The notes below the pieces were generated by a model. It was not told the DNA's origin. It did no database searches and saw only the letters and a program-made list of their open reading frames with translations. The translations under genes and the position numbers were made by a program. This document shows, piece after piece, positions 1 through 64,000 of a stretch of DNA of 64,000 nt; position 1 is the stretch's first letter; the number at the start of each line of letters is the position of its first letter. The stretch is from assembly GCF_014595955.1 (NCBI RefSeq), contig NZ_JABVCF010000003.1:372001-436000 (forward strand), given 5' to 3'. This stretch comes from Pseudaminobacter soli (ex Zhang et al. 2022) (lineage in GTDB: Bacteria; Pseudomonadota; Alphaproteobacteria; Rhizobiales; Rhizobiaceae).

Positions 1-230
1 GCGTCGTCGGCACGCTGCTTTCCTTCAACGTCTTTGACGTGATCTGGCTGCTGACCGCCGGCGGCCCGTCGCAGGCCACGCAGACGCTTCCAGTGCTGAT
101 CTACGAAACGGCCTTCAAGGGCTACAGGCTGAGCGAAGCGGCGACGGTCTCGGTGCTGACCAGCCTCCTGCTGATGGGCTTTGCGCTGCTCGCCACGCGG
201 GCAATGACCGCCAGCGAGGAGGCTCGATGA
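1..230 (+). CDS. Sugar ABC transporter permease (MalF-type), C-terminal end only
   Basis: The reading frame is open from the left edge (first full codon at base 3) to a TGA at 228-230. Only the last ~75 residues are present. They contain the stretch FDVIWLLTAGGP and a final hydrophobic segment, which follow the EAA loop in MalF/UgpA-type inner-membrane permeases. The stop overlaps the ATG of the next permease (ATGA), so the two are translationally coupled. The substrate-binding protein and the rest of this gene must lie to the left of the window. The substrate is not decidable from this piece. Confidence 0.85.
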   Translation, partial: VVGTLLSFNVFDVIWLLTAGGPSQATQTLPVLIYETAFKGYRLSEAATVSVLTSLLLMGFALLATRAMTASEEAR

Positions 231-1054
231 AGCGCACGCTCCCGCAATCGCTCGCCCTCTATGCCGGGCTGGCTGTCATCGTTCTCCTGATCGGCCTGCC
301 CTTTTGGTGGGTGATGAGCGGCTCGATCAAGCTGCCGCGCGAGATCATCAGCCGCGTGCCGACCATGGTGCCGCAGAGTTTTACGCTGCAGCATTTCGAG
401 AAGCTGCTGCAGTCGACCGACTTTCCCGCCTATCTGGTGAACAGCCTCCTGGTTGCGCTGTTCTCGACCGTCTTCACCATCGCTCTGGCCTTGCCGACGG
501 CCTACGCCTTTTTCAGGATGAAGTTTCCGGGCCGCGCCGCCCTCTACCGACTCATTCTGGTAGCCTATGCCTTCCCTACTGTGGTCGTACTGATCCCAAT
601 CTACGGTCTGTTCGCACGTTTCGGCCTGATCGACACGCGCGCCAGCCTGGTGATCGTCAACATCGCCTTCGCCCTCCCCTTCTCGATCTGGATGATGCGA
701 TCCTTCCTCGCCTCGGTACCCCGCGACATCGAGGAGGCCGCGATCGTGGACGGTGCGCCGCCGCGCGTAATTCTCTTGAGGATCATGGCCCCGCTGATCG
801 CGCCCGGCATCGCCAGTGTCGCGATCTTCACCTTCATCGCATCCTGGACGGAATACCTCTTCGCCTCGGTGCTTATCGTTTCCGACGCAAGGCGGACCAT
901 TCCAGTCGGGTTCGCCGGCATCATCGGACAATACCAGATCGACTGGGGGTTGCTGCTGGCAGGCGCGACGCTCGCGACCATCCCGGTCGTCATCCTTTTC
1001 GCTTTCGTCGGACGCTGGTTCGTGACCGGCCTGACCGAAGGCGCGGTCAAGTAG
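227..1054 (+). CDS. Sugar ABC transporter permease (MalG-type)
   Basis: A 275-residue inner-membrane protein with about six hydrophobic segments. The first is at about residues 8-30 and the last near residue 250. The EAA loop that docks on the ATPase is visible as EEAAIVDGAPP at residues 169-179, the position expected for MalG/UgpE-type permeases (family size about 270-290). It overlaps the upstream permease by four bases and is followed nine bases later by the ATPase gene, so the three form one import operon of the CUT1 carbohydrate class. The specific sugar is unknown. The ORFs on the opposite strand and in other frames here are shadows of this gene. Confidence 0.92.
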   Translation: MKRTLPQSLALYAGLAVIVLLIGLPFWWVMSGSIKLPREIISRVPTMVPQSFTLQHFEKLLQSTDFPAYLVNSLLVALFSTVFTIALALPTAYAFFRMKFPGRAALYRLILVAYAFPTVVVLIPIYGLFARFGLIDTRASLVIVNIAFALPFSIWMMRSFLASVPRDIEEAAIVDGAPPRVILLRIMAPLIAPGIASVAIFTFIASWTEYLFASVLIVSDARRTIPVGFAGIIGQYQIDWGLLLAGATLATIPVVILFAFVGRWFVTGLTEGAVK

Positions 1055-1063
1055 GAACTGCGA

Positions 1064-2143
1064 ATGGCTGGACTATCGCTCCAGGGCGTCAAGAAGCGCT
1101 TCGGCCACACCGAGGTGATCACCGGCGTCGACCTCTCGATCGCCGACGGCGAGTTCGTCGTCTTCGTCGGCCCCTCCGGCTGCGGGAAGTCGACGCTGCT
1201 CAGGATGATCGCAGGGCTGGAGACGGTGAGCGATGGGCGGATCGAGATAGGCGGACGGGATGTCACCAACGCCGATCCGGCGAAGCGCGGCATCGCGATG
1301 GTGTTCCAGACCTATGCGCTCTACCCGCATATGTCGGTCGCCGCCAATATGGGCTTCCCGCTCGAGATGGCGGGGCTGCCTCAGCCCGAGATCGACGCCA
1401 AGGTGGCCGAAGCGGCGAAGATTCTCCATCTCGAGCCATTCCTAAAGCGCAAGCCGCGGGAACTATCGGGCGGGCAGCGCCAACGGGTGGCGATCGGCCG
1501 CGCCATCGTGCGCAAGCCCGACGTCTTCCTTTTCGACGAGCCGCTTTCGAACCTCGATGCCGAGTTGCGCGTCCAGATGCGCATCGAGATCGCCAGACTG
1601 CACCAGCAGCTCAAGTCGACGATGATCTATGTGACGCACGACCAGGTGGAGGCGATGACGCTGGCGAGCCGCATCGTCGTCCTCAAAGCCGGCCGCATCG
1701 AGCAGGTCGGAGCGCCGCTGGACCTCTACGAGAACCCCGACAACATGTTCGTCGCCGGCTTCATCGGATCGCCGCGCATGAATTTCGTTCCGGTGACTGT
1801 GGTTTCCCAGGGCGACGGCTTTGCTGTGGTCGCCGCTGCGGAGGTTGGCCTTCGCGAGGTCTCGGTGGCTGTTCGCGGCGAGCCGCCCGTCGTCGGCACC
1901 CGGGGGGTGCTAGGTGTGCGCCCTGAGCATTTTGCGTCCGGGGGCGATGCCTGCTTCGAGGGCACAGTCAGTGTCGTCGAACGATTGGGAGGACTTACCT
2001 ACGTGCACGCCTCACTTTCCGACAAATCGGCGCTCACCGTCGAAAGCCGCGATCCTCGCGGTTTCGACCTCGGCACGACGCGACGCTTCGCATTCGACCC
2101 ACGGCGCGCCTTTCTGTTCGATGGCACAGGGCAGAGACTCTGA
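1064..2143 (+). CDS. Sugar ABC transporter ATP-binding protein (MalK/UgpC-type)
   Basis: This 359-residue protein powers the adjoining permeases. Walker A is GPSGCGKST at residues 36-44, the signature is LSGGQ at 134-138, and Walker B is VFLFDEP at 154-160. A switch histidine follows in IYVTHDQ. The C-terminal ~120 residues form the TOBE/MalK regulatory extension typical of CUT1 importers, and the total length fits the family. The start follows TAGGA at a suitable distance. It is the last gene of the import operon seen here. The LacI-type gene 390 bases downstream on the same strand is a natural candidate regulator. Confidence 0.93.
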
Positions 2144-2536
2144 TGGCAGGTGATCAGATGTAGAGACGGCCGCGCGGAGAGCTTCGCCAAACTTCCTTTC
2201 CAAAGACCTCCTGCGAGATCATTGCTGTGAACATGTGGCGCAAGCTCAGCCAAGCGCCCATGTCCGCTTATGCTTCGACCTCAGCCTGCCACCTTCGGAT
2301 ATCCGCCATTTCCTGCATATGGACGACGGTAGCTCATTCAATCGGCGGGAATGTAATCGTATACTTCTGGCGCTTATTTGATCCGGGTCAATACGCTTAG
2401 TTGTTCATTTTCCTAAGAAGTAGCGTTGTAAATCGATGTAAACCCGGCGCGGCCTGCGTTCCGACGTCCAGTCCGCTTTCTGGGCGGGCACTTGGCAGTC
2501 CGCTCTAGTCACGACCGGAGCCATACGGAGGGCGAA
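2144..2536 (+). other. Intergenic region upstream of the LacI-type regulator
   Basis: This 393-base stretch lies between the ATPase gene and the regulator. I see no convincing coding sequence. It is more AT-rich around 2330-2450, as expected for a promoter region. I found no clean palindrome of the LacI-operator kind. The string TGTAAATCGATGTAAA near 2425-2441 is a direct rather than an inverted arrangement around ATCGAT. A ribosome site GGAGGG sits at 2527-2532. Confidence 0.4.
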
Positions 2537-3613
2537 GTGGACCACCGAGTGACAGATCCAGCGTCGAGACGGGTCACCCTGCGTGATGTGGCCGACCATG
2601 CGAATTGCTCGACCGCCACCGTGTCGCGGGCCCTCAACAGCCCGGAACAGGTAGCGGTCGAGGTACGGGCAAGGATTGACGCGTCGATCAAGGCCCTGGG
2701 CTATGTTCCGAACGGCGCCGCCAGAGCGCTCCGAAGTCAGAGATCACAGATCGTCGGTGCCGTCATCCCGACCATCAAGTACTCGATCTACGCGCGCCTG
2801 ATCGAGTCACTCGAGCGGCGGCTGGCGATGGACGGCTATTCGCTCCTCCTGACCACACACGATTACGACCCGGTCAAGGAACTCGAGCAGACGCAATTGC
2901 TTTTGACGCGAGGCGTCGAGGGAATCGTGCTGGTCGGCGACAGCCATGACGGCGGGCTACACCAACTGTTGGCGAAGCACCGGAGGCCCTACGTCAACAC
3001 CTATGTCTTCAATCCCGCCAGCAAGCATCCCTGCATCGGCTTCGACAACAGACTAGCCGCGGCGCGAGCGGCCCGATACCTGCACGATCTGGGACACCGG
3101 CGCATTGCGGTAATCACCGGTCCAACCAAGAACAACGACCGGCAGGCCGATCGTCTCGCCGGAATCCGCTCCGCTCTTGAGGAACGCGGCCTCGACCTGC
3201 CCAGCAGCATGGTGATCGAGCGGCCACACCTCATCGAGAACGGGCGGGAGGCACTGGAGATCTTGTTCCAGCTTCCCGAGCCCCCGACTGCGGTGCTGTG
3301 CGGAAGCGACGTGCTTGCATTCGGCGTGCTGTCCGAGTGCCAGGAACTTGGCGTGAGCGTTCCGAACCAACTCTCCGTGGTGGGTTTCGACGACCAGGAT
3401 TTCGCGAAGCATTTGCGCCCTGCCCTGACCACCGTCGGGATCCCTGCCGTTGAAATGGGGATCGAGGCCGCCAACTACATCCTGCGCAAGCTCAACCGCC
3501 AGCCGGCCAATAACTTCACCAATCTTGATGTCCAGTTGATCGTACGCGGCACGACCATGCCGCCAGCCGCCTTGTCCACGCAGGGGAAACGCGCCGTGCC
3601 CGTCTCGGCCTGA
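2537..3613 (+). CDS. LacI-family transcriptional regulator
   Basis: The N-terminal helix-turn-helix reads VTLRDVADHANCSTATVSRALN, followed by the hinge-helix region ending in NGAARALRS. A periplasmic-binding-protein-like effector domain covers the rest (about residues 60-345). I choose the GTG at 2537 because GGAGGG lies four bases before it. An upstream TTG at 2492 in the same frame has no such site. The result is 358 residues, normal for LacI/PurR proteins. Its position beside a CUT1 sugar importer suggests that it responds to the imported sugar and controls that operon. This is inference from context. Confidence 0.9.
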   Translation: MDHRVTDPASRRVTLRDVADHANCSTATVSRALNSPEQVAVEVRARIDASIKALGYVPNGAARALRSQRSQIVGAVIPTIKYSIYARLIESLERRLAMDGYSLLLTTHDYDPVKELEQTQLLLTRGVEGIVLVGDSHDGGLHQLLAKHRRPYVNTYVFNPASKHPCIGFDNRLAAARAARYLHDLGHRRIAVITGPTKNNDRQADRLAGIRSALEERGLDLPSSMVIERPHLIENGREALEILFQLPEPPTAVLCGSDVLAFGVLSECQELGVSVPNQLSVVGFDDQDFAKHLRPALTTVGIPAVEMGIEAANYILRKLNRQPANNFTNLDVQLIVRGTTMPPAALSTQGKRAVPVSA

Positions 3614-3701
3614 TCAGTCGTTGCTTCGCGACACATCATCCAGCGGGGAACCAGGGAGCCGTCTGCAGAGTTGCTTTCAGCGCAACTGTGCGGAGGCTCG
3701 C

Positions 3702-4133
3702 ATGACTCTGAAAGTACATCCTGGCGAAGTGGAGCAGGTGAAGCTCACGGCCGTGTCTCATTTTCTGCCGATGGTGCTGAAGGAGGCGCTTAGGCGGATG
3801 TGTGGTATGAACTCGTCGGACTGCCTCAAGGAATTCGAGCAGTCCATGGTCGACCTGATCGACCGTATGCATGACGATCAGCAGCCGAATTTCGAGGCGA
3901 TGAAGGAATTCGCGATTGCCGAACTGCACCTGCTTATCAAGGACGTGCAGGACAATCCGGAAACCAAGAAGCCCGTCGAAAATATCTCGGACCGAAGAAC
4001 GCTCGGCCGCTCGGAAGTCCCGGCAACGCTCGAGGAGCAGCTTCAGCACGGGCTCGAAGACAGTTTCCCGGCAAGCGACCCTCCCGCCGTCACCACGACG
4101 ACCATTCCCGGGAAGGCCAAGGAATCTACCTGA
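3702..4133 (+). CDS. Conserved-looking small protein of unknown function
   Basis: A 143-residue acidic protein. The ATG at 3702 is preceded by CGGAGG at 3691-3696. An upstream in-frame extension to 3621 lacks a ribosome site. No transmembrane segment or signal peptide is apparent. The C-terminus contains LEEQLQHGLEDSFPASDPPAV, a tail style I have seen in short rhizobial proteins of unknown role. It follows the LacI-type gene by 88 bases on the same strand but has no obvious link to it. I assign no function. Confidence 0.6.
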   Translation: MTLKVHPGEVEQVKLTAVSHFLPMVLKEALRRMCGMNSSDCLKEFEQSMVDLIDRMHDDQQPNFEAMKEFAIAELHLLIKDVQDNPETKKPVENISDRRTLGRSEVPATLEEQLQHGLEDSFPASDPPAVTTTTIPGKAKEST

Positions 4134-4174
4134 TCAGGACCCAAGAGCGATGGTCAGGCCGCGCAAGAGGCCGA

Positions 4175-4396
4175 TCATCGCTCCGCTTTTGTGCCATCCG
4201 CTTCCGCGTTTGCGGCCATGGCGCGGCGGCGGGCGGTTCTCAGCGCGAGCTTCAGCGCCGCTGCTTTGGATCTGATCCCGACCGGCGTCCTCAACATTTT
4301 CTCGGCGATCTGTTGGGCGCTCAGTCCCGACTCTGCAAGCGAACGCAATTGCTGGACCTCCTGAGGATCCCACGGAGAGCCATTCTTGGTGGTCAT
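4175..4396 (-). CDS. Small GcrA/SANT-like DNA-binding protein
   Basis: This reads as 73 residues from an ATG at 4396, preceded on its own strand by GGGAGGACCA, a strong ribosome site. Residues 8-50 (SPWDPQEVQQLRSLAES, then GLSAQQIAEKML and a basic helix) resemble the N-terminal DNA-binding domain of GcrA. GcrA itself is encoded at 62553-63065 in this window, with WTDERVETLRKLWSEGLSASQIA. The C-terminal domain of GcrA that contacts sigma-70 is absent. The frame is open upstream to an ATG at 4630, so a 151-residue form is possible. The strong ribosome site favours the short form. Role unknown, probably regulatory. Confidence 0.55.
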   Translation of the reverse strand: MTTKNGSPWDPQEVQQLRSLAESGLSAQQIAEKMLRTPVGIRSKAAALKLALRTARRRAMAANAEADGTKAER

Positions 4397-4775
4397 TGGT
4401 CCTCCCATCGAACTGCGCTTCCCAACAGTGCGGGAGGCGGCTTTGTTCCTGCGGACCGGAACGATGTTCGCGCTGTCTTCTCCTTCCGGATGAAGGTCCT
4501 CCCTGAAGGTTCGCTCGGCAATGCCGCCCTCATCCACGTAGCGTCCAGCGGGAACGAAACTTCGGGCCGCATGTTTATCTGCGGCAAACAGAGTTCCCGT
4601 CACGAGACTGCTCGTTATGGCTGTGGCCATCTGGGCCGCCTATCGAATCATGGAAGAGAACCGGCGGCCACATGGGCCAATCGGCCTCTTGCCATCCCCT
4701 GACCGCATGCGCAGGGTTGGACAAAGAGGCGGTGCCAAGAGCACGGCATGATCGGCGAGTGCGGCTTCCGTGCCC
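4397..4775 (-). other. Stretch between small DNA-binding gene and xthA; possible N-terminal extension
   Basis: The minus-strand frame of the neighbouring small gene stays open to 4630. Its potential product begins MATAITSSLVTGTLFAADK, with GGCGG five bases before the ATG. It may therefore be a longer form of that gene or a leader protein. From 4631 to 4775 I see no gene or clear signal. Confidence 0.3.
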
Positions 4776-5546
4776 CTACCGCAGCCTGATCCAGGCCGGC
4801 GCGTGATCGCTTGCGCCTTCCCGCCCACGCGCTTCCCGCTCGACACCAGCAGCGGCAAGTCGGTCGCCAAGATTGGGTGTCAGCAGAAGGTGGTCTAGCC
4901 TCAGCCCCGCATCGCGCTCCCAGCGATAGCGCCGGTAATCCCAGAAGGTGTAGATGCGCTGGCCAGGATGCAGCACCCGGATCGCGTCAATCCAGCTTCT
5001 GCCGACGAGGCGCCGAAAGGCCTCGCGGCTTTCCGGCTGAACCAGGGCGTTATCTTCGTATGATTTCGTCGGATAGACGTCGATCTCGGTCGGCGCGACG
5101 TTGTAGTCGCCGGCAAGCACCAGCGGCACGTCCTGCCTTCGCAGAGCGGTGGCATGTCGGCGGAGCCTTGCCAGCCAGGCCAGCTTGTAATCGAACTTGG
5201 GGCCGGGTTGCGGATTGCCGTTGGGAGCGTACAGGCAGCCGATCAGGACTCCCTTCACCGCCGCCTCGATGTATCGAGCCTGATGGTCGGCAGGATCGCC
5301 AGGCAAAGCCGTGCGGGTCAGTACCGGCTCGGCGCCGCGGGCGAGAATCGCAACGCCGTTCCAGCTCTTCTGGCCCTTCCACACCGCCTCGTAACCCTCC
5401 TGGCGCAGGACGGCCGCCGGAAAGGATCGGTCGTCGCATTTGAGTTCCTGCAGGCAGACGACGTCCGGCTCGGCCTCGCGCAACCATGCGAGGAGATTCT
5501 CGAGCCGCTTGTTCACATTGTTGATGTTGAAGGTCGCGATCAGCAT
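4776..5546 (-). CDS. xthA: Exodeoxyribonuclease III
   Basis: A 256-residue Mg-dependent enzyme of the exonuclease/endonuclease/phosphatase fold. It cuts at abasic sites and degrades 3' ends in base-excision repair. Visible family marks are ATFNINNVNKR at the start, the metal-binding glutamate in LQELKCDD (residue 34), AGDYNVAP in the middle, and SDHAPAWI near the C-terminus. I start at 5546 because homologues begin M-x-IATFNINN. An ATG 12 codons upstream (5582) is closer to an AGGAA and remains possible. It lies downstream of murA on the same strand, with about 140 bases and a strong hairpin between them. Confidence 0.9.
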   Translation of the reverse strand: MLIATFNINNVNKRLENLLAWLREAEPDVVCLQELKCDDRSFPAAVLRQEGYEAVWKGQKSWNGVAILARGAEPVLTRTALPGDPADHQARYIEAAVKGVLIGCLYAPNGNPQPGPKFDYKLAWLARLRRHATALRRQDVPLVLAGDYNVAPTEIDVYPTKSYEDNALVQPESREAFRRLVGRSWIDAIRVLHPGQRIYTFWDYRRYRWERDAGLRLDHLLLTPNLGDRLAAAGVEREARGREGASDHAPAWIRLR

Positions 5547-5652
5547 GTCGGGTCGCAACGCAAAAGGCGGCGGCCCGAACATTGTTCCTGACGCGCTATG
5601 CTCAGGAATTCGGCGGAACGTTCGGTAGCCATCCGCCTCTTCGACCCAGACG

Positions 5653-5677
5653 GTCCCGCCCGGGATGCCGGGCGGAC
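5653..5677 (-). terminator. Strong GC hairpin just past murA
   Basis: An inverted repeat with arms at 5653-5663 and 5668-5677 around a GATG loop gives eight consecutive pairs, a one-base bulge, then two more. It begins ten bases after the murA stop on the minus strand. There is no T-run on either side, so it may protect or process the 3' end, or work with Rho, rather than act as a classical intrinsic terminator. Confidence 0.4.
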
Positions 5678-5686
5678 CACGGCGGC

Positions 5687-6979
5687 TTACGAGGACAGCC
5701 GCTCGATCACCGCACCACAGCCGGAGAGCTTCTCCTCCAGCCGCTCGAAACCGCGATCGAGGTGGTAGACACGATTGACGATGGTCTCGCCTTCTGCCGC
5801 GAGGCCGGCGATGACCAGCGAAACCGACGCGCGCAGGTCGGTCGCCATCACCTGGGCGCCCTTGAGCCTTTCGACGCCCTCGACCGTGGCCGTCTGCCCC
5901 GACAGCGAGATCCGCGCTCCAAGCCGCGCCAGTTCCTGAACGTGCATGAAGCGGTTCTCGAAGATCGTCTCGGTGATGCGAGCCCGTCCGTTCGCCCTCG
6001 TCATCAGACCCATGAACTGCGCCTGAAGGTCGGTGGGGAAGCCAGGGAACGGCTCGGTCGTGACGTCGACCGGATGGATACCGTGACCGTTGCGCGTGAT
6101 GCGTATGCCCGAATTGGTGGGCTGGATCTCCGTGCCCGTCGAGGCGACGACGTCCAGCGCGTGCTCGAGCAGATCGGCCCGGGCGCCTTCGAGGACGACA
6201 TCACCTCCTGCCATCGCCACGGCCATAGCGTAGGTCCCGGTCTCGATCCGGTCAGGGATGATCTTGTGGCGGGCGCCGGAAAGCATCTCCACGCCGTCGA
6301 TATGGATCGTGCGCGTCCCGGCGCCCGTGATCCTGGCGCCCATCGCGTTCAGGCAGTCCGCCAGATTAACGACCTCCGGCTCGCAAGCGGCGTTGTCCAG
6401 CACCGTCTCGCCGCGCGCCAGACTCGCGGCCATCATCAACACGTGCGTGGCACCGACCGAGACCTTCGGGAAGACATAGCGGTTGCCGGTCAAGCGATTC
6501 TTCTTCGCCTTGGCGATCGCATAGCCGCTCTCGACATCGATCTCGGCGCCGAGGGCACGCAATCCGTCGATGAAGAGATCGACCGGCCGCGTTCCGATGG
6601 CGCAGCCGCCCGGCAGCGAGACCTTCGCCTCGCCCATGCGCGCCAGCAGCGGACCGATCACCCAAAAACTCGCACGCATCTTGGAGACCAACTCATACGG
6701 AGCGGTGGTATCGACGATGTGACGGGCGGTGAAATTGATCGTGCGCGAATAGCCTTCCTGCTGCTTCTCGCGCCGGCCGTTCACCGAATAGTCGACGCCA
6801 TGGTTGCCGAGGATACGAATCAGTTGCTCGACATCGGCCAGATGCGGGACATTCTCCAGCGTCAGCGTGTCATCGGTCAGCAGCGACGCGATCATCAGCG
6901 GCAAAGCCGCGTTCTTGGCGCCGGAGATTGGAATACTGCCGTTCAGCGGGTTCCCGCCGACCAGTCTGATACGGTCCAT
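5687..6979 (-). CDS. murA: UDP-N-acetylglucosamine 1-carboxyvinyltransferase
   Basis: This cytoplasmic enzyme performs the first committed step of peptidoglycan synthesis, transferring enolpyruvate from PEP to UDP-GlcNAc. The 430-residue length is standard. [12 protein letters not shown] near residues 18-29 holds the conserved lysine (K22). [16 protein letters not shown] carries the PEP-reactive cysteine (C126), the fosfomycin target, so the enzyme should be fosfomycin-sensitive in principle. Two repeated inside-out alpha/beta barrel halves run the whole length. A 488-residue open frame on the opposite strand is a shadow of this gene. A small conserved-looking gene lies upstream at 7157-7345. 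Confidence 0.97.
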
Positions 6980-7156
6980 CAGAGGTCACTTTCCCGGCGA
7001 GCCGGAGTTCGAACGTTGTTTGTACAATCGCGAGGCTCTAGCCGATAGACCTGTGCGATTCAAGGAAATGCAGGCGGCCGGAAGGCCAGCGGAGCGGAAG
7101 CACGATGCCCTGAACCGCGCCCGCCGTTCTGATGCCGGACGGGTTTGGCGAGTCGC

Positions 7157-7345
7157 TCACGGTTCGCGGCTCCCGGATCGATTGCCTCCAAGTGCCGGGG
7201 TTTCCGGATCCTCCGCGACTTGCTTGCCGGCGCTTCTCGAGCGCGCCTGCGCCTTGCGCCGTGCGAGATTGGCGCGCAGTTCCTCTGCCAGCCGGGTGGA
7301 GCGGTCGGACTTGGGCCGGGATGGATCGTCCTGCTTCTTCTTCAT
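7157..7345 (-). CDS. Short basic protein of unknown function
   Basis: The product is 62 residues and strongly charged, with the core RSTRLAEELRANLARRKAQAR followed by a disordered tail. Short proteins with an RLAEALRANLxRRKxQAR-like core near murA are familiar from Rhizobiales genomes, which is my reason for preferring this frame over the overlapping 112-residue one. It is encoded on the same strand as murA and about 180 bases upstream of it. No domain or membrane segment is seen, and no function is known to me. Confidence 0.6.
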   Translation of the reverse strand: MKKKQDDPSRPKSDRSTRLAEELRANLARRKAQARSRSAGKQVAEDPETPALGGNRSGSREP

Positions 7346-7528
7346 TATTCCGGTACTCAGCCACGGAAAGCTCCATTCTGCCAGGCCTTCTTTAGTTCCA
7401 GGAGGGGCGCAACAGTAGGGCCTGAAAAAAGCGCCGCAATTTAGGCTTCCACAACGGCAGCATCACAACCCTCATGAATGCCTTGCGCTTGTCCGCGCGA
7501 TGTGGCACAGGTCCGCCGCGTTCGGCTG

Positions 7529-7603
<75 letters not shown>

Positions 7604-7938
7604 TCTTTCTTCGGGAAATCAAAGGCTTAAATAAAACGCGACCCACGTGAGGCCGCGTGAATCTGTGTCAAAGGCACGGAACAGTCAGCAAATTGCAAAA
7701 GAACGCATGCAGAAATCCTGCAGGTACGTTTATGCTGTGTTCGCAAATTCGCTTGGCAGAAGCCCGCGAGTCCGGCAGATGCTTCAGATAGGATAAATTC
7801 CGCGCCGTCCTGAAGCCGCATTGCCGCAACTCAAGTGCGCGTTATCGAGCTTCAGGGCGTACAGCGGTTGCGCACTTGCGCGCGCAATGCACAGCCAGCC
7901 GGTTGAGGCCTAAAGCCAGCATGACTGCGAGGTGCCTT
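7604..7938 (+). other. Intergenic region between tRNA-Thr and the DMSP-lyase-like gene
   Basis: These 335 bases have lower G+C than the neighbours. The only frame is a 64-codon minus-strand one (7627-7821) with no ribosome site and an unconvincing composition. Regions 3' of tRNA genes are frequent integration sites. I looked for a copy of the tRNA 3' end farther downstream and saw none. Confidence 0.4.
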
Positions 7939-8553
7939 CTACAGCGATATTCGGCTCTCACTCCAGAGCAGCCAAAACGCCAACAGCGGCGCATTTGCAG
8001 ACCGCATCGAATGTATGGTCCCCGGAGGATTGTGAACCAGACCCCCAATGCCAGGTACGTGCCACGGTTCGTCCCCCTTCTTCCATTCTCCAGGTGAAAG
8101 TACGACGTAAATCTCTTCGGGCGGATGCCTGTGGACTGGATACTGCACATTTGGGGACATCAGGCTCACGCCGATCCAGATATCGGCGCGCTCCTCTAGG
8201 CCGTTCGGTCCTATGATCAACGCATTGGCGTGACCGTCGTGGAATGCGGGGTCCTCTGCTGTTTCGCTGCCAGCGCGGCGGCGCCAAGACAGCAATGGCT
8301 CTATCTTTTCAAATGTGTCGGCAATTTCAGCGATCTCAGGATTTCCGCTGCGAGCCCGAGATATCGCATCGGCTACGCCTTCGCACGCGGGAAGCCTTTC
8401 AGGTCGATGCTCTGGACGCCGATCTGTCGGCGTTCGCAACGCGCGAAAAACATCGGAAATGGTTCCCCCAAGAGGCTCTTCGCGCATAGCCGAGGAAATG
8501 ACCGACTCCAATCCAGCAAGAAGAGAGCCAAGTTCCTTTGATCTTCGCGTCAT
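7939..8553 (-). CDS. Cupin DMSP-lyase-like enzyme (DddL/DddQ/DddW group)
   Basis: A 204-residue protein whose C-terminal half is a cupin barrel. The metal site pattern is H141-x-H143-x3-E147-x-Y149 (in YPVHRHPPEEIYVV) with a second histidine at H181 (in NPPGTIHSM). The same spacing of ligands and catalytic tyrosine is known in cupin DMSP lyases, which split dimethylsulfoniopropionate into dimethyl sulfide and acrylate. TAGGAG stands at a good distance before the ATG. It is the last gene downstream of dctP-dctQ-dctM, so the TRAP system probably imports its substrate. Rhizobial members of this family are not all proven on DMSP, so the substrate is an inference. Confidence 0.7.
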   Translation of the reverse strand: MTRRSKELGSLLAGLESVISSAMREEPLGGTISDVFRALRTPTDRRPEHRPERLPACEGVADAISRARSGNPEIAEIADTFEKIEPLLSWRRRAGSETAEDPAFHDGHANALIIGPNGLEERADIWIGVSLMSPNVQYPVHRHPPEEIYVVLSPGEWKKGDEPWHVPGIGGLVHNPPGTIHSMRSANAPLLAFWLLWSESRISL

Positions 8554-8607
8554 TCGTTTCTCCTAATTCAGGCGATGATGGCAATGACGTTATCAGGCGA
8601 GGCGAGC

Positions 8608-9915
8608 TTAGATGCTGTTCGGGATCCACAAAGACAGGCCGGGGACCGCAATGAGGAGGGCCAAAACAACGAGCTCAATCAGGAGGAACGGCATGACGCC
8701 GCGCACGATCTCGGAAAAGCTTGCTTCAGGACCGGCCGCGCTCTGAACAGCGAACAGGTTCAGGCCGATCGGAGGCGTTATGACGGAAATCTCGATGAGC
8801 TTGACGACGATTATGCCGAACCAGATGGGATTGACGCCGATCTCCTGCGATATGGGGAAAAGGAACGGCAGCGTCACTACTAGCATGGAGGTAGTGTCCA
8901 GGAAGCATCCGAGGATTATCAAGAAGATAGAGACGCCGATGAGGAAACCGATCGGCCCCAGTTCGAATGACCGGAAGAAAGCGACCAGCTCTGGGATGAT
9001 CCCGACGGCCACAAGCATTCGAGAGAAGAGGAGGCCGCCGATGAGTATTATGAAAATGGTGCAGCTGATGTAGGCCGCTTCCTGCAAGGAGGGATACAGC
9101 CAGCCCTTGAGAGACCCACGTGTAAAGAGCAAGGCAATCAGGATTATCCCCGTCGCTCCAACTGCTCCAGCAGCGCTTGGGGGGAAAAGGCCTCCATAGA
9201 TTCCTCCCATCACGATGACGAACAGCAACGCCACGGGCCAGACCCAAGTCAAGGCTCTGAGTTTGTCCTTCATGGGGTGCGCAGGCAGGGTTGCTGGCGC
9301 CAGGCCAGGAGCAACCCGAACCAGGATCATGATGCCCAGCGCATAGGCAACTGCACTCAGAATGCCGGGTATAATACCCGCCAACAGCAACTGCCCGACT
9401 GACTGTTCGGTCATGATGGCATAGATTACCATCGTTGCCGAAGGTGGGATCATCGCTGCGAAACTGCCGGCAGAGGCGATACAGCCGAGTGAAAGGCTGC
9501 GGGAATAGCCGTGCCGGATCATCTCCGGGAAAGCCATGCGGGTGAACACGATGGCATTGACGACAGTGGAGCCCGAGATCGCCGCGAACATCGCCGAGCC
9601 GGCGATCACCACCTGATAGAGACCTCCCCGAACCGAACGGAGCCAAACATGCGCGGCGTCAAAAAGCTTGACGGTCATGCCTGAGCGCTCGGCAACAATG
9701 CCCATCAGAACAAAGAGGGGCAGGATGGCAAATGCGTAATTGCTCGATACGGAGAATGGCAGAGAACGAAGTTGTCCGAAGGCGAATGAGGAACTGAGTC
9801 CAAAATACATTCCCGCTACGCCGACAATAGAAAGAGTCACGCCTACTGGAACACCGGAGATCAAAAGCCCAAGCATTCCGAGCACTGAAATTATACCGAC
9901 TACGGTCTCATCCAT
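8608..9915 (-). CDS. dctM: TRAP transporter large permease subunit (DctM)
   Basis: The 435-residue inner-membrane protein has about a dozen hydrophobic helices and the typical DctM features GVPVGVTLSIVG near the start, IPPSATMVIYAIM in the middle and TPPIGLNLFAVQ near the end. It is the sodium-driven translocation subunit that works with DctQ and DctP. I start at 9915 because GGAGAG lies six bases upstream. An earlier in-frame ATG at 9951 has no such site. It follows dctQ after about 150 bases containing two hairpins, and is followed by the cupin lyase-like gene after 54 bases. Confidence 0.93.
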   Translation of the reverse strand: MDETVVGIISVLGMLGLLISGVPVGVTLSIVGVAGMYFGLSSSFAFGQLRSLPFSVSSNYAFAILPLFVLMGIVAERSGMTVKLFDAAHVWLRSVRGGLYQVVIAGSAMFAAISGSTVVNAIVFTRMAFPEMIRHGYSRSLSLGCIASAGSFAAMIPPSATMVIYAIMTEQSVGQLLLAGIIPGILSAVAYALGIMILVRVAPGLAPATLPAHPMKDKLRALTWVWPVALLFVIVMGGIYGGLFPPSAAGAVGATGIILIALLFTRGSLKGWLYPSLQEAAYISCTIFIILIGGLLFSRMLVAVGIIPELVAFFRSFELGPIGFLIGVSIFLIILGCFLDTTSMLVVTLPFLFPISQEIGVNPIWFGIIVVKLIEISVITPPIGLNLFAVQSAAGPEASFSEIVRGVMPFLLIELVVLALLIAVPGLSLWIPNSI

Positions 9916-9966
9916 GAAACTCTCCAAATTCTGGGGCGCGGGCTGGCTCAATCCGGACTAGTGGCA

Positions 9967-10014
9967 GCCGCATTGAATGCGGCTTGTCCGGCACGTCCGG
10001 CGTAGCCGGCGTGC
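9967..10014. repeat. Tandem pair of hairpins between dctQ and dctM
   Basis: Two inverted repeats lie back to back. The first is GCCGCA (9967-9972)/TGCGGC (9978-9983). The second joins 9991-10001 with 10005-10014, ten pairs with one bulged T and a GTA loop. They sit in an unusually wide gap inside an otherwise tight operon and could lower dctM expression relative to dctP, or mark an RNA-processing point. Confidence 0.45.
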
Positions 10015-10068
10015 GTTCCCTTCGCGGCAGAAAAGATGGTAATGACGGCGGTGCTGGACCCGCGTCGC

Positions 10069-10548
10069 TTAGGGCTGCTCTGCTCGTGACCGCGTGGTAA
10101 GGCCCACGAAAATCTCCCTCAGGCACTGGAGAACCATCAGCGTCGAACCCAACGCGAGCGCCATACGGGCTGGCCAAACCGGGAAGCCGAGTTGGCCCTG
10201 GCGGAACTCTCCGGTTGAAATGCTGCGCAGCGTGGAAGACCAGCCGAAGTAAGCTATCAGCGCAAAGCAGGCTAGAGAGCACACTAACGCGAATACGCTG
10301 AGGGCAACCTGTAGAGAAGGGCTAAGCTGCCGTGTGAAAAGCTCAACGCGAATGTGCGCATTGCGCTGCTGAGCGGAGGCCAGCGCCATAAAGATGGCGA
10401 TCACCATCAGGGTTTCGGTGATCTCATGGGTGCCCACTAGGGGGCGGCCGGTCGTCGCCCCGACCACGTCCAAAGCGCCAACAATGGCCATCAGGAGAAG
10501 GGCTATTCCGGCCAGCGTGGCCGCATAGCGGTTCAAGTTCGCGATCAT
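10069..10548 (-). CDS. dctQ: TRAP transporter small permease subunit (DctQ)
   Basis: 159 residues with four predicted membrane helices (about residues 10-30, 45-65, 85-110 and 125-148), the usual DctQ layout. THEITETLMVIAIFMALASAQ and RNAHIRVELF match the conserved DctQ core. It links the binding protein DctP to the large subunit DctM in the inner membrane. It follows dctP by about 50 bases on the minus strand. Confidence 0.9.
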   Translation of the reverse strand: MIANLNRYAATLAGIALLLMAIVGALDVVGATTGRPLVGTHEITETLMVIAIFMALASAQQRNAHIRVELFTRQLSPSLQVALSVFALVCSLACFALIAYFGWSSTLRSISTGEFRQGQLGFPVWPARMALALGSTLMVLQCLREIFVGLTTRSRAEQP

Positions 10549-10597
10549 TTCGAGTCTAGCCTTGCGAGAGTTGCGCCACGCTATCGTTCGCGAGCCG

Positions 10598-11629
10598 CTA
10601 CTCGCCCGAGCCTCGCACTTCCTCCCAGATGCGGACCATATGCTCGGCAGCGTCTCCCTTCCCCGAAGCGGTCATGCTCGACACGAAATCAGCAAAGAAG
10701 TCCGGGTTCGCGTCACGCCACTTGGCTAGCTCTTCTTCAGGAAATTCATGGATGGTGACGCCATTTTGCTCAAGATATTCCCGCGCTACGTCGGCGGCGC
10801 CAGTCACTTCGTCGTAGTCACGTTGCAGTGCTTCCTCAGCTACCTGGTTGACAATGTCCTGCTGCTCGGGGGAGAGGCGGCTCCACGCGGCTTCGCTTAT
10901 CCACACGCCACCCGTCGGCCCAACGAAGGCGGGCACGGTCGAAATGTGAGGCGCGACTTCATACAGCCGATAGTCGCGGACATAGTCGTAGGAGAAAGGC
11001 GCAACATCGATGCCGCCTCGCGAAAGGCTCTCGTAGAGCTCGGCCAGACCCAGGGTGACAGGGATGGCGCCGGCGGCTGCGGCGAGCTTCGGCATTTCCG
11101 AGCCCCAGGTCCGCATCTTTTTTCCGTTCAGATCGGACAGCTTGGTGAGGGGGCTGGTCGACACGAGATAATAGGGGTTCAGATTATGGAAGAAGAGAGC
11201 ACGGATCCCATTCTGCTTGTGCTCTTCCCGTATCGCCGGGACTTCGTTCAAAAGCCGGGTCATCAGTTGCATGGACTGACTGACTGTTGAAAGCGCCATG
11301 GGGATCGAATTGGGTGCCGAGGTAAGCGGCAACTCCGCCGGGTAGAAACCCGCCGACATACTCGCGAGATCTACCGCGCCATCCGACATCAAGGACAGGC
11401 TCTCCGTGGCTCGCCCCAAGCCCTCGCCGAAGAAGACCTTGATCTTGACCTCACCGTTCGTGCGCTTGGTAACCTCTTCTGCAAACCATTTCTCGACCTT
11501 GCCGGACACGGTGCTCTCGAGGACCTGGCTATTGAAGTTCAGCACCGTCTGGGCTGATGCCTGAATGCAGAGGCCTCCGACGAGAGCAGCTGCAACTAGC
11601 CATTTTCCAAGGATCGTCGTGGTCTTCAT
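10598..11629 (-). CDS. dctP: TRAP transporter substrate-binding protein (DctP)
   Basis: A 343-residue periplasmic binding protein. The start at 11629 begins MKTTTILGKWLVAAALVGG and has a signal peptide cleaved near AQASAQ-type residues (CIQASAQ). GGGAGGG lies upstream. The frame stays open 50 codons farther but that extension has no signal-peptide logic. DctP-family marks include FFGEGLGRATESLSLMSDGAVDLA and GKKMRTWGSEMPKLAAAAGA, the latter containing the conserved arginine that binds a substrate carboxylate. It is the first gene of dctP-dctQ-dctM-lyase, transcribed away from the LysR gene. A carboxylate such as DMSP would suit the binding site. The exact ligand is unproven. Confidence 0.92.
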   Translation of the reverse strand: MKTTTILGKWLVAAALVGGLCIQASAQTVLNFNSQVLESTVSGKVEKWFAEEVTKRTNGEVKIKVFFGEGLGRATESLSLMSDGAVDLASMSAGFYPAELPLTSAPNSIPMALSTVSQSMQLMTRLLNEVPAIREEHKQNGIRALFFHNLNPYYLVSTSPLTKLSDLNGKKMRTWGSEMPKLAAAAGAIPVTLGLAELYESLSRGGIDVAPFSYDYVRDYRLYEVAPHISTVPAFVGPTGGVWISEAAWSRLSPEQQDIVNQVAEEALQRDYDEVTGAADVAREYLEQNGVTIHEFPEEELAKWRDANPDFFADFVSSMTASGKGDAAEHMVRIWEEVRGSGE

Positions 11630-11782
11630 CGTTAGGTTCCCTCCCCTATGCATCGAAATTGCCTGGCGGGTCGGGAAGGTGCGGTTGAGCCTCCACCAAC
11701 CGTACCGACACGCCTCAATCTCTCGAGTCGCAAGGAAAACAGAGGCCGCTACCAAAGGGAAATTGTGATTCCTGAGCATCGG

Positions 11783-11801
11783 TTATAAGCGGGGCCTATA
11801 A
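11783..11801. promoter_or_regulatory. Candidate LysR-type operator
   Basis: TTATA (11783-11787) and TATAA (11797-11801) form an inverted repeat with a nine-base centre, the T-N11-A style of LysR-type boxes. It runs into the ATG of the divergent lysR gene at 11801, so a protein bound here could repress its own gene and control dctP. This is suggestive, not proven. Confidence 0.35.
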
Positions 11802-12715
11802 TGATGGACCTTCGACACGTTCAGGCGTTTTGTGCAATCGTGCGGCTGGGGAGCTTCAGCGCGGCCGCCAAGGCGTTGTCCACGACTCAGCCAAGCATTT
11901 CGATGAGGATACGCGAGTTGGAGCGTGAACTCGGCGTGCAGCTTTTCGACACCAAGAGCCGCAGGACCAAGCTCACCCAGAAAGGCAGGAAGTTCATCTT
12001 TCATGCCGAGGAACTTCTCAAGCTCGTCGACACGATTCAGGAGAGTATGGCTGACGACAAGATAGTGTCGGGCACCATTCGTTTCGGCGCGACCGAGACA
12101 GTGGCGATGACATGGCTCAGTTCGTTCGTCGAAAGCGTGAAGAAAACTTATCCTGATATCGTACTTGAGCTGGACATCGACTTAACATTCGACCTCTGGG
12201 CCAAGTTTCACGCAGGAATGCTGGACGTGCTGATCGTCCCGCCGCCTGTGGGTGAGTTGGGGGTCTATTGCGAACCGCTGGGGGAGTTTGAGTATTGCTG
12301 GATGGCGAGTCCCAAGCTTGGAATACCCCACAAGCGATTTTCCCCGATGGAACTGGCGGAGTATCCAATCATCACTCTGTCCGCCTCTTCTGCCCTCTAC
12401 CAAATGACTGTCCGATGGTTCGGTGACCACGGATCTGCCCCCAACTGGGTAAACCATTGCAGTAGCGTCAGCATGGTGGCCGCATTGACCCAATCAGCCT
12501 TGGGGATCAGTTTGCTGCCCTCAACGGTACTGAAGGAAAGGAGCGCCGCTGAAAATCTGCAGCTGCTGGAAGTACATCCGCCTTTTCCGAAACTGAAATT
12601 CTTCGTGGTTTACGGAACCTATGCAATCTCGTCAGCGCTAAAGGCAGTCGTTGACATTGCAAAGGCGACAAGCACTTTCACACCTCCAGACACTTCCATG
12701 GACGAGAGCCCGTAA
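11801..12715 (+). CDS. LysR-family transcriptional regulator
   Basis: A 304-residue protein with the LysR winged-helix at the N-terminus (MDLRHVQAFCAIVRLGSFSAAAKALSTTQPSIS, split here only by normal family features) and a two-lobed effector-binding domain from about residue 90. A second ATG one codon downstream is equally possible. Its position, divergent from dctP and about 170 bases away, is the classical arrangement for a LysR activator of the neighbouring operon. It probably senses the TRAP substrate or a catabolite such as acrylate. A candidate operator overlaps its start. Confidence 0.9.
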   Translation: MMDLRHVQAFCAIVRLGSFSAAAKALSTTQPSISMRIRELERELGVQLFDTKSRRTKLTQKGRKFIFHAEELLKLVDTIQESMADDKIVSGTIRFGATETVAMTWLSSFVESVKKTYPDIVLELDIDLTFDLWAKFHAGMLDVLIVPPPVGELGVYCEPLGEFEYCWMASPKLGIPHKRFSPMELAEYPIITLSASSALYQMTVRWFGDHGSAPNWVNHCSSVSMVAALTQSALGISLLPSTVLKERSAAENLQLLEVHPPFPKLKFFVVYGTYAISSALKAVVDIAKATSTFTPPDTSMDESP

Positions 12716-12894
12716 CCTGCAACGCTGAGCTGCAAAGCCGCTAGCTAGCCGAACGGGATCAAGGTTTGATCGAGAGACTTCCGGTTGATATGAGAGTGAC
12801 AACGTTCCCAATGGCAGCATCGTAGCCAGCCAAGTCTAAAACGGCTTGGCCACAGTGGACTACATGCTCGGCGGGCATAAAGATCAGACCGAAG

Positions 12895-12906
12895 AGGCGT
12901 ACGCCT
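12895..12906. promoter_or_regulatory. 12-bp palindrome in front of wecB
   Basis: AGGCGTACGCCT is perfectly self-complementary and ends two bases before the wecB ATG, where a ribosome site would lie. It may be an operator or a small stem affecting translation. There is no other good ribosome site there. Confidence 0.3.
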
Positions 12907-12908
12907 AG

Positions 12909-14030
12909 ATGTCAGAACGCTGCTCGATACACCTGGTCGCCGGAACACGCCCCAATGTCATGAAGGTGGCGCCTCTCTTCAAGGCACTGAAGAAACAGCA
13001 ATGGGCGGAGCCCTCGATCGTCTTCCTGGGGCAGCATTACTCCGAGAACATGTGCCATGACCTATTCTCGGAGTTCGACATCCACGAAATACGGCATTTC
13101 CGTCCCCTGAAATCACGGTCATTCGGGGAGCGCATGGGCGAGATCATCTCGTCCTATACGGAGATCCTGACGGAAGATCCGCCTCATATCGTCGTTGTAC
13201 CGGGCGATGTCGACGTTACAGTCGGCGCAGCGATGGCGGCCAAGCGGCGAAAACATCATGTGGTGCATCTGGAAGCCGGCCTGCGCAGCCATGACGGCAA
13301 CATGCCGGAAGAGCAGAACCGCAAGCTGGTGGACAGCATTTCCGACTATCTGCTCGCCCCATCCGAGGACGCTTACCAGAACCTCATCTTCCACGAGGGA
13401 CACGACCACCTGCGCGTGGCGCTCGTAGGAAACATCATGATCGATGCGCTGAAGCAGACCCTAGACCGCGAGCGCGCGCAGAGGCTTCTTGCGAAATTCG
13501 ATCTGAGGGAGAGAGGGTTCGCGGCTGTCACCCTGCATCGGCCTTCAAACGTCGATACGGAGCAGGCGCTGGCAAAATGCTGCCTGATGCTCACGGAGAT
13601 CGCCCAACGACTCCCTATCCTCTTTCCGGTGCATCCTCGAACCCGCGCCATGCTCGAGCGGACCGGACTGATCGAGCGTCTGGAGAGCAACCCGGCGATC
13701 CGGCTCTGCGCCCCCCTCAGCTACTCCGATTTCGTCAACCTGGTGAGCGCCAGCCGCCTCATCGTGACCGATTCAGGCGGCATCCAGGAGGAGGCGGTGG
13801 TGATGAAGGTTCCGTGTCTGACCTTGCGCGAGAGCACGGAGCGTCCGGTCACAGTCGTGGTCGGCGGGAACACGCTGGTCAGCGAAGAGGATGTCATCGC
13901 CCAGGTTGATTGGGAACTCGCTTCGGAGTCGCGGCCCATTGCGTCGGTGCCGCTCTGGGACGGGCGCACCGCTGAGCGCTGCGCTCACATCATGCGCGTG
14001 CAGTGGTTGAAGATGAACGGCGCGCAGTAG
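12909..14030 (+). CDS. wecB: UDP-N-acetylglucosamine 2-epimerase (non-hydrolysing)
   Basis: A 373-residue GT-B-fold epimerase that interconverts UDP-GlcNAc and UDP-ManNAc for envelope glycans. GTRPNVMKVAPLFKAL opens the protein (many members have GTRPEAIK; the N variant occurs in a WecB subgroup). VVPGDVDVT, HLEAGLRS, TLHRPSNVD and DSGGIQEEA are the expected later motifs. The neighbouring minus-strand genes encode a Gfo/Idh oxidoreductase and an LpxD-like acyltransferase. Together these hint at an acylated amino-uronic acid pathway. Related functions such as 2,3-diacetamido sugar epimerisation (WbpI-like) cannot be excluded. Confidence 0.9.
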   Translation: MSERCSIHLVAGTRPNVMKVAPLFKALKKQQWAEPSIVFLGQHYSENMCHDLFSEFDIHEIRHFRPLKSRSFGERMGEIISSYTEILTEDPPHIVVVPGDVDVTVGAAMAAKRRKHHVVHLEAGLRSHDGNMPEEQNRKLVDSISDYLLAPSEDAYQNLIFHEGHDHLRVALVGNIMIDALKQTLDRERAQRLLAKFDLRERGFAAVTLHRPSNVDTEQALAKCCLMLTEIAQRLPILFPVHPRTRAMLERTGLIERLESNPAIRLCAPLSYSDFVNLVSASRLIVTDSGGIQEEAVVMKVPCLTLRESTERPVTVVVGGNTLVSEEDVIAQVDWELASESRPIASVPLWDGRTAERCAHIMRVQWLKMNGAQ

Positions 14031-14084
14031 GCAGTCAAAGCCCAGTCACTGTGCGGCGGCAGTCCGGCGCCGTCCTCCTCCGAC

Positions 14085-14720
14085 TCACTTGAGATAGGCG
14101 ACCTGATGGAAGCCGTCGCGGGAGAAATCGAAGGCATAGTCGAAGCGCGCGCCGAGGACCGACATCCAGTCGCGGCTCCATTGCAGGTGCGGAGGTTTTA
14201 CCGTGCCGTTTCCCTTGTACCAACTCTGGGAAACCAGGAAGGCGTAGAACCCGCTCGGCTTCAGCAGATTGCCGATGCGCTCGACGATCCTCTCAGCCTC
14301 CGCCTCATCCTTTATGACCGTCGTGCCGCCGCGGTCGGTGATCAGGTCGTAGCGGACTCCGGGAAGTCGTTCTTCGTGAGTGTCGAGAAAATGCTGGAGG
14401 GTGTCGCTGGCCCAGCGCGTGGCCGGATCTCGCCCGTGGGCCTGCCGGATCGCGACCCCGGCCCCATCTACCCCCATCACCGCGGCAGGCGACATGCCGG
14501 TCCGGCGCGTTTCGAGATGCTCCCGCATCGCCGTCGTGAAATATCCCTGACCGCAGCCGATATCGAGCACCTGAAGCTCGGCACGAGATGACAACAGGTC
14601 CAGGAGCCTTCTGATGAAGACCAGGTTGCCTTCCGTTACGTCAGCAAAGAGCGGGTCCTTGGCTTCGTAACGCGCATTGTACTGCTCGAACCCGGGATGC
14701 TGAATCTCATAGAGGATCAT
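14085..14720 (-). CDS. Class I SAM-dependent methyltransferase
   Basis: 211 residues from the ATG at 14720, which overlaps the stop of the upstream gene by four bases. Motif I is VLDIGCGQGYF at residues 51-61, and an acidic residue in VMGVDGAG marks the ribose-binding position. The centre contains YDLITDRGGT. These fit a Rossmann methyltransferase acting on a small molecule or sugar. It is the last gene of the minus-strand run of glycan genes and is probably used to decorate the product. No closer substrate assignment is possible. Confidence 0.75.
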   Translation of the reverse strand: MILYEIQHPGFEQYNARYEAKDPLFADVTEGNLVFIRRLLDLLSSRAELQVLDIGCGQGYFTTAMREHLETRRTGMSPAAVMGVDGAGVAIRQAHGRDPATRWASDTLQHFLDTHEERLPGVRYDLITDRGGTTVIKDEAEAERIVERIGNLLKPSGFYAFLVSQSWYKGNGTVKPPHLQWSRDWMSVLGARFDYAFDFSRDGFHQVAYLK

Positions 14721-16453
14721 GCCATGCCCTTGTTTGACGCCGCCCGCGCTGCGCGGATCCATCGGGGGTCCTTCTGATCCGGCAGGCGCAGGTTGGGACC
14801 GTAGTAGTGGGGGTGGATACTGACAGAAAGCCGAGCGCCTGGCTTGGCATTCGCCTTTGTCCAGGTGGCGAGGTTCAGGTCGGCGCCCGCGCGCCGTTGA
14901 TTGGGGAGCAAAGCGTCATCGTATAGCGTATCGGACTCCCCCGTGCCGTCCAGGAGACGAGCGAGGCCGGAGCTTTCGAACGCCTTCCTGACATCCTCGT
15001 CCAGCGGAGGCATGGACGGCGAGCGCTGAGCCGGGAAGGGCGCCATGACCTGGCAGCGCAGGCCCAGATCGTTAAGCCTTTTTATGTCCGAGGCCAGACC
15101 CTCGGCTGCGGCCGCTCGATCACCGCCGACGAGGTGCATGGCATTGTAGAGATAGCCGACGCATCCCAATCCGGCTTCGACATCCGCCCGGATGGCAGTC
15201 CAGTCGAGCGGATAGGGCTCAATGAGCCCCCAGGAGGGATGATGCCAACGCGCAAAGGCAAACAGCGTGTAGGGGATTTTAAGCCGCCGGCAGACAGCCA
15301 GCACGCGTTCGACTGCCTGCGGCTCCGGGCCGGCGTAAAGTTGAACAAGGATCTCGGTCGGCGCCTCTCGTTGCCGGTCCAAAACCCCGTGTTCGTGCGT
15401 TGCCCCGGAGGCTTTCCGTTCGCACTCAGGCTCATAAGTGCGCCAGGTCACGAGCCTGGTGTTCGGGAGATGCTTCAAGACGTCGAAGCTCCTCTCGAGA
15501 TATGCGACAGGAAGGATGTGCGCATGCGGCGGCGGCTTCGGCTCTCTAGGCGCGGCGCGCCTGAGCGCTTCCACGGCATCCGTCCTGCCGAAAAGCCAAT
15601 GATCCGCATGTATTAGTGCCTGGATTCCGGGCGAGCCCGAGCGCCCATAGGCATCGGCAAGCCGCTCTGCGTCAAGGACATCGATCGTTTCGACCATCGG
15701 GCGGCCCTCTTCGAACCACCGGATCGTCATCTGGCCTCCAGAATCCATGAGGTAGAAGCATGGCCCGATGAAATACGCTTCATACGACAGCCCGACATCT
15801 GCCATCGGGACGGAATTCAGGGTGAACTGGAAAGAGCCGTCGGCGATTTCCCGCCCATACATTGCCGGGACCTCCCGATCGACGAAGACCGTCGCAAGCC
15901 GGCGGTCGCATTCCTTGAACACCTCGTAATTCACGTAGCCCAGTCCGCGCGAGAACTTGCTGCCATGCGCGGCACTGCCGGAGATCGCGATTCCCTCAGC
16001 CGCGAACCAGGCGATCTCAGCGGTGATCAATTCCTGAGCCGGAACGCCTGTAATCCGCGAGAGCGCGATGAAGTCGTTGTGGAGCCCGATCTCGTGCCCC
16101 ATGGCGACGAGGCGATGGGCCGCCTCGATCATTGTGGGCGCATGCTCGATGCCCTTGCCGCGGAGCCGGCCATAGTAGTTGGCAGGTATTCCCCCATGCC
16201 CAGGCGGAAGGAGATAGAAGGTCGACCTGACACCGCAATCCTGCTCGACGAGGCCCATCAGGAGGGCTCTCCCGAGATGGTAGTCCACGTCGTGGCGTAC
16301 TGCGTAACTGCCGCCGAAGCCGCCCCGCTCGGCAGCTTCCCGCATGAGCAAGTTTTGACTGCAAAGGCTCGAGAGGGTTGCCAGGAAATGCCTGTAGCTG
16401 CCTACGGCTGAGCGGCTCTGGAGGACAGCGTCCGGTGCGACCGCAAGCCTCAC
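14717..16453 (-). CDS. Polysaccharide-deacetylase-like protein
   Basis: A 578-residue protein with a NodB-like carbohydrate esterase pattern. AVRHDVDYHLGRA at residues 51-63 offers H54, D55 and D57 for metal binding. MGHEIGLHND near residues 118-127 supplies the second histidine pair, and AHGSKFSR follows. The C-terminal ~220 residues have a second barrel-like region (LVQLYAGPEPQAVERVLAVC and later SIHPHYYG) that I cannot place. It is about twice the size of simple deacetylases. No signal peptide is seen, so it may act in the cytoplasm on a precursor. It is coupled to the methyltransferase (ATGA overlap). Confidence 0.6.
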   Translation of the reverse strand: MRLAVAPDAVLQSRSAVGSYRHFLATLSSLCSQNLLMREAAERGGFGGSYAVRHDVDYHLGRALLMGLVEQDCGVRSTFYLLPPGHGGIPANYYGRLRGKGIEHAPTMIEAAHRLVAMGHEIGLHNDFIALSRITGVPAQELITAEIAWFAAEGIAISGSAAHGSKFSRGLGYVNYEVFKECDRRLATVFVDREVPAMYGREIADGSFQFTLNSVPMADVGLSYEAYFIGPCFYLMDSGGQMTIRWFEEGRPMVETIDVLDAERLADAYGRSGSPGIQALIHADHWLFGRTDAVEALRRAAPREPKPPPHAHILPVAYLERSFDVLKHLPNTRLVTWRTYEPECERKASGATHEHGVLDRQREAPTEILVQLYAGPEPQAVERVLAVCRRLKIPYTLFAFARWHHPSWGLIEPYPLDWTAIRADVEAGLGCVGYLYNAMHLVGGDRAAAAEGLASDIKRLNDLGLRCQVMAPFPAQRSPSMPPLDEDVRKAFESSGLARLLDGTGESDTLYDDALLPNQRRAGADLNLATWTKANAKPGARLSVSIHPHYYGPNLRLPDQKDPRWIRAARAASNKGMA

Positions 16454-16492
16454 GACGCCTCGCCGGTCCTAGAATGGCGTCTCGGCCTGCGG

Positions 16493-17353
16493 TCAGACAT
16501 CGCGGGCGAGATCATAGCCGAACCGATCCGCGAGCGGCTGGAAAGTGTCGGTGATGGCGGGCATCAGCCGCCGGATGTACTCGACGTGCTCCGGATTGCG
16601 GCACCACCGTCCGACGACGGACGGGTCGGGCGAGCGGAGGCCGTGCATGGCCCTTTCGATGAACTCGTTGACACGGAAATTCTGATGAAAAGCAGTCGGA
16701 TCACCAGCGATTTCGAGGCCGAAGGCTTCGCCGATGCGTACCTGTTCCTGACGAGGCTGCAGGACGAGGTCCTCGAAGCGAACCGTCAGCATATTGGGAC
16801 GCCCGGCGTCGAGAAGGGTTCGCAACGCCTTCATCTCCAAGCTCCAGCGGTCCAGCGAGATGTAGTATTCCGTCCCGTTGTGGACGCTCGTCAGGACATC
16901 GCGCGGGTCGCGCAGCACATAAAGCAGCCCGATCGGACGAGGCAGGGCAGGCAGGAACTGATGCGAGTAGTGAATCCGCTTAACGATGTGCACCGGCTGC
17001 GACTCGCCGGCAATCGTGGCGAAATGGCCGAAATGGCGCTCCTCAGGGGCCAGATACGTCCCCGCGAAGGTGCCCATGATACCGAACGCGTACCAGGTCC
17101 CGGAGCGGCCGCATCCCGCCAGATAGATGCGCCGGCGCGGATTCGCGACAAGTATGCGCCCGAACTCGGGGGTGTATGCGGAGGCCTCCTCGAAGTAGGG
17201 CTCGCCCCGTCTGTCCTGCGGCGTTTCAGACAGGATGCGCGACCATAGCGCGGCGGCCCTACGGCGCCGTCCGGCCGCCTGAGCGTCGCGGGCTTGGCGG
17301 GCGATCCTGCGCAGATCACTCTCCATCACGGTCATTGCGCCTGACAAGGCCAT
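16493..17353 (-). CDS. Sulfotransferase-like protein
   Basis: This 286-residue protein carries a PAPS-binding 5' loop at residues 80-87 (AGCGRSGT) and the 3'-phosphate motif around YVLRDPRDVLTSVHN (R148 to S156). Those two sites define the P-loop sulfotransferase fold. A histidine-containing VKRIHYSHQF stretch lies between them. The start is uncertain: ATGs at 17353, 17335 and 17326 are in frame, and the one at 17335 has an AGG upstream. It probably adds sulfate to a surface glycan made by neighbouring genes. The PAPS-making enzymes are not in the window. Confidence 0.75.
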   Translation of the reverse strand: MALSGAMTVMESDLRRIARQARDAQAAGRRRRAAALWSRILSETPQDRRGEPYFEEASAYTPEFGRILVANPRRRIYLAGCGRSGTWYAFGIMGTFAGTYLAPEERHFGHFATIAGESQPVHIVKRIHYSHQFLPALPRPIGLLYVLRDPRDVLTSVHNGTEYYISLDRWSLEMKALRTLLDAGRPNMLTVRFEDLVLQPRQEQVRIGEAFGLEIAGDPTAFHQNFRVNEFIERAMHGLRSPDPSVVGRWCRNPEHVEYIRRLMPAITDTFQPLADRFGYDLARDV

Positions 17354-17375
17354 TGCCGAAGACGCTCGCCCAGTC

Positions 17376-18473
17376 TCACGCCGCTTTCATTGAGCTGTGA
17401 GCGGGCGTCTCGGCAGCCATTTCGGAGTTGCTGCGGATGCGCACCAGTTCCTCGAAATCCTTCTGAATGGCCTGTGCACGGGCCTGAGGCAGGAAGTGCT
17501 CGATACGGATCGCCATCTGCCGCCTGGCCTCCGCCCGAACATCCTCATCGAACATGACCTCCAGGATCCGCTGACGGCAGGTCGCCTCGTCCTCGTAATA
17601 GAGCGGATAGTAGTCCCCGAGTTGCTCGACACGGGTGGGAGACTTGTATGCTATCACTGGGACGGACCTGGCCATCGAGTCCAGCACCTTGCCCGAGCCG
17701 AGGAAACGAGAATCGTTCCCCTCGTCGGTTGCTGTGGCCATGCAGGCTGTGAGCATGGCCGGCATCTGCTCGTGCGGCATACGCGGAACGCGCACGATCT
17801 CCCTGTCCAGCGGGATGCGCACTGTGCCGCCGACCACGAACCTTATCTCCGGGTGGCTTCTGATCACATCCTTGTAGGCCGACAGCAGGATGTACGGGAA
17901 AGTGTTGCTGTCTATCCGTCCGAAGAAGCCGATCGCCTTGCCGAAGGTCATGCGCGCGCGCGCCTCGATCACATCGTGCTCGACCGGTTCCGGGAGGAAA
18001 TGCGTATCGAGGGTCTGCTTGATGTTGATGATGTGCTTGGGAGCGACGATCTCGACACCGTACCATTCGCGCATCGGCTCGCTGAACATGTTGCGTTCCG
18101 AGTAGGGCGTAAGTCCACGTCTCCAGGCCTCGGTGGTGACGACAAGCGCGTCGGCCGTCTGGAAGACCGTCTCATTATAGGGATAAGCCATAGCGATCTT
18201 CGGATGGGGAAGCTGAGCAAACACGTCGGGATTGCTGCGGACGTAATAAAGATCATAGCCCGAGGTCGGCACCACGATCTCCTCGGCCGTCAGCCCAAAG
18301 TCCGGCTGGTCTGGCCGAAACAACTGGCCGTTGTAATAGACATCGGCAAACTGCGAGAGGCTGGTGAGAAAACGGCCTTCATTGATGAGATCGCCGGCCG
18401 TGCTCCCGAGTTTGGGCCGGTTGGAGTGAAGCGCGTAGATTTTGAGCCGCCGCAGCGCCGCAGGATCATGCAT
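17376..18473 (-). CDS. Glycosyltransferase (GT-B type)
   Basis: A 365-residue protein. Features include IGFFGRIDSNTFPYIL and RFVVGGTVRIPLDRE in the C-terminal half, then ATDEGNDSRFLGSGKVLDSMARSVPVIAYKSPTR. The last stretch has the nucleotide-sugar-binding feel of family-1/4 glycosyltransferases, though the E-x7-E pattern is not clean. The start overlaps the end of the upstream 961-residue gene by eight bases. I expect a cytoplasmic or membrane-associated enzyme adding one sugar in the same glycan. Donor and acceptor unknown. Confidence 0.65.
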   Translation of the reverse strand: MHDPAALRRLKIYALHSNRPKLGSTAGDLINEGRFLTSLSQFADVYYNGQLFRPDQPDFGLTAEEIVVPTSGYDLYYVRSNPDVFAQLPHPKIAMAYPYNETVFQTADALVVTTEAWRRGLTPYSERNMFSEPMREWYGVEIVAPKHIINIKQTLDTHFLPEPVEHDVIEARARMTFGKAIGFFGRIDSNTFPYILLSAYKDVIRSHPEIRFVVGGTVRIPLDREIVRVPRMPHEQMPAMLTACMATATDEGNDSRFLGSGKVLDSMARSVPVIAYKSPTRVEQLGDYYPLYYEDEATCRQRILEVMFDEDVRAEARRQMAIRIEHFLPQARAQAIQKDFEELVRIRSNSEMAAETPAHSSMKAA

Positions 18474-21351
18474 TTCGGGTGCCCTCCTCGATCCCCGTGC
18501 GATCGGCGACGAGGTTCAGGAACTCCGCAAACCGCGGAAACACGGCCGTCTCGTCGAAATTGCCCATTGCGTAAGCGATGGCTCTGCGGGACGCCTCGGC
18601 GAACTCCCGTTCGCCGGCGTGTGACGTGACGATCTCAACTGCCTGATCGACCGTCTCGAAGCATTCCAGGCGGGGATAGGTGGACTCCGGGGCTCCGAAC
18701 GGGCTGACCATGGGCCAGCGCCGTAGAACTGGAACCGCACCCGTGGCCATGCCTTCGAGAAGGGCCTCGTGCGTGCCTTCTCGCCAACTGCAGGAGAGGA
18801 TGAATCCTACGCCTTCCAGCACCGCCGGGATATCCTTGCTGTAGCCGCTGAAGACGATGGCGTCCTCGAGCTTGTGCTCAGCGACCAGCGCCTTGAACTC
18901 GCGATAGTAGGCGAGTTCGGCGCCGTCGAGAGCCGCTTCGTTCCACGGGTGGCCCACGAGTTTCAGCCGCCAGGATGCATCTCTTCGACGCAGTTGCTCC
19001 AGAACGCGGACGGCAAAGATCGGGTCCTTGTTCATGTTGGAGTACCCCACCATCCCCAGCGTCCGGCGGGCGGACGGGGCTTTGGGCCTCGCAAACGACG
19101 ACATGTCATTGAAATTGGGCAACACCGCAGTTGGAAAGCCATGCTCCAGCATGCGGAACTGCTTGTCGGCAAAGCTGCGGATGTGGCCCGCGACGAACAG
19201 CATGCCATCGATGCCGCCATAGTTGAGGAAGAATGGCCACTGCGAGAAAGCCTCGTAGCTGTGGAGCCGGACGAGCAGCCGCTTGTCGGCGGGCAGGAAG
19301 CGCGACAGCCAGATCGCATGGCTGCCCGCCCACTCGCAGAAGACCAGATCGCTCCACTCCACGAGTTCTCCCAGAGTGGCATCACTTTCTACGGTGCGCC
19401 TCCAAACCTCATACGGATCAAGCCCCAGTGAGACGGGAGCGAATATCTCGTGCAGGTGATCCTTCGCCAGCGACTCCTCGGTGGAGGAAAAGTCGTAGGT
19501 ACGAACATCGAAGCCCGTGTCGTGGTTCTCGAAATATTTCAATATGTTGATGACGAACTTCCAGTTGCCGCCGGAGAGGAACAGGATCCGCGTCCGCCGC
19601 CTGGGAGCGGCTCGTCCTTGCGCATGCCGCGTGGCCCTCGCCGCGCGGCGATCGGCGGCTCTCTGGATATTGTCGAACGCCAGCAGCTTGGTGAGGGGAG
19701 ACTCGTACCAACGCTGTGCATTCTTCTCGACCTCTGCATTGTAGGCGAGCGCCACCTCGGGCAGCAGGAGCGGCTGGGGATGTGGCGTCACAACGCCGGC
19801 GCGCTGACACTCATGCGCGAAGCCGCGCATCACCACAGTGATGCTCCGGCGCATGGAACCATTGAAGCGCGGCATTGCGCGAATGTATTCCATGACCGTG
19901 AAGCTGGCCTCCAGACCCCGGTCGGTCGCGGCCTGGAGAAGCGCTTCTTGCATGCGTAGCGACCAGGAACCCGGCAAGCGCTTCAACGCGGCCTGACAAA
20001 AGCGCTCCGCGAACTCGTACTCTCCTGCCGAACGAAGAGCCGAGAGAAGTTCGACAGAATAGGCCTCGGACTCCGGCTTGAGCATCGCTGCAGCCATCCG
20101 GCATGGAAGGACGGCGTCCTGACGTCCCTCCTCGCCAGCAATCTTGGCCGTTTCGGCGAACTGGTGGGCGTACTGACCGAGATATGCTGCCAGTTGCGAG
20201 TGCGACGTCGACTTCCGAAGAATGGGCTCCACTGCAACTGCGGCATCGGCCCAAGCAGACCGGGCGATTGAATCGACAAGGCCCGGAGTATCTCGTACCA
20301 ACAGGAATACGCGCTTTTTGCGCGCAATCACCCACTGGATTGGGTCGAGATCGTGCTCCCTATCGATCGCCGCGACAAGCCCTACCGGCTCGAACGGCGA
20401 CTCCTTGAGTATCTCGCTCACGGTATGCAGGGACAGTTCAGTGCTTCCAGATTGGCTCTGCAACTGCTTGCGAAAGTGCTCGGGTTGGCCGCTAAGATTG
20501 CTAGCCAAGCCAACGATCAGATATCCGCTGTCGTACAGGAGAGGTTCAATGGCTTCGAGGGCTGAAGCGATCGTCGACCAGTTGTAGGCATGCGGATAAA
20601 GGCTGACCAGGTGATATTGCCGCTGGCGCGGCAACTGGCCGAGGTCACCGGCGAGAACCTGCGCGCCTGGGGTGAGCATCCGGAAGTCGGGCCGTAGCTC
20701 CTGTGCGACGCGAACACAGTCGACACGCCCATCGGGCAAAAGGGCTTGGACGAGGTGGCGCGTGGTGACATGGGCCTGATCGCCGTGAGCGCCAATGTCC
20801 AGCGCCGCTAGACCACCCTCGCGAGAGGCAGCAGCAATCTCAGAGAGTGCCCATGCATAACTCGATCCCTCAGGCAATGTATCAGGTGGATCGGCGAAGC
20901 GGCGATCGAATCGCGTCGACAGGAACTTGAGGTCCTCGAGTGTATACTTCGCCGTCGTCTGAGGTCGCCACAGAAGTATCTCGATCTCCAGCATCGCGAC
21001 CGGTGCATCGATGCTAAACTCTTTCGAAAATGCTCCCCGTTTAAGGATTTGAAGCGGGTAGAAATAGCGGCCGAGCCGTGTCCCCTCCGAGATCGACAAA
21101 CCCTCGCATGCGGGATCGAGAATTGTGCCCTCGGCGTCCAGGAAGCGCACCGCGATCACCAGATCGTTTCGGGCCCCCTCCCCCTCCGTGGCCAGCCGGC
21201 CCGACAGTACAAAATTCGTCGCACCATCCTCGCAAGGAACAGCGAGGGCGAGACCTGCCCCCTCCCTGATCTGCTGGGGAGCCGACAGGGGTAAGGAAGT
21301 CCATCTTCGCGTCAAACCCGCGATATCCAAATCGCCCCTACGGGTCAGCAT
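18466..21351 (-). CDS. Large multidomain glycosyltransferase
   Basis: A 961-residue protein with three visible parts. Residues 1-160 look like a beta-rich domain. Residues 175-310 resemble a methyltransferase-like Rossmann fold (ALDIGAHGDQAHVTT, then DGRVDCVRVAQEL), probably degenerate. Residues 360-560 are helical and repeat-like. From about 580 to 930 there is a GT-B glycosyltransferase (RILFLSGGNWKFVIN, LGMVGYSNMNKDP, REGTHEALLEGMATGAVPVL). The last holds the E-x7-E-type donor site. AGG is six bases before the ATG. It heads a five-gene minus-strand run to 14085. The product is probably a surface glycan. Confidence 0.7.
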   Translation of the reverse strand: MLTRRGDLDIAGLTRRWTSLPLSAPQQIREGAGLALAVPCEDGATNFVLSGRLATEGEGARNDLVIAVRFLDAEGTILDPACEGLSISEGTRLGRYFYPLQILKRGAFSKEFSIDAPVAMLEIEILLWRPQTTAKYTLEDLKFLSTRFDRRFADPPDTLPEGSSYAWALSEIAAASREGGLAALDIGAHGDQAHVTTRHLVQALLPDGRVDCVRVAQELRPDFRMLTPGAQVLAGDLGQLPRQRQYHLVSLYPHAYNWSTIASALEAIEPLLYDSGYLIVGLASNLSGQPEHFRKQLQSQSGSTELSLHTVSEILKESPFEPVGLVAAIDREHDLDPIQWVIARKKRVFLLVRDTPGLVDSIARSAWADAAVAVEPILRKSTSHSQLAAYLGQYAHQFAETAKIAGEEGRQDAVLPCRMAAAMLKPESEAYSVELLSALRSAGEYEFAERFCQAALKRLPGSWSLRMQEALLQAATDRGLEASFTVMEYIRAMPRFNGSMRRSITVVMRGFAHECQRAGVVTPHPQPLLLPEVALAYNAEVEKNAQRWYESPLTKLLAFDNIQRAADRRAARATRHAQGRAAPRRRTRILFLSGGNWKFVINILKYFENHDTGFDVRTYDFSSTEESLAKDHLHEIFAPVSLGLDPYEVWRRTVESDATLGELVEWSDLVFCEWAGSHAIWLSRFLPADKRLLVRLHSYEAFSQWPFFLNYGGIDGMLFVAGHIRSFADKQFRMLEHGFPTAVLPNFNDMSSFARPKAPSARRTLGMVGYSNMNKDPIFAVRVLEQLRRRDASWRLKLVGHPWNEAALDGAELAYYREFKALVAEHKLEDAIVFSGYSKDIPAVLEGVGFILSCSWREGTHEALLEGMATGAVPVLRRWPMVSPFGAPESTYPRLECFETVDQAVEIVTSHAGEREFAEASRRAIAYAMGNFDETAVFPRFAEFLNLVADRTGIEEGTRNA

Positions 21352-21433
21352 CGAAACCTACCCACTTTCAAGGTTGCCAAAGCGGTTCCCAGACGGCCTG
21401 TAACATCATCAGCCTCGAGCGCAAAGTCTGCAA

Positions 21434-21446
21434 TGTAACGATTACA
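21434..21446. promoter_or_regulatory. Palindrome upstream of the 961-residue gene
   Basis: TGTAA-CGA-TTACA lies about 80 bases before the ATG at 21351, within a 275-base AT-richer gap (21352-21626) that otherwise shows no gene. Its symmetry and place are those expected of an operator for the minus-strand glycan run. The binding protein is unknown. Confidence 0.3.
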
Positions 21447-21626
21447 ATGACGTATGATGACGAGTACTCAAGCTTTCCGCTCACCTACCCATTATCACCA
21501 TCCTGATGCTGATCCTCTGCACAGGGAGAGCAGCGGCGATGGCGAGATATTCACAGAGACTCTCAAGGCGGTCGTGTTACGGATCGTGTCCCCCATCGCG
21601 GCCGCCACGCGACGATCGATGAATTC

Positions 21627-22535
21627 CTAAGGATCTTCCTTCCGGATTGTCCGGAGACGGGCGAGAAAGCGCTCGTGACTGATCGCAAAATTGCCTGTCA
21701 CAGTGGCCCCCGGCTCCACATTCTCGGTCACGACCGCGCCCATACTGACCTTGGCGCCGGCGCCAATCTCAAGACCGTTACGGATCACAGCCGAAGGGCC
21801 AAGATAGGCACTATCACCCACCACGGTGCGGCCAAGCACATTGACCAGCGCGCAGATCTGTACACGGCGGCCAATCTGCACATCGTGCGCGATGTAGACG
21901 AGATTGTCGGCGACAGTCTCTTCGCCGATGACCGTGTTGCCGCCGAACAAAGAACGGGCCACGCAGCAGTTCGAAAGCAATTCGACGAACGGCCCGACCC
22001 TGACGCCGCCCAATTGTGGAACGATGCGCCGCCGGCCGCCGATGAAACCGGTATTGAAGCCCGGGCCCCCAATCGATGTCCCCGAATGAATGATGCTGTC
22101 GTGCTCAATGGCGGTACCTGGACGGACGACCGCTCCCGGGCCGATATAGCAGCGCGGCCCGATCTCCACGCCATAGGGGGCTATGTGGGCTCCAGGATCG
22201 ATGTCGGCGCTGGAATCGATCCTGTTCGGAATCGCCCGTAACTCCTTGTCACGCAGCTTCGCGCATTGCGCATGGACTTCGCTGTGCGCCGCATCCGGGT
22301 CCGCGGCGATTGCCAGCCCCAGACGCGGATCTACGCCTTCCGAAAGCGCGACCGTAGTGATGACCGCGGCTACCCGATCGCTGCCATTCACCTCGCCGAG
22401 ATAGTTCTCCGAGCGAAGGGGTACGCAAAGATCATCAAGTGGCGTCGAGAGTTTTCCGGTAACGGCGAACGCACTGTCGCGCACCACCTTCAATCCGGCC
22501 AGGCCCTCGAACTCGCTCAGCCGGTGCAGGCTCAT
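21627..22535 (-). CDS. LpxD-like hexapeptide-repeat acyltransferase
   Basis: 302 residues with left-handed beta-helix hexapeptide repeats from about residue 105 to 280. NLVYIAHDVQIG puts a probable catalytic histidine at H217, as in LpxD, where NLVQIAHNVQIG is typical. GGPGFN corresponds to the LpxD DGFGF stretch. The N-terminal domain (about 100 residues) is also LpxD-like. A housekeeping lpxD normally sits between bamA/fabZ and lpxA. That context is absent here, so I think this copy acylates a different nucleotide amino sugar. It overlaps the upstream oxidoreductase by four bases (ATGA), implying a common pathway. Confidence 0.8.
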   Translation of the reverse strand: MSLHRLSEFEGLAGLKVVRDSAFAVTGKLSTPLDDLCVPLRSENYLGEVNGSDRVAAVITTVALSEGVDPRLGLAIAADPDAAHSEVHAQCAKLRDKELRAIPNRIDSSADIDPGAHIAPYGVEIGPRCYIGPGAVVRPGTAIEHDSIIHSGTSIGGPGFNTGFIGGRRRIVPQLGGVRVGPFVELLSNCCVARSLFGGNTVIGEETVADNLVYIAHDVQIGRRVQICALVNVLGRTVVGDSAYLGPSAVIRNGLEIGAGAKVSMGAVVTENVEPGATVTGNFAISHERFLARLRTIRKEDP

Positions 22536-23524
22536 GCAACCGCGAGCCCGGCGGCGGCGGATGCATCGCGAAGCAGTCTAAGGACAGGGATCGCTTCAGC
22601 CGGCCCGGAACGAGGTCTCCGTTTCGCCTCGACACAATCGAGGAACCATCGCATCTCGTTCAACAAGGGCTCGATCCGTTCGTAAGGCACCGGTTCCCCC
22701 GGCCCCTTGACGAAGGCCGGTACACGACCCTGCGCGTCGACATAGTCCCTGTAGAGAAGCAGGCGGCGCTCAGGATCGGCTACCGTGTCCTCGAACACCA
22801 GCGCCCCGCGCGTGCCAAGAACGGTCAGCTTGTGTTCCTTGTAGGGCGAAAGCCACGAGACGTTGGCTTGCCCCGTCACGAACTCGCCGAAGCGCATGTG
22901 GACGAAGAACTGGTCGGGGATCATGGGATCGACCACCCGCACGGCCAGTGCATCCACAACTTCGGGGTAGCCGCCGAGAAGACCCAGGATCATCGAGAAA
23001 TCATGCGGCGCCATGCTCCAGAGTGCATTCTCTTCGATCCGGATGGCGCCCGGATTAAGGCGGTTCGAACTGACGTGCCTGACCTCCCCTATGGCCCCTC
23101 GTTCAACCTGCCGGCAGAGCTCCAGGAACGCCGGATGATACTGCAAAAGGTGTCCGACCATAAGGGTAAGCTCGCGCTCGTCTGCCAAGGCAGCAAGCTC
23201 CTCAGCTTCTGACACGTCCATCGCAAGCGGCTTTTCCACGAAGACATGCTTGCCAGCGAGCAGGGCGCGCCTGACCAGGCTAGCGTGCTGAACCGCGGGA
23301 GCAGCTATCGCGACCGCGCGGATATGTGGAGCAAAGGCGTCGGCGAGTTTGTTGCTCAGCCGCGCACCCAGGTCTTTGGCCAGCCCAGTCAACGCATCCG
23401 CATAGGGATCCACGATCAATTCCAAGGCGCCAGCGGCAGACAGGCTCCGGGCGATGTTCTTCCCCCAGCGCCCGCAGCCGATGAGGGCGATCCGCGGAAA
23501 TTCCTCGATTCTGCTGACGACCAT
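22532..23524 (-). CDS. Gfo/Idh/MocA-family sugar oxidoreductase
   Basis: A 330-residue NAD(P)-dependent dehydrogenase. The Rossmann dinucleotide site is ALIGCGRWGKNIARSL near residues 13-28. EKPLAMDVSEAEEL marks the conserved lysine of the family active site. GGAGG is four bases upstream of the ATG. Coupling with the LpxD-like acyltransferase recalls the WlbA/WlbB pair that makes 3-acylamino-uronic acids. The matching aminotransferase (WlbC) is not in the window. The reading is consistent with nucleotide-sugar modification, but the precise substrate is inference. Confidence 0.85.
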   Translation of the reverse strand: MVVSRIEEFPRIALIGCGRWGKNIARSLSAAGALELIVDPYADALTGLAKDLGARLSNKLADAFAPHIRAVAIAAPAVQHASLVRRALLAGKHVFVEKPLAMDVSEAEELAALADERELTLMVGHLLQYHPAFLELCRQVERGAIGEVRHVSSNRLNPGAIRIEENALWSMAPHDFSMILGLLGGYPEVVDALAVRVVDPMIPDQFFVHMRFGEFVTGQANVSWLSPYKEHKLTVLGTRGALVFEDTVADPERRLLLYRDYVDAQGRVPAFVKGPGEPVPYERIEPLLNEMRWFLDCVEAKRRPRSGPAEAIPVLRLLRDASAAAGLAVA

Positions 23525-24437
23525 TCAACCTCCAAGACCGCCTCGACGACCCTCCGCCGGACCTGTGCGACAGGCCACCATCGCGACGCCACCGCCCTTC
23601 CCTGCTGAGAACAGTTGAGCACCATCAGACGCCGCCCTGCAGGACACGACGCCTCGCGAATTACGGCGGAGAGTAGATTCGACCTACCCAAAAGAAGTAT
23701 TGCTCAGCACCTCCTTTAGATCAATTAGGATCGATCCGAAAAGTGATCAGACGGCCATCAGCAACATTGGCTGCCACGCACACTCACCCTCGCCTCGATA
23801 TAGCAATCGCACAGAACGTCGGCTTTCCATGAATGAATAATACGCGGAACTTAGGTTTTGCCTGCGATATGATGGAACATCGCGTCATTGAAGATGATAT
23901 GGCATGCGCCTCGTCTGTACGGATGGTCGTTGGGTATTCTTGATCGGAGAAAAGATGACTGCAGTATCGCGATCGCCGGGAGCAGTTCCAACCAAAGTAG
24001 CTGCAAAGCTAGGACCCAGATTTGCTCCGCCAATGTCGTCCAGTTGGTAGAGGGAGTACCCGTTCTGCAATCACGACGGCCGCATCGATCGATAGGCAAA
24101 TATCAGGAAATGGCGGCCGCTCACGAGGAAGGGCTTCCCGGATTTCGCCATTTGGATCTGGACGGCGAGCAATACAGGACGCTCGAAGCCCGCGCGGAGT
24201 TCATAAGAAGTGTCCTGGATCAATAGTTGGTGCGTCACGGCCACAAACCGCAGCCCGGTACGGCGGAACCCGGTTCGACCGCGGATAGACCGAGAATCCG
24301 TCGGTGACTCTCCCACCTCGTCGGAGCCAGCCCTCTCCAAAATTTCTTGAACACGCCTGCGGCGTGAACGGCGTTGACATGGCAGGGCCATTGGGCGTTA
24401 TCAGCCCTGACGAAAACAACGACCGGGAAAGCGGCTC
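23525..24437. other. 913-base region without a convincing gene; possible remnant
   Basis: The part around 23690-24000 is visibly AT-richer than its surroundings. A plus-strand frame at 23888-24226 ends in a coherent helical-looking tail (EEGLPGFRHLDLDGEQYR, then a stop at 24224-24226), but its beginning looks unlike protein. I read it as a possible decayed 3' end of a lost gene. No tRNA, terminator or repeat was noticed. The last ~60 bases before 24438 presumably hold the promoter of the SAF-domain gene. Confidence 0.35.
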
Positions 24438-25748
24438 ATGACCCAAATCGCCCTCACCGGGCTGGCGCGCGAACTCGCCGAGCGCGCAGATCAGGGGCGC
24501 CCGGTGCGCATCGGCGTGATCGGTTCGGGCGAGATGGGCACCGACCTCGTGACCCAATGCATGCTGATGAAGGGGGTCCAGGTCTGCGCCATCTCGACGC
24601 GGCGGCCGCACACCGCGCGTGCGGCGATCCGCATCGCCTATGGAGACGAGGCCAAGGCCGCCGAGGCCGGCAACGACACCCAGCTGACGCAGGCGATCGA
24701 GACGGGCAAAATCGCAATCACGTCGAACGAACTGCTGGTGAAGAATCCGCTGGTCGACGTCGTGGTCGACGCGACCGGCAAGCCCGGGGTGGCGGCCGAT
24801 TTCGACCTGCTCGCCATGGAGCACGGCAAGCATCTCGTGATGATGAATGTAGAGGCCGACGTCACGATCGGTCCCTACCTGAAGAAGCAGGCCGACCGGC
24901 TCGGCGTGGTCTATTCTGTGGGCGCCGGCGATGAGCCGTCCTCGTGCATGGAACTGATCGAGTTCGCCACCGCACTCGGCTACAGGATCGTCGCCGCCGG
25001 CAAGGGCAAGAACAACCCGCTCAATCACGACGCCGTTCCCGACGAATACCGCGAGGAAGCCGAGCGCCGGAACATGAACCCGCGCATGCTGGTGGAGTTC
25101 GTGGACGGCTCCAAGACCATGGTCGAGATGGCAGCGATCGCCAATGCGACGGGGCTGGTCCCGGATGTACCGGGCCTGCACGGCCCCAAAGCCGACCGGG
25201 ACGAACTGGCGCGCGTGCTGATCCCGCGCGAGGACGGCGGCATCCTCAACAGAAAGGGCGTGGTCGACTACACGATCGGCAAGGGCGTGGCGCCCGGCGT
25301 GTTCGTTATTGTTGAGGCGACGCATCCGCGCATCATCGAGCGGATGGACGACCTGCATGTTGGAAAGGGGCCCTACTACGCCTTCTTCCGGCCCTATCAT
25401 CTGACGTCGCTCGAGGTGCCGCTGACGGCGGCGCGCATCATGCTCACCGGCAAACCGGATATGGTGCCGCTGCCGAAACCGGTGGCGGAGGTCTGCGCGC
25501 TGGCGAAGCGGGACCTTGCAGCCGGCGAGACGCTCGATGCGATCGGGGAAACCTGCTACCGCTCCTGGACCATGTCGGTGTCGGATGCGCGCGCGAAAGG
25601 CGCCCTGCCCGTGGGCTTGCTCGAAGGCGGCAAGGTGTTGAAGTCTGTGAAGAAGGGCGAACTCCTGACCGCCGACAACTCCACGCCGGAGACGACGACG
25701 CGGCTCTATTGCCTGCGCAAGATGCAGGACGAGATGCTGTACGGTTAG
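24438..25748 (+). CDS. NAD(P)-dependent oxidoreductase, homoserine-dehydrogenase-like with SAF domain
   Basis: A 436-residue protein. The dinucleotide site IGVIGSGEMGTDLV is at residues 25-38. VVVDATGKPGVAADF and the central AGKGKNNPLNHDAVP follow. The C-terminal region (about residues 350-420) is a SAF-type beta-clip, ending GKVLKSVKKGELLTADN. This class resembles homoserine dehydrogenase in its fold but lacks its ACT domain. Several relatives work in sugar-acid or polyol catabolism. GGGAAAGCGG precedes the ATG. It stands alone, convergent with proC. I cannot name the substrate. Confidence 0.75.
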   Translation: MTQIALTGLARELAERADQGRPVRIGVIGSGEMGTDLVTQCMLMKGVQVCAISTRRPHTARAAIRIAYGDEAKAAEAGNDTQLTQAIETGKIAITSNELLVKNPLVDVVVDATGKPGVAADFDLLAMEHGKHLVMMNVEADVTIGPYLKKQADRLGVVYSVGAGDEPSSCMELIEFATALGYRIVAAGKGKNNPLNHDAVPDEYREEAERRNMNPRMLVEFVDGSKTMVEMAAIANATGLVPDVPGLHGPKADRDELARVLIPREDGGILNRKGVVDYTIGKGVAPGVFVIVEATHPRIIERMDDLHVGKGPYYAFFRPYHLTSLEVPLTAARIMLTGKPDMVPLPKPVAEVCALAKRDLAAGETLDAIGETCYRSWTMSVSDARAKGALPVGLLEGGKVLKSVKKGELLTADNSTPETTTRLYCLRKMQDEMLYG

Positions 25749-25770
25749 GACGCGGTCGACCGGTCGCGGC

Positions 25771-26583
25771 CTACTTCCCCAGTTCTACCGACCTCGCCCG
25801 CGCTGCCTCCACTGCCTCGGTGAGCAGCTTCTTCAGCCGGTCGTCACCCATCAGCACCGACAAGGCAGCCGCCGTGGTCCCATTCGGGCTCGTGACCTGA
25901 CGGCGCAGTTCAGCCGGGTCATGGGGGCTCTCGGCCGCCAGGCTGGCGGCGCCGAGCACGGTCTGCATCGCGAGGAGCTTCGCCGTCTGCGCAGGCAGAC
26001 CGGCGGTCTCAGCAGCGGCTGTGAGGCTTTCGATGAAATGGAAGACGTAGGCCGGACCGGAACCGGACACCGCGGTGACCGCGTCCATCAATCCTTCGTC
26101 CTCTATGGTCGCGACCGCGCCACTGGCGGACAGCAGGTCCTTGATGAAGGTGCGTTCGGACGCGGGCACGCGCTCCGTCGAGAACACGACCATCATGCCC
26201 TTTCCGATCGCGGCGGGCGTGTTGGGCATGCAGCGCACGACCGGCGTCTCGGCACCGAGGATCTCCTCGAAGGTCCGGACCGGCGTTCCAGCCGCGACCG
26301 AAAGGAAAACCGTGCTACCGTTCCCGAGCCGCCGATAATCGGCCGTCACATCGCGGATCACCTGGGGCTTGACCGCGAAGATCACAAGCCGCGGCTCAGC
26401 GTCCGCCGGGGGTTCGGCCGCGCTGGCGCCGGTCGCCGCGCCCAGCGCCGCCGCGCGCGAACGCAGGTCGGAACTCGGCTCGACCACAAACACATCCGAG
26501 GGCGCGAGCCGGCCGGACTTCAGCCAGCCCTCGAGCATGGCGTAACCCATGTTGCCGCAGCCGACGAGCAAAACCTTGAACAT
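25771..26583 (-). CDS. proC: Pyrroline-5-carboxylate reductase
   Basis: A 270-residue enzyme for the last step of proline synthesis, reducing pyrroline-5-carboxylate with NAD(P)H. The start MFKVLLVGCGNMGYAMLEGW contains the G-x-G-x-x-G coenzyme site. VRCMPNTPAAIGKGM and the C-terminal AVSGSGPAYVFHFIE with later VTSPNGTTAAAL are signature motifs. I start at 26583 because homologues begin at this methionine. Upstream in-frame residues to 26652 look non-coding. It is convergent with the SAF-domain gene. Confidence 0.93.
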   Translation of the reverse strand: MFKVLLVGCGNMGYAMLEGWLKSGRLAPSDVFVVEPSSDLRSRAAALGAATGASAAEPPADAEPRLVIFAVKPQVIRDVTADYRRLGNGSTVFLSVAAGTPVRTFEEILGAETPVVRCMPNTPAAIGKGMMVVFSTERVPASERTFIKDLLSASGAVATIEDEGLMDAVTAVSGSGPAYVFHFIESLTAAAETAGLPAQTAKLLAMQTVLGAASLAAESPHDPAELRRQVTSPNGTTAAALSVLMGDDRLKKLLTEAVEAARARSVELGK

Positions 26584-26688
26584 CCTGAAATCCGCCGAGA
26601 GCCGATCCAAATCCTGAGCCACTGCTCTATCGGCGATTTGACCCTGCGCCAAGCGTGGAAGTCCAACTCCACCGCGAGCACGGTGGAG

Positions 26689-28005
26689 TCACTGCGCCGG
26701 TCGCCGCCCAGTGACGGGGAAGCGGGCGACCAGCCTCAGCCCCATCAGTGCGAAGACAAAGAACAGCCAGACGGGATCGGCGCGGCGGAAGAAAAAACTC
26801 TCCAGGAAGGCGTTCAGCGCCGTGAACATCAGGATCATCATGAAGAGATCGCCCATCAGCACGTTCTCGCGCAGCCGCGGCACCCGCAGATAGTCGATGA
26901 CCGGACTGACGAGCAACGCCCAGACCGCCACGCCGAGCGCCGGCAGGCCCATCGGGATGGCAACGTCGAGATAGCCGTTGTGGCCGTGGACGATGCCGCG
27001 GATGTCCCATTCGGCGTCGAAGGGCTTGCTCACGGTCTCCATGAAGGGAGTGCCCCAAAAACTCTCGAAGCCATAGCCGGTCCAGGGTTTTTGCATGATC
27101 ATTTCGCCGGCGAACCGCCAGAGCGTCGTGCGCCCGGTGAAAGTGAGCTCGGGGTAGTTCCAGGCAACGAACTCCCGCAACGGTTCGATGAAGACGACGC
27201 CAAGCGTTCCGAGCGCCGTGCCAGCGACGGAAAGCCAGAACAGCAGGGCGGTCAGCGGCCGCATGCCGAACAGGCCGGGAAGGGCAACCGCGATCATGGC
27301 CACCGGAACGAGGCCGGCCGTCGTTTTCGAGCCCGTATGGAGCATGAAGAACATCGCCAGCCCGAACAGGATCGCGCCCGGCAATTTGCGCCCGCGGCGC
27401 ATCAGGTAGAGCCCCGAGAACGACAGGCAGGCCATGACGGGTGCGGCGACGTTCTTGTGGGTGAACACCCCGCGCCACAGGCCCGCGTGTTCCGGCTCCA
27501 TCGAGTCGGCCGTGTGCTTTGCTTCGTTGGGGAAAAGCACGAGCCCAACATAACAGAGCGCCAGGACCACGAAGCCGGCCACCTCGATCGCGCGCGAGAA
27601 CGCATCTGCGTCTCGCGGGATGGAAAGCGCCGCGGCCATCGTCACGATACCGATAAGGGTGAAGGCCATGGCCCGCATGGCCGAGGGAGGGTCGGCGGCG
27701 TTGAACACAGAGAGCATCGCCAAAGCAATCAGCAGCAGAAACGAAGGGCTGAACAGTGCCGACATCACCCGGGGCGTGGCGTAGACGACGAGAGCCAGGA
27801 TGGAGATTGCGCCCAGCGAACCGTAACCCAGTTGGTTGACGATGTTGCCGCCCGTCTCGCCCGAGCCGGCGGGCTGGAACGGCTGGAACGAGATCATCAG
27901 CATCGCCAGCAGCACGCTGGCGATGGCCGTCGGCAGGTGCGGCGAAGAGAGAAACTGCGGCAGCGACTGCCGGTCAGTTCTTCTCGGGCTGACGATACTG
28001 CTCAT
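26689..28005 (-). CDS. O-antigen ligase/polymerase-like protein (Wzy/ExoQ type)
   Basis: 438 residues with about eleven hydrophobic helices. The long periplasmic loop contains GRTTLWRFAGEMIMQKPW and GIVHGHNGYLDVAIPMG, the H-x-x-x-L pattern of the Wzy_C/O-antigen-ligase family. ExoQ, which polymerises succinoglycan units in rhizobia, has this layout. The start at 28005 lies inside the end of the upstream glycosyltransferase gene, so the two are coupled. With the Wzx- and Wzz-like genes nearby it completes a Wzx/Wzy exopolysaccharide assembly line. Confidence 0.85.
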   Translation of the reverse strand: MSSIVSPRRTDRQSLPQFLSSPHLPTAIASVLLAMLMISFQPFQPAGSGETGGNIVNQLGYGSLGAISILALVVYATPRVMSALFSPSFLLLIALAMLSVFNAADPPSAMRAMAFTLIGIVTMAAALSIPRDADAFSRAIEVAGFVVLALCYVGLVLFPNEAKHTADSMEPEHAGLWRGVFTHKNVAAPVMACLSFSGLYLMRRGRKLPGAILFGLAMFFMLHTGSKTTAGLVPVAMIAVALPGLFGMRPLTALLFWLSVAGTALGTLGVVFIEPLREFVAWNYPELTFTGRTTLWRFAGEMIMQKPWTGYGFESFWGTPFMETVSKPFDAEWDIRGIVHGHNGYLDVAIPMGLPALGVAVWALLVSPVIDYLRVPRLRENVLMGDLFMMILMFTALNAFLESFFFRRADPVWLFFVFALMGLRLVARFPVTGRRPAQ

Positions 28006-28957
28006 TGGCGTATCCGAACTCGGCCATGAGCCGACCCGCAGCGACATAGACCGGGTACATGCCGATAGAAGCCGAACCCGTCTTCAGCAGGCGCAGGGCG
28101 CCACGCAAGGGAGAGGCGCCCAGCAGCGCCAGGCTCTTCAGCACGACCCTGGCATTCGCGAACGGCTTCCCGGTACGGCGCTTCTTCTCGACCAGCGTGG
28201 AGATCACGCCATTGCGGAGACTGCGCGCACGTATCCAGTCTCGCTCCACCCGCCGGGCCGGGACCGCCTCGCGTACGATCGCCTCCACGCACCAGGCGAG
28301 CCGAAAGCCCCGCTGCGAGGCGCGACTGAGGAAATCGGAATCGCCGCCGCCCATGAAGTTGAACTTCAGGTCGAGGAAGGGCCGCTCCATGGCGTCGAGC
28401 ACCGGACGGGTCACGAACAGGTTGCCTGACGAATAGAGCGCCGGGACGATCCCGGTCTGCCGGTACGGCGGGGCGAAGACCGGATGGCTTGCCCAGCGCG
28501 CGTGCGAGGGTTCGGCGAACACCGGCACCTGCGGACCGCCTACGATGTCGGCGCCAAGGTCGGACGCAGCATTGGCCAGCCGGTCGAGCCAGTCCGGATC
28601 GGCGATCTCGTCGTCGTCGATGACGGCGATCGCCCGAAGGTTGGGGAACTGCTCCAGCGCGATCTGCCAACCGGCGTTGTAGGCGCAGCAATTGCCGCGC
28701 TCATGCGCGACAATGACGAGGCCCTGCAGCGATCCCGACAGAAACGCAGGCGACGCGGCTTCCGCTCCTTCCCTGCCCTCCGCCTCGTTCTCGATGACGA
28801 CTATTGCGAAGCGCCGGGTGGTCCTCTGCGCGGCAAGCGACGCCAGCGTCGCCAGCAATTGCTGCGGGCGGCGGAACGTCGGCACGGTTATCGCGATCTC
28901 GATCGCGTCCCGGTCGAGGGACGGAAAGACCGCGGAGATGGTGACTGCAGTGGACAA
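27974..28957 (-). CDS. Family 2 glycosyltransferase (ExoU/ExoW-like)
   Basis: 327 residues beginning at a TTG (28957); no ATG or GTG in this frame precedes the conserved core. EIAITVPTFRRPQQLL is the nucleotide-binding start of GT-A enzymes. AVIDDDEIADPDWL supplies the D-x-D metal site and GGGDSDFLSRASQRG an acceptor-side acidic motif. ExoU-type transferases in the succinoglycan pathway share these traits. It heads the minus-strand pair with the polymerase and diverges from the 29139 gene. The 180-base gap between them should contain both promoters. Confidence 0.85.
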   Translation of the reverse strand: MSTAVTISAVFPSLDRDAIEIAITVPTFRRPQQLLATLASLAAQRTTRRFAIVVIENEAEGREGAEAASPAFLSGSLQGLVIVAHERGNCCAYNAGWQIALEQFPNLRAIAVIDDDEIADPDWLDRLANAASDLGADIVGGPQVPVFAEPSHARWASHPVFAPPYRQTGIVPALYSSGNLFVTRPVLDAMERPFLDLKFNFMGGGDSDFLSRASQRGFRLAWCVEAIVREAVPARRVERDWIRARSLRNGVISTLVEKKRRTGKPFANARVVLKSLALLGASPLRGALRLLKTGSASIGMYPVYVAAGRLMAEFGYANEQYRQPEKN

Positions 28958-29138
28958 AGAGAAAGCCTAGTCTCCGATGATCGCCGATCTCATCGCACCG
29001 AAGCCCATAAGGGTTCGTTAAACACCGGCGCGATTTCCAACGTCAGGCGATCAGCAATCGTGAACAATTGAACGATGATGTGGGGTCTTTATCAACCCTT
29101 GGCTGTCATCAGCTTGCCGGAAGATTCGGAATTCCGGA

Positions 29139-30308
29139 ATGCATCTTCTGTTCGCAACTTCGATCGTGCCCGACGGCTCGCTCGCCTCCGGCTACGAGAT
29201 CGCCAACGAGGCGATCGTCGACGCGCTGCGGCGCGCTGGCGTACGCGTGACCATCCTCGGCTTCACCTGGCCGGGCAGGAAGCCGTCCAATCCCGCCGAG
29301 ACGATCGTTCTCGGCGAGGTCGACGTGCGCAACGATAGTGCCTCGGCCATGCAGAAGGTCCGCTGGCTGGCGGAAGCAATGAAATCCGGTCTCACCGCAT
29401 CGTCCGCCAAGCTCCGCACCATCGGGTTTGATGAGGTGCGGGCTGCGATCCGCAAGGCGGGGCCGGTCGACGGCTATTTGCTCAACTCCGTGCAACTGGC
29501 CGGTGCGTTCGAGCCGTGCTTCCAGGACAAGCCGTTCCTGTTCGTCGCCCATAATGTCGAAGCGCAGTCGGCGCAGCAGAACGCGCGCACCGCGCCGGAT
29601 GCATTCCAGCGGCTGCTCTATCGCCGCGAGGCGCAGCTTCTGGGCGGCCTGGAAAGCCGGCTGTGCCGCAAGGCGCGCTTCGTCTACACGCTTGCGGACG
29701 AAGATCGCGCGGCGCTCGGCGTCCCCTCGGACGAGCGCTCGGCAGCCCTGCCGCTGGTGACGCGCTCTGCGCTCCCGGCTCCCGCCGCCAAAATCGCGTG
29801 CGATGCGACTCTTATAGGAACCTGGACGTGGCAGCCGAACCGGGTCGGGCTCGAATGGTTTCTCGCCGAAGTGGCGCCCCACCTGCCAGATGACTTCACG
29901 ATCCGCATTGCGGGTGCCGTGCCGGCGGGCATGACTTCATCGCATCCCGGCGTCAGCTTCGTGGGCCGCGTCGAGGATGCCCATAACTTCGTGCGCTCCG
30001 GCAAGGTCGTGCCTCTGATCAGCCGCGGCGGTACCGGCGTGCAATTGAAAACCATCGAGACGTTCGAGCTCGGCCTTCCGTCGGTCGCGACATCGAGTGC
30101 CCTGCGCGGAATCGCCTACAAGCCAGAGAACTGCGTAGTTGCGGATGAACCCGCAGCCTTCGCCACAGCGCTCCGGAACATGGCGGCCGGAAAGCCACGC
30201 GTCGTGGATGGCAGCGGCTTCCACAGGGCGCAATTGGCGGCGCTCGACCGGGCTATCGCCCAGGGCCTCGACGCGCTTCGGCCGACGAGGGTGGGGGCAT
30301 ACGCGTGA
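29139..30308 (+). CDS. Family 4-like glycosyltransferase
   Basis: A 389-residue GT-B protein. HLLFATSIVPDGSLASGYE opens the N-terminal domain. FLFVAHNVEAQSAQQN and later IGTWTWQPNRVGLEWFL, RIAGAVPAGM and KTIETFELGLPSVATSSALRG form the donor domain. The pattern matches exopolysaccharide glucosyltransferases of the ExoL/GumH kind. It overlaps the WecG-like gene (GTGA), which in turn overlaps the DUF6492 gene, so three genes form one translationally coupled operon. Confidence 0.8.
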   Translation: MHLLFATSIVPDGSLASGYEIANEAIVDALRRAGVRVTILGFTWPGRKPSNPAETIVLGEVDVRNDSASAMQKVRWLAEAMKSGLTASSAKLRTIGFDEVRAAIRKAGPVDGYLLNSVQLAGAFEPCFQDKPFLFVAHNVEAQSAQQNARTAPDAFQRLLYRREAQLLGGLESRLCRKARFVYTLADEDRAALGVPSDERSAALPLVTRSALPAPAAKIACDATLIGTWTWQPNRVGLEWFLAEVAPHLPDDFTIRIAGAVPAGMTSSHPGVSFVGRVEDAHNFVRSGKVVPLISRGGTGVQLKTIETFELGLPSVATSSALRGIAYKPENCVVADEPAAFATALRNMAAGKPRVVDGSGFHRAQLAALDRAIAQGLDALRPTRVGAYA

Positions 30309-31084
30309 ACACACACGCAAGATTCCTCGCGATAAGCGTAAGTGATTGGAAAGCTGTCCTCGGCATACCCGTCGCGAGCATTCCACGCGGCGAGGCGTTC
30401 AGGCTGCTTACGACCATCGTGGAACAAAGGCGTTTTACGCAGATCACATTTCTCAATGCTCATAATGCCAACCTGTCCGTGGCGGACGCGGATTTCGCCG
30501 CGGCGCTCAGGTCGTTTCTCGTGCTGCCAGACGGAATCGGCGTCGACCTCGCCGCAAAGATCCTTCATGGCGCGCCGTTCCCGGCGAACCTGAATGGCAC
30601 GGATTTCGTGCCCGGCTTCCTCCGCCAGGCACCGGCGCCGCTCACCGTTGGGCTGATCGGGGCAAAGCCGGAGAACGTCGAGGGAGCCGTGCGCAACTTC
30701 GCAACGCAAGCGCCCCAGCACCGGTTCGTGCTCATCAACGACGGCTATTTCACGCCACAGCAGGAACCCGGGATCCTGGAGCGCATTGCTTCCGTCCGGC
30801 CGGACGTCCTCCTCGTCGCCATGGGGGTTCCGCGCCAGGAACTCTGGATCGCCCGCAACCTGACGCCCCAGCACTGCACGGTTCCGATCGCGGTCGGCGC
30901 GCTGTTCGATTTCATGAGCGGCGCGGTGCCCCGCGCCCCGGAACTCGTGCGGCGCATGCGCTTGGAGTGGGTCTTCCGACTGACGATCGAGCCGAGCCGG
31001 CTGTGGCGCCGGTATGTGCTCGGCAATCCCCTCTTCCTTGCCCGGGTGCTTCGCGAGAAGGCGATGCAAAGACTGGAGGCATGA
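30305..31084 (+). CDS. WecG/TagA/CpsF-family glycosyltransferase
   Basis: 259 residues starting at GTG 30305. The family core is visible as TFLNAHNANLSVADADF, VLPDGIGVDLAAK, NGTDFVPGF and LLVAMGVPRQELW, with a basic amphipathic C-terminus that attaches such proteins to the membrane (RMRLEWVFRLTIEPSRLWRRY). These enzymes transfer an N-acetylmannosamine-like sugar or glucuronate to a lipid-linked intermediate. Its presence near a WecB epimerase elsewhere in the window is suggestive but not proof of the donor. Confidence 0.88.
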   Translation: MNTHARFLAISVSDWKAVLGIPVASIPRGEAFRLLTTIVEQRRFTQITFLNAHNANLSVADADFAAALRSFLVLPDGIGVDLAAKILHGAPFPANLNGTDFVPGFLRQAPAPLTVGLIGAKPENVEGAVRNFATQAPQHRFVLINDGYFTPQQEPGILERIASVRPDVLLVAMGVPRQELWIARNLTPQHCTVPIAVGALFDFMSGAVPRAPELVRRMRLEWVFRLTIEPSRLWRRYVLGNPLFLARVLREKAMQRLEA

Positions 31085-32010
31085 ACACACACGTTCCGCC
31101 CGTGGCTGGTGGAGAGCGCGTAGGCAGCGGCAAGCGGGAACCGCTTCGCGCCGCCTTGGTGACGGCGAGCTATGCGCCCGACTTCGAGCGATGCCGGCTG
31201 CTCTGCGAGACCGCGGACCGGCACGTCACAGGCATAACGCATCACTACATCCTGGTGGAGGGGCGTGACGTTCCCCTCTTCAGGCAGCTTGAGTCCTCGA
31301 AGCGCACCGTCGTGGACGAGCGCGACCTCCTGCCCGGCTGGCTGCGCGCCTTCGACGATCCCTTGAGCGGGTTCCGGCGACGGATCTGGCTCAGCCTGCG
31401 CACCCAGCCGCTGCGCGGATGGCATGTGCAGCAGCTCCGCCGCATCGGGATCGCAGCGCATGCCGCAGAGGACATGCTCGTCTTCTGCGATTCCGACGTG
31501 GCCTTCCTGAAGCCGTTCGATGTCTCGCGCTTCCGGCGCTCGGGCAAAACCAGGCTGTTCCGGCGCGACGGCGCGCTGTTGGGCGGCGGTCTCGACGAGC
31601 ACCGAGTATGGTCGACGAATGCCGCAAGCGCGCTCGGCCTAAAACCGGGCATCGGCGATGGCCACGATTACATCACCACCCTGATCGCCTGGGATAGACC
31701 GACCGTGCAGGCGATGTGCCGCCGGATCGAGGAGATCACCGGGCGGCATTGGGTCGCCGCCCTCGGCAGGGCGCGGCGGTTTTCGGAGTGCCTGACCTAC
31801 GGGCGCTATGTCGACGATATTACTGGCGGCAAGGGCCACTTCCACGATTCCCAGGAATTCTGCCGCGTCCAATGGGACGGCAAACCGATGTCCGACGCCG
31901 AATTCCGCACCTTCGTGGAGCGGATGTCGCCGACTGAGGTCGCGATCGGCATCCAGTCCTTCATCGGCACCGATATCGCCCGCATCCGCAGGCTGGTGGC
32001 GGGCGGCTAG
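31081..32010 (+). CDS. DUF6492-type protein, probable glycan-synthesis enzyme
   Basis: 309 residues from an ATG at 31081 that overlaps the upstream stop (ATGA); a longer in-frame start at 30967 would overlap the WecG-like gene extensively. ALVTASYAPDFERCRLL and MLVFCDSDVAFLKPF (a D-x-D-like pair) recall GT-A glycosyltransferases. The end GGKGHFHDSQEFC is conserved-looking. I recognise this as the DUF6492 type, found in exopolysaccharide clusters but not biochemically defined as far as I know. Its place in the coupled operon supports a role in sugar transfer. Confidence 0.75.
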   Translation: MNTHVPPVAGGERVGSGKREPLRAALVTASYAPDFERCRLLCETADRHVTGITHHYILVEGRDVPLFRQLESSKRTVVDERDLLPGWLRAFDDPLSGFRRRIWLSLRTQPLRGWHVQQLRRIGIAAHAAEDMLVFCDSDVAFLKPFDVSRFRRSGKTRLFRRDGALLGGGLDEHRVWSTNAASALGLKPGIGDGHDYITTLIAWDRPTVQAMCRRIEEITGRHWVAALGRARRFSECLTYGRYVDDITGGKGHFHDSQEFCRVQWDGKPMSDAEFRTFVERMSPTEVAIGIQSFIGTDIARIRRLVAGG

Positions 32011-32016
32011 CGGCGG

Positions 32017-33312
32017 TCAGATGCGCTTGGCCGGCAGCCTCAGGGCCGAATAAGTCAGCGCTGCCGAACCAAGATAGAGCAGCGCGAAGGCACCGTTGAG
32101 CATCCAGAGAAGCTCAGCGGGCTCCTCGTTGTGCAGGAGTAGCAGCGCAAGCAAGATGGCTTTTCCTGCTCCAAGCAGGGCCAGATTGAGGGCGCGTAGC
32201 GCTGTCTGGCCGCGCGCGAACAGCAGTTCCGCATGGTACTCCACCAGATTGCGCAGCCCCGGAATCGCCAACGCGAAGGAGACCAGCCCCGCTGCCTGGG
32301 CGATGTTTCGGCCGAGCGCGTTGGGGAAGAAATGAAGGACCAGGGCGAGGAACATAAGCGCCGCGGTCGAGATGACGAACACGCCAATTTCGATCCCCGC
32401 CTTCAGCCTGAGGTTGGACAATAGCGCGGGTGCGCGCATCATCTTCTGCACCAGCATCATCGTGAAGGTGCGGATCGGGATCGCGGTGAGGTCCACCAGC
32501 CGCATGATCACCGCGTAAATGCCAGCAAGGTTCGCCCCGCCGATCGCCAGCACGATGAACTTGTCGAACTCCATCTGCAGGTAGAAGAGCACCTCGGCGC
32601 CGGCGACATAGAGCGCATCAGGCAAGCGCCGCCAGTAGAGCCGGCCTCTCAGCCGCAGCCGCTGGCGCGGATAGAACATCGCGAAGGCGAACACCGCGAC
32701 CGCGAGATTGGCGCTGAGATAGTACCCCGACCAGGTTGCAAGCGACGGGTCCGCCTGGAGCATGAACAGGATCGCCGCAAGCGCGCGAGCCGCCGTACCC
32801 AGGATGGTGAGTAGCGAGCCGCGCCCGAAGAAGCCCAGCCCGTTGTTGACGATGATGACCAGTTCGACGGGCCGCCAAAACAGCGCCTCGGCGACGATGA
32901 TGAGCGCGAACACCGAAATAAGCAGCGAGCCTTCGAAGAAGAGCAGGTAGACGAGCCCTGCCGCCGCGGCGAGCACCGGAAGCGACAGGGCCGAGAGCAG
33001 CAGAAAGCCTGCCGTGAAGGTGCCGATCAGTGACGGCCGTACCGTCGCGACACGGTAGAGCGTGGAGATAAAGCCGAAGCTGAGAATGCGCGACAGCATC
33101 ACGCCGGCGGCAGAGGCCGCGGCGAAGATGCCGAAATCAGCGAGCGGAAGCGTATTCGCCAGGAAGATGAAGTAGGCAAGCGAGAAGACGAGGCGCCCGG
33201 CCGACCCACTGATCGCAGCCAGATAGTCGCGCAGCAGCGCGCGACGCTCCCGGACGAGCGAGGTCAGGCGCGCCAGCCGCCACCGCGGCCGGCTGTCGTA
33301 GGAACTGGTCAT
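32017..33312 (-). CDS. Wzx-type polysaccharide flippase-like membrane protein
   Basis: A 431-residue, very hydrophobic protein with about twelve helices and short loops (SAGRLVFSLAYFIFLANTL at the start). The organisation is that of the MOP/Wzx exporter family, which flips lipid-linked repeat units across the inner membrane. It is convergent with the DUF6492 gene (six bases between stops). A polymerase and co-polymerase for the same route flank this region. The upstream ribosome site is weak, and the ATG at 33312 is the only reasonable one. Confidence 0.82.
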   Translation of the reverse strand: MTSSYDSRPRWRLARLTSLVRERRALLRDYLAAISGSAGRLVFSLAYFIFLANTLPLADFGIFAAASAAGVMLSRILSFGFISTLYRVATVRPSLIGTFTAGFLLLSALSLPVLAAAAGLVYLLFFEGSLLISVFALIIVAEALFWRPVELVIIVNNGLGFFGRGSLLTILGTAARALAAILFMLQADPSLATWSGYYLSANLAVAVFAFAMFYPRQRLRLRGRLYWRRLPDALYVAGAEVLFYLQMEFDKFIVLAIGGANLAGIYAVIMRLVDLTAIPIRTFTMMLVQKMMRAPALLSNLRLKAGIEIGVFVISTAALMFLALVLHFFPNALGRNIAQAAGLVSFALAIPGLRNLVEYHAELLFARGQTALRALNLALLGAGKAILLALLLLHNEEPAELLWMLNGAFALLYLGSAALTYSALRLPAKRI

Positions 33313-33489
33313 CGCCGCGAATGTAGCGGCGAATGCTTAAACCGGCGTTCAAACCAAGTTTCGACTTGGAATCGACTGGCGCGGCCTATCGCTTGCACGA
33401 ATTAACCTTCTGTTACCTATGGGTGTTTAGGGTCACTTAACGGCTCGCTCATCCACCCCCGCGATCCGTAGAAACTCGCGTGAAAATCG

Positions 33490-35979
33490 ATGCTGGAACG
33501 GGACGACAAGGACAGCCCCCCTGACGAGCGCTCCCTGCTGTCGCTCGCGGACAGGCTGCGCACCGAGTCTGCGCCCCCGAACTCGCGGCTGAAAAATGCC
33601 GTAGCCCAAGCGCGAGCAGAGCGGAATCCGGCTACGCGCGATCGGCTTCCGCGCTCGCGCAGAGTGTCACAGAAGACCCCGCTGCTCGCCGCTCTGGAGA
33701 GCGCCCGCGAGGAAGACGCCTCGAAAAATCCGACAAGCTGGTCGCATCGCGCCTCGAATTGGCTTGGAAATCTCACAGGGCGCAGTGAGGCTGGCTCTGC
33801 CCCTAGTCACCGGTCCGAAGCGGCCGCAGGGCCAGGGTTTGAGGCCCGTACGGAACAAGCCGCCAAAGCGCGTGCGTCCTGGACGGCCAAAGCAAGAATT
33901 TCCCAAACCGTCGAAGACGACCGCTCGAGAGACGCCCGCCAATCCGGCAAAGAGGCCTCAGCGGGCGCGATCCACCACGGCAAAATCGGCGAGTCAGGAT
34001 TCCCAGTGGAGTCTGGCTTGAGGGCGAATACGCCAAGCCTTCACCTGCATTCGACCCAATCGACCTCCCTCCCCCTGCCCGGCGCTGCGGTGGTCTCCGA
34101 ATCGGAAGTCGTGTCGCCTCCTGGCGGCGGCATCTGGCAGCCCCTGATCGACCCGGCGGTGGTGCTGCGCGGGATTGTCCGGTCCAGATTGCTGATCCTG
34201 GCCAGCACCGTCGCGGGAGCGCTGATCGGTGTGATGGTCGCACTCAACACCCCGAAACAATATTACGCGGCGGCGGAGTTGCTCGCCGACCCCCGGGACC
34301 TCAATCTGGTCGAGCGGGAGCTGACGCAGTCCGGCATCTCCAACGAGGCGACGCTCGCCATCGTGGAGAACCAGGTGCGGATCCTGACCTCCGGCACCGT
34401 CATTTCCAAGGTGATCGACAGGCTCAATCTTGCCCAGGATCCCGAGTTCAATGGCCAGGATGGTGGACTGAGCCTACGGGGCCTCCTTTCTTCGCTGCTC
34501 TCACGCTCGGACGGCAACGATGATCCAGGCCGACGCTACGCGCTGGCGGCTACGAACCTGCACGAAAAACTCAACGTCCAGCGCGGAGGCAAGACCTTCG
34601 TGATCGGCGTGGGCGTGACCACTCAGGACCCGGAGAAATCCGCCCTCATCGCCAACACGATGACCGACGTGTTCCTCGAGAGCTACGGCCAGCTCCAGTC
34701 GAATGCGGCCGGGCGCGCTGCAACCGAACTGAACTCCAAGCTGGACGAGCTGCGCGCCAGTGTCGAAGCCGCCGAACGCACCGTGGAGACCTTCAAGGCC
34801 GAGAATGACCTTATTGGCGCTCAGGGCCGGTTGATAACCGACGACGAGATCCTCAAGCTCAACGACCAGCTTGCCACCGCCCGCGCACACACACTCGAGC
34901 TTAATGCGCGCGCCGCCTCGGCCCGCAGCGCGAATGCCAACGACGTCCTGACCGGCTCGCTTCCGGAAGAGCTCGCGTCGCCTTCGATGCAGGAGCTTCG
35001 GGCGCAGTATTCGGCGCTGAAGGGCGAAGTCGACCGGCTGTCGGTGCGACTCGGACCGAGGCATCCGCAGTTGCAGGCGCTGCAATCCCAACTCTCCGGG
35101 GCGCGCAGCCTGATCGAGGCGGAGATCAGGCGCATATCGGGATCCATCCAAACGGAGCTGAAGCGCGCCGTTCAGTTGGAACAGGAACTGTCCTCGCGTC
35201 TCGCGCAGTTGAAGGTTCGCCAGGGCAATCTCAGCAACGAGATGGTGACCCTGCGCGAGCTGGAACGCGATGCCACGGCCAAGCGCGCTGTGTACGAGTC
35301 TTTCCTTCTCAGGGCCCGCGAGACCGGCGAGCAGCAGGGCATCAACAGCGCCAACATCAGCGTCATTTCGAAGGCGCACCCACCGCTCGAATCCGAGCCT
35401 CCGTCGCGAAGCACCATCGTGCTCGCCAGCACTTTTCTTGGTCTGCTGGCCGGCGTGGGCCTGGGTGTCGTGCGCGGAACGGCGGCCGGCCTGCGCGACC
35501 GGCTCAGCGGCACCGAACGGACGAGACTATTGCGCCGACGGCGGCGTCCGGTGACCATGTTCGACCAGGACAATCCGGTTGAAACCGCCGGCCCGTCATT
35601 CGCCGAACCTGTCGAGGGCCGCCGGTCCCAACCGCTTCAGTCAGTGGCGGGGGTGCCGGATGCCTACCTGCATCACTCCGACGGCGCGCTGTATGCGGCC
35701 GCGGCGCCGGGTCAGCCCCTGACCAATCCTCATCCGACAGCGGAAGCCCGGTACCGGCCGCATGCGATGACCGAACCGCCATCGCCCTATCCCTTCAGCC
35801 CGGCGGCGGCTCCGGCATACCGTGCAACCGAACCGCGCCCTGCCCCCCGGCATCAGCGTGTGGAGCCAAATGCGTCCAAATCCGAGGCCACGATCGAAGA
35901 GATCCGATCGAGTCTGCAGGAGTGCCGCGATGCGATCCGGGAACTCGCCGAGCAGCGCTCGCGTCGCCGCTATTTCTGA
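33490..35979 (+). CDS. Wzz/GumC-type polysaccharide co-polymerase with long N-terminal extension
   Basis: 829 residues. The first ~205 residues are polar, low-complexity and probably disordered. The Wzz domain begins near 215, with helix one at about 235-255 (LILASTVAGALIGVMVAL) and helix two at about 643-665 (IVLASTFLGLLAGVGLG). Between them lies a long periplasmic coiled coil (residues about 410-610). The C-terminal tail of ~160 residues is Pro/Ala-rich. No Walker A kinase motif is present, unlike ExoP or Wzc, so tyrosine kinase activity would need a separate protein. It controls chain length and export with the nearby Wzx/Wzy-like genes. Confidence 0.85.
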   Translation: MLERDDKDSPPDERSLLSLADRLRTESAPPNSRLKNAVAQARAERNPATRDRLPRSRRVSQKTPLLAALESAREEDASKNPTSWSHRASNWLGNLTGRSEAGSAPSHRSEAAAGPGFEARTEQAAKARASWTAKARISQTVEDDRSRDARQSGKEASAGAIHHGKIGESGFPVESGLRANTPSLHLHSTQSTSLPLPGAAVVSESEVVSPPGGGIWQPLIDPAVVLRGIVRSRLLILASTVAGALIGVMVALNTPKQYYAAAELLADPRDLNLVERELTQSGISNEATLAIVENQVRILTSGTVISKVIDRLNLAQDPEFNGQDGGLSLRGLLSSLLSRSDGNDDPGRRYALAATNLHEKLNVQRGGKTFVIGVGVTTQDPEKSALIANTMTDVFLESYGQLQSNAAGRAATELNSKLDELRASVEAAERTVETFKAENDLIGAQGRLITDDEILKLNDQLATARAHTLELNARAASARSANANDVLTGSLPEELASPSMQELRAQYSALKGEVDRLSVRLGPRHPQLQALQSQLSGARSLIEAEIRRISGSIQTELKRAVQLEQELSSRLAQLKVRQGNLSNEMVTLRELERDATAKRAVYESFLLRARETGEQQGINSANISVISKAHPPLESEPPSRSTIVLASTFLGLLAGVGLGVVRGTAAGLRDRLSGTERTRLLRRRRRPVTMFDQDNPVETAGPSFAEPVEGRRSQPLQSVAGVPDAYLHHSDGALYAAAAPGQPLTNPHPTAEARYRPHAMTEPPSPYPFSPAAAPAYRATEPRPAPRHQRVEPNASKSEATIEEIRSSLQECRDAIRELAEQRSRRRYF

Positions 35980-36090
35980 GCGGACGCTGCCTTGGCGCGT
36001 TTTCTTCAGTGTGCGACGCTATGGCAGGGTTGCCTGCGGCATTTTTGACCAGTATTCGCCTCCGGTAGAAAATTGCGGGGGATTCCGACC

Positions 36091-36990
36091 ATGGCGGATA
36101 TCATCGACGGCAAGGCCGTAGCCGAGGACGTGGTTTCGCGGGTGAAGAGCCTCGCGGCCGAACTAAAGGCCAAGAACGGTGTCGTGCCTGGGCTTGCGGT
36201 GGTGATCGTCGGCGAGGATCCGGCCAGCCAGGTCTACGTCTCGTCCAAGGGCAAGAAGGCCAAGGAGTGCGGCTTCCATTCGGTACAGCACACGCTTCCC
36301 GCCGAAACCACCGAGCGCGACCTTCTGAAGCTGATCGATGAGCTGAACTCCGACGATGCCATCCACGGCATCCTCGTCCAGCTCCCGCTGCCGAAGCACA
36401 TCGATTCCGGCCGCATCATCCAGGCGATCTCGCCGGAGAAGGACGTCGACGGCTTTCATTTCGTCAATGTCGGCAAGCTCGGCACTGGCGAACTGGAAAC
36501 CGCATTCGTGCCTTGCACGCCTGCCGGCTCCATGCTGCTGATCGAGCGCGTGCGCGGCAAGGACCTTTCCGGCCTCAACGCGGTGGTGGTCGGTCGCTCT
36601 AACATCGTCGGCAAGCCGATGGCCAACCTGCTGCTCGCCGCAAACTGCACCGTGACGATTGCCCACAGCCGCACCAAGGACCTGCCGGCGCTCTGCCGTA
36701 CCGCCGACATCCTGGTCGCAGCGGTCGGACGGCCGGAGATGATCAAGGGCGACTGGGTGAACCCCGGCGCCACCGTCATCGATGTCGGCATCAACCGCGT
36801 ACCGGCGCCCGAGAAGGGCGAAGGCAAGGGCAAGCTGGTCGGCGACGTTGCCTTTGACGAGGCGGCCAAGAATGCCGGCGCGATCACGCCGGTGCCAGGG
36901 GGCGTCGGCCCCATGACCATCGCCCTGCTGATGGCCAATACGGTGGTCTCGGCCTACCTGCGCGCCGGGCTGGCGCGTCCCACCTTCTGA
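36091..36990 (+). CDS. folD: Bifunctional methylenetetrahydrofolate dehydrogenase/cyclohydrolase
   Basis: 299 residues; the enzyme interconverts 5,10-methylene- and 10-formyl-tetrahydrofolate using NADP. ATG 36091 follows a GGGGGA site. [13 protein letters not shown] contains the catalytic lysine, QLPLPKHID the substrate-binding stretch, and [17 protein letters not shown]-type residues ([14 protein letters not shown]) the conserved C-terminal signature. [16 protein letters not shown] is the NADP site. A housekeeping gene located between the exopolysaccharide and capsule blocks. Confidence 0.97.
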
Positions 36991-37036
36991 TCAGGGCGGC
37001 GCCTTGCGCCCAGGCGTTGCCAGGCAGACGGCGTCA

Positions 37037-37999
37037 ATGACCGGGGATTCCCAGACGGGCCGGCAGCTCGGCTTCCTGCTCGTCGACAAGTTCTCCATGT
37101 TCTCGCTTTCGGCGGCCATCGACGCCTTCCGCTCGGCGAACCGGCTCCTCGGAAACGACTTCTACGGCTGGAAGACAGTCTCCGCCGACGGCGAGTCGGT
37201 GATGGCTTCGAACGGCTTGCCGCTGAAGGTGGACTACGCCATCGGCGACCTCCCGCCGGTCGACATCCTGTTCGTATGCGTCGGGCTCACCACCGAGTTT
37301 TCGGGCAAGAGCAAGATTCTGGGCGCGCTCCGCAGCCTTGGACGGCGCGGCGCAGCACTCGGCGCGCTGTCGGTGGGGTCCCACGTGCTGGCGGAGGCGG
37401 GTCAGCTCGAAGGCCACCGCTGCACCATTCATTGGGAAAACCGCGCCGGCTTCATGGAGCGCTTCCCCAACATCGAATGCACGAGCAACGTCTATGAGAT
37501 CGACCGCAAGCGCTACACCTGCGCGGGCGGCACCACGTCGATCGACCTCATGCTGGAGATCATCCGGCGCGACCACGGCATCAACATCGCAAACGGCGTC
37601 GCCAACCAGTTCCAGCATGAGCGCATCCGCTCGGACGGCGACCGCCAGCGCGTCGGGCCCGAGCGCGACCTGACCGGCAAATCGGAGAAGCTGCGCAAGA
37701 TCGTCGAGCTTATGGCCGACCATCTCGATGATCCCTTCTCCGCCGTCGAACTGGCCAAGTCCGCCGGGCTCTCGGTGCGGCAGGTAGAGCGGCTCTTCCT
37801 GCGGCACCTGAATGTGACGCCCGGCCGCTACTACATGCGGCTGAGACTGGAGCGGGCGCGGGAACTCCTGCGCCAGACCAACATGCCGATCCTTGACGTG
37901 GCGATCGCTACCGGCTTCACCTCGCACTCCTACTTCGCGCAGAGCTATCGACTGCAGTTTGGCCGCCCACCGAGTGAGGAGCGACGGACGACGTATTGA
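37037..37999 (+). CDS. GlxA-type regulator: DJ-1/PfpI domain plus AraC DNA-binding domain
   Basis: 320 residues from ATG 37037; an in-frame TTG at 37004 is less likely. The N-terminal ~180 residues form a DJ-1/PfpI fold (LGFLLVDKFSMFSLSAAI, then CAGGTTSIDLML). The C-terminal ~100 residues have two AraC helix-turn-helix motifs (FSAVELAKSAGLSVRQVER and DVAIATGFTSHSYFAQSYR). Family members such as GbdR and ArgR sense amines, betaines or arginine. The ligand of this one is unknown, and it has no evident tie to folD or kpsC beside it. Confidence 0.9.
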   Translation: MTGDSQTGRQLGFLLVDKFSMFSLSAAIDAFRSANRLLGNDFYGWKTVSADGESVMASNGLPLKVDYAIGDLPPVDILFVCVGLTTEFSGKSKILGALRSLGRRGAALGALSVGSHVLAEAGQLEGHRCTIHWENRAGFMERFPNIECTSNVYEIDRKRYTCAGGTTSIDLMLEIIRRDHGINIANGVANQFQHERIRSDGDRQRVGPERDLTGKSEKLRKIVELMADHLDDPFSAVELAKSAGLSVRQVERLFLRHLNVTPGRYYMRLRLERARELLRQTNMPILDVAIATGFTSHSYFAQSYRLQFGRPPSEERRTTY

Positions 38000-38094
38000 G
38001 GCGGTTTCGCTTGGGCGTTCGGGGTGCCTTTTGCGCCCACTCTGCCGGTATGAGAGTGTTGTAGCCGACGCAATCCGATGCCACAGAAGAATTG

Positions 38095-40185
38095 ATGGAG
38101 AAGGTGCTAGTCGGTGGCGAATCGGAGGGCCAGCGTGGGACGGCGGCAGGGCCATTGCGCCGGCCTGACGCCGGGCCGCTAATGATCGTCGCCGCCTCCC
38201 GCGGGACGCGCAAGACGCCCGGGCTCGGGACCTTTCTCGAAGCCGAGATCGTGCCGCTCTGGCTGAGCAGGTTCCAATCTTACGACGCTATCGTCGGCTG
38301 GGGGCACAAGCGCAGCTCGATGCGGGCCCGGCGTATCGCCGCGGCAGCCGGACGCCCCTTCCTGATGGTGGAGGACGGCTTCCTCAGGTCGGTCGGGCTA
38401 GGAAAGAAGGAGCCGCCGCTCTCGGTGGTGGTGGACGACCTCGGCATCTACTACGACGGAACGAGGCCCTCACGCCTCGAGAAGCTGATCGATCAGCCCC
38501 TCACCCCGCCGGAGACGGTCAGGGCACAGACGCTGATCCGCTCCTGGCGTGAAGGACGCGTCTCCAAATACAACCACACCCGCGACCCGATGGGCGAACT
38601 TCCCAGCCGCTTCGTCCTCGTCGTGGACCAGACCCTCAAGGACCAGTCGATCCGCTACGGCCTGGCAGGGCCCGCCAGCTTTCAAAAGATGCTGGACGCC
38701 GCGCTCGCCGAGAACCCCGACTGCGAGATTCTGGTCAAGACCCATCCCGACGTCTGGGCCGGGAAGAAGAAGGGAAATTTCGATCTCAGCAAGATCGCCC
38801 GTCTTCCTCGCGTGAAAGTGCTTTCCGAAGACCGCCACCCCGCCGAATTGCTTGCCCGCGCCGAGGCCGTCTACACGGTGTCGTCGCAATTGGGCTTCGA
38901 GGCGCTCGTCTGGGGGCGCCCGGTGCGCTGCTTCGGCATGCCATTCTATGCGGGCTGGGGTCTCACCGCTGACGAACTGCCGGCGCCCGACAGGCGCGGT
39001 AGCGCCAGCCTGGAGCAACTCGTTCACGCGGCCCTCGCCGTTTACCCCCGTTATGTCGACCCCGAAACCGGCAGGCGCTGCGAGGTCGAATCTGCACTCG
39101 AGAACCTGGCATTGCAGAGGAAGATGCGGTCGCGGTTCCCCGAGACGATCCATGCTCTTTCCTTCTCCTACTGGAAGCGGGACGCCATCCGCGACTTCAT
39201 GGCCGGATCGAAAGTGCTTTTCGTCGACAGCGCACGCTTCATACCGCCGGGCGGGACCACCGCCATCTGGGGCAACGAGCCGAAGGAGCCGCTGCTGAAC
39301 AACGGTTCCCTTATCCGGATCGAGGACGGTTTCGTTCGTTCCAACGGTCTTGGGGCCGAGCTGCGCCGCCCGCTTTCGCTCGCCCTGGATCAGGTCGGCA
39401 TCTACTACGATTCCACGCGCCCCTCTGGACTGGAGCAGATTTTGGCGACCACCGAATTCGACGGCAAATTGCTCCGCAGGGCGGCGCGACTGCGGGAACG
39501 CCTCGTTGCAGGTGGAGTGAGCAAGTACAATCTTCGCGCGCGAAGCTGGAGAAGGCCCAAGGTGGGCAGCCCCGTAATACTCATCCCCGGCCAGGTGGAG
39601 GAGGATGCGTCCATCCGCTTCGGCGCCCCAGGCATCCGCCGCAACATCGACTTGCTGAGGACGGTCCGGACGAGCCACCCCGACGCCTACATCGTCTACA
39701 AGCCGCATCCGGACGTCGTCGCAGGTTTGCGGGGCCAGGGAAAGGATGAGGCCCGTGCCGGCGAAGTCTGCGACGAGGTCGTGCTGGATGCCTCGATCAC
39801 GCAGATGCTCTCGGAAGTGGACGAGGTCCACCTCCTCACCTCGCTGACGGGGTTCGAAGCGCTGATCCGCGGCACGAGCGTGACCTGCTACGGCCAGCCC
39901 TTTTATTGCGGATGGGGCCTGACGCGCGACATCGAGCCGATAGCCAGGCGAAACCGCAGTCTGAGCCTGGACGAACTCGTCGCTGGGAGCCTGATCCTCT
40001 ATCCGACTTATGTAAGCCGGACGACCGGCAGGTTCATCACGCCGGAACAGGCCGTCGACAGTCTTCTCGACTGGCACGGAGCCGATGACAATCGCACGCT
40101 TACGGAGAAGCTTATGCGGTTCGGCGCGGGCATCGAGCGCGCGTTCGTGGCCATGTGGCAGCGCCGAGCCGATCGAAATAGATAG
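38095..40185 (+). CDS. kpsC: Capsule polysaccharide beta-Kdo transferase
   Basis: A 696-residue protein of two homologous halves. Half one (about residues 28-320) contains VGWGHKRSSM, VEDGFLRSVGLG and CFGMPFYAGWGLT. Half two (about 365-650) contains IWGNEPKEP, IEDGFVRSNGLGAEL and CYGQPFYCGWGLT. The VEDGF/GWG pairs are the hallmark of KpsC, which alternately adds beta-2,4 and beta-2,7 Kdo to lyso-phosphatidylglycerol, forming the linker for group 2 capsules. It is transcribed convergently toward kpsT. The ATG at 38095 follows an alternative TTG one codon upstream. KpsS, which adds the first Kdo, is not in this window. Confidence 0.92.
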   Translation: MEKVLVGGESEGQRGTAAGPLRRPDAGPLMIVAASRGTRKTPGLGTFLEAEIVPLWLSRFQSYDAIVGWGHKRSSMRARRIAAAAGRPFLMVEDGFLRSVGLGKKEPPLSVVVDDLGIYYDGTRPSRLEKLIDQPLTPPETVRAQTLIRSWREGRVSKYNHTRDPMGELPSRFVLVVDQTLKDQSIRYGLAGPASFQKMLDAALAENPDCEILVKTHPDVWAGKKKGNFDLSKIARLPRVKVLSEDRHPAELLARAEAVYTVSSQLGFEALVWGRPVRCFGMPFYAGWGLTADELPAPDRRGSASLEQLVHAALAVYPRYVDPETGRRCEVESALENLALQRKMRSRFPETIHALSFSYWKRDAIRDFMAGSKVLFVDSARFIPPGGTTAIWGNEPKEPLLNNGSLIRIEDGFVRSNGLGAELRRPLSLALDQVGIYYDSTRPSGLEQILATTEFDGKLLRRAARLRERLVAGGVSKYNLRARSWRRPKVGSPVILIPGQVEEDASIRFGAPGIRRNIDLLRTVRTSHPDAYIVYKPHPDVVAGLRGQGKDEARAGEVCDEVVLDASITQMLSEVDEVHLLTSLTGFEALIRGTSVTCYGQPFYCGWGLTRDIEPIARRNRSLSLDELVAGSLILYPTYVSRTTGRFITPEQAVDSLLDWHGADDNRTLTEKLMRFGAGIERAFVAMWQRRADRNR

Positions 40186-40230
40186 GGGGCCGGTCCGGCC
40201 CTTCGAGCGAGCTTCGGCTGGAACGCTGGG

Positions 40231-40929
40231 TTATGCGTCAGCCGCTGCCTGGATCGACGCAAATCGAGCATTCGGCCGATCGGCCGAGCTTTCGTAATAT
40301 TCGATCGCCTCATCCATGTCCGAGAACTGGATCAATCGTCCTGCCTCGAGCACGACCCCGTGCTGGCAGAAATCCTTCATGATTCCGCGGCTGTGCGAGA
40401 TGAGCAGCACCGTGGAGTTCTTCAAGCGTTCGCCGAGGACGATCTTGCACTTGCGCTTGAAAGCCGGATCACCGACCGCGATGACCTCGTCGATCAGATA
40501 ATAATCGAACTTGATGGCCATGGAGACGCCGAAGGCGACGCGCGCCCTCATGCCGCTGGAATAGGTCCGCACCGGCTGGTCCATGAATGCGCCGATCTCT
40601 GCGAAATCCTCGACGAAATCGCGAATTTCCGGATAGCTCTGTCCATAGATGCGGGCAATGAACGCAAGGTTCTCGTAGCCCGTCATGGATCCGTGAAGAC
40701 CGCCCGAAAAGCCCAACGGCCACGAGATCGTCGAACTGCGCTCGACCTTGCCGGTGTCCGGCAGTTCTGCGCCCGACAAAAGGCGCATGAGAGTGGACTT
40801 GCCCGCGCCGTTGCTGCCCATGATCGCCGTGCTCCGCCCTGGCGGAAATTCGGCGTTGATGCCTTTGAGGACGGTCTTGCGTCCCCTCTTGGCCGGATAG
40901 GATTTGGTTACGTCTACTAGCCGGATCAT
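40231..40929 (-). CDS. kpsT: Capsule polysaccharide export ATPase (KpsT type)
   Basis: 232 residues. Walker A is GSNGAGKS at 38-45. The signature is the YSSGMRARVAFGVS variant usual for KpsT/Wzt ATPases, and Walker B is YYLIDEVIAVGD. It drives the ABC-2 exporter for capsule. The matching membrane permease KpsM, which commonly stands next to kpsT, is not found at either side. The next minus-strand gene upstream is the kpsE-like co-polymerase, 78 bases away. The pair is likely one operon. Confidence 0.9.
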   Translation of the reverse strand: MIRLVDVTKSYPAKRGRKTVLKGINAEFPPGRSTAIMGSNGAGKSTLMRLLSGAELPDTGKVERSSTISWPLGFSGGLHGSMTGYENLAFIARIYGQSYPEIRDFVEDFAEIGAFMDQPVRTYSSGMRARVAFGVSMAIKFDYYLIDEVIAVGDPAFKRKCKIVLGERLKNSTVLLISHSRGIMKDFCQHGVVLEAGRLIQFSDMDEAIEYYESSADRPNARFASIQAAADA

Positions 40930-41007
40930 CGGATTAACGGGTGTTTCGCAGGGCTGCTTGGGACCGCCTGCATCATCGCAGCCGATCCCTTGTACCGTGT
41001 GTTCAGA

Positions 41008-43488
41008 TCAGGCCGTGTGATCGCGCACCGCCTGCATCACGATATAGCCGATCAGCCACAGCACGCAGAGCGCGCAGAAGGCGAGGAAGGTGTTGAGGAG
41101 GCTGGTCGGGTACAGCGAGATCTCCGGAGCGCTCGGTGCCACCGCAACCGCGAAATAGCGGTCCTGCCGCCGCGCCTCGGCCTGCGAGGTCTCCAGCGAC
41201 GCCAAGGCTGCGGTATAGGCCTTCTCCGCAAACTCCTGCTCAAGGACGAGGGCGTTATATTCGGTGAGCTGCGTGGTGAGGGTCTGGCCATTGCCATCGC
41301 CCTGCCCGCCGGTTCCGATGCCCTGGCGCTTCGCTTCGAGCTGCGTGGTGTAGGATGCAATCTGCCGGTCCATTACACGCACGGACGGCGAACTTGCGTC
41401 GACGCTGGAAAGCAGCGATGCGCGCCGCGACTTGAGCTCGATGATCGTCTTCTCGAGTTCCTGGATGATCGCTTGATCGGATTGCGCGGTCATCGTCGGG
41501 TCCACGATCTTCTGCATGTCGCGGAACAGGGCGACCGCCTGCCGAGCCTCGACAAGACGCTCCTCCGTGCGGCTCACCTCGTTCTGCGCGCTGCTGATGA
41601 GTTGGAGGCGAGCCTTGCTCGACAGTTCGTTGACCAGTTGCTCGGACGCTCTCATAACCGCGCTGGCTATGGCGGCAGCGTCTTCGCCGGTGAAGGCAGT
41701 CACCTCGAAAGTCGTGATCTTGGTTGTCGAGTTGAAGCTCGCATCAACCATCCACCGCCAGTAGGAAATGAATTCGTCCAACGGCATGTCCGGATCGATG
41801 CGGTAGACGAAATCGATGTCCGGTTTCGAGAAGTACTGACGCACATCAACGCCGAACTTCTCGTTCATGTCGATGAGAACCTGCATCGAGTGAATGTAGT
41901 CGATGACGATGTAGGCGTCCTCTGCCTGGATGGACCCGCCGATCAGCGAATCGAGGCCCAGGTTCTGTACGGTCGATCGTTCGGTGCCCCGGACGGAGAA
42001 GCGCATCTCCGAACGGTACTGATCGGAGGAGACGAAAAGGTAATAGAGCGACACCAGCAGAACGGGCAGGATCACGGCCAGCAGGAACGAAAGCTGCGTT
42101 GCGTTTACCTTCTTGCGAGCGCGCGCAAGCGGAGAGACGCGCAACGCATCGTCCAGCGCCGGCTGCAGCGGCGGAGCTTGAACAGGAGGAGACTTGGTCT
42201 CCCGCTTCGGTGTCGAGGAGATTTTTTCTTCCGGGGCCTTCAGCGACTTCGCTTTCGCCTTCGCCTTGGCTTGTGCGTCCGGCTTCTTGGGGGCGGCCTC
42301 CGCGTTCGCGGTCTTCTCGTCGCCGGCCGCTTTCTGGTCCTTTTGTCCCGGATCCTTTTTTGCCACGGGCGCTGGATCGCTCGAAGCCGGCTTGACCGGA
42401 GCGGGGCTCTCGGAGGATTTCGACAGGCCCTTCGGGTCGGCCGCATTGGCGACCTTTACCTCGGGAACTTCGCTTTTCGATGCAGGTGCCGCGGCTGCGC
42501 CGTTCGCCACCTGAGGCTGCGCCGCTTGGTCCGTCGGAGCTTGTACAGCGGCAGTCTTTGCCGTCTGTGGCGACGCTTCGAGATTCGCTGCCGACTGGTC
42601 GGCCTTGGTTGCCTGGGGCGCCGACGCCTCATTTTTGGCGACGGGACTCGCAGCAGTGGGAGCAGAACCAGTCGCGGGGCCTGGACCGTTCGGCGCCGTG
42701 CCTTCCGGAGTGTGAACCGTTTTGGCCTCGACGGGGGCCAGAGACTCCTTGATTGCTCTGGGCGCAGGGGACGCATCGCCCGCGAAGGGAGTTGAGTTCG
42801 TAGCCGGTGCGGGCGTGACCTGCCGTACGGCCGGCGCGGTCGGAACAATCGCTCCGGAAGGCGCTGGCTTGGGCATCGACGCCTGGGAAGATCCGGCTGG
42901 CTGCGGCGCCGGGATGGGAGATGCCTGCGGCGCGGCTTGCGGCGGACGGGCCGGCGGGACGGGGCGCAATACTTCCACATTCCGAGCCGCCGGAGTGGCG
43001 ACTGGCCGCAGGGGAACCGCATTCGGCACAGGCCGCAGGGCCGCGGCAACATTGCTGCCGGCGCCAGACGGCAGGGGCATGCCCGGGTTTGGGCGCATTG
43101 CCGGCCCGGCCACGGGCGCGGCAGGGCGGGCAGAAGCCGGATATCCAGACGTTACCGGCGCTGAAGTAACAAGTCCAAGCGGCCGCTGCACAACTGGCGG
43201 AGCGGGAGGTGTCGGGACATTCCTTGCGGCTGCGATCGCCATGCCTGCAGCGGATGCCAGAGTGGGACCTGGGCCGGCGAGGGATTCAAGTGCAGGTTCG
43301 GATCGACCCGCGACGACTTCGAGATTCGGCCTATGGACCGGAGCCGCAGAGTCAGCCTGGACCGGTTGCGCAGCCGTCGCCGGACCCGGCCCTGGTTCCA
43401 CATCGCGAGTGCGAGCGAACGCATCCCCGAAAGCAGGGTCAGAGCGCAAAGCTTCTACAATCGCGTCGATCGTATCGGATTCGTTCAC
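41008..43488 (-). CDS. KpsE/RkpR-like capsule export protein with 440-residue disordered N-terminus
   Basis: 826 residues. Residues 1 to about 440 are Ala/Pro/Lys-rich and repetitive. The KpsE/RkpR core follows: helix one near 470 (SFLLAVILPVLLVSLYYLF), a periplasmic coiled coil from about 590 to 740, and helix two near 800 (FLAFCALCVLWLIGYIVM). MRFSVRG after the first helix is a family mark. Ordinary KpsE homologues are about 380-430 residues, so the extension doubles the size and would lie in the cytoplasm, possibly as a partner-recruitment arm. It is followed by kpsT. Confidence 0.85.
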   Translation of the reverse strand: MNESDTIDAIVEALRSDPAFGDAFARTRDVEPGPGPATAAQPVQADSAAPVHRPNLEVVAGRSEPALESLAGPGPTLASAAGMAIAAARNVPTPPAPPVVQRPLGLVTSAPVTSGYPASARPAAPVAGPAMRPNPGMPLPSGAGSNVAAALRPVPNAVPLRPVATPAARNVEVLRPVPPARPPQAAPQASPIPAPQPAGSSQASMPKPAPSGAIVPTAPAVRQVTPAPATNSTPFAGDASPAPRAIKESLAPVEAKTVHTPEGTAPNGPGPATGSAPTAASPVAKNEASAPQATKADQSAANLEASPQTAKTAAVQAPTDQAAQPQVANGAAAAPASKSEVPEVKVANAADPKGLSKSSESPAPVKPASSDPAPVAKKDPGQKDQKAAGDEKTANAEAAPKKPDAQAKAKAKAKSLKAPEEKISSTPKRETKSPPVQAPPLQPALDDALRVSPLARARKKVNATQLSFLLAVILPVLLVSLYYLFVSSDQYRSEMRFSVRGTERSTVQNLGLDSLIGGSIQAEDAYIVIDYIHSMQVLIDMNEKFGVDVRQYFSKPDIDFVYRIDPDMPLDEFISYWRWMVDASFNSTTKITTFEVTAFTGEDAAAIASAVMRASEQLVNELSSKARLQLISSAQNEVSRTEERLVEARQAVALFRDMQKIVDPTMTAQSDQAIIQELEKTIIELKSRRASLLSSVDASSPSVRVMDRQIASYTTQLEAKRQGIGTGGQGDGNGQTLTTQLTEYNALVLEQEFAEKAYTAALASLETSQAEARRQDRYFAVAVAPSAPEISLYPTSLLNTFLAFCALCVLWLIGYIVMQAVRDHTA

Positions 43489-44331
43489 TCGTCAACAGCC
43501 CGTTCTGGAGTCCCCAATCCAAGGACGAGCCTTGGGTGACGCAAAGGTAAACCTCCCGAGTTTGTCGAAAACTCGGCGGTCCTGTGTTCGCGCAATATAA
43601 CCGCATTGAAGCGTTGCCACCAGCCTAACAATGCCATTGCGGGGAATCGCGCTGGGTGAGGAGCGCGCGTAAGGGGCGACTTGCCGGCGTGGGGATCTTT
43701 CCCGATTTTGCCGGATATGCCTTGGAGATGCGGGGAAACCGAAGTGAGATGGCGCCTGTTCGGGGCAAAATTGGACAGAAAACCACAGGCCTTCTTTGAC
43801 AAGCCTGGGCCGGAAACAGAAAGTAAGTCCCAGAAGTGACCGTATAACAAGAACCGCGCGGAGCAGCGTCTGCACAATAATCGGTCTGGAATGGGAGAGT
43901 CTGGAATGATCAGTCCGCGTCCGGCGAAGTCGTTGGCCCGCACGCTTGCTTTTCCTGTCTCGATTGCTTCAGCTTTTCGCCGGCCCGTGCGGCGCACAGG
44001 AACCCAACACGATAGTGGAGAACAAGCTGCGATGGTCGGAGCGGATCAAGAATTAGGCGCCGGCAGGGCTGCACCTTCAGCATCTCTGCCAAGCCTCGTG
44101 AAGGCCGGATGACCTCGCTCTCCCGGTCCGCAACAAGCCCCTAACTTGGACCTAGCCCTTTGACCCTGCCCCTGCACGTGCCGATCGGCGCCACCGGCAC
44201 GGTGTTCGATTAGGACCGCCCCAGCAGGTCTTGCTGCTTCTGCTCTTGGCAGGCAAGCTGGCCTCGGCTAGTCCCCGGGTAGCGCCCCCTTACTCCTGGC
44301 GCGCAACGATCTGGCAGCAGAGGACGATCAC
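43489..44331. other. 843-base intergenic region between kpsE-like gene and galE
   Basis: No convincing gene. A minus-strand frame (43485-43997) overlaps the kpsE-like start and has an unlikely composition. A plus-strand frame has an ATG at 43906 with GGGAGA upstream and would give a short basic peptide beginning MISPRPAKSLARTLAFPVS (ends at 44112). I rate it low. The region should hold divergent promoters for the capsule genes and galE. No palindrome or terminator stood out. Confidence 0.35.
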
Positions 44332-45321
<990 letters not shown>

Positions 45322-45383
45322 ATGGCACGCTATTGAGCAGCCACGCTCTCGGAACCTGGCGGACCGATCGGGAGGAAGGCGGA

Positions 45384-46394
45384 ATGAGGATACTCGTTAC
45401 CGGCGCTGCCGGTTTCATCGGTGCCGCGACCGCGGAGGCGTTGCTTGCGCGCGGCGACCAGGTCATCGGGATTGACAATCTCAACGCCTACTATGATGTG
45501 AGCCTGAAGAGGGCGCGGCTCGCTCGCCTGAACGATCGCGACGGCTTCCATTTCGTCGAATGCGACCTGGCCGACCGAAACGCGATGCAGACGGTCTTTT
45601 CGCAGCATCAACCCAGGCGCGTCGTCCACCTCGCGGCGCAGGCCGGCGTGCGCTACGGGATGGAGAACCCGCACGCCTATGCGGATTCGAATCTGGTCGG
45701 CTTCCTCAACGTTCTCGAGGGGTGCCGGAGGTCTAAGGTCGAGCATCTGGCCTACGCTTCATCGAGTTCCGTCTACGGTGCCAACACCGCCATGCCCTAC
45801 AGCGTCCGGCACAATGTCGACCACCCGCTCAGTCTCTACGCCGCGACCAAGAAGGCGAACGAGCTGATGGCGCATTCCTATGCGCATCTCTATCGTCTGC
45901 CGGTCACCGGCCTTCGCTTCTTCACCGTCTATGGGCCATGGGGGCGTCCCGACATGGCCCCCTTCCTGTTCACCAAGAGGATCCTCGCCGGCGAGCCGAT
46001 CGACGTGTACAACTTCGGCGATCACGCCCGCGACTTCACCTATATCGACGACATAGTGGAAGGGGTTATCCGCACCCTCGACAAGGTTGCGGAGCCCGAT
46101 CCCGCCTGGGACGGTGCCAAGCCCGATCCTGCGACCTCCTCGGCACCCTACCGGCTCTACAACATCGGCAACAACCAGCCTGTGGCGCTGCTCGACTTCA
46201 TCCGCTGCATCGAGAATGCGACGGGACGCAAGGCGGTGATGAACATGCTCCCTATGCAGCCGGGAGACGTGCCAAAGACCTTCGCCGACATCGATGCGCT
46301 TGCCGCCGATGTCGGCTACCGGCCTAAGACGCCGATCGAGACCGGCGTCCGGCGGCTGGTGGAGTGGTTCCGGGAGTTTTATGGCGTGCATTGA
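45384..46394 (+). CDS. lpsL: UDP-glucuronate 4-epimerase (LpsL type)
   Basis: 336 residues. MRILVTGAAGFIGAATAEAL starts right after GGGAGGAAGGCGGA, so I reject a longer frame from 45285. VYGANTAMPYSV and YAATKKANELMAHSY hold the catalytic Ser/Thr and Y-x-x-x-K. RFFTVYGPWGRPDMAP is characteristic of UDP-glucuronate epimerases that make UDP-galacturonate for lipopolysaccharide core. It probably shares a transcript with galE. Confidence 0.9.
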   Translation: MRILVTGAAGFIGAATAEALLARGDQVIGIDNLNAYYDVSLKRARLARLNDRDGFHFVECDLADRNAMQTVFSQHQPRRVVHLAAQAGVRYGMENPHAYADSNLVGFLNVLEGCRRSKVEHLAYASSSSVYGANTAMPYSVRHNVDHPLSLYAATKKANELMAHSYAHLYRLPVTGLRFFTVYGPWGRPDMAPFLFTKRILAGEPIDVYNFGDHARDFTYIDDIVEGVIRTLDKVAEPDPAWDGAKPDPATSSAPYRLYNIGNNQPVALLDFIRCIENATGRKAVMNMLPMQPGDVPKTFADIDALAADVGYRPKTPIETGVRRLVEWFREFYGVH

Positions 46395-46449
46395 GGCGCC
46401 GTTCGAGGGGTTTGCCAGCCCTGAAAGCCGCTCCCTCTAGTGCTTGCAG

Positions 46450-46872
46450 TTATTTGCTGGCGAGCAGATCCCGGATTTGCGTGAGCAGCGCGATCTCTGG
46501 AGGCGGCGGGGCCGCCGGAGGGGCGGGCTTCTCGTGCTCGAGTTGGCGGCGCACCGTGTTCACGGCCTTCACCATCAGAAAGATGACCCAGGCCAGGATC
46601 AGGAAGTTGATCACCACGGTGATGAAATTGCCGTAGGCGAAAACCGCCCCCTGCTTGCGGGCCTCAGCCAGCGAGGTTGCGGTGACGTTCTTCGACAATG
46701 CGATGAAGTAGTTCGAGAAATCGAAGCCGCCGAATATTGCGCCGAAGATCGGCATGATGACGTCGTTGACGAGCGAGTTCACGATCAGCCCAAACGCACC
46801 GCCGATGATGATGCCGACGGCAAGGTCCATCACGTTTCCCTTGGATATGAACTCCTGGAACTCCTTCAGCAT
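46450..46872 (-). CDS. mscL: Large-conductance mechanosensitive channel
   Basis: 140 residues. [26 protein letters not shown] is the amphipathic helix and first transmembrane segment with the glycine-rich gate. [16 protein letters not shown] is the second segment, and the C-terminal bundle ends [17 protein letters not shown] lies before the ATG. The pentameric channel vents solutes on osmotic downshock. Convergent with lpsL. Confidence 0.95.
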
Positions 46873-47068
46873 AGTGCCCTCCGTGACATCAGACGGTCGC
46901 CTGTTGCCCTGCGACTCTGCGAGCTTAGCAGAACAAGACAGGCGACACAGTTGCTGATTTCAGCTGTATACGGCCGCTAACTACCGATTACGACCCGTGG
47001 ATTCGCCGAAGGCGCGATTGAATTTGTGCTCGCAATGGTGATCCTTTGAAGCGGGAGGGTCTTCTCGC

Positions 47069-50000
47069 GTGCAGGGCTGGTTCGTCGTCTTCCTGGCCGT
47101 CGCCTATGTGACGCTGCTGTTCGTGATCGCCAGCCTCGGCGACCGCTGGGCGTCGAGGATCCGTTCGAGCCGGGTGCGGCCCTACATCTATGCGCTCAGC
47201 CTTGCCATCTATTGCACGTCCTGGACGTTCTTCGGCTCGGTTGGTCTGGCGGCGGAACGCGGCTTCGAGTTCCTCGCCATCTATATCGGGCCGGTTGTGG
47301 TGTTCCTGTTCGGGTTTCCGCTGCTGCGGCGGATCGTCAAACTGGCGAAGGCCCAGAAAATCACTTCGATCGCGGACTTCCTCGGTGCGCGCTATGGCAA
47401 AAGCTTCCCGGTCGCCCTTATCGCCACGCTGATCGCCACGGTAGGCGCCCTCCCCTACATCGCGCTGCAACTCAAGGCGATCTCCGGCTCGGTCAGTCTG
47501 ATGATCGAGTACTACACCGGCTCTCCGCCGTCCTTCGATCCGTTCCTCAGCGACATCTCGCTTGGCGTGACGCTGATGCTTGCTCTCTTCGCCGTGCTCT
47601 TCGGCACCCGGCACGCGGATGCGACCGAACATCAGGACGGGCTGGTCCTTGCCGTGGCGGTGGAATCCGTCGTGAAGCTTGCCGCCTTCCTGGCGATCGG
47701 GCTGCTGGTCGTCTTCATTCTCTTCGACGGGCCGGCCGACATGGCCGAGACGCTTGCCGCGAGCAACGTCGTCGAGCCGGCGATGCATCACAGCACCTCG
47801 CTCGGCACCTGGCTTGTGGTCACGGTGATCAGCGGCTTCGCCATCATCATGCTGCCGCGGCAGTTCTACGTGATGATCGTCGAGAATCGCAGCGAACCGG
47901 AACTGCGGCGTGCGAGTTGGGTGTTTCCGCTTTATCTGATCGCGATCAATCTCTTCGTCCTGCCGATAGCCCTGGCGGGTCTCCTGAAGATCGGCCCGGC
48001 CACGAGCAGCGATCTATACGTGCTGTCGCTGCCCCTGTTCGCAGGCTACGACACTCTGGCAATGGTCGCCTTCGTCGGCGGGCTTTCGGCGGCGACAGCG
48101 ATGGTCATCGTGGAGAGCGTGGCGCTCGCCATCATGATCTCCAACGACCTTGTCATCCCGCTTTTTGTCCGGCGCCGGCTCAAGGCCGAAGCCGGCGATG
48201 GCGGCGACTGGTCGAGCCTCATCCTCAACGTTCGGCGCGCGGCTATCTTCGCGATACTGCTCGCCGCCTTCCTCTACTACCGCGAGAGCACCTCGAACAC
48301 GCGTCTCGCCTCGATCGGCCTGATGTCCTTCGCGGCGATCGCGCAGTTTGCGCCTGCCTTCATCGGCGGACTGGTCTGGCGCCGCGCCAATGCGCGCGGG
48401 GCGGCGCTCGGCATGTGCGCGGGCATCGCCGTCTGGTTCTACACCCTGCTGCTTCCATCCCTTGCCTCTCCCGACCTGGCGCTCCTGACGGAAGGTCCAT
48501 TCGGCGTCGAGGCTCTGCGGCCGCAAGCGCTGTTCGGCACCGTGGCTGAGCCGCTGAACCATGGAGTGCTCTGGAGCCTCTCCATCAATCTGCTGTTCTA
48601 CGTGCTGGGTTCCCTCTCCCGCGCGGCGGTTCCGCTGGAACGTATCCAGGCGGCGATCTTCGCGCCTCGCGACGCCAGTCCGATGCCGAGTCTCCGCCGC
48701 TTCCGAACGGCTGTCACGGTCAACGACCTGAAGGACACGATTGGAAAGTATCTGGGCGTGGAGCGCACCGAACGTTCGTTCCAGACCTTCGAAGCCAAGG
48801 GCGGGCTTGAGCTCAGCGGCAACGATCAGGCGAGCATGGCTGTTGTCCGCTTCTCGGAGCAACTGCTGGCAAGCGCGGTCGGCTCGTCGTCGGCCCGGCT
48901 GATCCTCTCATTGCTCTTCCAACGCCAGGACAGGACATCACGCGATACCTTTCGCCTGCTGGACGACGCGACTGAAGCGCTCCAGCACAATCGCGACCTG
49001 CTCCAGATCGCGCTGGACCAGATGGAGCAGGGCATCACGGTCTTCGACCAGGACTTTCAGCTGACCTGCTGGAACCGGCAGTTCCGAGTGCTGCTAGATC
49101 TGCCTGAAGAAATGGGAAGGGTCGGGGTATCGCTTGACGAGATTCTTCGGCTGCTGGTGTCGCGCGGCGAGATCGCGACGGAGGCTCGGGTATCGCTGCT
49201 CAACCGCTTCACCAGTTTCGGCACCCCGTGGCAGCTCGAGCTGGCGAAAAGCGGCCGCATCCTCGAGCTCAGGTCGAACGCCATGCCCGACGGCGGCATC
49301 GTCGCCACCTACGCGGACATCACGGCGCGGGTGCAGGCCGACCTCGCGCTCAAGCGCGCGAACGAGTCGCTGGAACAGCGCGTGCGCAGCCGCACGGCCG
49401 AACTGCTGCAGGTCAACGAAGAACTGGCTCAGGCACAGATGCTCGCGGAAGAAGCAAATCTCGGCAAGACACGCTTCCTGGCCGCTGCCGGCCACGACAT
49501 CCTTCAGCCGCTCAATGCGGCGCGTCTTTACTGCGCGTCGCTGCTGGAGCGCATGAGCGGCGGATCAGAGGCCGAGGCCGCCCGAAACATCGAATCTTCG
49601 CTGGAATCGGTCGAGGCAATCCTCGGCGCAGTACTGGACATCTCCCGCCTCGATGCCGGCGCGATGAAACCGGTAGAGACCGTGTTCAGGCTTGACGCCC
49701 TGCTGCGGCAGATCGCGACCGACTTCTTGCCTCTCGCGCACGCGAAAGATCTCGAACTCACGATCGTGCCGTCCTCGCTGAAGGTGGAAACCGACCGGAA
49801 TCTGCTGCGCCGGCTGGTTCAGAACCTGGTCTCCAACGCAGTCAAATACACCCGCAAGGGCCGCGTCCTTGTCGGCGTGCGGCGCAGAGGCGATCTCGCG
49901 GAGATCCAGGTCTTCGACACCGGCATCGGGATCCCGTCTGACAAGCTCAGCAGCGTGTTCCAGGAGTTCACCCGTTTGGACGACGCCATGCGCGAAGCCC

Positions 50001-50563
50001 AGGGGCTTGGCCTTGGCCTGTCGATCGTCGATCGCATAGCGCGCGTGCTTCGGCTCGAGTTACGCATCCACTCCGTGCACGGCAAGGGAACGTGCTTTTC
50101 GGTCCTCATGCCAATCTGCGCGGCCGCCGAGACGCCGGTGTCGGTGGATGCCCGCCCGAAACTAGCCGCAGCGACCGCGCTGCATGGACTCTCGGTGCTA
50201 TGCGTCGACAACGAGCCTCGGATCCTGGAGGGCATGAAGCTGCTGCTGGAAGGCTGGGGCTGCGAGGTCCGGACTGCGACCGGCAGGACCGAGATCTTCG
50301 CCGACGATCAGCGGTTGCCGGCGCCGGATGTCATTCTGGCGGATTTTCACCTAGACGGCGAAACCGGTCTGGACCTGATCAGGGATTTGCGCCTTCGATG
50401 GGAAGTGTCCGTTCCGGCCATTCTGGTCACAGCGGACCGCTCAAGCGAAGTCCGCGCAGCCGCGGGCGAGGCCGACATTCCCATCCTCAACAAGCCGCTC
50501 AAGCCGGCGGCACTGCGCACACTGATGTCGCGCATTCGCAGAATGGCCGAAGCTGCCGAATGA
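47069..50563 (+). CDS. Hybrid sensor histidine kinase with sodium/solute symporter domain
   Basis: 1164 residues from GTG 47069 (GGGAGGG upstream). Residues 1 to about 510 form an SSS-type transporter-like domain of some 13 helices, as in CbrA. A PAS domain follows at about 640-760 (QGITVFDQDFQLTCWN), then a coiled coil, the histidine kinase core (H809 in AAGHDILQPLN, then the ATP-binding NLVSNAVKY and DTGIGIP) and a C-terminal receiver with the acceptor aspartate at D1092 (ILADFHLDG). The kinase H-box with DILQPLNA is of the type seen in NahK/ErcS-like kinases. No separate response regulator is adjacent. The transported or sensed solute is unknown. Confidence 0.9.
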   Translation: MQGWFVVFLAVAYVTLLFVIASLGDRWASRIRSSRVRPYIYALSLAIYCTSWTFFGSVGLAAERGFEFLAIYIGPVVVFLFGFPLLRRIVKLAKAQKITSIADFLGARYGKSFPVALIATLIATVGALPYIALQLKAISGSVSLMIEYYTGSPPSFDPFLSDISLGVTLMLALFAVLFGTRHADATEHQDGLVLAVAVESVVKLAAFLAIGLLVVFILFDGPADMAETLAASNVVEPAMHHSTSLGTWLVVTVISGFAIIMLPRQFYVMIVENRSEPELRRASWVFPLYLIAINLFVLPIALAGLLKIGPATSSDLYVLSLPLFAGYDTLAMVAFVGGLSAATAMVIVESVALAIMISNDLVIPLFVRRRLKAEAGDGGDWSSLILNVRRAAIFAILLAAFLYYRESTSNTRLASIGLMSFAAIAQFAPAFIGGLVWRRANARGAALGMCAGIAVWFYTLLLPSLASPDLALLTEGPFGVEALRPQALFGTVAEPLNHGVLWSLSINLLFYVLGSLSRAAVPLERIQAAIFAPRDASPMPSLRRFRTAVTVNDLKDTIGKYLGVERTERSFQTFEAKGGLELSGNDQASMAVVRFSEQLLASAVGSSSARLILSLLFQRQDRTSRDTFRLLDDATEALQHNRDLLQIALDQMEQGITVFDQDFQLTCWNRQFRVLLDLPEEMGRVGVSLDEILRLLVSRGEIATEARVSLLNRFTSFGTPWQLELAKSGRILELRSNAMPDGGIVATYADITARVQADLALKRANESLEQRVRSRTAELLQVNEELAQAQMLAEEANLGKTRFLAAAGHDILQPLNAARLYCASLLERMSGGSEAEAARNIESSLESVEAILGAVLDISRLDAGAMKPVETVFRLDALLRQIATDFLPLAHAKDLELTIVPSSLKVETDRNLLRRLVQNLVSNAVKYTRKGRVLVGVRRRGDLAEIQVFDTGIGIPSDKLSSVFQEFTRLDDAMREAQGLGLGLSIVDRIARVLRLELRIHSVHGKGTCFSVLMPICAAAETPVSVDARPKLAAATALHGLSVLCVDNEPRILEGMKLLLEGWGCEVRTATGRTEIFADDQRLPAPDVILADFHLDGETGLDLIRDLRLRWEVSVPAILVTADRSSEVRAAAGEADIPILNKPLKPAALRTLMSRIRRMAEAAE

Positions 50564-50577
50564 GAATATTCGGCCAT
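50543..50577 (+). terminator. Hairpin overlapping the end of the hybrid kinase gene
   Basis: Two mutually exclusive stems cover the stop codon: ATGGCCGAA (50543-50551)/TTCGGCCAT (50569-50577), nine pairs, and a nested GCCGAAT (50555-50561)/ATTCGGC (50568-50574), seven pairs. No T-run follows, so intrinsic termination is uncertain. Confidence 0.35.
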
Positions 50578-50799
50578 CTCTGGTAGCATTCACAATAAAA
50601 ATGTAGTAATTGGTTTTGGATCGCAGGCAACGTTGGGGGACAGTTGCCGTGGGTGCGTACGAGTTCTGCAGCGTAGCATCGTTCATCCGCACGGAGTCGT
50701 TGACGCGCCGTTGCCGACCGACCCTGTCCATTAACAGACCTGATCTATTCTCAAATCGAGACCACTCCTTCGACTTCGAAGCGAGCGGGCTGCTCTGAC

Positions 50800-52136
50800 A
50801 TGGACTTGAGCGGCTTCTCGATACTGGGGCGCAGCAAGCCGACGCATCAATCCAAGCCCCAGTGGGCCAATAGAAGCATCTCGGCGTTCGACTCGGGAGA
50901 CGAGTTGGTACGCTTCTTCTTCTCTGAGTTCGAAGCTTGGCACCCTATTCTCAAGAGGCTCCGCCTCTCGCCAGATACGGTGATCCGGCTGGCAGCCAGG
51001 GTGAAGGATCACGGGACCGATTTCCAGAGCGAACTGCTCGCCTCCAACCTGGTCTCGGAAGAGGAACTGTTCCGGGCGATCGCCGAGGAGTTCCGCATAG
51101 CATTCATCGCCGAGCTTGACCCGGATCGGCTGGTCGTCAAGCCAGAGGACCGAGAGCTGCTTTTGCGCAGCCGCAGCAAGCACGTGCATGTCTGGATGCT
51201 GGGACGCGACGGCCGCACGCATCCTTTGATCGCTCCCGCAGGCATGAGCCTCGGCAGCTTGAAATCGATCCTGCAACGCAACGGCAGGCTTCTTCCTCTC
51301 CTTCGTCTCACAACCCCGCGAGTGCTGCGACAGGCCATATTGGCTCCATCATCCAAATCGCTGTCCGAGCACGCAAGAAATCGGCTGTATGAGCAGTTTC
51401 CAAGCTTATCAGCCAAGATCGTCGCGACGGCGCGTCAGGGCCTGATCCTCGGCCTGGTGATGGCCTCCATTCCTCTGGGTTTTGCTCTGGAGCCGTCGGC
51501 CACCCTCCTGGCCGTCCATATCTTTTCATCCCTGTTCTTCCTATCATGCGGCGCGCTTCGCTTCGCGGCAGCCGCAAGTTCTCCGGAGCCTACGCCGGCC
51601 AATCTCGAGCGGACGCCGGCCAACACCCTGCCTGTCTATTCGGTGCTGGTCGCGCTTCGCAACGAAGTGGACGTCATTCCCCAGTTGCTTGCAGCCCTGG
51701 AGCAGATCGTCTGGCCTCGCAGCAAGCTGGAGATCAAGCTGGTGTGCGAGGCCGACGACCACCTGACGCTTGACGCGATCGCAGAATTCGAACTGCCTCA
51801 CCACTTCGAGGTGGTGAAGGTTCCGCCGGGCCTACCCCGCACCAAACCGAAGGCCCTCAACTTCGCGCTGCAACTCATCAAGGGTGATTTCGTCGTCCTG
51901 TATGACGCCGAAGACCGCCCGCACCCGCTGCAACTGCTGGAAGCCTGGCGGCGCTTCGAGGAAGGGGGCGAGGATCTCGCCTGCCTGCAGGCGCCGCTGG
52001 AGATCACGAATGGTGCTTCCGGCGTCATTCCCCGGATGTTCGCCTTCGAATACTCGGCGCTGTTCTCCGGGCTGCTCCCCTGGCTGTCGGGTCGGCGGAT
52101 CATCATCCCGCTCGGAGGAACGTCCAACCATCTGAG
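50800..52136 (+). pseudogene. Family 2 glycosyltransferase, 5' part, cut by a transposon
   Basis: The first 445 codons of a 648-codon gene are intact up to the element; the frame then runs on into the element for a few codons to a TAG at 52147. Residues 1-190 resemble the N-terminal domain seen in T2SS/GspE-type and glycosyltransferase fusions. Two membrane helices follow (about 205-255). The GT2 catalytic domain starts near 280 with YSVLVALRNEVDVIPQ, and YDAEDRPHP gives the metal-binding acidic cluster. The rest of the active site (ED and Q-x-x-R-W) is in the 3' part at 56749. The product would be a truncated, probably inactive enzyme. It was presumably a processive or lipid-sugar-synthesising transferase. 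Confidence 0.9.
52129..52136. repeat. Left copy of 8-bp target-site duplication
   Basis: CATCTGAG ends exactly where the transposon begins and is repeated directly after the right end (56741-56748). Removing the element and one copy restores the reading frame of the glycosyltransferase. Eight bases is the duplication size known for IS1595-type elements. Confidence 0.93.
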
Positions 52137-52159
52137 CGGTATTATGTAGCAACCTCAAA
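52137..52159 (+). repeat. Left terminal inverted repeat
   Basis: The end begins CGGTATTATGTA and pairs with the right end at 56718-56740 at 20 of 23 positions; the mismatches are at positions 9, 13 and 17. The outer eight bases CGGTATTA are identical. Confidence 0.92.
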
Positions 52160-52174
52160 TGAAATGCGCTATGC

Positions 52175-52189
52175 CAACGATAAGCGTTG
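52175..52189. promoter_or_regulatory. Operator copy 1 (CAACG-N5-CGTTG)
   Basis: CAACGATAAGCGTTG lies 15 bases before the ATG at 52205 and abuts an extended -10-like TGATATATG. It is nested in a wider inverted repeat ATGCCAAC (52171)/GTTGGCAT (52199) that includes the ATG. Matching copies lie at 55238 and 55285, next to the XRE gene, so the XRE protein is the likely binder. The transcript may have almost no leader, because no ribosome site precedes the ATG. Confidence 0.6.
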
Positions 52190-52204
52190 ATATATGCTGT
52201 TGGC

Positions 52205-52642
52205 ATGACCGATGGGTATGACCTCACCATAGCCGGACTGCTTCGCAAGCGAGGCGAGATGCTGGCCAACCTCGCGGATCTCCGGGAGCAATTGGCCGTC
52301 GTCTCGAATGACGTAGAGGCCATAGAGCGCATTCTGGAGACGCTCGGCTACGATGGCGATCTGCCGACCAAGACCACGCGAGCGCCGCGCATCGTCCTCT
52401 TCTACAGGGGAGAGCTTCGCCAGTTCCTGCGGCAGTCCTTGGAGGAACACGGCCCGTCAACGTCACGTCAGCTTGCGGAGCGATTGGTTCACATGGAGGG
52501 AAAAGACGCTCGCGACCGGCGCTTGATGAATGATGTGGTCAAGCGAATGGGCAAGGCGCTTCGACAAATGCGGGAAGTTGGAATAGTTACCCGATCGCCG
52601 GGCAAGATAAAAGGTGAGTTTACCTGGGCTGTCCAGAAGTAA
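52205..52642 (+). CDS. Winged-helix-like passenger protein
   Basis: 145 residues from ATG 52205; an earlier in-frame TTG at 52187 overlaps the operator. The N-terminal half is a coiled coil (LLRKRGEMLANLADLREQL). The C-terminal half (from about residue 68: LRQFLRQSLEEHGPSTSRQL) looks like a winged helix and ends in a beta-hairpin (GIVTRSPGKIKGEFTW). It is 78 bases upstream of the methyltransferase-nuclease gene on the same strand and may regulate or assist it. I know no close family. Confidence 0.65.
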   Translation: MTDGYDLTIAGLLRKRGEMLANLADLREQLAVVSNDVEAIERILETLGYDGDLPTKTTRAPRIVLFYRGELRQFLRQSLEEHGPSTSRQLAERLVHMEGKDARDRRLMNDVVKRMGKALRQMREVGIVTRSPGKIKGEFTWAVQK

Positions 52643-52720
52643 ACAACTCACTAACACGCTGATTCTTCTTCATTAACTATCACGTCGTATTATTGCGATC
52701 GCGCGGCGGAGGCCACGGGG

Positions 52721-54271
52721 ATGAATAAGCTTTTCTTTGGCGATAATTTGGATGTGTTGCGGGAGCACATAAAGGACGAGAGCGTCGATCTCATCTATCT
52801 AGATCCCCCGTTCAATTCAAAGGCCAACTACGGCGTTATTTTCTCTGACAAATCAGGAGTAATGTCCGAGGCGCAGGCCGAGGCGTTCAAGGACACTTGG
52901 ACATGGGGGGAAACGTCAGCCCATGCCTACCAGGACTTGATCGGGATGCGAAGTGAACTGTCTGTCCTCATGGAGGCCTTCCGAAAATGGCTCGGGACAG
53001 GTGGAACGCTCGCCTATCTATCAATGATGGCCGTTCGACTGGTCGAGCTGAAGCGGGTTTTGAAGGAAACCGGCAGCATCTATCTACACTGCGACCCCAC
53101 CGCGAGCCACTATCTCAAGATAATTATGGACGCCATTTTTGGGCATCGGAATTTCCGAAATGAGGTCATCTGGGACTATTCGTTCAGGCTGATGGACCTT
53201 CCCCGATTTTTCAATCGTAAGCACGACGTCATACTCTTCTATGCTGCTAGTGATCGGTCGTTCTTCAATATGCCCAAAACAGAGTGGACGCGAGAAGACT
53301 TGATGCGCTCGCGAAAGCAGAAGATTCATGTCGATGATGAGGGCGTCGAGTGGATTTGGATGCCGGGAGGTAGAGGGAACTCAAAGAGTAGGCTGCGGCG
53401 TGTGGACGAAATAATCGCGGGCGGGAAGGCGGTATCGGATGTATGGCCGATCCCGATCATCTCCTCTTCGTCACGCGAGAGGGTGGGCTATCCAACACAG
53501 AAGCCCCTAGCGTTACTGGACCGGATTATCTCAGCTTCATCGAAAGAAGACGCAGTCGTCCTAGATCCTTTTTGTGGCTGCGGCACGACAATCGAAGCCT
53601 CTGAGCGCTTACGGCGAAACTGGCTTGGTATTGATATCACCCACTATGCCATCACCGTGATCCAGAATCGCCTGGAGAGACGCCGGCCGGACGCGAAGTT
53701 CTCAATCTATGGCCGTCCCACCGATTTAGCGGGCGCTATCGCACTGGCAGAACGCGATAAGTATCAGTTTCAATGGTGGGCAGCATGGAAGTTGGGCGCC
53801 CAAACCTACGAGTCAAAGAAGGGCGGCGACAAGGGGGTGGACGGCAACATCTATTTCGCGAATGGTCCGTATGGACTTGGTCGCATCATTATCTCTGTGA
53901 AGGGTGGGCATCATGTGAACCCATCCATGGTGCGAGATTTGGCTGGCACGGTTGAACGCGAGAATGCCGAGATGGGTGTTCTGGTCACCCTCAATGAGCC
54001 TACGCGGGGGATGATATCGGATGCCGCCAATTATGGTTTCGTTTCCAAGACGCCTCACGGTCGCCTGCCTCGCGTCCAGATCGTAACGGCGGCAGACCTG
54101 ATAGACGGTCGTCTGCCGAATTTCCCGCCCATACCAATTTCTCAGAGTGCTGCGCGTCCCCGAAAGCGAGACAAAGACCAATTGGAATTGATGCTGCCCT
54201 TCGCCGGATCGCAGTCATTGCGGACAGGGACCGGCGATATGATAGACCCACGCTTTCTGTCGTTCGCCTAG
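52721..54271 (+). CDS. DNA methyltransferase fused to an Mrr-like nuclease domain
   Basis: 516 residues. Motif IV DLIYLDPPFNS is near the start (DPPF at 28-31) and motif I VVLDPFCGCGTT is at about 279-290, with RVGYPTQKP just before. This order defines a beta-class amino methyltransferase, probably adenine N6. The central part (140-250) would recognise the target. Residues 350-460 add a PD-(D/E)xK-like domain: KKGGDKGVDGNIYF (D374) and IISVKGG (K394), then DLAGTVERENAEMGVLVT as in Mrr. Serine stands where most have E or Q before x-K, so cutting ability is uncertain. GGAGGCC precedes the ATG. One protein may both methylate and cut. The convergent transposase stop overlaps its stop. Confidence 0.88.
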   Translation: MNKLFFGDNLDVLREHIKDESVDLIYLDPPFNSKANYGVIFSDKSGVMSEAQAEAFKDTWTWGETSAHAYQDLIGMRSELSVLMEAFRKWLGTGGTLAYLSMMAVRLVELKRVLKETGSIYLHCDPTASHYLKIIMDAIFGHRNFRNEVIWDYSFRLMDLPRFFNRKHDVILFYAASDRSFFNMPKTEWTREDLMRSRKQKIHVDDEGVEWIWMPGGRGNSKSRLRRVDEIIAGGKAVSDVWPIPIISSSSRERVGYPTQKPLALLDRIISASSKEDAVVLDPFCGCGTTIEASERLRRNWLGIDITHYAITVIQNRLERRRPDAKFSIYGRPTDLAGAIALAERDKYQFQWWAAWKLGAQTYESKKGGDKGVDGNIYFANGPYGLGRIIISVKGGHHVNPSMVRDLAGTVERENAEMGVLVTLNEPTRGMISDAANYGFVSKTPHGRLPRVQIVTAADLIDGRLPNFPPIPISQSAARPRKRDKDQLELMLPFAGSQSLRTGTGDMIDPRFLSFA

Positions 54272-55227
54272 TTGCTCCGCTGCCAGTATCCAGCCCAAAC
54301 CCGGCTCACAGGATGATTGAGCGCCCCACCAAGGATCGCGAAGGCGTTTGCACCGTTTGAGTGGCGGCGATGATCCTCCAGCCAAGCGGCGTGGTTGGCA
54401 TACTGGTAAAGGTACTGCGGCGAAACGTGATGGTGCTGACCGGAGACCATCCGGCGAAGGCGAGAAAAGAAGCTTTCGACGCCGTTGGTATGGACGCCGT
54501 CCAGATAGCTGTACGCCTCGCTGTGATTGATGCGGAAGGCTACTAAACTGTCATGAAGCGCATCCCAGTGGCTCGCCTCGTCGGCATAGAAGGTTGACCC
54601 CTTACGAGCCTTCGCTGCGATGGACAGACCGTCAGCTTCGCTGGTTACGACGTGGGTATAGGTACGCCCCTGACGCTCACGTAGCGCGACTACAACCCGG
54701 CGCTGGCCAGTCTGATGGACCGCCTTGCGGCGGTCGATGCGCTTCTCTTTGAAGTTGGCCGGTCGGATATGGCCACCAAAATATGCGCCGTCTATTTCGA
54801 TCTCACCGCCCGGAGTAGCGTCGGCAAGTTCGGCAGCAAGGGCCTCACGCAGCTTGTGCGATAGTACGAAGGCCGTCTTGTACTGGCAGTCGATATCACG
54901 TGACAATTGGAGGGCGGAAAGGCCCTTGGCAGCATTCACGAAGATGCAGATGGCGGCCAGGAGGTCCACATAAGCCATCTTACGGGACGCGAATATCGTT
55001 CCAGACGTAACGCTAAACTGCTTGTTGCACGCGATGCAACGGAAGGTCGGACGGTCCTTGATGGGCTTGCTGTCCAGGCAGCCGCAAGCGGGGCAAACTG
55101 GCTGGCCGTGAGTATCAGCCCACCGCATCCGCTTGAACGTCTCGTATGCCGACTGTTCGCCGCCCCTGTATATGTCGCGGAGGCTAAGGGTTCGAGCTTC
55201 GGCGCTTAGGAGGAAATGTTGAGCCAC
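54268..55227 (-). CDS. IS1595-family transposase
   Basis: 319 residues from a GTG at 55227 with GAGG upstream. An N-terminal zinc ribbon has CPAC (45-48) and CIAC (64-67). The catalytic core (ISXO2-like DDE domain) shows D146 in EIEIDGAYFGG, D216 in TFYADEASHWD, and HTNGVESFFSRLRR around N248 and E251 for the third position. The length and domain order fit the family. The promoter at 55259-55287 and operator at 55238-55252 suggest repression by the XRE protein. The gene looks intact, so the element may still move. Confidence 0.95.
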   Translation of the reverse strand: MAQHFLLSAEARTLSLRDIYRGGEQSAYETFKRMRWADTHGQPVCPACGCLDSKPIKDRPTFRCIACNKQFSVTSGTIFASRKMAYVDLLAAICIFVNAAKGLSALQLSRDIDCQYKTAFVLSHKLREALAAELADATPGGEIEIDGAYFGGHIRPANFKEKRIDRRKAVHQTGQRRVVVALRERQGRTYTHVVTSEADGLSIAAKARKGSTFYADEASHWDALHDSLVAFRINHSEAYSYLDGVHTNGVESFFSRLRRMVSGQHHHVSPQYLYQYANHAAWLEDHRRHSNGANAFAILGGALNHPVSRVWAGYWQRSN

Positions 55228-55237
55228 TGTCAGACCT

Positions 55238-55252
55238 CAACGAAAATCGTTG
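55238..55252. promoter_or_regulatory. Operator copy 2 (CAACG-N5-CGTTG)
   Basis: CAACGAAAATCGTTG, with one further matching pair outside (T/A), lies 11 bases before the transposase GTG and at the expected transcription start of that gene. Binding here would block transposase transcription and cover its ribosome site. Confidence 0.65.
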
Positions 55253-55258
55253 ATGTAA

Positions 55259-55287
55259 GTGATATTGGTGATTATCACTCATGTCAA
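55259..55287 (-). promoter_or_regulatory. Transposase promoter
   Basis: On the minus strand TTGACA (plus 55282-55287) is followed after 17 bases by TATCAC (plus 55259-55264). The -35 is perfect. Transcription would begin near 55252, inside operator copy 2. Confidence 0.6.
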
Positions 55288-55299
55288 CTAAAATCGTTG
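55285..55299. promoter_or_regulatory. Operator copy 3 (CAACT-N5-CGTTG variant)
   Basis: CAACTAAAATCGTTG differs from copy 2 by one base. It overlaps the -35 of the transposase promoter and lies four bases before the -35 of the XRE promoter, so one bound protein could act on both. A larger repeat ATGTCAA (55281)/TTGACAT (55303) encloses it. Confidence 0.55.
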
Positions 55300-55302
55300 G
55301 CC

Positions 55303-55331
55303 TTGACATAAAGCGGTTGAATCCTTAGAAA
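55303..55331 (+). promoter_or_regulatory. Promoter of the XRE gene
   Basis: TTGACA at 55303-55308, a 17-base spacer, and TAGAAA at 55326-55331. The start of transcription would coincide with the ATG at 55338, so the mRNA may be leaderless. No good ribosome site is present, which agrees with that. Confidence 0.55.
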
Positions 55332-55337
55332 TGTCGT

Positions 55338-55580
55338 ATGTTGACACCGGAACAGAGTCGGGCGGCGCGCGGGTGGCTGGACTGGTCGCAAGACGAACTT
55401 GCCGGCCGAGCCAAGGTATCGCTTTCGACTATCCGAGACTTTGAGAAGGGACGGCGGACGCCAATCGCGAACAACCTGGACGCAATCGTGCGAGCCTTGG
55501 AGTCCGCTGGCGTCGAACTTTTGTTCTCGGATGAGGGCAAGGCAAAGGGTGTTGCCGTTTCCAGCAACACCCCCGCATAG
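55338..55580 (+). CDS. XRE-family regulator of the transposon
   Basis: 80 residues. A single helix-turn-helix of the Cro/CI kind is plain: EQSRAARGWLDWSQDELAGR followed by VSLSTIRDFEKGRRTPIANN, then an amphipathic end (LDAIVRALESAGVELLF). It diverges from the transposase across 110 bases holding two operators and two promoters. By family role it is probably the repressor of the transposase and possibly of the 52205 operon, where a third operator lies. It may also keep the restriction-modification protein at safe levels, like C proteins do. Confidence 0.9.
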   Translation: MLTPEQSRAARGWLDWSQDELAGRAKVSLSTIRDFEKGRRTPIANNLDAIVRALESAGVELLFSDEGKAKGVAVSSNTPA

Positions 55581-55590
55581 GCGACTAGGC

Positions 55591-55788
55591 TTAGATGTCG
55601 TCCCCTGGAGGAGGCAGCGGGACGGCAGACACAAAGCGGCGACCGTGGATGATGTGGTTTACGGTGCCGACGTTGAGATTGAAGGCAATGGCAGCCCTCG
55701 TCTGCGACCAGCCGTTAACCACCACGGCCCAAAGGACGTGACAAGCTTTGAGATGGTCGCAAGGATGGTAGTCGAAGTTTGTGCGCAT
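55591..55788 (-). CDS. Small HTH-like passenger protein
   Basis: 65 residues from ATG 55788, with AGGA nine bases upstream; an earlier in-frame ATG at 55875 is less likely. KACHVLWAVVVNGWSQTRAAIAF and LNVGTVNHIIHGRRF look like a short helix-turn-helix. It is convergent with the XRE gene (stops ten bases apart). Similar short proteins occur in phages and mobile elements. Function unknown. Confidence 0.55.
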   Translation of the reverse strand: MRTNFDYHPCDHLKACHVLWAVVVNGWSQTRAAIAFNLNVGTVNHIIHGRRFVSAVPLPPPGDDI

Positions 55789-56000
55789 GATGGGGTTCCT
55801 ATTTTGCGCGATTTGGGAGCCCCGGCCTTGAAAACAGGCCAAAAAGATGCGACTTTCAGAGTGCGTAGTATGCATCTGAGCCGTTCCTGACCGGGGCAGT
55901 TTGGATCATGCGAACCGGGCCAAGTGTTCCACCACCTGACCCGGCCCGATTAGACCGCTAATAACGGTCCATGGTTTTTAACCATGAAGTCCTCCGTGTT

Positions 56001-56594
56001 CTAGCGCTCGTGCTGCGCGGGGTTGGAATGGTTCTCAGGCGGGTACGAGCCGCCAGTCGAACCGGGTTTAGAGCCGTCCGTCGCGAAAGCGTCGGGCGGC
56101 TCATCTCTTATGCCCGCAATCGCCATCTGGTATCGCGCGCTCTTGTCGCGCGCCTCTGCGATGTGCGGCGATCCTTTCGGATACCATTTGCCGTCGTAGT
56201 TCACGACGGCGTCCTCTTGGGTGTTAAGCTGCCAAAGCGTGCCTCGCACCGAATTGTGCTTGAAGCCCGTCATCTCGATTATCTGACGGCGCGTAAGGCC
56301 ACGCGGGTTATCCTGAATGAGCTTTAGCACCGCAGGCTTGACCGTCCCAGGTGCGGCTCTATCAACCTCTACTGACCCGTTATCGGTTGCCACCTCCGCG
56401 TTGCGAACGTCAGTACTTGATGGCGTAAAAGAGGCCGAGACGGGCTCATCCGAAGAAAGAACAGCGTTAAGTTTGGTGAGAAGCTCCGCCCTAGCGGACT
56501 CTTTCCCTGCCGCGAAACCAGCCTCATACGCGTCATCAAGAGCCAGCCGCATCATCGCAGCCATGTCGCTATTCAGCTGGTCGAGCTTGTCCAT
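56001..56594 (-). CDS. wHTH-like passenger protein
   Basis: 197 residues with GAGGG before the ATG. The N-terminus is a helical, acidic stretch (MAAMMRLALDDAYEAGFAAG), the middle is disordered, and a winged-helix-like region follows at about residues 85-135 (VLKLIQDNPRGLTRRQIIEM, then HNSVRGTLWQLN). The C-terminus is Pro/Ser-rich. It is the outermost gene at the right end of the element and may regulate transposition or the host response. No known family is recognised. Confidence 0.6.
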   Translation of the reverse strand: MDKLDQLNSDMAAMMRLALDDAYEAGFAAGKESARAELLTKLNAVLSSDEPVSASFTPSSTDVRNAEVATDNGSVEVDRAAPGTVKPAVLKLIQDNPRGLTRRQIIEMTGFKHNSVRGTLWQLNTQEDAVVNYDGKWYPKGSPHIAEARDKSARYQMAIAGIRDEPPDAFATDGSKPGSTGGSYPPENHSNPAQHER

Positions 56595-56703
56595 TGGAGC
56601 GCCCTCATGATTCTATCAAGGTATATAGCAGCGGGCGTCCATTTCGACAATCATAACGTGTGTGAATAACGCGAATATCTGTTGCTTACGTGCGTAATGC
56701 ACC

Positions 56704-56715
56704 CGTTACGTAACG
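56704..56715. repeat. 12-bp palindrome near the right end of the element
   Basis: CGTTACGTAACG is perfectly symmetrical and stands two bases inside the 23-bp inverted repeat. No partner is found at the left end, so it could be a host-factor or transposase subsite special to the right end. Confidence 0.4.
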
Positions 56716-56717
56716 CT

Positions 56718-56740
56718 TTTGAGTTTGATACCTAATACCG
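56718..56740 (-). repeat. Right terminal inverted repeat
   Basis: Read on the minus strand it begins CGGTATTAGGTA and mirrors the left end at 20 of 23 positions. Confidence 0.92.
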
Positions 56741-56748
56741 CATCTGAG
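56741..56748. repeat. Right copy of 8-bp target-site duplication
   Basis: CATCTGAG, identical to 52129-52136, sits directly after the right end of the element and continues in the glycosyltransferase frame. Confidence 0.93.
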
Positions 56749-57358
56749 GACGTCGGTCCTTGAGGAAGTCGGGGGCTGGGACCCCTACAATGTCACGGAG
56801 GATGCCGACCTCGGCCTCCGCCTCACGAGATTCGGCTACAGGACTGCCACCATCACGCTGCCGACGTTCGAGGATGCACCCGAGACCCTGTCGGACTGGC
56901 TGCCGCAGAGGACCCGATGGCTGAAAGGTTGGATGCAGACCTGGCTCGTCCACATGCGCCATCCTGTCCAACTCGTGCGCGAGATCGGTCCACGTTCGTT
57001 CGTGATCGCACAGATCCTCTCCGCAGGATTCGTGGTATCGGCGATGCTGCATCCGATCCTGCTACTCGCCGGAATCTACCTCATGCTGGAGATGGCGTTC
57101 ACAACCCCGGTCAGCGGCTGGAGCGTCGTGCTCCTTACGATCGACATGCTCAACCTCGTCTGCGGCTACACGTCTTTCCTGGCACTGGGCTGGCAGACCC
57201 TGCCGAAAGCGCAGCGGCGAGGTTTTTGGCGGATCGTGCTTTTCACGCCGCCATACTGGTTCCTGATGTCGGCGGCAGCCTGGCGCTCGCTGTTCCAGAT
57301 CTATCGCCGTCCCCACCATTGGGAGAAGACGCGGCATTTCCGAACGAAGGTGCAGTAG
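56749..57358 (+). pseudogene. Family 2 glycosyltransferase, 3' part, cut by a transposon
   Basis: The frame resumes as RTSVLEEVGGWDPYN and then TEDADLGLRL, giving the catalytic-base motif. QRTRWLKG supplies the Q-x-x-R-W motif of processive family-2 enzymes. Three or four hydrophobic helices follow (about 56990-57300) to a TAG at 57356-57358. The first base completes the codon cut by the element, so the gene is 1947 bases without it. An internal ATG at 56933 could start a 141-residue membrane fragment, but that would lack both motifs. Confidence 0.9.
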
Positions 57359-57424
57359 GAGCCCCGAAGGGACCTCCCTGAGAATCCTTCTCTTCCCGCC
57401 TTGCCCTCTAAAACGCAGGTCTGC

Positions 57425-58315
57425 TCAGTTCCTCGGTAGGAACTCCGGTCCGTTGCCGATGATGCGTTTGTCAGGCTCTCCGATCGCTTTCTCCTCCTTT
57501 CCGCCATAGGGGATCGACTGCAGGACGCGGCGGATGACCTCGATGCGGGCACGGCGCTTGTCGTTGGAGCGCACGATGGTCCAAGGAGCAAATTCGGTGT
57601 GCGTCGCCTCGATCATCCGGTCGCGCGCCTCGCCGTACTCGGCCCACTTGGCCATGCCGGCGAGATCGATCGGCGAGAATTTCCAGTTGGTGAGCGTGCT
57701 GTGCCGCCGGTCATGGAAGCGCTTCAGCTGGGTTTCCTGCCCGATGTCCAGCCAGAACTTGAAGAGCCGCATTCCATCGCGCACGATCGTCAACTCGTAT
57801 TGCGGCGTCTCTGCCAGAAAACGGGCATACTGCTCGGGCGTGCAGAAGCCCATGAGCGGCTCGACCCCTGCGCGGTTGTACCAGGATCGGTCGAACGTGA
57901 CGAATTCCCCGTGCGAGGGGAAATGGGCCACATAGCGCTGATAGTACCACTGGCCGCGCTCCGTCTCGGTCGGTTTCGACAGCGCGACGTTGCGCGCCCG
58001 GCGCGGGTTCATGTATCGGCGCAGCGCATCGATCGTGCCCCCCTTGCCCGCGGCATCGCGGCCCTCGAAGACAGCGACGACACGTTCTCCCGTCGTCTCC
58101 ATCCAGGCGAGCAGCTTGACCAACTCGACCTGCAGGCGCTCGAGAGTTTCCTGGTACTCGTCCTTGTCGAGTTTTTTGTCGTAGGGATATCCGCCGGATG
58201 TGAGTTTTCGCTTCTTCACCCAGCCGGGCAATTCAGGATTATCGATATCGAAGACACGCTTCACCCCTCCTACATCGAGCTCAATCGCCGACCCTGTCAT
58301 CTGGCCTTTATCCAT
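57425..58315 (-). CDS. ppk2: Polyphosphate kinase 2
   Basis: 296 residues of the class I PPK2 kind. Walker A is [14 protein letters not shown], Walker B the [14 protein letters not shown] region, and the lid is [15 protein letters not shown]. It uses polyphosphate to phosphorylate nucleoside diphosphates, or makes polyphosphate in reverse. AGGGAA precedes the ATG at 58315. Beside the Pho sensor genes it fits a phosphate-storage theme. Convergent with the split glycosyltransferase, with 66 bases between. Confidence 0.92.
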
Positions 58316-58353
58316 TTGGCGTTCCCTGTGCCGACGATGTCCAAAGTGAATAC

Positions 58354-59682
58354 ATGGTAAGACGCGGCATGGCGGCCCATCAACAGCAACACGACGTCCA
58401 AAAACCTGCCCAGGCGCGCATCTCGGTGACCTCCTCCGACAGCGAGGGGAAGGAGGGGCTCAGACGGCAGTTCAGCAGCCTCCTGAAGGAACGCGGGTGG
58501 CTGCTCGCTGCAGCGTTCGCTGCCATGCTCGTGCTGCACCTGGCCGGCGGGGGTTCACTGCTGGTCCTCGTGGCCGCAATCCTGGTGTTCTTGGCAGTGG
58601 CGATGGTCGTGCCGGTACGCAAAGCGGAACTCGGTGTCGCCGCCCGGGCAGCGCCTGGATCAAACTCCGGGTTCACCGCCGAGAGCCTCGCCGCAGCCGT
58701 GGCCGACCCGCTGATCGTGTTCGATCAGCGCGGCGTCGTCGTGCTGGCAAATCCCGCGGCCCTTGGCGCCTTCGGCGACGTTGACCCCGGTATCTCGCTG
58801 CCGCTCAAATTCCGGACGCCGGAGATGCAGCAGTTGATCGGGCGCGCGCTGGAAACAGGAGAGCGGGCCGTCTCGGCGGAGTACTCCGAGCGCGTCCCGA
58901 TCGAACGGAATTACCTCGTAAGCTGCACCGCCATCGGCGGTACAAGCCTCTTCGTCATGGTCTTCAAGGATCAAAGCGAGTCCCGCCGGATCGATCGCAT
59001 GCGGGCCGATTTCATTGCCAATGCCAGCCACGAACTGCGTACCCCACTGGCATCCATCGCCGGTTTCATCGAGACCCTTCGCGGCCCGGCGAAGGACGAC
59101 GCGGGGGCGCGGGAGCAGTTCCTGCAAATCATGCAGAACCAGACGTCACGGATGGCGCGGCTGATCAACGATCTTCTTTCGTTGTCGCGCCTCGAGATGA
59201 GGGCGCTGAGGATGGGCGGGGCGAAAGTCGATCTCCGCGCCGTGATCGACAGTGTCGTCGATTCCCTGCAGCCGCTCGCCTCCGACAGCGGCGTCGATAT
59301 CGAGAACAGGATCGGCGAGGCCCGGATGGAGGTCGCCGGCGACCGCGACGAGCTTTATCAGGTCTTCGAGAACCTTATTGAGAATGCCTGCAAATATGGT
59401 CGTTCGGGCGGCAAGGTGGTGATCTCTGCCGCCAGCAAGAAAATCGGGCCTGCCGAAGAGATTTCTGTGGAAGTGCGAGATTTCGGGCCGGGCATTGCCG
59501 AAGAGCACATCCCACGCGTCACCGAGCGCTTCTACCGGATCGACGGCAATGGCTCCCTGAAGGGCACCGGTCTCGGCCTGGCGATCGTCAAGCACATAGT
59601 GACACGCCACCGTGGGCGTCTCGTGATCTCGTCGAGCCTGGGGGAAGGCTCGGCATTCACGGTCCATCTGCCTGCAGAGTGA
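58354..59682 (+). CDS. phoR: Phosphate-type sensor histidine kinase
   Basis: 442 residues. Two hydrophobic helices near residues 48-88 anchor it in the inner membrane, then a PAS domain follows ([18 protein letters not shown]). The phosphorylated histidine is H226 in [11 protein letters not shown], and the ATP domain has [10 protein letters not shown] and [13 protein letters not shown]. PhoR homologues have this compact layout without a large periplasmic sensor. phoU follows after 73 bases. The usual pstSCAB between phoR and phoU is missing here. phoB is also not seen. Confidence 0.85.
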
Positions 59683-59755
59683 GTGGGATTCTTCAATCTG
59701 TTACATCGATGCTCTATCCTAAAGCTATCGCTTCGCCTTGGGAGCCGTCGAGAAA

Positions 59756-60487
59756 ATGACCGCAGTGCTGTCGCACCACATCGTCAGCGCCTATGATGAT
59801 GAGCTGAAGAGCTTGACGCTGCGGATCGCCGCCATGGGCGGTCACGCCGAGAGGATGGTGGACCTGGCGCTCTCCGCGCTCATTCATGCGGACCTCGCGC
59901 TGGCGCGCAAGGTGATCGCCGATGATGCCATCCTCGACGAGGCGCAGCGGGAGATCGACACGCAAACGATCTCGATGATCACCCGGCGGCAGCCCCTTGC
60001 CGACGACCTGCGCGAGATCGTCGGCGCCATCCGTATCTCGGCCGACCTCGAGCGCGTCGGCGATCTCGGCAAGAACATCGCCAAGCGGGCCTTCGTCGTC
60101 GGCCATTCGCTCGACCGCATGAGCGCGATCCGCGGCCTGGAGGCCCTTGTCGATCTCGCACTGACGCAGTTGAAGGACGTGCTGGACGTATATGCCTCGC
60201 GTTCGGTCGAGCGCCTGGTGGCGGTACGTGATCGGGACGAGCAGATCGACGCGATCTACACCTCGCTTTTCCGGGAACTGCTGACCTACATGATGGAGGA
60301 CCCGCGCAACATCACGCCCTGCACGCATCTGCTGTTCTGCGCGAAGAACATCGAGCGGATCGGCGATCATGCGACGAACATCGCCGAGACGATCTACTAC
60401 ATCGTGACAGGCGAGCAGCTTCCGCTCAACCGGCCGAAGGAAGACAGGAGCCACGTCGTCACGGTGGAGCCGCACTCGCCTGCGTGA
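59756..60487 (+). CDS. phoU: Phosphate-uptake regulatory protein
   Basis: 243 residues from the ATG at 59756; a TTG at 59738 is in frame but unlikely. Two homologous three-helix-bundle repeats are visible, each with the metal-binding E/D-x-x-x-D kind of motif (SADLERVGDLGKNIA and FCAKNIERIGDHATNIAE). PhoU damps PhoR signalling in phosphate excess through the Pst transporter. Its companion pst genes must be elsewhere. Confidence 0.93.
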   Translation: MTAVLSHHIVSAYDDELKSLTLRIAAMGGHAERMVDLALSALIHADLALARKVIADDAILDEAQREIDTQTISMITRRQPLADDLREIVGAIRISADLERVGDLGKNIAKRAFVVGHSLDRMSAIRGLEALVDLALTQLKDVLDVYASRSVERLVAVRDRDEQIDAIYTSLFRELLTYMMEDPRNITPCTHLLFCAKNIERIGDHATNIAETIYYIVTGEQLPLNRPKEDRSHVVTVEPHSPA

Positions 60488-60619
60488 ATTCGGCTCCGGC
60501 CTTTTTCGACTAGGCGGTGTGAACGGATTGCCGCAGGTATTGCGTTCGGGATTTCTGACTTGAGCTTTGTCTGATTCATGGAGTGCCGACTGATTCGGAG
60601 GTCGGTAACCGCACCTCAA

Positions 60620-60642
60620 TGGTTGGCGTGTAGCGCCAACCA
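60620..60642 (+). promoter_or_regulatory. Perfect hairpin abutting the start codon of the GGDEF gene
   Basis: TGGTTGGCG (60620-60628) and CGCCAACCA (60634-60642) pair perfectly over nine bases with a TGTAG loop. The next base is the A of the ATG at 60643. No ribosome site lies outside the stem. It may block or control translation, or be an operator. Confidence 0.5.
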
Positions 60643-62370
60643 ATGTTCTGGAATGACCTCCGAAAAGCGCTCGTGCCGACGGTGCTGAGCTTCGTATTGC
60701 TTGCATCTCTGCACGCTGCACCCCTTGGCGCGGCTGAATCCATGGACATTCGCAGCGCCTGCTGGACGTCGAGCAGTTTGTCGGACGACTTGGTCACTGT
60801 CGTCCAATCGCCCGGGCGCTGGATCTGCGGAGATCGGATCTATTCGCTCGAAGGCGAGCGGACGTTGCTGCGTTTTGAAATCGGTCCAAACGATGTCCTT
60901 CCCCAATATCTCTTTTCTAGGCGAAGTGCGCTCGCGGCCGTGCATCTGCTGGCGATCGACCGAGACGGCGCAATGCGCCATACCTCCTTGGCGGCGGGTG
61001 AACTTCCTAGCGCTCTCTCTGGCGGGTATTTCAAGGCCTCTCTGCCGGGTGTGACCCGCGACACGCTGCAGGTCGTTGTCGCGTTCGATTTGCCGAGCCA
61101 CCAGATGACACTGGAGAGAGCCTATCTGTCACCGTCCGACATCGCTCTGGGCCCCGACCTTCTGCGGTCCCTGCTTCTCTTGGCTGTCCTTGCCGGAATG
61201 CTGTCCATGCCGCTCATTTTCAACGCGGCCTTCTACCGGATACTGCGCGAGCCATTCGTGCTTTGGCATTCCACGCTCACCATCTCCTTGCTGCTGACGA
61301 TCCTGGTCTCTTCGGGCCTTGCAGTCATTCTGTTCGATCCGCCAGCAATGACGTTGAGCTGGATGACGACAGTGATCTTCGGCCTTACGGTCGCTTCCGG
61401 GGCGATGTTCACTCACAGCTTCATCGAACCCGGCCGCATGCATCCGCTCCTGCGGCGTGCGCTGCTCTGTTGCGCCGCATGGGCGATGTTTCTCAGCACG
61501 TCTCACGCGGCATTTCCGTTCGTGGGGCGCTCAGTTCAGTCGACCGTGTACACGGCGGCTTTTGCTCCGGTGGTCGTCATTTTCATATTGTCACTTGCTG
61601 ACGCACTGCGGCGCGGAAGTCGGGCCGCCAAGTTCCAGGCGGTCGGCTATATACCTATGATTTTGGTAGGATTGGTGCGCCTGGTCACGGGTGTGGTTCC
61701 CTGGCTGCAGACCAATGATGCCATGCTACTGTTCTATGTGGGTTGCGTATGCGAAGTCTTGTTCACCACACTCGGCGTGGCAGACCGCTTCATGACGATC
61801 AAGCGCCAGCGAGACAGCGCACGCTTCGAAGCTGACGCGCTTGAGCGCCTGTCCGAACGCGACGCACTGACGGGATTGCTCAACCGGCGGGCAATCGAGC
61901 AGAATTTCAAGAAGTTCCGCGCCGACGGCTACCGCACACTTGCCGTGCTCGACCTGGACCACTTCAAGGCAATCAATGATGTTCACGGCCACGTGGTCGG
62001 CGACGCCGTGCTGAAAGCCGTGGCCGAAGCGCTCCAGGCGGACCCTCAGGTTCATGCGTTCCGCCTCGGCGGAGAGGAATTCTTGCTGCTTGTGCGCGGA
62101 GAAGATGCCCAGGCCCGGGCGGAGCGTCGGCGCCAGGCGATCCCCGCCATCGTCGCCAATGCCGTTCCAGGCCTTGGACGCCCCGTAACTGCCAGCATGG
62201 GCATGACGAATGCGTCGCCAAATGCCGATGCGGAGTTCGCAGAGCTCTACGAACAAGCCGACAGGCTACTTTACAACGCCAAACTTGCTGGCCGCAATCG
62301 AACCAAAATAGCATTGGTGCGAGGATCGAAGACTGATGCGGATCCAGTCTTTGATACTATGGCTAGGTGA
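60643..62370 (+). CDS. Diguanylate cyclase with 7-helix membrane sensor
   Basis: 575 residues. A signal-peptide-like start (LVPTVLSFVLLASLHAAPL), an N-terminal beta-rich extracytoplasmic domain (about 30-170), seven hydrophobic helices (about 180-385, 7TMR-DISM style) and a GGDEF domain (about 400-555). The active site is GGEEF at 476-480, a common active variant. The RxxD inhibitory site before it is absent, so feedback by c-di-GMP should be weak. It makes cyclic di-GMP, which often drives exopolysaccharide production. The start codon adjoins a perfect hairpin; alternative starts downstream are poor. Confidence 0.88.
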   Translation: MFWNDLRKALVPTVLSFVLLASLHAAPLGAAESMDIRSACWTSSSLSDDLVTVVQSPGRWICGDRIYSLEGERTLLRFEIGPNDVLPQYLFSRRSALAAVHLLAIDRDGAMRHTSLAAGELPSALSGGYFKASLPGVTRDTLQVVVAFDLPSHQMTLERAYLSPSDIALGPDLLRSLLLLAVLAGMLSMPLIFNAAFYRILREPFVLWHSTLTISLLLTILVSSGLAVILFDPPAMTLSWMTTVIFGLTVASGAMFTHSFIEPGRMHPLLRRALLCCAAWAMFLSTSHAAFPFVGRSVQSTVYTAAFAPVVVIFILSLADALRRGSRAAKFQAVGYIPMILVGLVRLVTGVVPWLQTNDAMLLFYVGCVCEVLFTTLGVADRFMTIKRQRDSARFEADALERLSERDALTGLLNRRAIEQNFKKFRADGYRTLAVLDLDHFKAINDVHGHVVGDAVLKAVAEALQADPQVHAFRLGGEEFLLLVRGEDAQARAERRRQAIPAIVANAVPGLGRPVTASMGMTNASPNADAEFAELYEQADRLLYNAKLAGRNRTKIALVRGSKTDADPVFDTMAR

Positions 62371-62552
62371 GATGCAGTTGAGGTCGACGATACAAAAGCC
62401 GCCACCTTCGGTCAGGTAAGGTTTACCCGATCGCCCATGGCTCCACAGCGTGCGAAGCCAAAATCCTTTGAATTCAGATTGCCGCCCGGCTTACGGCCGG
62501 TGAGCGCAATGCTTTCGGGACGACCCTCGACCCCGGACGGAGCACCTCCGGG

Positions 62553-63065
62553 TCAGCGGACCCGGCGGCGCTCGGAAGCCGGCTGGAAGGCCAGCCGAGC
62601 ATGATACCGGCAATAGGGTCCGGTCTCCCCGCTCTCATTGCCGCAGAAGTGGAAATCGTCGGCAAGAGGGTCGCCGATGGGCCACTTGCAGGTACGCTCG
62701 CTGAGCTCGATCAACTGCAGCTGACGCGAGATCGGCACCACGATATTCTCGGTCGAAGCCTCCAGGTGCCGCGCCGGTGCAGCCTCGAATTGCGCCTGGA
62801 GGGCGGTGGCGCCGACCGAAGCCGTAACTGGGCGCGGAGCCGGAGCGGGACGCTGCGGCGGCTTGGCCGTTGTCGCCTGTGCAGGCTTCTTCGGCCGTGC
62901 CGGCGAGGGCGCAGTGCGTCCACGCCCCGACAGTTTCAGCCTATGGACCTTGCCGATCACCGCATTGCGGCTGACGCCGCCCAGCTGGGCGGCAATCTGG
63001 CTGGCGCTCAACCCCTCGGACCAGAGTTTCCGAAGTGTCTCGACACGCTCGTCTGTCCAGATCAT
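62553..63065 (-). CDS. gcrA: Cell-cycle regulator GcrA
   Basis: 170 residues. IWTDERVETLRKLWSEGLSA and RNAVIGKVHRLKL form the N-terminal DNA-binding part that prefers methylated GANTC sites. A Pro/Ala-rich linker follows, and the C-terminal CKWPIGDP and FCGNESGETGPYCRYHARLAF bind sigma-70 region 2. GGGAGA precedes the ATG. GcrA co-operates with CcrM methylation in alphaproteobacteria, so the mobile methyltransferase in this window could matter to it only if it touches the same sites. Divergent from argD. Confidence 0.95.
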   Translation of the reverse strand: MIWTDERVETLRKLWSEGLSASQIAAQLGGVSRNAVIGKVHRLKLSGRGRTAPSPARPKKPAQATTAKPPQRPAPAPRPVTASVGATALQAQFEAAPARHLEASTENIVVPISRQLQLIELSERTCKWPIGDPLADDFHFCGNESGETGPYCRYHARLAFQPASERRRVR

Positions 63066-63399
63066 GATTTTCTCCCGTCGCCGCGTTGGGGAATCCGAAT
63101 CCGTTCACGCCCCGGCCCTGCCGGGTCCAACACCACTAATGCCTGTGTGGATGTGTCCGCCGCACGAAATGTAGTCGTCTCGTGCCTCTTCAGTACCGTA
63201 TCGGCTGACTCGGTGACAAGAGTCCGGCCGAGTCCACGAATCGGAAATTTCAGTTTTCCCCAACTTGCCGTGTTCCAGCGAGTGAGCCTCGCGCAGGACG
63301 CCCATAGGGTACGTTTTCGTTGACTTCGCGGCGGAAAGACTCAATATGCCGGCAAGGCCGCCTTCGAGGCGGCTTTTTGATTTGACTTGGACGCACCCT
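63066..63399. other. gcrA-argD intergenic region; possible small RNA or leader
   Basis: 334 bases between divergent genes. A good intrinsic terminator for the plus strand is at 63354-63378, yet no plus-strand gene lies before it. This suggests a short transcript, an argD leader, or a small RNA ending there. I did not identify a promoter with confidence. Confidence 0.4.
63354..63378 (+). terminator. Intrinsic terminator before argD
   Basis: GCCGCC (63357-63362) and GGCGGC (63368-63373) pair around TTCGA, extended by three weaker pairs, and are followed by TTTTT (63374-63378). The form is a classical Rho-independent terminator. It stops 22 bases before the argD ATG. Confidence 0.7.
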
Positions 63400-64000
63400 A
63401 TGAGCGGATCCGCGCTTTTCGAGACTTTCGCCCGGGCACCATTGTCGTTCGAACGCGGCGAAGGCTGCTGGCTGATCGACGAGAAAGGCGAGCGATACCT
63501 CGATTTCGCGGGCGGCATCGCCGTGAACTCGCTCGGCCACAGCAATCCTGCCCTGGTGCAGGCGCTGACGGATCAGGCGCAGAAGCTCTGGCACGTCTCC
63601 AACCTCTATGAGATCCCCGGCCAGACACGCCTTGCGGAGCGGCTCGTGGCCAACAGCTTCGCCGACAGGGTGTTCTTCACCAATTCCGGCGCCGAGGCTT
63701 TGGAATGCGCAATCAAGACGGCGCGGCGCTACCACTACGTCGCGGGCCGCCCCGAGCGCTTCCGGACGATCACTTTCGAGGGCGCCTTCCACGGCCGGAC
63801 GCTGGCGACGATCGCGGCCGGCGGGCAGGCGAAATATCTCGAAGGCTTCGGCCCGAAGGTCGACGGCTTCGACCAGGTGCCTTTCGGTGACATCGAGGCA
63901 GTCGATAGGGCGATCGGCCCGGAAACCGCCGCCATCCTGATCGAACCTGTCCAAGGCGAAGGTGGCATTCGCGAAGTGCCTGCCCAGGCGATGAGGCGGC
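63400..64000 (+). CDS. argD: Acetylornithine aminotransferase, N-terminal part
   Basis: The first 200 codons are present and the gene runs off the right edge. [20 protein letters not shown] and [19 protein letters not shown] open a class III PLP aminotransferase. [15 protein letters not shown] and [21 protein letters not shown]-type residues ([14 protein letters not shown]) match Arg[11 protein letters not shown] near the edge precedes the PLP-lysine, which is outside the window. ArgD converts N-acetylglutamate semialdehyde to acetylornithine in arginine synthesis. A terminator 22 bases before the ATG may regulate it. Confidence 0.93.

Follow-up and report, generated by a model that had tools for sequence, protein, structure and literature searches.

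Some members of the IS1595 family of insertion sequences carry passenger genes. The portions of PMC8101967 on this family describe a single transposase gene, a zinc-finger domain and, usually, 8-bp target duplications. For ISApl4, another IS1595-family element, the sections of PMC12561309 on its insertions report many varied sites with A/T-rich sequence preferred. Tn7-like elements, which use several proteins, are known to choose their sites through a dedicated selector; in the account given in passages of PMC11406308, this is an element-borne DNA-binding protein that guides insertion into conserved chromosomal genes, and there is exchange of partners. No description of target selectors of IS1595 elements was found in the open-licence papers searched.

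The window, which is the whole 64,000-nucleotide stretch that was analysed, contains at 52137-56740 an IS1595-type element inside a family-2 glycosyltransferase (GT2) gene. It resembles the IS1595 family in its zinc ribbon and DDE_Tnp_IS1595 domains, its terminal inverted repeats and its 8-bp duplication. Unlike the single-gene plan in the cited portions of PMC8101967, a homologue of a second protein, c1, is present in 67/67 delimited elements of this group (weakest in L056, 25.8 bits, and L050, 32.5 bits; split in L057), a small HTH protein in 66/67 and an additional ORF of at least 90 residues in 65/67. Owing to these extra genes beyond the transposase, the element is filed as an IS1595-type transposon variant and not as a plain insertion sequence.

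The element and the split GT2 gene

The features of the locus are as follows.

50800..52136, + strand: GT2 gene 5' part, up to the insertion (Pfam Glycos_transf_2, 3.7e-08)
52129..52136, no strand: target duplication CATCTGAG, left copy (sequence, end scan)
52137..52156, no strand: terminal inverted repeat, left (17/20 bases match the right end)
52205..52642, + strand: putative target selector c1, P0002 family (predicted long helix and winged helix)
52721..54271, + strand: cargo N6/N4 DNA methyltransferase with C-terminal Mrr_cat domain (Pfam 1.1e-44 and 1.5e-07; PADLOC MTase_II 1.9e-59)
54268..55227, - strand: IS1595-family transposase (Pfam DDE_Tnp_IS1595 1.6e-35, Zn_ribbon_IS1595 1e-10; NCBIfam NF033547)
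55338..55580, + strand: small HTH protein, divergent from the adjoining transposase (HTH_3 1.8e-08; gene cluster c10)
55591..55875, - strand: small ORF, possible gene (no family match above cut-off)
56001..56594, - strand: ORF in the cargo slot with weak helix-turn-helix similarity (DUF3489 0.0045, HTH_24 0.067, both under cut-off)
56721..56740, no strand: terminal inverted repeat, right (end scan)
56741..56748, no strand: target duplication CATCTGAG, right copy (sequence, end scan)
56749..57358, + strand: GT2 gene 3' part, in frame with the 5' part (Pfam Glyco_trans_2_3, 2.8e-15)

The terminal inverted repeats match at 17/20 bases counted from 52137, compared with 12/20 for the runner-up pair of ends in the end scan, indicating that the ends exceed chance. 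The first-pass annotation had counted 20 of 23; the inverted ends stand, but that count took in one base of the duplication. Its assignment to the IS1595 type is borne out by the transposase, which scores 122.8 bits for Pfam DDE_Tnp_IS1595 (cut-off 27), 41.8 bits for the zinc ribbon (25.4) and 142.4 bits for NCBIfam NF033547 (75). The clean target duplication that it described is a perfect 8 bp on both flanks, and the cargo that it proposed is found in the methyltransferase gene with its Pfam and PADLOC matches. The c1 ORF has a possible alternative start, TTG at 52187. Among 72,556 plasmid records, one matched P0002 and 18 matched the transposase at E 1e-40, so plasmid carriage seems small.

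Joining the GT2 halves gives 1337 + 610 = 1947 bases, that is 648 residues plus a stop, in agreement with the restored 648-codon frame reported earlier. The empty site that was to be looked for in related genomes is common: of 40 relatives searched besides the own genome, 34 had a GT2 match, and 31 of these carry a single open frame that is 586 or more codons long. The three exceptions are G003, G015 (contig edge) and G032 (internal stops). The insertion point is uninterrupted in the GT2 homologues of G001, G002 and G011 and, on inspection at the DNA level, in 8/8 relatives examined. A recent insertion in the GT2 gene of the window is plausible.

In G003, which belongs to the same genus, GT2 is broken at the identical codon by another element with its own duplication, CATTTTCG. 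The transposase of that element is 58% identical to that of the window element, and the methyltransferase has no match. A relative with the same two fragments had been named as evidence against the first-pass reading; such a relative does occur in G003, but its cause is a separate insertion of another element. Common ancestry of the two insertions is ruled out by the differing element and duplication.

Recurrence at exact sites

We compiled 82 loci: the best 80 of 135 confirmed loci fetched by the transposase alone, the window element, and the G003 element, which was found via its GT2 gene. Delimitation was achieved by scan for 59 (perfect duplication and inverted ends; 57 of these among the 80 relatives) and by hand from terminal repeats for 8, while 11 entered the analysis with a single end and 4 were unused. 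Target classes were set by in-register half-site similarity, with the intergenic-repeat class defined at the DNA level only.

Among the best 80 loci fetched by the transposase, 14 lie at the same GT2 codon, between GGTSN and HFR. These elements come from many genera, occur in both orientations and differ in cargo; relative to the GT2 gene, 5 are parallel and 9 antiparallel (n = 14 with both ends set: 12 of the 14 loci, the window element and G003). Further recurrent exact sites are radC, comM, two other GT2 sites, an HNH-like gene and an intergenic repeat, and the hosts span several families. comM is an att site for Tn7-like elements too, and is inactivated by Tn6022, as stated in passages of PMC11406308. 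Members of this group often land at a few exact genomic spots, and the site in the window is no accident. This differs from the varied sites reported for ISApl4 in the cited sections of PMC12561309. The 8-bp sequence alone was rejected as an explanation of the target, the duplications being too varied. The split GT2 gene of the earlier reading is retained, but its emphasis on one lost envelope enzyme is not: since relatives recur at this codon across many genera, the main point is site selection.

Agreement of target with c1 and with the transposase

The predicted structure of c1 consists of a 44-residue helix followed by a winged helix (mean pLDDT 89.5). Foldseek returned weak matches, largely winged helices (MarR, Fur, RosR), the best with an E-value of 0.009 and none below 0.001. 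From this predicted fold, c1 is probably a DNA-binding protein. P0002 has no family match above cut-off in Pfam, NCBIfam or PADLOC, and no family match is common to more than 3 of the 58 aligned c1 members. In 59/67 elements the start of the c1 gene is within 150 bp of one of the two ends.

Targets agree with c1 and not with the transposase. The nearest neighbour had the same target in 35/41 cases by c1, 15/41 by transposase and 11/40 by the small HTH protein, scores attained by 0, 4 and 96 of 5000 label shuffles, respectively. In the paired outcome (n = 41), both were right in 15 cases, c1 only in 20, the transposase only in none and neither in 6. Labelled pairs whose c1 proteins were 45% or more identical shared the target in 94/94 cases (128/130 at 40% or above), with transposases 57.5-95.9% identical in the former set. 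For the REP, HNH and ComM classes alone, c1 was right in 19/19 and the transposase in 8/19. On trees of 57 elements and nine target classes, c1 required 8 label changes, the minimum, versus 23 for the transposase; shuffled labels gave averages of 35.5 and 35.4, respectively. This set leaves out L057 with its split c1, and L221 and L222, which are the same as L014 and L074; the L036/L197 site was named the ninth class by hand. Neither part of c1 was clearly ahead as a predictor (first 62 residues 27/34, remainder 24/33).

The hold-out set comprised 41 new elements, from 58 loci less 2 without c1 by script, 13 without a near transposase and 2 duplicates; L171 is almost a copy of L178, with 94% identity between their transposases. 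At recurrent sites the target was right by c1 in 13/16 and by transposase in 2/16, as counted by hand from the classified rows. The nearest c1 of three hold-out comM elements was of the type of the second comM site. At classification 25/41 fell in no target class, and one of these, L166, sits at the GT2 codon.

There are c1 proteins away from their usual site. GT2a-type c1, defined by an identity of 45% or more with a GT2a member, was found at the GT2 codon in 7 hold-out loci (L166, L169, L170, L173, L174, L180, L111) and off it in 8 (L167, L172, L175, L176, L177, L179, L181, L219), of which L172, L177, L181 and L219 have no nearby transposase and L175 has a transposase fragment. Loss of the GT2 site as the cause of these copies is unsupported, as the site is uninterrupted in 5/5 off-site genomes inspected (G193, G141, G369, G401, G350); it reads GGTSTHFR in G141, and the 8-mer of G193 is CATTTTAA. 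Scores of L167, L176 and L179 against the GT2a site profile are negative (-21 to -54), on a scale without a random baseline and with a profile of 19 rows that include the duplicate L221 and two members with doubtful right halves (L016, L020). RadC-type c1 is off-site in L010 and L023, ComM2-type in L191, L200, L206 and L220, and ComM-type in L205. A search of 397 genomes with RadC-type c1 gave 27 with a match, and the sole strong full-length one was the genome of L007 itself. No common site was found for L037, L038, L043, L047, L067 and L069, whose c1 proteins are 75-92% identical.

The transposase itself might favour these sites, c1 being merely linked to it. The clustering of transposase labels beyond shuffles, on the tree and in 4/5000 label shuffles, would fit this, as would the shared target in 5/8 labelled pairs of transposases at least 90% identical. 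We nevertheless regard it as quite unlikely: at 85% identity or above the target is shared by only 18/44 transposase pairs, against 94/94 of the c1 pairs, no labelled element is right by transposase yet wrong by c1, and ISApl4 has merely a loose A/T-rich preference in the cited sections of PMC12561309. It is unlikely, too, that elements at the same site swap end genes by recombination, with c1 likeness the consequence of a shared site. Exchange through flanking homology is possible because c1 mostly starts so near the element end. However, c1 identity in GT2a pairs of opposite orientation reaches 81%, at a transposase identity of 79% (L008/L009), although this arrangement turns c1 towards the other gene half; the c1 of L080, L017 and L060 lies elsewhere in the element, on the transposase strand, and still fits the target class; the hosts belong to several families; and the off-site occurrence of the same c1 types is unexpected under site-driven homogenisation.

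Random insertion followed by selection for GT2 loss, for example of a phage receptor, could mimic targeting, and three different GT2 codons are indeed hit. Yet the insertions share the same base and are not spread along the gene, an intergenic repeat is among the recurrent sites, and selection leaves the agreement with c1 unexplained, so that we give this very little weight. The view of the first-pass annotation, an ordinary IS1595 transposon landing by chance in GT2, is in keeping with the clean duplication and the single copy in the genome, but has become highly improbable with 14 of the best 80 relatives at the same codon.

A proposed selector and its relation to Tn7-like elements

We consider it likely, from these sequence comparisons, that the group is steered to exact sites by c1 as an interchangeable element-borne selector, TnsD-like in its working. 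An ordinary DDE transposase would move the element, and c1, as the second element-borne protein, would set the address. We infer that c1 binds DNA and contacts the transposase, and that the choice of site follows from c1 and not the reverse. In this mechanism, c1 would bind to a short, conserved sequence in the host chromosome, where it would recruit or activate the transposase; insertion of the element by the transposase would produce the 8-bp duplication. The c1 of the window would be the type paired with the GGTSN-HFR codons of the conserved GT2 gene. The c1 types may recombine among transposases, so the address may change while the transposase stays.

As in the Tn7-like elements of PMC11406308, site choice tracks an accessory element protein, here by comparison alone and with off-site exceptions. 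Unlike those systems, the transposase is of the IS1595 type instead of TnsAB, orientation is not fixed, and the genes common to nearly all elements are the transposase, c1 and the small HTH protein only. In contrast to TnsD/TniQ, a TniQ match was found neither in P0002 nor in its 57 aligned relatives, and no TnsC ATPase was found in the six ORFs of the window element or in the widely shared gene clusters. The C-terminal domain of c1 is like the winged-helix proteins MarR, Fur and RosR in predicted fold, whereas its putative role is targeting and not transcription control. On balance we favour a DDE transposase that works without an ATPase matchmaker and takes its direction from a very small plug-in adaptor of winged-helix type, with about nine address types arising by swapping.

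If this is true, selector logic in an element with one transposase of the IS1595 type would reveal how simple the evolution of targeting can be. It would account for the breakage of one GT2 gene, of comM and of radC at identical bases across different bacteria, and would offer natural selector-target pairs for testing transposase recruitment. The group would then represent a minimal two-protein, re-addressable insertion machine.

The window element and the broken glycosyltransferase gene

The element at 52137-56740 is flanked on both sides by an identical 8-bp duplication, and its inverted ends match at 17/20 positions. The two halves of the interrupted family-2 glycosyltransferase (GT2) gene, 50800-52136 and 56749-57358, are in frame with each other. 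In the own genome, the GT2 5' part has one match, the broken gene itself, and the transposase is single-copy, with three further matches just 32-34% identical. The GT2 gene is mostly intact in relatives, with an open frame of at least 586 codons in 31 of the 34 having a match and contiguous homology in G001, G002, and G011. The first-pass annotation correctly described the element, its duplication, and the in-frame split of this gene. Its interpretation, a cargo-bearing IS1595-type transposon whose recent insertion inactivated an envelope-glycan enzyme, was incomplete.

Features of the window element
52205-52642, plus strand: P0002, left-end protein, proposed target selector
52721-54271: DNA methyltransferase with Mrr_cat domain (Pfam, PADLOC)
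55338-55580: small HTH protein
56001-56594: small protein with weak helix-turn-helix similarity
Minus strand: IS1595-family transposase (family match)

Three ORFs of the element have no family match above cut-off in Pfam or NCBIfam. The Mrr_cat-like C-terminal domain of the methyltransferase is also matched by a Pfam 'inactive' restriction-endonuclease family, making nuclease activity uncertain. The 56001-56594 protein lies near the end opposite P0002, as do small ORFs in the related loci L105 (178 aa) and L080 (176 aa); such a protein may serve as a second regulator or selector. The own genome has a second, weak match to the P0002 family (L216, G000:C15:32022-32426, 36 bits), and a transposase of this element group is absent from the 16-kb stretch fetched around it.

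In G003, a genome of the same genus, GT2 is broken at the identical codon, the N-terminal parts of the two GT2 proteins being only 60% identical. The gene is interrupted there by another element, with a transposase 58% identical to that of the window, no match to the window methyltransferase, a CATTTTCG duplication, and terminal bases matching 20/20. P0002 is 82% identical in the G003 element.

Gene content and targets of the element group

Using the transposase alone as query, we kept 80 loci (best of 135 confirmed), mostly from alphaproteobacteria according to their record titles. With the window and G003 elements added, 59/82 loci passed a terminal-repeat scan requiring a perfect 8-bp duplication, and 67 elements were delimited in all. 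The transposase and a P0002 homologue (family c1; profile, E 1e-5) are each present in 67/67. In 59 of the 67, the start of the c1 gene is no more than 150 bp from an element end, and in L080, L017, and L060 the gene sits on the transposase strand. A small HTH-type protein (clusters c2 and c10) occurs in 66/67; a single c2 member was scanned, and it proved to be DUF6471. In the window, G003, and L080, the HTH protein takes the place that the cluster with this DUF6471 member fills in most other elements, so the PADLOC 'control protein' match of the window HTH protein may mislead. The remaining content is variable, with at least one other ORF of at least 90 residues in 65/67 elements (90 clusters of mechanically called ORFs). 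Fifteen different cargo representatives were scanned for families, giving a type IIG restriction enzyme, RhuM, SocA/Panacea, NYN, an IrrE-type peptidase, Clp-like and SDH-type proteases, and a DUF7931 protein; the others of the 15 gave no convincing match. This cargo hints at defence and toxin-antitoxin modules.

Target classes were defined by comparing half-sites in register, and element genes played no part. They hold 45 of the 78 loci having at least one end.

Recurrent exact targets
GT2 codon GGTSN|HFR (GT2a): 16 loci (14 of the best 80, window, G003)
Intergenic repeat: 12 loci, DNA level only
HNH-like gene: 7 loci; named from our reading of the motif, no Pfam match above cut-off
radC: pair of loci, Pfam support
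Mg-chelatase gene (by Pfam), which we take to be comM: pair of loci
GT2 PHxWEKT site: pair of loci
GT2 YPRxKLxI site (GT2c): pair of loci
L005/L006: pair of loci sharing a target

Insertions in GT2 occur in both orientations. Over the 24 bases to the left of the GT2a site, conservation is lowest at third codon positions, the pattern expected of a target conserved via its protein. Insertions recur at the intergenic repeat, approximately CCTCCGGCGGG and then an A/T-rich 8-mer, in Rhodobacterales-type records (e.g., L044, L053, L054, L061, and L071).

The c1 protein as a predictor of the target

Of the 41 labelled elements having a partner, 35 have the same target as their nearest neighbour by c1, against 15/41 by transposase and 11/40 by the small HTH protein. 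The six c1 misses all fall on unlabelled elements and none on another class. Among labelled pairs, the target is shared in 94/94 with c1 at least 45% identical and in 128/130 at 40% or more; for transposase pairs the values are 18/44 at 85% or more and 5/8 at 90% or more. With 57 labelled elements placed on maximum-likelihood trees (built by a quick method, with SH-aLRT as the only support measure), c1 needs 8 label changes, the least possible for nine classes, and the transposase 23. The comM class is divided in the c1 tree by a second comM site nested inside it.

A hold-out set was built by searching 397 genomes of the order and 385 of the class with c1; 58 regions were fetched, and 41 new elements were left after removals. 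Being found through c1, they say nothing on how common c1 is. Sixteen fall inside target classes, and the nearest neighbour in the old set named the class for 13/16 by c1 and 2/16 by transposase. The three c1 misses are comM elements whose nearest c1 is of the second comM site's type.

P0002 has no family above cut-off in Pfam, NCBIfam, or PADLOC, and Pfam families matched the 58 aligned c1 members weakly, each in three of them at most. Among solved structures, the best profile match has an E of 0.028. The AlphaFold2 model of P0002 (mean pLDDT 89.5, pTM 0.64) has a 44-residue single helix and a winged helix, and Foldseek ranks mostly winged helices at the top, among them MarR, Fur, and RosR, with 0.009 as the best E and no match below 0.001. 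The predicted fold fits a DNA-binding adaptor.

Off-site copies and the proposed mechanism

The c1 type gives no guarantee of the insertion site. In the hold-out set, GT2a-type c1 was found at 8 loci elsewhere versus 7 at the GT2 codon; four of these eight have no transposase nearby and one has a transposase fragment. Off-site members occur for other c1 types too (L010, L023, L191, L200, L205, L206, and L220). Five genomes bearing off-site copies have an uninterrupted GT2 site. Six elements (L037, L038, L043, L047, L067, and L069) have c1 proteins 75-92% identical to one another, and a search for their common insertion site found none; their c1 may be a less specific selector, or the target a diverged repeat. 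The off-site copies could be explained by secondary sites or by a second pathway of lower specificity. Tn7 too has a non-sequence-specific pathway, according to PMC11406308.

In the mechanism we propose, c1 would dock on its own target and the docked protein would bring in the transposase; we infer both the DNA binding and the transposase contact. A double insertion in genome G398 (L171, G398:C1:4074060-4090485) agrees with the proposed docking: its GT2 gene is interrupted at both GGTSN|HFR and YPRxKLxI, and the c1 beside each insertion has its nearest relatives in the matching class (GT2a, 62-64%; GT2c, 37%). Among the open-licence papers listed in our searches, we found no report of target selectors in the IS1595 family. 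By its transposase and ends the window element is an IS1595-type transposon, but a variant of that type owing to its constant second gene, c1, and it seems to function in the manner of a targeted Tn7-type transposon without belonging to that type.
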